DNA of 22,057 nucleotides from a virus. The stretch lies in the IMG/VR virus record IMGVR_UViG_3300009068_002504, positions 1 to 22,057 of that record; one strand, given 5' to 3'. The notes under the pieces are model-generated. The model saw only the letters and a program-made list of their open reading frames with translations. It was not told the DNA's origin and searched no databases. Shown in pieces: positions 1 to 22,057 of this stretch; within the stretch, counting starts at the first letter, position 1; each line of letters starts with the position of its first letter. A program made the translations under genes and the position numbers.

Positions 1-1
1 C

Positions 2-220
2 ACGCTGAAAGGCAAGGCGCTAACGAAGGTCGCAAAGACCGACGATTCGTTCTCTGGATACAGCGGCAAATACAAAGACATTCGCACGGGCGAAATCGTT
101 GCGCTAAAGGTTCTCGACGCGCACGAGGTTCGCTTTCTCCGCACGCACCTAGTCAAAGGGGAGAATACAAGCGGCGATTACACGGCTGCGGATTTCCGCA
201 GGCTTTTCGACAAGCTCTAG
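2..220 (+). CDS. C-terminal fragment of an unknown phage gene
   Basis: The window opens inside a reading frame that runs without a stop from base 2 to the TAG at 218-220, giving about 72 residues that end in FRRLFDKL. The next gene starts one base after the stop, as expected inside a packed late operon. The fragment is charged, soluble in character and has no membrane segment. I recognise no family. From its place left of the head-tail joining genes it could belong to a capsid or head-associated protein, but this is only context. The true start is outside the window. Confidence 0.6.
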   Translation, partial: TLKGKALTKVAKTDDSFSGYSGKYKDIRTGEIVALKVLDAHEVRFLRTHLVKGENTSGDYTAADFRRLFDKL

Positions 221-221
221 G

Positions 222-845
222 ATGAAGCGGTTTTATCCACTAATTGATAACGGCACTGGCATAATAAAGGCGCAATACTGCTACGACGCACTGGTTGCGC
301 TTGGCGGCAGGGGCGCGGTTCTGGGTAGGGTTTCTCAGCCATACCCTACAAGATCACTTAACATGGCCACAGCAACCTTTCTTTCCACAGACTGCGAGGA
401 AATGGTTGTCATAGATATGGACATACATTTTACCCGCGAAGATGTGGACAAGTTGCTCTCGCATGACGTTCCGCTTGTGTATGGCCTTTATCCAAAGAAA
501 GCACTTCCTCTGCAATGGTGCGTTGCCACGCTAACCGATGAAAACCCGTTCGGCGGTGACGAGCCGCTAGTCGAAGTCAAACGCGCTGGACGGGGCTTTA
601 TGCGCGTGCATCGTAGCGTTTTCGAGGCGATGAAACCGCTAGTGCCGGAGTATCACAACCACGGGCGTGCAGAGTGGCAATTCTGGCATGAAGGGTGTGA
701 CAATGACGGCGAGTGGCGTAGTGAAGATTGGTGGTTTTGCGACAACTGGCGAAAGCTAGGCGGAAAAGTATTGGTGGATCAAACTATATGCTTGCAACAT
801 ATAGGTGATTACTCTTATGGTGCGCCTATTCCTAACAACTCCTAA
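222..845 (+). CDS. Glycosyltransferase-like protein (GT-A type)
   Basis: This 207-residue protein has the hallmarks of a small GT-A glycosyltransferase. Strand-like residues MVVI lead into a DMD triplet (residues 65-67) that would bind the metal and sugar nucleotide. Further on come RAGRGFMRVHRSVFE (121-135) and a late SEDWWFCDNW segment (167-176) followed by H193, a usual place for the catalytic acid and the last metal ligand. No transmembrane segment is seen, so it should act in the cytoplasm. It starts one base after the preceding stop and lies just before the small head protein. It may glycosylate a virion protein or host surface sugar; the substrate cannot be read from the sequence. The family assignment is fairly safe, the role is inference. 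Confidence 0.65.
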   Translation: MKRFYPLIDNGTGIIKAQYCYDALVALGGRGAVLGRVSQPYPTRSLNMATATFLSTDCEEMVVIDMDIHFTREDVDKLLSHDVPLVYGLYPKKALPLQWCVATLTDENPFGGDEPLVEVKRAGRGFMRVHRSVFEAMKPLVPEYHNHGRAEWQFWHEGCDNDGEWRSEDWWFCDNWRKLGGKVLVDQTICLQHIGDYSYGAPIPNNS

Positions 846-857
846 CCACATACTACA

Positions 858-1268
858 ATGGCAGACTTATCACCCACGGCAGCAAGCGTCCTTCAATCTT
901 CCGGCACCTCCGTTTCATCGGGAGTTGCTTCAACCACGATTACGCGCGGTCAATACGTCTATGTTTTAGCGAACGGAACTATTGGACTAGCTGACAGTAA
1001 TGGCTCAACTCCGGCAAATAGTTGCGCTGGATGCTGCATAGCGGACGTTGCCACTTCGCAAACGTGCTTTTACGTGGCGGCTGATTCTGGATTCACTCCC
1101 GGATTTACTGTGCTTGCCGGTGATACAATTTGGCTTTCAAATACTCCTGGGGCTTGCACGAAAACTTACGCAGACGTTGCCAGCGGCTCGACAGTTATTC
1201 CGCTCGGAGTTATGACAAGCACGACCGTGATGCGGTTTTCTCCGCTTGTTGGCGGCGTGAAGGCGTAA
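858..1268 (+). CDS. Small head protein, decoration-like
   Basis: A 136-residue protein rich in Ser, Thr, Ala and Gly with a probable all-beta pattern, for example TITRGQYVYVL and DTIWLSNTPG. It has no catalytic motif and no signal peptide. Its size, composition and place ahead of the head-tail joining genes fit a capsid decoration or head-fibre protein of the DUF2190-like kind. Four Cys residues cluster in the middle (CAGCC and QTCF), which is unusual for a decoration protein and could stabilise it by disulfides. The ATG at 858 has no Shine-Dalgarno sequence; it follows an A/C-rich stretch. The structural role is inferred from position and composition. Confidence 0.5.
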   Translation: MADLSPTAASVLQSSGTSVSSGVASTTITRGQYVYVLANGTIGLADSNGSTPANSCAGCCIADVATSQTCFYVAADSGFTPGFTVLAGDTIWLSNTPGACTKTYADVASGSTVIPLGVMTSTTVMRFSPLVGGVKA

Positions 1269-1272
1269 CTCT

Positions 1273-1593
1273 ATGGCCTTGGACTACAAGGCAACAATGA
1301 CACGGGCGTTTAACGCCATGCTGGATTCGTCCATGTATGGCGACACGCTCGCCTTCAACGGCAAAAGCTATTCGTGCATTGCTCCGCCGATTGAACAGAC
1401 AAAGAAGATGACGAACGCCGCATATGACGAGAACCTTCCTGCTACGTTTCAAATGCTCGCAACTGACTTAGACTCGGCTGGAATTTCCGTGCGTTCTACG
1501 ATCTCGCACAACAGCAGGGCGTTTGAAGTGTTCGCAATCTCGCGGGACAATCGAGACGGAAGCGTTGAGCTTCGCACCTACCTCAAGCAATGA
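1273..1593 (+). CDS. Probable head-tail joining protein
   Basis: A soluble 106-residue protein starting MALDYKATMTRAFN and ending in a beta-rich segment (RAFEVFAISRDN, then SVELRTYL). Length and position, directly before the genes for tail completion and tail termination, fit a small head-tail adaptor or stopper similar in size to lambda gpFII. The start lies 4 bases after the previous stop. Its own stop overlaps the next start in an ATGA at 1590-1593, so the two genes are probably translationally coupled. There is no clear sequence motif, so the function is positional inference. Confidence 0.5.
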   Translation: MALDYKATMTRAFNAMLDSSMYGDTLAFNGKSYSCIAPPIEQTKKMTNAAYDENLPATFQMLATDLDSAGISVRSTISHNSRAFEVFAISRDNRDGSVELRTYLKQ

Positions 1594-2177
1594 AAAATAC
1601 CGGATTCCGCGTAGATGTTTCAACGCTCCGCAAAAAGCTGGCGGCGATGCAACAAGTTGCGGCAATTCAGTTCAAGCCGGATGTGATGGACTACACGAAA
1701 AAGACGCTGGCGACGGCTTCGCGGATTACTCCCGTTCGTGACTATCAACTCATTCGCACGAATCAGATTATAAAGCCTCGCAACCAATACGACCAATGGC
1801 GCGCACATGGCGGAAGAGGAAAGACGCGCCCGCAGTTTCTCGCGGGACGTGCTCCTGCGCGGTTTCTTTACAAGGCATCGTGGGGGCAGCTTGCGCGTTC
1901 ACTCGGCTTGCAGATTCCAGAAAGCCAGCAGGTCAAAAACGCCACGTCACGACGCGACCCGATAAAAGCGCCACCTCGCGCCTATGGTCAGATTCGCGGA
2001 GGGAAGCGCACGTTTTCCGTGGCTATGTTCAATCCGTTCCTAGCCATACCTTCGCGCTATAAGGATTTTACGGGCGAACAAATAATTTCCGACGCACAGA
2101 AAAAGCATGAGCGACAATTCCGCCGCAACGTGAACAAGCGCCTAAAGGTTATTCTTTACGCAGTGATGAACAAATGA
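1590..2177 (+). CDS. Probable tail completion / minor tail protein
   Basis: A 195-residue, very basic protein, with Arg and Lys runs such as RAHGGRGKTRPQF and KKHERQFRRNVNKRLK. It sits between the head-tail joining gene and the tail-terminator-like gene, where HK97 gp10-like or lambda gpZ-like tail completion proteins are usually encoded. The C-terminal third is predicted helical. It is coupled on both sides by ATGA overlaps (1590-1593 and 2174-2177). No enzymatic motif is seen. The function is inferred from gene order; a nucleic-acid contact at the connector would explain the charge. Confidence 0.5.
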   Translation: MKNTGFRVDVSTLRKKLAAMQQVAAIQFKPDVMDYTKKTLATASRITPVRDYQLIRTNQIIKPRNQYDQWRAHGGRGKTRPQFLAGRAPARFLYKASWGQLARSLGLQIPESQQVKNATSRRDPIKAPPRAYGQIRGGKRTFSVAMFNPFLAIPSRYKDFTGEQIISDAQKKHERQFRRNVNKRLKVILYAVMNK

Positions 2178-2653
2178 ACCTCGACGACCTGTTTCAATTC
2201 GAGAAAAACTTGGAGTCTGCTTTTGCTGGCATCTTGTCCACTGCGACTCCGCACGTTTATCTTTCGCGCACTACCGACACGAACCAATCCCCGCGCCTAG
2301 AAATAAAGGCAACCGTGGGGCAGACTCAGAACCACGCTAAGGCCATGATTGACCGCGTGCGATGGGTGTATGACACATACGACGGCGCGATTGAGGTGAA
2401 GATTACCACGAACCGCACGAGCGAAGCTAAGAGCGATGCACATTACAAGCTAGTCGGACAAGTGCGGGCGCGGATGCAACTTTATTGGATAACGCAGGAG
2501 TGGGTAAAACAGAACTCGCCATTGTTAGTTATGGACGTGCGTGAAGCTAGTTCCGATGCCTCATTTGTAGATGAGAACGACCTAGACACTTCTACATTGA
2601 CATTTGCCATATATTTCTCTATTAACCCAAAAGCGTGGCCTACGAATCTCTAA
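2174..2653 (+). CDS. Probable tail terminator protein
   Basis: A 159-residue soluble protein with alternating helices and strands: MNLDDLFQFEKNLESAF, then PRLEIKATVGQ, and a C-terminal strand DTSTLTFAIYFSINPKAW. This length and alpha/beta pattern, just before the tail tube gene, match the gpU-like tail terminator that caps the tube and contacts the head connector. The ATG overlaps the previous stop (ATGA). A 17-base gap follows before the tail tube gene. I see no diagnostic motif, so this is an inference from order, length and pattern. Confidence 0.5.
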   Translation: MNLDDLFQFEKNLESAFAGILSTATPHVYLSRTTDTNQSPRLEIKATVGQTQNHAKAMIDRVRWVYDTYDGAIEVKITTNRTSEAKSDAHYKLVGQVRARMQLYWITQEWVKQNSPLLVMDVREASSDASFVDENDLDTSTLTFAIYFSINPKAWPTNL

Positions 2654-2670
2654 CCTAACTACTTAAAAAT

Positions 2671-3051
2671 ATGGCAGTCCCTAATCAAATTCTCGATGGA
2701 ACTCCCGCTTACGGGACAACCACAATCACCATTAACGCCGTTACCTATATCGTAAATAAAAAGACGATTACGCCCAACTGGTCATCCACGGAAGATTTCA
2801 CCGCCGCCGGATTGCCTAACCGCAAGCACTGGACGAAGGGCCGCTATACTTGGCAGGCTGAATTGCAGCTTGCAAGCGGCTCGACAGCGTTTCCGGCTCC
2901 GGGCGCGACCTTCACCGATACGCCGCCGAACGAAACTGGCGCGATTACCTTTGCCGTAACGACCGTTCCTTACGAGGAAGAAAACACTCCCGGCGGCATC
3001 CGCGTCGTGAACGTCACGGCAGAGAGCGGCACAAGCTTTACCACCGCCTAA
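2671..3051 (+). CDS. Probable major tail (tube) protein
   Basis: A 126-residue beta-rich protein with many Thr and aromatic residues, for example TTTITINAVTYIVNKKT and HWTKGRYTWQAELQL. It lies between the terminator-like gene and the chaperone and tape-measure genes, the normal place of the tube subunit. It is short for a tube protein, which is often about 150-250 residues, so an extra domain is missing or the tube is minimal. The N-terminus MAVPNQILDG resembles MSVPNQIRDG of the distal tail gene at 5381, suggesting related folds. The start is preceded by an A-rich leader (ACTTAAAAAT) and no Shine-Dalgarno sequence. Confidence 0.55.
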   Translation: MAVPNQILDGTPAYGTTTITINAVTYIVNKKTITPNWSSTEDFTAAGLPNRKHWTKGRYTWQAELQLASGSTAFPAPGATFTDTPPNETGAITFAVTTVPYEEENTPGGIRVVNVTAESGTSFTTA

Positions 3052-3055
3052 CAAT

Positions 3056-3760
3056 GTGGCTGGTCAATCTTGCATCCTTGGCTTTGATGACGCGATAGCG
3101 AGCGAACGGCGCGACCGCTCCAAGGCGTTGCTTGGGCTTCCTGAGTTAATCGGCGGCATCGTTTGTATGCCTTTGACGCTTCGCCGCTTTGAATGGTTGC
3201 GTGCGTATGATTCGCCGTTTGTTTGCGGCGGAAAGATAACGGACGCGGCGGTGCTGCAGTTCCTTTGGTTTGTTTCGCCGCTATTCCCGTTTGATGCCGT
3301 GCAGGAAGGGCGAGACGCTTTCATTGAAACAAACGCGACCTTGGACGTTGTGGCGGCATTGGAAGGCATAGACGCATTTCTCGACGCGGCGTTTCTCGAT
3401 GCTCCTACGGGTTCAACGTGCAAACCGTATTACTCGCCAACGGCAGGCTTGTATCACTCGCTGAACGAAAGCTATCCAACAGGCGAATGGACGCTAGAGC
3501 GCGTTCTGGATTCAGCGTTGAACGTGATTTATCAGCTTATTAAAGCGGCAGACCGTTCTCGCGGGTGCGTGGTAGTCAATCGCAGGAGTGACGAGATTGC
3601 GGGCAAATGGGGCGATGCGCTCGAAACAATCACGAAGCCGGAAAAGACCGTCGTGCGCGAGATTAACCGCAAGCGGCGGCTCGGCTATATGCTAGTCAGC
3701 CAACCTTCCCGCAACAAAGACGGCACTTACTCTTTCGCAATGCAGAAACCTAACAACTAA
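3056..3760 (+). CDS. Probable tail assembly chaperone
   Basis: A 234-residue soluble helical protein placed between the tube and the tape measure genes, where siphophages encode the chaperone that coats the tape measure during tail assembly. Helical stretches include GIVCMPLTLRRFEWLRAY and a central acidic region around LDVVAALEGIDAFLDAAF. The start is a GTG at 3056. It overlaps an ATG in another frame (3054) that ends after 14 codons. Unlike lambda G/GT I see no second frame that could extend it by a frameshift. The stop lies one base before the tape measure start. Function is inferred from position. Confidence 0.5.
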   Translation: MAGQSCILGFDDAIASERRDRSKALLGLPELIGGIVCMPLTLRRFEWLRAYDSPFVCGGKITDAAVLQFLWFVSPLFPFDAVQEGRDAFIETNATLDVVAALEGIDAFLDAAFLDAPTGSTCKPYYSPTAGLYHSLNESYPTGEWTLERVLDSALNVIYQLIKAADRSRGCVVVNRRSDEIAGKWGDALETITKPEKTVVREINRKRRLGYMLVSQPSRNKDGTYSFAMQKPNN

Positions 3761-3761
3761 G

Positions 3762-5384
3762 ATGGCCGGAAAAAACGACATACTAGCGACGGCGGGCGTG
3801 GACTTATCAGCGTTTGAAGCTGGCATTGCCAAGCTAACATCGCGCTTGGATTCCGTGGAGAAAAGCGGGAGTAAGGCGGCGAGCGGGATTGAGAAGGTCG
3901 GGAAGTCCACAAATGCGCTGAAAAACATTCAGGTTTTCGATCACGTTGTATCGGCGCTGGGTCAAATAGCGAGCGGCGGAGGCGTGGCGGCGAACGCGAT
4001 AAAGCAACTGGACGAGCGTGCGGCTTTCAATAATTTCGGAGGCGCTGCTGATAATATGGCTAAGTTCGGAGCGGTTGCCGGAAATACCATAGACGTTTTC
4101 TCTAGGATGCCCGGAAGACTTGGAGCGATTGCTGCGGTTGGGCAAATCGTAGCTACAAACATAACCGATCAAACACAGGCATATAAGGCATTTTCTGCGG
4201 AACAAAAGCACGTCGCGCACACAACGGACGCAATGATTGCGAAAGACGTTCAGTATGCCGAGACTCAAAAGGAACTCGCAAAGCTACATCTTTTATACAA
4301 TCAGAACGACAATAAGACGATTAACGCAATAACGGAGGCGCGCAAGCAAAACGCGGTTGCGTTTAAGGAGCAGGCCAAGAAAGAGAAGGACGCAATTAGT
4401 GATACAACAGCAGGTGCCAGTGCGCGGCTTTCTATGCTTGACGTAGAGACGGAGAGGCTGCAGAAAATATCAGACCTAAAGGCTAATTTATCTGGCCCCG
4501 GCGGGAAGCTAAGTGTCGGCAAAGAGGGGATGTTTTCACTAGGCTCTGCTAAAATCAACGCGGAGGCGGAGGCGAAAAAGAAAATCCTCTCCGTGTCTGA
4601 GGTGCAGGAGAAAACGGAAACCAACCTTTCAAACATTATTGCCAAGCGTGACGTGACGCTAGGGTCTCAGTATAAAATCATCAAAGCGACGGGAGACGCA
4701 ATAGACGCGCAACTCAAGGAAGCCAAAAAGCAGGGACTAGAAGCGACGGCGGCAGATTTAGGCAAGGCGCTGAATGAGCAGTTTCTCGCAAGGGAGAATT
4801 TCTACTATCTAAACGGCAAAGACCTAGAGCAGCAAAGGTTAATCACCGCACAGATTAACGCGCAGGCGGCGGGCAATCAAAAGCTCGCGGCTTTGGCGCA
4901 AGTTCGCGCACAGTTTGAATTACAGATTACCGATGCGATACGCCAAGGAAATGATAATAAAGCCAGAGAGCTAGCAAGGCAACAAGCGGCGGCAGAGCTA
5001 GGCGTTCGGGCGGCAGACATCCGCAAAAATCCACAGCAGAGGGCGCAGGAAGTGAAGGAACAGCAGGCGCAGGGATTGGCGGAAAGAACGGCAAACGCTA
5101 GGGATAAAGACATTAAAGCTAGGGCCGACGCCATTAGAAAATCAAAACGCAAAGACGACCCTTCGCTTTTTAATGAAAAGGAAGGAAGATTCAAAACAGA
5201 CGATGAGCTATTAGGCCGCACAGATTCAACTAATCGCAAAAGCAAGGCGGACGAAAAAGCGCGTCAGGAATTTGCGGATAGAAACGAAAAGCGCCTTTTG
5301 GATGCAGGAAAAGACGCAATCAACAAAGTGAATAACTTCCAAGCGGAGAACTTTATTGCAGGAAAAATAATTAACGCACCATGA
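3762..5384 (+). CDS. Tail tape measure protein
   Basis: A 540-residue protein made almost entirely of long, charged, coiled-coil-like helices rich in Ala, Lys, Glu and Gln, with hydrophobic patches around residues 65-80 and 110-140. This is the standard look of a tape measure protein, which fills the tail tube, sets tail length and is ejected with the DNA. The N-terminal phrase VDLSAFEAGIAKLTSRL is typical of such proteins. At roughly 1.5 angstrom per residue, the length would give a tail of about 80 nm, short for the class. There is no lytic domain. The start follows the previous stop by one base, and the gene overlaps the next by ATGA at 5381-5384. Confidence 0.85.
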   Translation: MAGKNDILATAGVDLSAFEAGIAKLTSRLDSVEKSGSKAASGIEKVGKSTNALKNIQVFDHVVSALGQIASGGGVAANAIKQLDERAAFNNFGGAADNMAKFGAVAGNTIDVFSRMPGRLGAIAAVGQIVATNITDQTQAYKAFSAEQKHVAHTTDAMIAKDVQYAETQKELAKLHLLYNQNDNKTINAITEARKQNAVAFKEQAKKEKDAISDTTAGASARLSMLDVETERLQKISDLKANLSGPGGKLSVGKEGMFSLGSAKINAEAEAKKKILSVSEVQEKTETNLSNIIAKRDVTLGSQYKIIKATGDAIDAQLKEAKKQGLEATAADLGKALNEQFLARENFYYLNGKDLEQQRLITAQINAQAAGNQKLAALAQVRAQFELQITDAIRQGNDNKARELARQQAAAELGVRAADIRKNPQQRAQEVKEQQAQGLAERTANARDKDIKARADAIRKSKRKDDPSLFNEKEGRFKTDDELLGRTDSTNRKSKADEKARQEFADRNEKRLLDAGKDAINKVNNFQAENFIAGKIINAP

Positions 5385-6043
5385 GTGTTCCAAATCAAAT
5401 CAGAGACGGCGACTGGACGATTGCAACTCAAGACGGGCCGGCTACGTGGTCGCTTCCGTTTCAATCGAAAGGCGACACGCAGAGCTTTGAATACAAGGCC
5501 AAGTTCATGCAATACGCGGCGAATTACACTCCGCTCAAAAACGCACTGAATGGGCTTGTAACTCCGCCCATCACACCGCATGAGACGATTCAGACGATTA
5601 GCGTGACTCGCGGAGGCGCAAGCGTGACGGCATACCTAGTCGAAGAAAGCGACACGACGGATGAAGGTTGCGGCATATTGTCTTTCACGCGCACGTATGC
5701 CAGCCTGCCTAGCACGCGCACGGAGCAGAGCACGCTGACTTATCCTTTCCAGTTTATCTCTACTACGCTCACGTTTGACTGGACATCTCCGCCAGTTGCG
5801 CCGGAAGTGGCAGAGCTTCCGCTATTGGTCAACGCTGACATCGTTTATGAGTATAGCCTAGCGAAGCCCGCGATTACCTACGCGCCCAAAGTGTATTCCG
5901 TGTTTAACAAACTCGTCTATGTCGGCACATACGTCCCGCTAGGAACGAATTACTTTGTCGCGGAAGATTCAGCCATTGAACTTTATCGAGGCTTCTTCTA
6001 CCAGAAACGCACGCCGTATATTTACTGGTCACAATTCCACTAA
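5381..6043 (+). CDS. Distal tail protein candidate
   Basis: A 220-residue beta-rich protein directly after the tape measure, where the distal tail (Dit-like) protein normally lies. The N-terminus MSVPNQIRDGDWTI resembles the tube protein at 2671, which fits known structural kinship between tube and distal tail proteins. The C-terminus is aromatic (YRGFFYQKRTPYIYW). No enzymatic motif or membrane segment is seen. It is coupled to the tape measure gene by ATGA. The name is inferred from position and the shared N-terminus. Confidence 0.5.
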   Translation: MSVPNQIRDGDWTIATQDGPATWSLPFQSKGDTQSFEYKAKFMQYAANYTPLKNALNGLVTPPITPHETIQTISVTRGGASVTAYLVEESDTTDEGCGILSFTRTYASLPSTRTEQSTLTYPFQFISTTLTFDWTSPPVAPEVAELPLLVNADIVYEYSLAKPAITYAPKVYSVFNKLVYVGTYVPLGTNYFVAEDSAIELYRGFFYQKRTPYIYWSQFH

Positions 6044-6046
6044 CCG

Positions 6047-7063
6047 ATGCCGGACAAGCTGCCAATGATGGGAGAGGATGCGTTCAAAGACGGATTTCTT
6101 TCTAAGAAGTTTGGAAACAAAGTAATCTCGCGCATTAACCGCCCGTGGAAAGTAACGCTACCGCCAAGTGGAGGAACGGGAAAAGTCATCGAGAGCGATG
6201 AAAACATTTGCCTCGATTTGACGAAGGCTAAACTTGGATGGGACGGCACTTGGAATATAGCATCACCGCCGCCATATCTTCCGCCGTGGAATCTTTATCC
6301 AACGGGGCGCGGGACGCTGGCGATTCCGTTCAACTACGACAGCGGCACGGGCACTTGGACTTGCACGAACATAAATCACGGGCTAGAGCTTAATTCACCC
6401 GTCACGATTGCGCTGACTACGGCAGGCACGGGCACGATGAGCAGCGCGTTTTCGACGGCGACAACCTACTACGCACGCGACATTACAGCCATCACGCTAA
6501 AGCTGGCGGCAACGGCAGGAGGTGCGGCAATCACGGGCGGCACAAACGGAAGCGGAATGACGCTGGTTTATGCTGGATTGGCGTTGAAGATAAATCCGAT
6601 TTCGACGTTGATGCGGACTTACAGCCATCGGTCAAGCTGGAGTGCTGCCACATGGAAAGATAAGGTTGATGTAACCAATTTCACGAACACCTTCATCCTC
6701 ACCAAAGCCGCACAGGTCGTATGGTTGGAGGTTGCATTCGTATCTGGATCGATGTCCACCTATACAATCAAAAGCGGAACCGTTTGGAACTCAGATTTAC
6801 GATACGTGTCAGCGGACAATTTAGCCATAAGCGGCGGAACGTTCACTTGGTATCAACTCTTGGCGTGCCTAAAACTAAGCTCAGACCCCGGCGGCGAGGG
6901 GTATGACATAAAAATTAGTAACTCATGGTATAAGCTAATGATGCCAACTACCACTCATTTGATGCAAGGATACATCATGGCAACGCAGGCCGGAGGCTAC
7001 GACGACCCCGCGCCATTCGTCGCTATCGTCCCGTGGTTCGGTTGTGTTTGGGAGGGTTCCTAA
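6047..7063 (+). CDS. Tail-tip or baseplate structural protein
   Basis: A 338-residue protein with a charged N-terminal part, a proline-rich link (PPPYLPPWNLYP, about residues 76-87) and a Thr/Gly/Ser-rich beta region. The link suggests two domains. It sits between the distal tail candidate and the tail fibre, so a tail-tip, hub or adhesin-connector role is likely. The part with FNYDSGTGTWTCTNINHGL and a run of Thr and Gly residues looks like a beta domain of the fibre or carbohydrate-contact kind. No known family is recognised. It starts 3 bases after the previous stop. Confidence 0.5.
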   Translation: MPDKLPMMGEDAFKDGFLSKKFGNKVISRINRPWKVTLPPSGGTGKVIESDENICLDLTKAKLGWDGTWNIASPPPYLPPWNLYPTGRGTLAIPFNYDSGTGTWTCTNINHGLELNSPVTIALTTAGTGTMSSAFSTATTYYARDITAITLKLAATAGGAAITGGTNGSGMTLVYAGLALKINPISTLMRTYSHRSSWSAATWKDKVDVTNFTNTFILTKAAQVVWLEVAFVSGSMSTYTIKSGTVWNSDLRYVSADNLAISGGTFTWYQLLACLKLSSDPGGEGYDIKISNSWYKLMMPTTTHLMQGYIMATQAGGYDDPAPFVAIVPWFGCVWEGS

Positions 7064-7064
7064 C

Positions 7065-7092
7065 TTGACATATTTTTTCACCTAGCTATAAC
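7065..7092 (+). promoter_or_regulatory. Near-consensus sigma70 promoter for the tail fibre
   Basis: TTGACA (7065-7070) is a perfect -35 box. A 16-base spacer separates it from TATAAC (7087-7092), which matches the -10 consensus in five of six bases. The expected start of transcription is near 7099, only about four bases before the ATG at 7103, so the message would be almost leaderless. The promoter fills most of the 39-base gap between two late genes. Confidence 0.65.
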
Positions 7093-7102
7093 ACTTTAAG
7101 CG

Positions 7103-10100
7103 ATGCCTCTCGACCTAATAACCAATACCGCAGACCCGCAACAACGCGGACTAATCGTCAGCATTTTAGAGGGCGGCATCGCTCCTTTTCCAAACTTCAC
7201 GCGCAACGACGCCAGCGTTGCTATCACGTTACAGCCCGTGAAGCCCTCGGCAACAGACACGCGCAGCTTTGATGTGGATTATACATCGGGCGACACGTAT
7301 CAAGTGAGCATCGGAAGCGCGGACGAAGCGCCAACGGCGGGCACGTTTGCCTTGGAAATTGACAGCGTGACAACAGATTTGACGGCGCTGGATTTTGACG
7401 TTAGCGCGGCAGATTTAGAGGACGCACTTTCAGCGGCAAGCGTTGCGGGCGGAAATCCCGCCGTGACGGTTACGCTTTTGAGCGAAGGCGTTTATCAAGT
7501 GGACGGCGCAACGAATGGCGTGCTTCCCACAATCTCGGCAACGGCAACGAATCTAATTCCTAATTGCTCGGCGGTTCTCACGGTTATCGCGCAAGGAACA
7601 GTCTCGACAAAGGGACAGCAGATTATCGCGCTAGTTCAACAGCCCGCAGCCTACGCTACGCCGTCCACGGCACTGCCAACGGCAAGCGTCACGGTATCCA
7701 CTGAACAAGCCGCAAGTTCATCGCTAAATAAAATCATTCGCATCGCGTTCGCCGCTGGCACGTATGGCGGCTTGTATAGCCTCTCTGCGACCGTGAACAG
7801 CGTTACGGCTGTGTGCGGCAGCGTTTCGCCCGTGGCGAGCATTGGCGAACTTTCTACGGCGCTAGGGCGTCATCCTCAGTTGCGCTACAATAGCACGACA
7901 GCGGCGGACAACTTCACCGTCTCGACAGACGGCGCGGCGTATCTTGTGGAGTTTATCGGCAACCTAGCGGGTCCAGTTGACCCTAGCTTGTCGGCAACGA
8001 ATGTTTCCTTGCTCGCGCCCTTTGGAGCATCCGGCACGATTTCACTAAACACGGTGAACATGGCCAAAATGTTTTGGTCATCGGGCGTGGATTCCCTCGC
8101 GCTTACGTTGTCCGTTGTCCGCACTCGCACAAGCGGCGAGGTGAAGACGATTCTCTCGATTCCCGTAACAGTTCCCGCAGACATCATAAACGCTGGTTCA
8201 CTCACTACGCTTTCCGTTTCGGGGGCGGTTAGGTATGACATATCCCAAAGCCTGAGCGCAGCGGAAAAACTACAGGCCGTCACAAATCAAGGTCTTAACC
8301 TAACCGCCTCAAAGCTACTTGGACAGGCGAGCAGCGGCGGAACCGGATTGCCAGTTGCAATCACTCTAGGCACAAATTTAAGTATGAGCGGCACGACGCT
8401 GAACGCGGTGGATTCAGCTACGGGCACAGTGACTAGCGTTTCCGTGACTACGGCAAACGGCGTCAGCGGCACGGTGGCGACAGCGACAACTACGCCCGCG
8501 ATTAGCTTAACGCTTGGAGCAATCACGCCGACTAGCGTTGCCGCATCTGGTGCCGTAAGTGGCAGTAATCTTAGCGGAACGAACACGGGCGATCAAACCA
8601 GCGTGAGCGGAAATGCAGGAACGGCAACGGCACTTGCAACGCCTCGCAACATTTTCAACATTAGCTTTAACGGCACGTCAAATGTTGCTGGCGATGCAAC
8701 GAACACGGGACACTTCGCTAGTATTCCAGGCACTGGCGCGGCGGGGCATTTCGTCACTGAGAACGGAACCGTGCCGACACTTATAGCCGGACGCTCGGCT
8801 TGGTATTCCAATGGCAGCGGAGTCCCTTCTTTCAAAAATGGAACTGGCACTGCTGTTACGCTTGTGAGTAGTTCCGACTTAGGCACAGGAGTTGCAACTT
8901 TCCTCGCCACTCCAAGCTCTGCAAATCTTGCGGCGGCTGTCACGGATGAAACAGGCACCGGATTACTTGTCTTTAATACCTCGCCAAGCTTGATCTCGCC
9001 TTCCGTGCGGCCAAGCATCATTAGCTTTGGAACCATACTAGCATCGGCGGCAGCCAGCACAGATAAAACGGCAACTTTTCCGAACGCCACGGGAACGGTT
9101 CTTTTAGACAGCGCAATCGGCGTATCTGTGCAAGCCTACGATGCCGATTTAACAACGTGGGCTGGCATCACTCCGGGCGCGAATGTAGGCACGTTTCTAG
9201 CGACTCCATCCTCCGCAAATCTTCGCTCCGCCGTCACAGACGAAAACGGCACGGGCGCGTTGCTATTTTCTGGGGCAACCTCTCCCGATTTCACGACCAG
9301 CATCACCACGTCTAGCACGTCATTCACCGCCTTTGCAGGAGCAACCACACTGCTCACCATCGGAGGCACAGGTGCAAGCGCGTCCATGTTCGCGCCTTCC
9401 ACGCTCGACGCTACAAGCAGCATCACGGGTGCGATTCGCACCAGCGGTGGAATTTCAGCGGAAAAGGCGCTGAATGTCGGAACCACTGCAACTATCGGTG
9501 GAGTGACTAAGCTCGCATCTGGCGCTATCGGTGCGCCGGGATGGTGCTTTACGGCAGATGTTGATTGCGGAGCCTACTACATCTCATCGAACCGCTACGC
9601 GCTCGCCGCTGGTGGCGTCGCCGTGTGCATTATAGAGTTCGACGGCACTTCTCAGATTTTCGGGCACAGCAGCTCGCCATTCACACGGAACAACTCCACT
9701 GGCGAGGTTTATTGGGCGCTTCAAGCGTTTTCCGGCGCGTCGGGAGGGGTGCGAATAGGCGACCCAGCCGCGAAATTTTATACTCGCGCAGCCGCCTCAC
9801 AAACCGCCAATATCCAAGAGTGGCAGAACAGCAGCGGAACCGCGCTGGCCAGTATTGATAAAGCTGGAAATCCCTCATTCCCCAAAACTATCACCGCCGC
9901 TGCGACTACTGGCGCGCAGACGATAGACAAAGCCAGCGGATCAGTGAACTTCGCCGCAGCCGCGACTTCGCTAGTTGTCACAAATTCGCTTTGCACAACT
10001 TCCAGCGTGATAAATTGCACCATCGCCACAAATGACGCGACCGCCGCAAACGTAAAGGCGGTAGCTGCCGCTGGTAGCTTCACGATTTATCTAGGCATTG

Positions 10101-10144
10101 CCCCCACCGCAGAAACGCGAGTCAATTTCCTCATTACCAACTAA
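7103..10144 (+). CDS. Long tail fibre protein
   Basis: A 1013-residue protein, the longest in the window, very rich in Thr, Ser, Ala, Gly and Val with almost no charged helices, as in trimeric phage fibres. The N-terminal 250 residues hold a beta domain with repeated strands. The middle contains GTVTSVSVTTANG-type and SGSNLSGTNTGDQT-type fibre motifs. Two near copies of a unit starting TFLATPSSANL lie at residues 599-624 and 697-722. The C-terminus (NDATAANVKAVAAAGSFTIYLGI, cut here by wording only) is a compact beta tip of the kind often seen at fibre ends. No intramolecular chaperone or peptidase motif is seen. It would bind the host receptor. It has its own promoter just upstream. Confidence 0.8.
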   Translation: MPLDLITNTADPQQRGLIVSILEGGIAPFPNFTRNDASVAITLQPVKPSATDTRSFDVDYTSGDTYQVSIGSADEAPTAGTFALEIDSVTTDLTALDFDVSAADLEDALSAASVAGGNPAVTVTLLSEGVYQVDGATNGVLPTISATATNLIPNCSAVLTVIAQGTVSTKGQQIIALVQQPAAYATPSTALPTASVTVSTEQAASSSLNKIIRIAFAAGTYGGLYSLSATVNSVTAVCGSVSPVASIGELSTALGRHPQLRYNSTTAADNFTVSTDGAAYLVEFIGNLAGPVDPSLSATNVSLLAPFGASGTISLNTVNMAKMFWSSGVDSLALTLSVVRTRTSGEVKTILSIPVTVPADIINAGSLTTLSVSGAVRYDISQSLSAAEKLQAVTNQGLNLTASKLLGQASSGGTGLPVAITLGTNLSMSGTTLNAVDSATGTVTSVSVTTANGVSGTVATATTTPAISLTLGAITPTSVAASGAVSGSNLSGTNTGDQTSVSGNAGTATALATPRNIFNISFNGTSNVAGDATNTGHFASIPGTGAAGHFVTENGTVPTLIAGRSAWYSNGSGVPSFKNGTGTAVTLVSSSDLGTGVATFLATPSSANLAAAVTDETGTGLLVFNTSPSLISPSVRPSIISFGTILASAAASTDKTATFPNATGTVLLDSAIGVSVQAYDADLTTWAGITPGANVGTFLATPSSANLRSAVTDENGTGALLFSGATSPDFTTSITTSSTSFTAFAGATTLLTIGGTGASASMFAPSTLDATSSITGAIRTSGGISAEKALNVGTTATIGGVTKLASGAIGAPGWCFTADVDCGAYYISSNRYALAAGGVAVCIIEFDGTSQIFGHSSSPFTRNNSTGEVYWALQAFSGASGGVRIGDPAAKFYTRAAASQTANIQEWQNSSGTALASIDKAGNPSFPKTITAAATTGAQTIDKASGSVNFAAAATSLVVTNSLCTTSSVINCTIATNDATAANVKAVAAAGSFTIYLGIAPTAETRVNFLITN
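8897..9268 (+). repeat. Internal repeat in the tail fibre
   Basis: Two copies of a 26-residue unit, encoded at 8897-8974 and 9191-9268, share TFLATPSSANL followed by AVTDE and GTG, and a hydrophobic end (LLVF or ALLF). They lie 98 residues apart in the same frame. The repeat is a structural module of the shaft, not a mobile element. Confidence 0.75.
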
Positions 10145-10148
10145 AGCT

Positions 10149-10433
10149 ATGACCTATACAGAAGAACAATACAACGAGGTTTTGAGAACCACGGCGGAGC
10201 AGCTTCAAGCACTCAAGCTGGAACACGCCGCCGAGGTTGCTGAAATCACAGCAGATCGCAACCGCCTCGCCGCGCTACTCGCAGAAGCATCCGCCGCCTT
10301 TGACGAGGGCGACATTGCCAAGCTGACAGCGATGCGCGAGGCCGCGCTGCAAACCGAGAGCGAGAAGAAACTCGCCGCCGCACTTGCCAAAAAAGCGGAG
10401 GCAGAGGCGGAGATTGCGGCCCTTTCCGAATAA
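10149..10433 (+). CDS. Coiled-coil protein after the tail fibre
   Basis: A 94-residue, almost wholly helical protein with heptad-like Ala, Leu, Glu and Lys patterns (EKKLAAALAKKAEAEAEIAAL). I start it at the ATG at 10149. An upstream TTG at 10098 would lie inside the tail fibre gene. It begins 4 bases after the fibre stop, so it is the first gene of the lysis segment or the last of the tail segment. There is no signal peptide. It could be a fibre assembly helper or a small structural protein; I do not recognise a family. Confidence 0.6.
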   Translation: MTYTEEQYNEVLRTTAEQLQALKLEHAAEVAEITADRNRLAALLAEASAAFDEGDIAKLTAMREAALQTESEKKLAAALAKKAEAEAEIAALSE

Positions 10434-10436
10434 GCC

Positions 10437-10667
10437 ATGACACTTGAAAACGCTTTGCTCATAGCCGTAAGTTCCGTGACTGGCGCGTTATGTTTTCTCG
10501 CCAAAATCTTATGGCATCGTAGCGAACAATGCGAGGCAGACCGCAAAGAGCTACGAAGCGCAATCGAATCCGTTCGGGCGCAAGCTGGAGAGAACCACGG
10601 TATGCTAATGGCTTACAGGATGTGCCCCGGCAAGCCCTGCCCATTTAAGGAAAACATAAAACCATGA
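10437..10667 (+). CDS. Small membrane protein of the lysis cassette
   Basis: A 76-residue protein with one N-terminal hydrophobic segment (about residues 5-24, LLIAVSSVTGALCFLAKIL). It is followed by a charged helix (RSEQCEADRKELRSAIESVRAQ) and a Cys-containing end (CPGKPCPF). One membrane anchor plus a helical soluble part is the layout of an inner-membrane spanin subunit or an accessory holin. It is placed just before the holin-like gene, coupled to it by ATGA at 10664-10667. Which role it has cannot be decided from the sequence. Confidence 0.55.
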   Translation: MTLENALLIAVSSVTGALCFLAKILWHRSEQCEADRKELRSAIESVRAQAGENHGMLMAYRMCPGKPCPFKENIKP

Positions 10668-10873
10668 ACAACTGGAAAACCACACTCAGCGGAATCGGTG
10701 CCGCATTAACCTCCGCCTTAACCGCAATCGCCGCATTACCTTATCAGCTTGGCGACGTTGCCACGATTATTCCGCCAGCTTGGAAGGCTCGCGTCACAAT
10801 CGCCGGAATCATTGCGACGGTAATCCTCAAATCCATTAACTCCGCAGTCCAAAAAGACGCACCAAAACAATGA
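10664..10873 (+). CDS. Holin-like protein
   Basis: A 69-residue protein with two hydrophobic segments (about residues 7-28 and 43-58) joined by a short loop and ending in a charged tail, AVQKDAPKQ. This size and two-segment topology fit a class II holin that opens the inner membrane to let the endolysin out. It is encoded between a one-segment membrane protein and a lipoprotein, two genes before the endolysin, and is coupled to both neighbours by ATGA overlaps. The name rests on topology and context, not on a motif. Confidence 0.6.
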   Translation: MNNWKTTLSGIGAALTSALTAIAALPYQLGDVATIIPPAWKARVTIAGIIATVILKSINSAVQKDAPKQ

Positions 10874-11088
10874 ATCCATTTATCCGCGATCCTCGCCGCG
10901 TCGTCCTCGCTTTCGCCTACGCGGTTTTTGCAATCCTCGCGTGTTTGTATCTCGCAAGCTGTGCCGCCATTCCCTACCGTGTCAGCGTGTCATATTCGGG
11001 CGCTACGGCGTCCTATGACGGCAAGCGCGTGTTACTCGACGTGGACGGCGATGAAGTAGGTAAGTCGCTCCAAGGCTATGCAAAGTGA
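10870..11088 (+). CDS. Small lipoprotein, possible outer-membrane spanin
   Basis: A 72-residue protein with a positively charged start (MNPFIRDPRRVV), a hydrophobic core (LAFAYAVFAILACLYL) and a good lipobox LASC, so Cys31 would be lipidated and the mature part would be about 42 residues. A small lipoprotein next to a holin and endolysin fits an outer-membrane spanin. The mature part (VSVSYSGATASYDGKRVLLDVDG) is however beta-like instead of Pro-rich, so another envelope role is possible. It overlaps the endolysin gene by 11 bases. Its presence suggests a Gram-negative host. Confidence 0.6.
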   Translation: MNPFIRDPRRVVLAFAYAVFAILACLYLASCAAIPYRVSVSYSGATASYDGKRVLLDVDGDEVGKSLQGYAK

Positions 11089-11602
11089 TGAAATCCGCTT
11101 GGCGATTCTTTCGCCGGATGAAGCGCGTGATGCGTTGGCTCGCATCGCTGAAAAAGAAATAGGCACGCGAGAAATCGGCGGTAATAATTGCGGGCCGAGG
11201 GTGCGCGAGTATCAGTCAGCGACTTGGACGGATCCGGGCGTTTGGCCGTGGTGCGCTGCGTTCGTTTGCTGGATAATCCGCGAATGGTTAAAGTCGCCAA
11301 GCGTGAAAGCAATCGTGCATTTCCAGCGCCCAAAGACAACGGGCGCGTTTGACTTCATCCGATGGGCAAAGGATGAGGGCTTGCAAGTTCTAGGTGAAAA
11401 TGAGCCGTGCCTCCGTGGAGATATAGTGGTTTTCGACTTCTCTCACATCGGTATAGTAACAGCCGACAGCGAACGCGGAGAAATCGAGGCGTGCGAGGGC
11501 AACACTAACGGAAAGGGCGAGCGCGATTCAGAGAGCGGCGATGGAGTATGGCGAAAGTATCGCGCCCGCTCACTTGTTAAGGCTTTTATCCGCCTTGTCT
11601 AA
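11078..11602 (+). CDS. CHAP-type endolysin
   Basis: A 174-residue cell-wall hydrolase of the CHAP / NlpC-P60-like class. The segment WPWCAAFVCWIIREW holds the likely nucleophile Cys59, preceded by the usual NNCGPRVREYQ region. DIVVFDFSHIGIV carries the catalytic His123, and ACEGNTNG (138-145) gives the third polar residue. It would cleave peptide or amide bonds in peptidoglycan at the end of infection. There is no signal peptide, so export depends on the holin two genes upstream. It starts inside the lipoprotein gene at an ATG at 11078, and its last 33 bases overlap the convergent minus-strand gene. Confidence 0.8.
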   Translation: MQSDEIRLAILSPDEARDALARIAEKEIGTREIGGNNCGPRVREYQSATWTDPGVWPWCAAFVCWIIREWLKSPSVKAIVHFQRPKTTGAFDFIRWAKDEGLQVLGENEPCLRGDIVVFDFSHIGIVTADSERGEIEACEGNTNGKGERDSESGDGVWRKYRARSLVKAFIRLV

Positions 11603-11758
11603 AAGCTCAGGATAATACCGCCGCGCCCATTCCCGCGCCTCGTTCTCCGCAAACTCGACAACCGACTTAGACGGCATCGCGCCCAACGTCATAATGCCGA
11701 TACGCTCGTCAACTCGATAGGCGATTTCACGGCGTAGTTGATCGGGTGTTTCTATCAT
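11570..11758 (-). CDS. Small early protein, unknown
   Basis: A 62-residue charged, helical protein (MIETPDQLRREIAYRVDER, ending LLDKADKSLNK). It is the last gene of the minus-strand operon. Its ATG overlaps the stop of the gene before it (ATGA at 11755-11758), and a Shine-Dalgarno-like GGGAGG lies upstream inside that gene. Its last 33 bases overlap the endolysin gene on the other strand. No family is recognised and no membrane segment is seen. Confidence 0.55.
   Translation of the reverse strand: MIETPDQLRREIAYRVDERIGIMTLGAMPSKSVVEFAENEAREWARRYYPELLDKADKSLNK
11579..11606. terminator. Weak hairpin at the convergent gene ends
   Basis: GCTTTT (11582-11587) can pair with AAAAGC (11601-11606) around a 13-base loop, and AAGGC/GCCTT (11579-11583 and 11592-11596) is an alternative stem. 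Both lie where the late and early genes run into each other, so a two-way terminator is possible. There is no long T run on either strand, so this is a weak candidate. Confidence 0.2.
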
Positions 11759-12012
11759 TGCCCATCCTCCCTCGATAGCCGTCCTATCTCTGCCATTTCT
11801 CCAGTGACTTCGCTGCTTGTGGAGCGGACGAATAGAGACATTGCGATGTGGTTAATGGTGGCGAGCTTCGCTTTCAGCGCATCCCGCTCGGCGGTGACTG
11901 CGGCGAGTTCGTCTTCAATCTGTTCGCAAACGGCGGCATCTACAAATATGTGCTTAACGCCATTCCAGATGTAGATTTTTGTTGCGGCTGCCGTTCTTGT
12001 TGTAGTGCTCAT
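11755..12012 (-). CDS. Small coiled-coil protein (duplicated module)
   Basis: An 85-residue protein with a short N-terminal strand region (KIYIWNGVKHIFVDA) and a central coiled coil DELAAVTAERDALKAKL. The coil is nearly identical to that of the gene at 15614-15838, and the DNA matches at 39 of 41 bases. The end SREDGQ supplies a GAGGATGG ribosome-binding-like sequence for the next gene. The start at 12012 overlaps the upstream stop by ATGA and follows AGAAGAAACCAA. Such accessory phage proteins are often of unknown function, and I assign none. Confidence 0.6.
   Translation of the reverse strand: MSTTTRTAAATKIYIWNGVKHIFVDAAVCEQIEDELAAVTAERDALKAKLATINHIAMSLFVRSTSSEVTGEMAEIGRLSREDGQ
11871..11911. 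repeat. Duplicated 41-base coding segment, copy 1
   Basis: This segment matches 15676-15716 at 39 of 41 bases in the same orientation. It encodes the ELAAVTAERDALK coil in both genes. The DNA identity is too high for chance and points to a recent duplication or gene conversion. Confidence 0.75.
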
Positions 12013-12188
12013 TTGGTTTCTTCTAGGGTTTCAAGTGCGTTATCCCGCGCTTCCGATGCGAACGGGTCGGTGAGATACCAGTCGTAGATTTCCGGCTTAC
12101 TGGTTTCGCAGGCTATGTGCAGTTTATCCAACGCCTCTCTGCACTTGGCGAGCTTGGCTGCTTGGACTATCAGTTCTAGGTCGCTCAT
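12009..12188 (-). CDS. Small early protein, unknown
   Basis: A 59-residue acidic helical protein, MSDLELIVQAAKLAKCREAL through EARDNALETLEETK. A longer frame extends upstream to 12269, but the ATG at 12188 overlaps the stop of the preceding gene in the ATGA pattern used throughout the operon. The region upstream of 12188 is already coding in the neighbouring frame, so I use 12188. The last codons (GAA GAA ACC AAA TGA) form the A-rich leader of the next gene. No known family. Confidence 0.55.
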   Translation of the reverse strand: MSDLELIVQAAKLAKCREALDKLHIACETSKPEIYDWYLTDPFASEARDNALETLEETK

Positions 12189-12607
12189 TGGTGCTCTCTT
12201 TTTGTGCGGTGCGCTTTCGGGTAGAGGGCAGCGACAGCGACATCTCTGGCCTTTTCGATTTCGTCCCATCTCCCGCCATCGCTGGTGTTGGAGATTTGAT
12301 TTATTTTCATGAGTGCAGCACGCAGGCCATCCACATTGGCGACCAAGTCCGCGTTTGCCGTTTCCACGGTGCTTACGCGGATAAGAAGCGCATCGCGTTC
12401 GTCGGTGAGCATATCAATCGTGCAGCAGTAAGATGCACAGTCCTGTTGCGCCTTATCCCTTTCCTTCGTGCGCTCTGCAAGTGAGCGTTCGAGGGTTCGG
12501 GCGAAGTCGGCAGGCACAAAATAGCTTAGTGCTTTTTTAATTGGTATGTCGTCCATCCTTTGCTCTGACTCATCCGTGAGCGGTGTTGGTCGTTCGTTTG
12601 GTATCAT
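12185..12607 (-). CDS. Coiled-coil accessory protein
   Basis: A 140-residue protein. Its middle is coiled coil (LERSLAERTKERDKAQQDC, then LTDERDALLIRVSTVETA), preceded by a short region with FVPADFARTLER and followed by GGRWDEIEKARDVAVAAL. The ERDAL phrase is shared with the proteins encoded at 11755 and 15614, so the three may be related or repeatedly exchanged. It is coupled at both ends by ATGA overlaps (12185-12188 and 12604-12607). Proteins of this kind are common in the accessory part of phage early operons; the function is unknown. Confidence 0.6.
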   Translation of the reverse strand: MIPNERPTPLTDESEQRMDDIPIKKALSYFVPADFARTLERSLAERTKERDKAQQDCASYCCTIDMLTDERDALLIRVSTVETANADLVANVDGLRAALMKINQISNTSDGGRWDEIEKARDVAVAALYPKAHRTKREHQ

Positions 12608-12732
12608 AGTATTTGTTTCGCGATGTATTCCTTGAGAGTTTCCCCTTCTTCACGGTCTATTGCCCAAGCTATTGTCAGGATTGCCCACGCGATAACGATT
12701 ATCGGGATGGTGATTAGTTTGATGATGTTCAT
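12604..12732 (-). CDS. 42-residue membrane peptide
   Basis: A tiny protein of 42 residues: MNIIKLITIPIIVIAWAIL continues to a strongly hydrophobic stretch (about residues 3-25) and a charged tail (DREEGETLKEYIAKQ). It should sit in the inner membrane with one span. A longer frame starts at 12795, but the ATG at 12732 overlaps the upstream stop (ATGA at 12729-12732), which fixes the start. Its own stop overlaps the next gene the same way. Function unknown. Confidence 0.6.
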   Translation of the reverse strand: MNIIKLITIPIIVIAWAILTIAWAIDREEGETLKEYIAKQIL

Positions 12733-12941
12733 ACAATGTTTTGTTTTGAATTGTTCAACTCGGCTAGTTCTTCGGCTTTGACTATCTCCGCGCATCTTTG
12801 AACGGCGCGCTCGTATGGCCCGTAGTCCTCGCAGTTACGGCCCTCAATTAACCCTAGCTCCCTCTCTGCATCAGCAAGCGCACGTCTCGCGGCTTGTAGC
12901 TTCGTCGGTTTCGTTGGTTCGATTTCAAATAGTGAGTCCAT
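12729..12941 (-). CDS. Small early protein, unknown
   Basis: A 70-residue soluble helical protein (KLQAARRALADAERELGLIEGR, then YERAVQRCAEIVKAEELAEL). It lies 11 bases after the methyltransferase gene and is the first member of the run of small genes before the convergent end. The ATG is preceded by a G-poor leader, TAAAAACAAAACCT, without Shine-Dalgarno sequence. Its helices suggest a coiled-coil or dimeric fold. No family recognised. Confidence 0.55.
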   Translation of the reverse strand: MDSLFEIEPTKPTKLQAARRALADAERELGLIEGRNCEDYGPYERAVQRCAEIVKAEELAELNNSKQNIV

Positions 12942-12952
12942 AGGTTTTGTTT

Positions 12953-13939
12953 TTATACTTCGATTAGTTCTTGCTCAACGTGGTTTTCTACGTCCGCGAG
13001 ATTACGCACGGCTTGATTGTAATACGACTGCTTTAGCTCTGCTCCGATTGCCTTGCGTCCGTTCAATACCGCGCCATACACCTCGCTGCCAACTCCCATA
13101 AACGGAGTAAAAACAACCTCGCCGGGATTACTCCAAAGCACGCAAGCGCGCTCAATCACGTCTAATTGCAGCGGGTGACAATGGCGCTCGTCGTCGGCGT
13201 CTCGGCTTTCCTTGTATGGGATAACTCGGTCAATGCGAATGTCGTCCCAGAAGCTGCTGGCGTATTGTCGCCAAATCCAATGACTGAAACGGTTCTCTGT
13301 CTGCTTTCCTTCGTGTCCTTTGTATTGCTGCAATTCATGCGGCATGACGCGCTCTCCGGCATATGAATGAAGCCCCGTAGGGTGTGAGACGGGAACTTTG
13401 TTTTCGCCGCACTTTTTGAACGTCAAAAGATAGTCCGCGCCCGCAACGTCGCACAGCGTTGAATCCTCTACAATCTGCGCGTGAGCTAATCCTTTCGCCA
13501 TTGTGCGGAGACGAACGCCTAGCGGCTCTTTCCAAATTGCGCGACGACCCATGAATTGAAATCCATATTTCTCATGAAGCCGAATAATGTCGCCGGGAAA
13601 GTCAATCAATCCAGTTCCGGCATTTGCCCCGCAGCCCATGCGCGCCGTCTCGCCGTTTCCTTTTCCCGGAACGTCCATGCAATGAACGGCAGTAATCCGT
13701 CCCGGTTTTGTGAGGCGAGCCAATTCCGATACCACGTATCCGTAGTGAATGAAAAACTCTGAATAGCTCGCACAGTTGCTCAAATCCATTTCGCTGCTGC
13801 TGTAATTATACAGCCCGCAAAACGGCGGAGAATAAATTGAGAGGTCAATTTTCTCGTCTGGAAGCGACTTCATCACTTCGATGCAATCGCCGTTGTATAG
13901 GGCGTATTTGTTCGTGATTGTTTGGTTGATTATAGCCAT
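12953..13939 (-). CDS. DNA methyltransferase (beta-class amino-MTase)
   Basis: A 328-residue S-adenosylmethionine-dependent DNA methyltransferase. The catalytic motif IV is SPPF (residues 37-40), preceded by the typical LYNGDCIEVMKSLPDEKID start. The cofactor motif I is near the C-terminus: TPFMGVGSEVYGAVLNGRKAIGAEL, with FMGVG at 280-284. The IV-before-I order marks the beta class, which methylates N6 of adenine or N4 of cytosine; the sequence does not decide which or name the target site. No matching restriction enzyme is seen, so it is probably a solitary phage enzyme for protecting or marking the genome. It overlaps the helicase gene by 10 bases. Confidence 0.85.
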   Translation of the reverse strand: MAIINQTITNKYALYNGDCIEVMKSLPDEKIDLSIYSPPFCGLYNYSSSEMDLSNCASYSEFFIHYGYVVSELARLTKPGRITAVHCMDVPGKGNGETARMGCGANAGTGLIDFPGDIIRLHEKYGFQFMGRRAIWKEPLGVRLRTMAKGLAHAQIVEDSTLCDVAGADYLLTFKKCGENKVPVSHPTGLHSYAGERVMPHELQQYKGHEGKQTENRFSHWIWRQYASSFWDDIRIDRVIPYKESRDADDERHCHPLQLDVIERACVLWSNPGEVVFTPFMGVGSEVYGAVLNGRKAIGAELKQSYYNQAVRNLADVENHVEQELIEV

Positions 13940-15306
13940 GTTGGTAGTTCTTGGTTGTTGGTGTGTTTGTTGGTTTTTTCAATGCGAAGCTCGTTGTTTA
14001 TTAGTTCAACAAGCCGCGCAAACATCTGTTCAGATTGAGCCGCTTTGCGGTTCATATTGGAAAGCACTCCCGCCTCGCCTTCGCTAGAAATTACGTCAAT
14101 CTTCACGGGCTGCTTTTGCCCAAAGCGCCAGCAACGCCGGATTGACTGATACCATTGTTCAAACGAGTGCGACGGGAAAAAGGTTTGATGCGCGCAATGC
14201 TGCCAATTTAAGCCAAACCCTGCGATAATTGGCTTACTTACCAGCACGCGAATTTGACCCGCCGCGAACGCCTCAAACTTTTCCTCCTTAAATTCATCGG
14301 AATCATTACCCTCAACTTCCACGGAACCGTCAATCATCTTCTCTAGCATATGTCCCTCTTCGTTAAGGTGACACCACGCCACGGCTGGCTTTCCTGTATT
14401 TGAAATAATCTCAGCGGCCATTTCGCATCGCTCTACTATTGTTCTCCTGCGCTCTGACCGCTGCTCGGCAAGTCCTACCGCTGGCATATCAAACAGAAAG
14501 TCAGGATTAGCCGTGCGAGCTTTGATTATGTGCTCCACCGTCACGAGCGGAGGCAGCTTGTAATCTCCATCTGGAAAGCCAATGTCGGACGGCTTGCGAA
14601 CAGCCCGCGCCCATGAACAAACCCATCTCCAGAAATCATGCTGCGCGTGTCCGCGAAAGCGATAAAGTCCGTGCGCGTATTCGTCTGACTTCGTATAGGT
14701 CTTTTCTGATTTCTTAAAAAAGCGGGAAATCATGTCAGTAAATCCCAAATCGCCAAGCGCCTCGCTACTTGTGCCAAGTTCGATGTAGTCGTTAGGGGCG
14801 GCGGTTGCCGTGCAAAGCAGGCGATACGGCAGTTTTTTCATAAACTCGGTAATTTGCGCCTTTATCTGTCCGTCAAAGTTTTTCAGAATACTCGACTCAT
14901 CGCATACGACTCCGCCAAAGTCTTTCCAGTCGAATTTGTGAAGCTGTTGATAGTTCGTTACCGTGATTTTGGCGGCAACGGATCCGTCGCGGGATTGCTT
15001 CGCCTCAATTCCAAACTTGCCCGCCTCTCGTATCGTTTGCGCGCCTACCGATAGCGGCGTTAAAATCAAAACTGGCTTATTGGTTTTCTCAACCACGTTC
15101 TGAGACCACACTAATTGCATCGGTGTTTTTCCAAGTCCGCAATCGGCAAAGATAGCGGAACGTCCTTTATTTATCGCCCATTCCAAAAGCGCCCGCTGAA
15201 AAGGAAAAAGGAAGTCCGGCATAAATGTCGGCGCAAATCCAAACTCTCCGCTCAGTTGCGTTTTCTGATATAGAAAGTCCTCGTATGTTTTCGGTGTGTT
15301 TTTCAT
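13930..15306 (-). CDS. SNF2-type DEAD-like helicase / ATPase
   Basis: A 458-residue superfamily 2 ATPase. Motif I is DCGLGKT (55-61), motif II is CDESS (D136-E137), motif III is TATAAPND (166-173), and motif VI QSIRRCWRFGQ (387-397) is the SNF2-like arginine motif. The second RecA domain starts around CEMAAEIISNTGKPAVAWC. It would translocate on double-stranded DNA. I place the start at the ATG at 15306, which follows an AGAGAAACACCA leader. A TTG 16 codons upstream falls inside an inverted repeat. It overlaps the methyltransferase gene, so the two are co-expressed and may work on the same DNA. Role in replication, recombination or counter-defence is open. Confidence 0.8.
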   Translation of the reverse strand: MKNTPKTYEDFLYQKTQLSGEFGFAPTFMPDFLFPFQRALLEWAINKGRSAIFADCGLGKTPMQLVWSQNVVEKTNKPVLILTPLSVGAQTIREAGKFGIEAKQSRDGSVAAKITVTNYQQLHKFDWKDFGGVVCDESSILKNFDGQIKAQITEFMKKLPYRLLCTATAAPNDYIELGTSSEALGDLGFTDMISRFFKKSEKTYTKSDEYAHGLYRFRGHAQHDFWRWVCSWARAVRKPSDIGFPDGDYKLPPLVTVEHIIKARTANPDFLFDMPAVGLAEQRSERRRTIVERCEMAAEIISNTGKPAVAWCHLNEEGHMLEKMIDGSVEVEGNDSDEFKEEKFEAFAAGQIRVLVSKPIIAGFGLNWQHCAHQTFFPSHSFEQWYQSIRRCWRFGQKQPVKIDVISSEGEAGVLSNMNRKAAQSEQMFARLVELINNELRIEKTNKHTNNQELPTWL

Positions 15307-15346
15307 TGGTGTTTCTCTAATTGGTTTCTCAAAGTTTTGACCTAGC

Positions 15347-15362
15347 TCTGACAAACGTCAGA
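15347..15362. promoter_or_regulatory. Inverted repeat upstream of the helicase
   Basis: TCTGAC (15347-15352) and GTCAGA (15357-15362) form a perfect 6-base inverted repeat around AAAC. It lies 41 bases upstream of the helicase ATG in the 131-base gap between the helicase and the zinc-ribbon gene. It could be an operator or an RNA hairpin; no T run follows. Confidence 0.3.
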
Positions 15363-15412
15363 ACAGTTGCTCGCCCGTTTACCCACCCGGATGTCTGGAC
15401 TAGCTTCCCTCA

Positions 15413-15433
15413 TTTGAAGCGGTGAAAGTTTCT
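15413..15433 (-). repeat. Intergenic element shared with 20970-21015
   Basis: On the minus strand this reads AGAAACTTTCAC directly followed by CGCTTCAAA. The same two blocks, in the same order but 25 bases apart, occur upstream of the XRE-type regulator gene. Both copies are outside the called genes, in the two larger gaps of the early operon. They may be binding sites for one regulator. Confidence 0.4.
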
Positions 15434-15437
15434 TAAC

Positions 15438-15617
15438 TCACTTGTTAAATTTCTGCGCCCGCTTGTCAATTATTATTTTGCACTTCTCGCAATTCGTCTC
15501 TTCCTTTTCGACAAGCTCGCGCCCGCAATTTTCGCAGCAAGCGGCGGCGATTGTATCGGCAAGGTCGGCGTCCATTAGGTTGTCCCAATAGCGTTCGTGG
15601 CGAGATTGCGCGCTCAT
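15438..15617 (-). CDS. 59-residue zinc-ribbon protein
   Basis: A small protein, too short for a usual cut-off: it begins MSAQSRHERYWDNLMDAD and carries a Cys4 zinc ribbon, CENC (28-31) and CEKC (43-46) with an additional Cys27. The C-terminal tail is basic (KRAQKFNK). Such ribbons bind DNA, RNA or protein partners. The ATG at 15617 overlaps the stop of the gene before it (ATGA at 15614-15617). A GAGGATGG sequence at the end of that gene can act as ribosome-binding site. The overlap pattern strongly supports it as a true gene. Role unknown. Confidence 0.65.
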   Translation of the reverse strand: MSAQSRHERYWDNLMDADLADTIAAACCENCGRELVEKEETNCEKCKIIIDKRAQKFNK

Positions 15618-15838
15618 AATCCATCCTCGCTCTCTTTGATAATCAGCCCCTCGTCAATGTAGTGCTGCAACTCTTCTTTCAGCGCATCGCGTTCGGCGGT
15701 GACTGCGGCGAGTTCGGTTTCGAGTTGTTCGATTTCACGGCACGCTTCTTCACTGTGTGCTTTGGATTGCTCTCGCGTGTCCGCCGTCATAGCGACTGCG
15801 AGATTGTCTAGGATGCGGTCTGTTCGTGGTGTATTCAT
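15614..15838 (-). CDS. Small coiled-coil protein (duplicated module)
   Basis: A 74-residue helical protein: MNTPRTDRILDNLAVAM, then a coiled coil with ELAAVTAERDALKEEL, ending ESEDGL. The coil is a near copy of the one in the gene at 11755-12012, down to 39 of 41 bases of DNA. It lies between the ribbon-helix-helix gene and the zinc-ribbon gene, joined to both by ATGA overlaps. A self-associating adaptor is possible; no function can be assigned. Confidence 0.6.
   Translation of the reverse strand: MNTPRTDRILDNLAVAMTADTREQSKAHSEEACREIEQLETELAAVTAERDALKEELQHYIDEGLIIKESEDGL
15676..15716. repeat. Duplicated 41-base coding segment, copy 2
   Basis: Second copy of the segment at 11871-11911, with two base differences (both silent or nearly so in the coil). 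See the coiled-coil genes at 11755 and 15614. Confidence 0.75.
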
Positions 15839-16023
15839 GGTTTTTGGTTTTCTAGTTCTCTGACTTTCCTTTCGAGTGATTCAAGTCTCACGAACACCGA
15901 TGCGCGGCGTTCAAGTTCAATCAAGTCGCAAATCAGGCGCGATGCGGACGAATCGCGCCTCTTCGCTTCGGCTTGTGTCCACGCGAGCAAATCGGCGGGC
16001 ATTGATACTGATGTTTTGGTCAT
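15835..16023 (-). CDS. Ribbon-helix-helix protein with coiled-coil tail
   Basis: A 62-residue protein. The N-terminal TKTSVSMPADLLAWTQAEAK is a classic ribbon followed by the first helix of the CopG/Arc type, with SASRLICDLIELER as the second helix. The C-terminal half (FVRLESLERKVRELENQK) is a short coiled coil that should help dimerise. Such proteins are DNA-binding repressors. It lies just after the helicase loader and is coupled at both ends by ATGA. The ends of its own codons (AAC CAA AAA CCA TGA) provide the leader of the next gene. The target could be the promoter of this operon, which is inference. Confidence 0.65.
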   Translation of the reverse strand: MTKTSVSMPADLLAWTQAEAKRRDSSASRLICDLIELERRASVFVRLESLERKVRELENQKP

Positions 16024-16736
16024 ATCGCTGGTTTCTCTCTAAATGACTCCCATTCGCAAGGGATGATTCCGCCGTGTTCGTTTAGTCGGGAGATAATCGA
16101 AGGACTTGTCGCCTTGGAAAACTCGCTTGCGGATTGGTTTGAAATCAAAAGCGTGTCCTTTTTCGCCGCGTAGCGTGCGTCAAGTATGTCTGACAGTATC
16201 CTATCCTTATGTCTGCTATCGTCGGCAACTTCGTGGAGTTCGTCTATAATGAGTAGGTCAAGTGCGTGCGTTAAAAACTCCCGATACGCTTCCAGCCTTT
16301 CCATGTCGGTTGTGCCAAAGTCTCCATAAAACGCTTTTAGCTTCGCTACTACGGTTGTCAGCTTCGTGTAGTGAAACCAGATACATTTCGCCGTGCCAAG
16401 TTCAGCCCATAGCCGGTCAATCACAAGCTGGCTTGCAACGTATGTTTTTCCCGTTCCTCGCGGCCCCACCAGTGCGACGATTGCGCCCTTTCCTTTTAGT
16501 GCGTTTGTCAGCTTGGAAAGCGTCCGCTTTTGCATCACGCACCGCTCATCTTTACCGTCACAAAGCCCGTCAATTTGATAGCGAAGCTCAAAACCGTAAC
16601 GTGCAAGCAGCGGACAGATTCGTGTCTTAAACTCATATCCGCGCATTATCTCCGCGCCCTTCGGCTCAATCGTCGCAAGCATCTTTTCGACGGCCTCGAC
16701 AATGCCAAGCTCGCCCGTGTGTTTTGGTTCGCTCAT
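16020..16736 (-). CDS. AAA+ ATPase, DnaC-like helicase loader
   Basis: A 238-residue ATPase with Walker A GPRGTGKT (91-98), Walker B LLIIDELHE (161-169), sensor I LLISNQ (196-201) and an arginine in SIISRLNEHG (R217) as arginine finger. Order, spacing and length fit the DnaC/IstB group, which loads a replicative helicase onto DNA. The N-terminal 80 residues, with two Cys (CDGKDERC), would bind the partner. No replicative helicase gene is found in the window, so the phage may recruit the host helicase or encode one elsewhere. It is coupled by ATGA to the preceding gene and to the ribbon-helix-helix gene. Confidence 0.75.
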   Translation of the reverse strand: MSEPKHTGELGIVEAVEKMLATIEPKGAEIMRGYEFKTRICPLLARYGFELRYQIDGLCDGKDERCVMQKRTLSKLTNALKGKGAIVALVGPRGTGKTYVASQLVIDRLWAELGTAKCIWFHYTKLTTVVAKLKAFYGDFGTTDMERLEAYREFLTHALDLLIIDELHEVADDSRHKDRILSDILDARYAAKKDTLLISNQSASEFSKATSPSIISRLNEHGGIIPCEWESFREKPAI

Positions 16737-17140
16737 AATTCTTTAGCTTTCAGTGTTGAATCTTGCGCCCATCCTTTCGGGGCGGTTTGCGAAAAAGCGC
16801 GTGCGCGGTCTAGCTCGCCGGAATAGTTATTAAGAAACGTGCAAAGGTCGCGGCGATGCCTTCCGTCCGTTTCGCCCTTTGCGCGTTCGCTTGCATAGTA
16901 TCTTTCTACAAGCTCCAAGTCTGCGTCGGCAATCACGCCCAAGGCGCGGAAGGCTTTAATTTCTGACACACTCCACGGCGTTGTTAGGCGGCGATTGTAG
17001 AGCGTTGCGATGCGTTGCGCCGTCCTAGTTGTCGGCACGTTCTTCTCGATTTGTAGCGGCAATTCCGTCTCGGCAATCACGGCTTCAAACTCTGCAAAAG
17101 CAGAGCGCAGTTTTTCCAGCGCGGCGTGCATCTTTTTCAT
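16733..17140 (-). CDS. Early protein next to the helicase loader
   Basis: A 135-residue helical protein, MKKMHAALEKLRSAFAEFE to the C-terminus. It includes TAQRIATLYNRRLTTPWSV and a later RRDLCTFLNNYSGELDRARAF. A longer frame begins with GTG at 17185, but the ATG at 17140 overlaps the stop of the gene before it (ATGA at 17137-17140), so I use 17140. The NRRL..PWS region and position directly before a DnaC-like loader suggest a replication accessory or replisome-organiser role. This is inference; I recognise no catalytic motif. Confidence 0.55.
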   Translation of the reverse strand: MKKMHAALEKLRSAFAEFEAVIAETELPLQIEKNVPTTRTAQRIATLYNRRLTTPWSVSEIKAFRALGVIADADLELVERYYASERAKGETDGRHRRDLCTFLNNYSGELDRARAFSQTAPKGWAQDSTLKAKEL

Positions 17141-17325
17141 TTGCGAACAAGCGGCAAAGATTCGTCCGCCAAGATTTGTTTCCACCGCTCAACTTCCTTG
17201 GCGGCAATCGTGATTTCGTGAAACTGCGCCGTGCCAGCGTTGAGGCGTGCGAGGTGCGATTGAGCAAGCGAAAGCATCATCTTGGCATGGCTCTCGCGTC
17301 GGGGGCGTGGTGTTTTTGGTTTCAT
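17137..17325 (-). CDS. Small basic early protein
   Basis: A 62-residue protein with a strongly basic start (MKPKTPRPRRESHAKMM) and a helical body (LSLAQSHLARLNAG, then EVERWKQILADE). A longer frame begins at a TTG at 17433, but the ATG at 17325 overlaps the upstream stop (ATGA at 17322-17325), and the earlier part would lie inside the RusA-like gene. A nucleic-acid-binding role is possible from charge alone. No family recognised. Confidence 0.5.
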   Translation of the reverse strand: MKPKTPRPRRESHAKMMLSLAQSHLARLNAGTAQFHEITIAAKEVERWKQILADESLPLVRK

Positions 17326-17699
17326 GGGTAGGTTATCGTGATTTGCGTATGCTCCGCTTCGCCTTTCGCGGCTTTGCGCTGAGTGGTTTGGATGCCGACT
17401 GTTTCCGGCGAGTCTTGTGGAATAGCACCGCAATATCTGAGACAGTCAACAAGTGCCTTCTCGCTAAGATTATCTTCGTCGCAGAGGCGTTTTCTGACAG
17501 AGACAATGCGGATAGAAATTCTTCCTGTATCCTCTTTTTCAATTTCGCCCGTTGCCAATGGCCCATCGCTAGGAGCGTATTCCAGCTTGGCAATCGTCCC
17601 GGCACAATCAGCGTGAGGCTTTGCGTAGTCTTGCGCGTTTGCGTCGATAATGGATTTGCTGGCATTTGGAAAAAGGCGCCGGATTGTGTGCGGGTTCAT
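17322..17699 (-). CDS. RusA-like phage protein (DEDN motif)
   Basis: A 125-residue protein. The second half carries RKRLCDEDNLSEKALVDCLR followed by YCGAIPQDSPETVGI. This has the Asp-rich, DN-Lys-Asp-Leu layout of RusA-type Holliday-junction resolvases, where the Asp residues bind metal. The first half (MNPHTIRRLFPNASKSIIDAN) does not look like the RusA N-terminus. I start at the ATG at 17699, which overlaps the upstream stop (ATGA); a TTG at 17711 is less likely. Almost all of this gene is also open in a second frame with a RusA-like N-terminus (17333-17665). Resolving recombination intermediates would fit the nearby ERF and exonuclease genes. Function inferred. Confidence 0.55.
   Translation of the reverse strand: MNPHTIRRLFPNASKSIIDANAQDYAKPHADCAGTIAKLEYAPSDGPLATGEIEKEDTGRISIRIVSVRKRLCDEDNLSEKALVDCLRYCGAIPQDSPETVGIQTTQRKAAKGEAEHTQITITYP
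17333..17665 (-). CDS. Overprinted frame inside the RusA-like gene
   Basis: A 110-residue frame lies wholly within the RusA-like gene, shifted by +1. Its first 55 residues look like real protein: SLTLIVPGRLPSWNTLLAMG and HWQRAKLKKRIQEEFLSAL. The P-x-x-x-N and HW-x-R-x-K pattern is the usual start of RusA-type resolvases. After about residue 60 it becomes very basic and less protein-like, which is expected where the other frame is conserved. It has an ATG at 17665 but no ribosome-binding site. It may be a separate overlapping gene, one half of a frameshifted RusA, or a chance shadow. Confidence 0.35.
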   Translation of the reverse strand: MPANPLSTQTRKTTQSLTLIVPGRLPSWNTLLAMGHWQRAKLKKRIQEEFLSALSLSENASATKIILARRHLLTVSDIAVLFHKTRRKQSASKPLSAKPRKAKRSIRKSR

Positions 17700-17998
17700 A
17701 CTGCGCGCCAAACGGCGGCTTGCTTTCCGCTGGTATTCGTTCGCGTCGTGCCCGTGTCAGCTATCTTGCCAAGCGCGAGCAATTCAGTCAGGCGAGGTCG
17801 GATTGACAAAAGTGACTTGCCAACTTCCGCCGCGCACTCGTCAGCGGTCAAGTCTTGGTGAAAGAGAACGTCTAAAACCTTTTGCCTCAACGTTGGCGCT
17901 TTCTCGCGCATCGAATCAGCAGCCGCCTTGGATGTGACGCCGCGCTTGTAGCCGGGCGCGTCGGGGTATCGGGCAAAGTCTAGTTCGGGATGGTTCAT
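17696..17998 (-). CDS. Winged-helix DNA-binding protein
   Basis: A 100-residue protein. After a flexible start (MNHPELDFARYPDAPGYKRG) comes a winged-helix fold: TLRQKVLDVLFHQDLTADEC, then AAEVGKSLLSIRPRLTELL as the recognition helix, then a hairpin (GKIADTGTTRTNTSGKQAAVW) as the wing. It should bind DNA as a regulator or replication accessory factor. The frame is open further to 18106, but the ATG at 17998 overlaps the upstream stop and follows AAGAAAACCAA, so I choose it. It is coupled by ATGA to the RusA-like gene. Confidence 0.7.
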   Translation of the reverse strand: MNHPELDFARYPDAPGYKRGVTSKAAADSMREKAPTLRQKVLDVLFHQDLTADECAAEVGKSLLSIRPRLTELLALGKIADTGTTRTNTSGKQAAVWRAV

Positions 17999-18171
17999 TT
18001 GGTTTTCTTGTTTGTCGGTTGCTGAATCGTGCTGAAATCTACTTTCGCCATTCCGCGTTTTTCGAGGAAGTTGTTTAGCGCGACGTCCATTGCAACCGTC
18101 CCGCACTTTCGGTCAAAGCGAGGATGCCCGCCGAGTCCGCTTTCGATGTATTCAGTGCCGTTGCGTTTCAT
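17995..18171 (-). CDS. Small early protein, unknown
   Basis: A 58-residue protein starting MKRNGTEYIESGLGGHPRFD and ending QPTNKKTK. The ATG at 18171 has one of the best Shine-Dalgarno sequences of the operon (AAAGGAG, six bases upstream) and overlaps the stop of the 55-residue gene before it. A longer start at 18189 would put that ribosome-binding site inside the gene. The last codons (AAG AAA ACC AAA TGA) form the leader of the winged-helix gene. No family recognised. Confidence 0.55.
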   Translation of the reverse strand: MKRNGTEYIESGLGGHPRFDRKCGTVAMDVALNNFLEKRGMAKVDFSTIQQPTNKKTK

Positions 18172-18335
18172 TTGATTCTCCTTTCCCATCTTCCTTGTTT
18201 AGTGTTTTTGTTTCCAAAGATTGCGTCTAGGAAATAGTTGTCGGTCTCTTTGCGCTTGCGGCCCGTCGTGCGGTGTGACGCTGCACTTCCCGCTGTTCGC
18301 TCTTGGCGCGGTTTGGCTGGTTTAAGGATGCTCAT
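18168..18335 (-). CDS. 55-residue basic protein
   Basis: A small gene below the usual cut-off: MSILKPAKPRQERTAGSAAS, then a basic segment HRTTGRKRKE and TDNYFLDAIFGNK, ending RWERRIK. Its stop overlaps the ATG of the next gene (ATGA at 18168-18171) and its start follows TAAAACACC, the leader pattern used in this operon. The charge suggests nucleic-acid binding or disorder. The overlap and leader make it a likely true gene; the function is unknown. Confidence 0.55.
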   Translation of the reverse strand: MSILKPAKPRQERTAGSAASHRTTGRKRKETDNYFLDAIFGNKNTKQGRWERRIK

Positions 18336-18460
18336 GGTGTTTTATTTGAAAGATTCCGCGCCGCCGATACGCTCGCCCGTGTTCACAGACGTTACACTAC
18401 GCATCGCTTCAACATCTTTTTGGTCTCGGCAAGTGGATGCACGGCGGGAAAGTGGTTCAG

Positions 18461-19048
18461 TTACGCAAAGAGTGAAGCCGCCGCGCCTAGTCCGGCGATG
18501 AACGGGGCGAATGGAATAGCAAACGGAATGTCATCGGGCGCAACGTCAAGGTAGGAATCTTTCGGCGGTTTCGGCGCAGACTTTGGCGCGGCTTTCGGCG
18601 CGTCCTCTTTCGGTTCCGCAGCGAGCTTCATCGCGGTCGCGTTCAGCTTAGCCACCATTTCGGCAACGGCATCTTTCGGCAGCGGCTTCGCGCTACTTCC
18701 GCCGCCAGCCTTGTTAAGCCATTTGATTTTCGGATACATCTTGCCGTTGTATTCCTCATCTTCAACGGTGATTTCGCACTCGCGCCCCACAAACGGGCCG
18801 GATTCAACCAGCGAGGCGAGCGCGGCAAGATTGCCATCCCATCCGAAAACATCGGCCAGCGTTTTTACAGAGCGATCTAGCGCGGCGTGCGAAAGCCATG
18901 CAATGTATTCAACGTGCGTGCCGTTACATTCGCCGCCCGTGATTTCTAGCGGCAATCGCAATCCCGGTGTGCCTGTTTTGCTTTCGCAGAACCAGCCGTT
19001 AATTGGAGCCGCAACGCGGCAAGTGTGTTTTCCTGATTTTAGTGACAT
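18461..19048 (-). CDS. SSB-like single-stranded DNA-binding protein
   Basis: A 195-residue protein. The core (residues 1-112) is beta-rich with GRECEITVEDEEYNGKMYPK, a pattern seen in phage SSB-like proteins of the DUF669 kind. An Ala/Pro/Lys-rich linker (about 145-163) follows, then an acidic PDDIPF (171-176), the tail that SSB proteins use to recruit partners. Unusually the tail is followed by about 19 mostly hydrophobic residues instead of ending the protein. It is next to the exonuclease and annealing-protein genes, 9 bases from the former, consistent with coating DNA for recombination. The family call is moderate. Confidence 0.55.
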   Translation of the reverse strand: MSLKSGKHTCRVAAPINGWFCESKTGTPGLRLPLEITGGECNGTHVEYIAWLSHAALDRSVKTLADVFGWDGNLAALASLVESGPFVGRECEITVEDEEYNGKMYPKIKWLNKAGGGSSAKPLPKDAVAEMVAKLNATAMKLAAEPKEDAPKAAPKSAPKPPKDSYLDVAPDDIPFAIPFAPFIAGLGAAASLFA

Positions 19049-19057
19049 GATGTGTGT

Positions 19058-19678
19058 TTAGTTGGTTTTGTTTCTGAGAGATTTCATAGCCTCGTCATAG
19101 CGTAGGTAAAAAGCGTTTAACGCGGCGTCTATTTTCGCCATGATTGTTTCGTCTCGGTCAACGCGCAAAACAAACGCGGGATAGCCGCGATGGTAGGAGA
19201 CGAAACGCCACCATTTCGCGCCCGTGACATAAATACTGAAATGCACTTGAGGCGCGTAGTCTTTCGGCAAGATGCCGTCCAGCAAATAGCGAACGTGATT
19301 TGTCGGCTGCGGGCATTTTATTTCCAGTCCGCCGTCCTCGCCAAGCAAGGCATCCGGCGAGCATCCGCACCGCCCATTGTCGTGCTCCACGAAGCCCACG
19401 TTGCGAATCTTCACGTCATCATGCTCCATGGCATACCAGCCGCGCGCTTCGTCCTCTAGGAGTTGCCCTTGCTCGGTTTCCCAAGTGGATATTCCGGCCA
19501 TCGGCTTTCCTTTGTATGCCTCCGCGATTTTCTCGCAAAGGTAGGTGTAAGGCGTTGCTCCGTCTCGCGCCTTAAATTCCGGCGTTACTATACGGTCAAA
19601 GTCGCTGGCGGTAACTCGCCCGACGCGCAGCGTTAGCCAATCGAGATCGCCCTGTGTTATTTCGTGAATCTTGGGCAT
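19058..19678 (-). CDS. YqaJ/lambda-exonuclease-type recombinase nuclease
   Basis: A 206-residue nuclease. It carries the PD-(D/E)XK core: an early TASDFDRI motif (24-31), then CGCSPDALLGEDGG (D109) and LEIKCP (E119, K121), then YAPQVHFSIYVTGAKWWRFV (Q144) at the end of the core. This is the YqaJ-type recombinase family that includes lambda exonuclease, which digests one strand from duplex ends. It lies 2 bases after the ERF-type gene, the normal pairing for a phage recombination module. Together with the SSB-like gene it should make and protect single-stranded ends for annealing. Confidence 0.85.
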   Translation of the reverse strand: MPKIHEITQGDLDWLTLRVGRVTASDFDRIVTPEFKARDGATPYTYLCEKIAEAYKGKPMAGISTWETEQGQLLEDEARGWYAMEHDDVKIRNVGFVEHDNGRCGCSPDALLGEDGGLEIKCPQPTNHVRYLLDGILPKDYAPQVHFSIYVTGAKWWRFVSYHRGYPAFVLRVDRDETIMAKIDAALNAFYLRYDEAMKSLRNKTN

Positions 19679-19680
19679 GG

Positions 19681-20397
19681 CTAGGCTTTGGCTTTTTCCT
19701 TGCGTGCGAGCATCGCGTCTAGCGCGTCATATCGGCTTGCGCTGATTTCTAAAAACGACTTTGCGCCAGCGTAGGAAAGGAACGCCGCCCTATCCGCGCC
19801 AACTGCTTCGACGCGCCCCAATAGCGATGCCGCCTGTTCGCCGCTGATAACTTCGCCCGTGATTCTCGCGTCGTCTTCGTCTTGCATGCAGTCTTGCCGG
19901 ATAACGATGTTCAACGCTTGCAATAGGCTATTGCGCTTCGCAGTTGTGCTCGCCTTGCAATCGGCTTGTGTCTCGCTATCAGCCTTCCCGCCAAGGCGCA
20001 CGCCAAACTTCGTTTGCTGACTGTGGCCGCTCGCGTGTCGCAAGTGACAAGTCACGGTGATTCTGTCGCCCGTCTCCTGAGAAAACGAAACGCTGAAACC
20101 GTGCTTTGATAGCAGAGGGCGCATAACGTGCATAACGTCCTCAAATTTCTCATACTTCCCGCGATTAGGAATTACAGACGTTGCCACAATGTCAGGTGTC
20201 TCCGCTTGTAGCGCGGCAAATGCGGCGTTAAAATCTCGCTCGGCTTGCCTATCCTCCATGCGTTCGTGCAGCTTCATAAGCTGCGTCATTGCCTCTGTAT
20301 TCTCGGCTGTAATGCCGCGTTCGCAGATGGTTTGCAACATCAGCGCAACGCTTGGCTGCGGCTGTTCTTTGATTGTCAGTTGGTTATTTTCGCTCAT
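19681..20397 (-). CDS. ERF-family single-strand annealing protein
   Basis: A 238-residue protein of the ERF family. The core holds FNAAFAALQAETPDI, then GKYEKFEDVMHVMRPLLSKHGFSV (80-103 in part), a beta segment ITVTCHLRHASGHS and AKRNSLLQALNI, all typical of ERF-type annealing proteins. It would pair complementary single strands for recombination, working with the YqaJ-type nuclease downstream. The C-terminal part (after about 175) is a small helical domain ending RKEKAKA. The ATG at 20397 follows a striking ACCAAACCAAACCA leader. The tRNA-like RNA lies 24 bases upstream. Confidence 0.85.
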   Translation of the reverse strand: MSENNQLTIKEQPQPSVALMLQTICERGITAENTEAMTQLMKLHERMEDRQAERDFNAAFAALQAETPDIVATSVIPNRGKYEKFEDVMHVMRPLLSKHGFSVSFSQETGDRITVTCHLRHASGHSQQTKFGVRLGGKADSETQADCKASTTAKRNSLLQALNIVIRQDCMQDEDDARITGEVISGEQAASLLGRVEAVGADRAAFLSYAGAKSFLEISASRYDALDAMLARKEKAKA

Positions 20398-20420
20398 TGG
20401 TTTGGTTTGGTGTTTTGTTA

Positions 20421-20546
20421 GTTCTCAATTCAGCGCGGCAGGATTTGAACCTGCATTGGACGCATTTGCACGGTTGCCCGTGTATTGATTGCCACTAGCT
20501 CGCGTAGGAACTGTCGTCTGTTTCCGCCACGCGCTGAATTGAAAAC
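20421..20546 (-). ncRNA. tRNA-like structured RNA with a 17-bp closing stem
   Basis: On the minus strand a perfect T arm is seen: GCAGG, loop TTCAAAT, CCTGC. It is flanked by a 7-base acceptor pair, CAGCGCG and CGCGCTG. A hairpin CACGG-GCAA-CCGTG looks like the long variable arm of Leu or Ser tRNAs, and TGGCGGAA after the acceptor strand resembles tRNA-Leu. But no D arm with GG and no anticodon loop with U33 can be built, and the acceptor stem extends to 17 pairs (one G-U) ending at 20421 and 20546. The core is 107 bases. I read it as a tRNA-derived or tRNA-like RNA, perhaps a degenerate class II tRNA. Confidence 0.5.
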
Positions 20547-20559
20547 TATGGTTCATTTG

Positions 20560-20703
20560 TTAAATCAGGAAAGCGATAACCGTCGACGACGCCGCTAGTA
20601 GCAACAGCCAGCAAAAGCGAAGGCACTTGGCGTTGAATTGAGTTGCGCGAAGTATTTGCATATTTACAGCGGCTTCTTCGTGTAGTTCTTCGATGGTTTT
20701 CAT
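20560..20703 (-). CDS. 47-residue membrane peptide
   Basis: A small gene with a charged, helical start (MKTIEELHEEAAVNMQILRA) and a C-terminal hydrophobic segment (about residues 29-47, with CWLLLLAASSTVIAF). One membrane span with a cytoplasmic N-terminus is likely. The ATG overlaps the stop of the XRE-type gene (ATGA at 20700-20703), which supports it as a real coupled gene. Function unknown. Confidence 0.5.
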   Translation of the reverse strand: MKTIEELHEEAAVNMQILRATQFNAKCLRFCWLLLLAASSTVIAFLI

Positions 20704-20954
20704 TTTGCCTCTTTCTTCGCCAGCTTCTTCACAGCCGCCTTGTATTGCGCGACTCGCTCGGCAGTGATGCCCTTTGCGCCGTTCTCCACGTCGAAAAGAT
20801 ACACGCCGGAGACTTTCATTTCGCGCCGGACGGATTCGCGGGTCAAACCTGCGTCAGTCCGGAGCTTTAGAAGCTCCGCGCCAATGGTCTTAGGATTCGG
20901 GATTTTGCCAGAGCCTTTACAGCGCGGGCAGTTGGTTTTGTCGGTTTGTTTCAT
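20700..20954 (-). CDS. XRE-type regulator with a DnaJ-like zinc motif
   Basis: An 84-residue protein. The start (KTNCPRCKGSGKI) has the CxxCxGxG zinc motif known from DnaJ-type proteins. The rest is a helix-turn-helix domain of the XRE/Cro kind: IGAELLKLRTDAGLTRESVR, then KVSGVYLFDVENGAKGI and a helical tail. A single CxxC would need a partner (for example a dimer) to bind zinc. It should bind DNA and may control the early operon. Upstream is a 65-base gap with a T-rich tract and two shared sequence blocks (20970-21015). Whether it represses or activates is open. Confidence 0.65.
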   Translation of the reverse strand: MKQTDKTNCPRCKGSGKIPNPKTIGAELLKLRTDAGLTRESVRREMKVSGVYLFDVENGAKGITAERVAQYKAAVKKLAKKEAK

Positions 20955-20969
20955 GCGATGTGATTTAGC

Positions 20970-21015
20970 TTTGAAGCGTATTGGTTAAAAAGTAAAGAAA
21001 AAAGTGAAAGTTTCT
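20970..21015 (-). repeat. Intergenic element shared with 15413-15433
   Basis: On the minus strand this has AGAAACTTTCAC (21004-21015), then a T-rich stretch, then CGCTTCAAA (20970-20978). Both blocks also occur, adjoining, at 15413-15433. It lies upstream of the XRE-type regulator gene and could be the site that gene product binds; this is a guess. Confidence 0.4.
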
Positions 21016-21019
21016 GGTT

Positions 21020-21307
21020 TTACCTACGGTGCGAAAGGTTGAGCTTAACGTTTTGATTGCCGAAAAGTAGCAGCCCGTCGAGTTGCTCCCGGCTCTTGTC
21101 AGCGTATTCATCGCGCACTGGCAAAAGGCTATCGCCGTCCAATTCCCGCCAAGAGGGTTTCGCGGGCTTAGTTTTTGGTTTCTGGACTGGACGCGCTGGC
21201 GACGGCGTAGCGTTCACGGATTGCCCGCAAGATATGCCGACGGTGTAGCCAAAATACCAGTTGGCGCAAGATGATGTGACGATGAGGATGCAGAGTAGTG
21301 TTTTCAT
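21020..21307 (-). CDS. Small membrane-anchored or exported protein
   Basis: A 95-residue protein with a hydrophobic N-terminus (MKTLLCILIVTSSCANWYFG) that can be a signal anchor or a signal peptide. TSSC is a poor lipobox. A Pro/Lys-rich linker (PARPVQKPKTKPAKPSW) and a charged C-terminal part follow. The start is the ATG at 21307, preceded by ATCAACCA; a longer frame to 21385 lacks support. It is in the first genes of the early operon, where phages often encode membrane proteins that act early in infection. Function unknown. Confidence 0.5.
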   Translation of the reverse strand: MKTLLCILIVTSSCANWYFGYTVGISCGQSVNATPSPARPVQKPKTKPAKPSWRELDGDSLLPVRDEYADKSREQLDGLLLFGNQNVKLNLSHRR

Positions 21308-21317
21308 TGGTTGATGA

Positions 21318-21479
21318 TTAAACTGCGGCGATTCCCATTTTACGAAGGCGAGCCATGCGCGCTTCGTGAGCATCGGCAAGCGCACTTTCTATGCGCCTCT
21401 CGGACTCCCGCCGCTCGTCTATGGTCATAATATGCGCGGGCCATCCTTGTAGCGCCTTGATTTTCTCGTGGGTTTTCAT
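21318..21479 (-). CDS. 53-residue helical protein
   Basis: A small charged protein: MKTHEKIKALQGWPAHIM, then TIDERRESERRIESALADAH and a short end, RMARLRKMGIAAV. It is rich in Arg and Glu and nearly all helical. The frame is open to 21602, but the ATG at 21479 follows ACAACCACCAATT, close to the leader pattern of this operon, so I choose it. Other ATGs upstream cannot be excluded. It ends 10 bases before the next gene. No family recognised. Confidence 0.45.
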   Translation of the reverse strand: MKTHEKIKALQGWPAHIMTIDERRESERRIESALADAHEARMARLRKMGIAAV

Positions 21480-21520
21480 AATTGGTGGTTGTGTGTGTAG
21501 GTTGTGGGTTCTCATTGCGG

Positions 21521-21727
21521 TTACATCCAGCCGAAGAAACGAACGCCGCCCTGCGTCCATAGGTGACTCATGTTGCGGCTTGTGATTTCGCTCTCGTCGC
21601 AAGGCGTCCAGTTTGCATTAGGGCTTGCGGCCCGCGCTTGCTCGATTGACTCGGCTTCGCAGCAAACAATGTTTGTGCAGTCGTAGTTGCGTTTAGTGAA
21701 GTTGGCGTTGCGGTAGGTGTTTGTCAT
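21521..21727 (-). CDS. First gene of the early operon, Cys-containing
   Basis: A 68-residue soluble protein starting MTNTYRNANFTKRNYDCTNI, with four Cys (CTNIVCC and TPCDE), an Ala-rich helix and an aromatic end (GGVRFFGWM). An ATG seven codons upstream (21748) is also possible. At 21724-21727 the chosen ATG overlaps the stop of a 9-codon frame (21724-21755). It is the first recognisable gene of the minus-strand operon, so the main early promoter should lie to its right. No family recognised; the Cys pattern could bind metal. Confidence 0.45.
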   Translation of the reverse strand: MTNTYRNANFTKRNYDCTNIVCCEAESIEQARAASPNANWTPCDESEITSRNMSHLWTQGGVRFFGWM

Positions 21728-21755
21728 GTGGGAAAGAAAAGCAGGCATCTCTCAT

Positions 21756-22057
21756 TTGGTCAAACTATTTCTTTAACTCCACAGCTAAATATATTGGTTT
21801 CACCTACGCAAACGAGGCTAAAAATAAATTACCATTGAAACAAAATCGGGCGCTATTTCAGTGGCTCTATCTCGCCACGCGATGCGACTTGAGCGGCATT
21901 TCGCCCATTACTCGCCACACCTTGCGAATAATCAGCCCATTCCCGCTCTCCAGCGTGCCCGCCCTCGCGTTTTTCCATCGCGCCCGCTAGAACATAGCTA
22001 AAACCTGATTTCCTTTCAAAAATCGCCCTTTTCCCCTAATGGTTGATCGCACCTCTC
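21756..22057. other. Right-end region without a confident gene
   Basis: This 302-base stretch lies upstream of the early operon and holds no gene I can support. An AT-rich part (21756-21850) carries TATATT on the minus strand (21789-21794 region) as a possible -10 box without a good -35. It also has a GGTTTCACCTACG block (21796-21808) that recurs with one change at 21016-21028. A GC-richer part (21850-21990) holds a 41-codon minus-strand frame (21853-21978) and an 89-codon plus-strand frame (21721-21990); neither has a start signal or a clear fold. This is the likely place of the early promoter. Confidence 0.4.

Follow-up and report, generated by a model that had tools for sequence, protein, structure and literature searches.

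A candidate RusA-type nuclease split between two overlapping reading frames in viruses of bacteria and archaea

The stretch of DNA analysed here, referred to as the window, is the 22,057-nt virus record IMGVR_UViG_3300009068_002504 (positions 1 to 22,057). Two overlapping open reading frames, each beginning with ATG, lie on its minus strand, as do all features of the window located below: f0 at 17322–17699, encoding 125 amino acids, and f1, in the +1 frame at 17333–17665, encoding 110 amino acids. An earlier note on this DNA had given the same two frames with the same boundaries. The f0 protein comprises an N-terminal module (MNPHTIRRLFPNASKSIIDANAQDYAKP, 17616–17699), a weakly conserved spacer (17523–17615), and a RusA catalytic half (17325–17522). 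The f1 protein comprises a conserved N-half (LTLIVPGRLPSWNTLLAMGHWQRAKLKKRIQEEFLSAL, 17504–17617), which is overlain by the f0 spacer, and a basic tail (17336–17503), which overlaps the f0 catalytic half. Immediately upstream is a phrog_1123 gene (17696–18106), and its TGA overlaps the f0 ATG (ATGA, 17696–17699), so that translational coupling of the two is likely. No clear Shine-Dalgarno sequence for either ORF was found in the window. The locus sits in a compact recombination and replication module (12953–20397) that encodes an Erf-like annealing protein, a YqaJ/RecE-like exonuclease, an SSB-like protein, a DnaC-like loader, a helicase, and an N6/N4 DNA methyltransferase. Such Erf/YqaJ/SSB/DnaC surroundings are usual for the junction resolvase of a phage, and members of the RusA family share this recombination-gene neighborhood.

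When the two translations were searched separately, as the earlier note had proposed, f0 reached the PHROG RusA-like resolvase family phrog_34 through residues 57–101 (E = 4e-5), bearing out the assignment of a RusA-type metal-binding half to the main frame, and f1 reached no family. Pfam gave no match in any member, and the RusA family PF05866 was not reached. R69, D74, D76, K81, D85, D96, and E116 of f0 are invariant, D74, D76, K81, and D96 across 40 sequences. In the alignment to 1q8r these four are the counterparts of the catalytic set of E. coli RusA, D70, D72, K76, and D91. E. coli RusA D70 is, by the title of the structures, the residue mutated in 2H8C and 2H8E. An AF2 model of f0 shows a C-half of strand-helix-strand-strand (pLDDT about 90), which begins with β2 (ISIRIVSVRKR) and carries the DEDN...K...D...D active-site pattern; where β1-α1 would be expected, there is the predicted disordered spacer (pLDDT about 58). 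Foldseek aligns the model with E. coli RusA 1q8r over 69 columns (probability 0.94, 2.9 Å rmsd, 29% identity, E = 0.34), and in BFVD it matches viral RusA entries. Judged as a member of the RusA family, f0 thus has the profile match, the catalytic Asp/Lys set, and the fold of the catalytic half. The β1-α1 segment is not in the same polypeptide: its candidate lies in the other frame in 66/66 and 54/55 sequences of the two families of relatives described below, and in a separate ORF in one locus, L240. With the N-half-like segment placed in a different frame or ORF, neither gene is a complete RusA, and it is the pair that would work like one.

Relatives were collected by a search with f0, which gave 15 viral loci, and by an alignment search, which gave 80, each read in all three frames; the f1 N-half alignment as query gave 177 confirmed stretches. 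A search of viral contigs with the single f1 sequence gave no match. What recurs among these relatives is the f1 consensus LTLxxPGRLPSWNxLLAMxHWxRxKxKK, in a region where f0 is poorly conserved and where quite different modules form the f0 N-termini, beginning MNPHTIRRLFPNAS, MKPGYHGILRLFPNAS, MKEIPAGYVEVSKGVYERID, or MTDAMRRCMHREP, or rich in cysteine. All 66 distinct sequences of the window's family have the catalytic motif in −1 phase to the f1 motif, and none has the two in the same frame. A more distant family of 55 distinct sequences, collected from locus L177 and a second search, has the motifs LPxPLPTWNRLLAM in f1 and DxDGISAKAxIDGLVxAGIL in f0. In this family the catalytic half is in f0 in 54 of 55 (50 by strict pattern and 4 by reading), the exception being L240. 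The f1 N-halves of the two families match each other as profiles (E = 5e-18), and two still more divergent loci, L014 and L291, have an identical layout with similar RusA-like N-half motifs. In every clade seen, the catalytic half comes with an f1 N-half at a nearly constant distance. No relative of the window's family was found among the isolated phages searched, and a search of isolated viruses gave one member of the distant family, an archaeal virus. A pattern scan of a genome collection produced a single match, and the C-half profile is present in 3 of 388 genomes of that match's phylum. The distant family includes Methanomicrobiales virus BK063671. At this locus (BK063671.1, 12539–12826) the deposited annotation has the f1 frame only, as a hypothetical protein (vir555_00024), and the catalytic f0 frame is unannotated.

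The block formed by f1 and the catalytic half moves as a unit, because the record L111 (IMGVR_UViG_3300011114_000728) has two copies of it, about 1.7 kb apart at roughly 3030 and 4770, behind different f0 N-terminal modules. The f1 and catalytic halves of the two copies are near-identical, and the layout looks like cassette-like module swapping. Elsewhere, too, the modules that precede the catalytic half are short and swappable, among them FPNASxxxIxAN, PAGYVEVxKGVYER, TEEQYQDFLRRR, DLPDKYRQQAERQL, and MTDAMRRCMHREP. In the fetched loci no other protein was observed to carry an FPNAS-type module.

The f1 tail shows conservation of its own. In most members f1 stops 74–86 codons past the Trp of PSWN, even where f0 extends for 15–39 codons more. 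The distant family has a strongly conserved tail motif, EYLxMIRPxxSKK, of which MIRP is present in 21 of 34 tails against 0.23 expected, and its Y, R, P, and S columns have z scores of 17 to 36. The signal is weaker in the window's family (z of 16 for the mean). In L240 the tail, AEYDKAIRPKAKKKATRKKS, keeps the pattern EY...IRP...KK without an overlapping catalytic half, with a local score of 36 against 20.5 ± 1.4 for shuffles. The earlier note had read f1 as a RusA-type N-terminus that degrades into basic residues: its conserved segment does fit β1-α1, with a weak profile match, but a tail of fixed length that carries a motif is not a product of decay.

Are both frames under selection? The codon-level tests were tree-free, and close relatives were removed to limit the effect of kinship. 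Among 25 representatives with less than 72% nucleotide identity, mean variability at f0 codon positions 1/2/3 is.42/.56/.69 in the N-half, where the most variable position is position 1 of f0, that is, position 3 of f1. In the C-half it is.585/.695/.448, and the most variable position is position 3 of f0. Periodicity therefore changes from the f1 type, which extends over the f0 spacer, to the f0 type inside the gene, and the switch lies in a 19-nt zone (17504–17522; f0 RISIRIV, f1 FLSAL) where both frames are constrained, f1 with a z of 15 when f0 is fixed. A reciprocal randomization kept the amino acid sequence of one frame and replaced its codons by synonymous ones drawn according to the usage of the locus concerned. 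Keeping f0 leaves an expected f1 identity of 18% in the N-half, where 51% is observed (z 54); keeping f1 leaves an expected f0 identity of 18.5% in the C-half, where 64% is observed (z 53). Substitutions in 21 close pairs of the window's family follow the same division. In the N-half, 100 are synonymous in f1 and nonsynonymous in f0 (33.0 expected), and 7 are synonymous in f0 and nonsynonymous in f1 (35.6 expected). In the C-half, 82 are synonymous in f0 and nonsynonymous in f1 (32.7 expected), and 25 are nonsynonymous in f0 and synonymous in f1 (34.5 expected). Of 33 lineages, 32 have f1 open across the C-half where 4.7 would be expected, and f0 is open across the N-half in all 24 lineages of the window's family (7.2 expected). 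Calibration of this null on other genes gave 59 open +1 windows against 57.9 expected and, for the −1 frame, a mild excess of 200 against 153, so part of the openness of f0 may be a general effect, though not most of it. Both frames are thus open and each is constrained beyond the demands of the other, as in a true overlapping pair, and in some members each has a start of its own; of the explanations offered in the earlier note, overprinting is the best supported.

Whether the two frames yield one fused protein or two is less straightforward. Programmed −1 frameshifting, also raised in the earlier note, would have translation begin in f1, shift by −1 in the AAA AAG region (about 17530–17545), and continue in f0 to give a fused RusA, with unshifted f1 perhaps used as well. 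A frameshift would preserve the −1 phase, which is kept in nearly all members, and the fused sequences do no worse against RusA profiles than f0 by itself, or marginally better (joined halves match phrog_1682 in 22 of 23 members and phrog_34 in 15 of 23, with E values down to 7e-11). Some slippery heptamer occurs in 28 of 66 sequences, and in some clades A AAA AAG is found at lysine codons at the proposed slip place. A start is also hard to find for f0 in L184 and L238, where f0 has a stop within the N-half and only CTG or ATT, with no ATG, GTG, or TTG, before the C-half; a frameshift would explain these two more easily. The PRFect paper places RusA/RuvC among predicted joined genes called known frameshift genes (PMC10885494), where the reference for the resolvase is apparently a ruvC paper and no direct evidence. 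Against frameshifting, a conserved slippery heptamer with a stimulatory element is not found: the canonical heptamer occurs in 8 of 33 lineages and is absent from the other 25 and from the window, and folding detected no downstream RNA structure (mean z −0.28). f1 remains under selection past the presumed slip site, both at FLSAL and in the MIRP of the tail, and upstream f0 is kept open with N-terminal modules of its own. Moreover, L240, a single virus record, has an N-half ORF of 68 amino acids that stops early, and its catalytic half occupies an ORF that is largely separate, lies in another phase, and has an ATG of its own after GAGGA. Separate starts are visible elsewhere. BK063671 has a strong Shine-Dalgarno sequence (GAGGAGG) upstream of the f1 ATG and a weaker one (AAAGGA) upstream of the f0 ATG, L098 has GAGGAGG upstream of the f0 ATG, and in L201, L206, and L251 a stop of f0 within the N-half is followed by an ATG just before the C-half, that is, before β2. 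A frameshift has little support, and we regard it as unlikely, if still to be taken seriously. A literature search that had most subscription journals outside its coverage turned up no description of a RusA that is split or frameshifted.

A second alternative is that f0 is a complete RusA-like protein by itself and that the overprinted f1 protein has nothing to do with RusA, being for instance a small DNA-binding or regulatory protein that resembles a RusA N-terminus by chance. f1 alone has neither a PHROG family nor a significant match to a RusA profile, one f1 weakly matches a Cox-like excisionase (E = 0.007), and the f1 tail has its own motif. The f1 model is helical (pLDDT 71), a fold search with it gave nothing significant, and comparison of the f1 N-half profile with the N-termini of single-frame RusA proteins gave a weak match. 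Against this, f0 offers no candidate for β1-α1, only a spacer predicted to be disordered, and an f1 N-half goes with the catalytic half at near-constant spacing in all clades seen, L014 and L291 having similar RusA-like motifs. When the halves of L240 are joined, the phrog_1682 score rises from 31.8 to 37.3 bits (+5.5) and the alignment then runs through both halves. In the single-frame RusA proteins of actinophages and of genomes of the same phylum, an N-terminus of the P-P-x-x-N type is followed by the catalytic half in one chain. Position, the LPxPxPSxN-type start, the constant spacing, and the gain in L240 together suggest that f1 is the RusA N-half (β1-α1), and an unrelated f1 seems to us improbable.

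That f1 is an untranslated shadow frame or the relic of a recently frameshifted resolvase, as its lack of a database family and of a Shine-Dalgarno sequence in the window might suggest, has next to no credibility: f1 openness, the conserved tail, the substitution pattern, and the shared −1 relation mean that it is neither shadow nor decayed gene. Reciprocal codon randomization and the substitution counts rule out a shadow frame, and a recent frameshift mutation is ruled out by a phase identical in 66/66 distinct sequences. The frameshift mutation in an old resolvase that the earlier note had envisaged is likewise refuted, since dozens of diverged phages show purifying selection on both frames of the −1 arrangement. 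Where a shadow would have shown +1 stops in homologues and no constraint of its own, the opposite was found (f1 open in 32/33, N-half z 54), and with the controls calibrated and the conservation deep, we exclude chance, shadow, and decay with high confidence.

The reading that we prefer, at a probability of roughly 0.55, is that the locus encodes a split, dual-coded RusA-type nuclease made as two polypeptides that assemble. It would be a RusA-type Holliday-junction or branched-DNA endonuclease divided between two same-strand genes in −1 relation. From its own start, f1 would give a small protein consisting of β1-α1 of the RusA fold and the basic tail, and f0, from its own start, would supply a swappable N-terminal module followed by β2 and the D-x-D...K...D catalytic half. 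Both proteins would be made from the window's locus and would bind each other, probably as a dimer of heterodimers, to form one putative nuclease serving the phage Erf/YqaJ/SSB recombination module. That the division of a single catalytic domain between polypeptides in overlapping frames is obligate, and has persisted among tailed viruses of both bacteria and archaea, we hold at even odds.

How does this arrangement compare with known systems? The RusA family (PF05866; PHROGs 34, 1682, 9203, 4632, and 11894; E. coli 1Q8R/2H8C) shares with f0 the strand-helix-strand-strand fold, the D-x-D-N...K...D...D pattern, and the profile and fold matches. However, its known members are single-frame proteins with β1-α1 in the same chain, whereas here that segment is in the overlapping frame. 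As in overprinted same-strand viral genes, two frames of one stretch of DNA are both under purifying selection. One account describes overlapping genes as coding two functionally unrelated proteins (PMC6195259), unlike the products here, which are apparently complementary parts of one domain. The −1 frameshift genes of the phage tail assembly chaperone pair and of IS transposases likewise keep a −1 relation of two ORFs over long periods. Unlike those, the present genes have no conserved slippery site, overlap over most of their length, and are constrained in both frames through the junction, and one member is in another phase.

The products of overlapping genes are as a rule assumed to be unrelated. 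Those of the present pair seem to be complementary pieces of a single nuclease fold, in an arrangement that is conserved across a very wide phylogenetic span and has escaped annotation, as the uncalled catalytic half of BK063671 illustrates. If confirmed, the locus would be a natural split enzyme with built-in co-production and a new case of dual coding in which the relation between the partners is directly testable. It would also be a warning that gene finders lose the resolvases of uncultivated viruses. The catalytic half can itself be interrupted: in L166 (IMGVR_UViG_3300032305_000789, locus from about 3150 on) an insert splits it directly after the DEDNLCEK codons. The insert contains a long ORF with a NUMOD-like stretch, HPKGMLGKHHSQKSKDAIS, and looks like a homing-endonuclease element within the resolvase gene.
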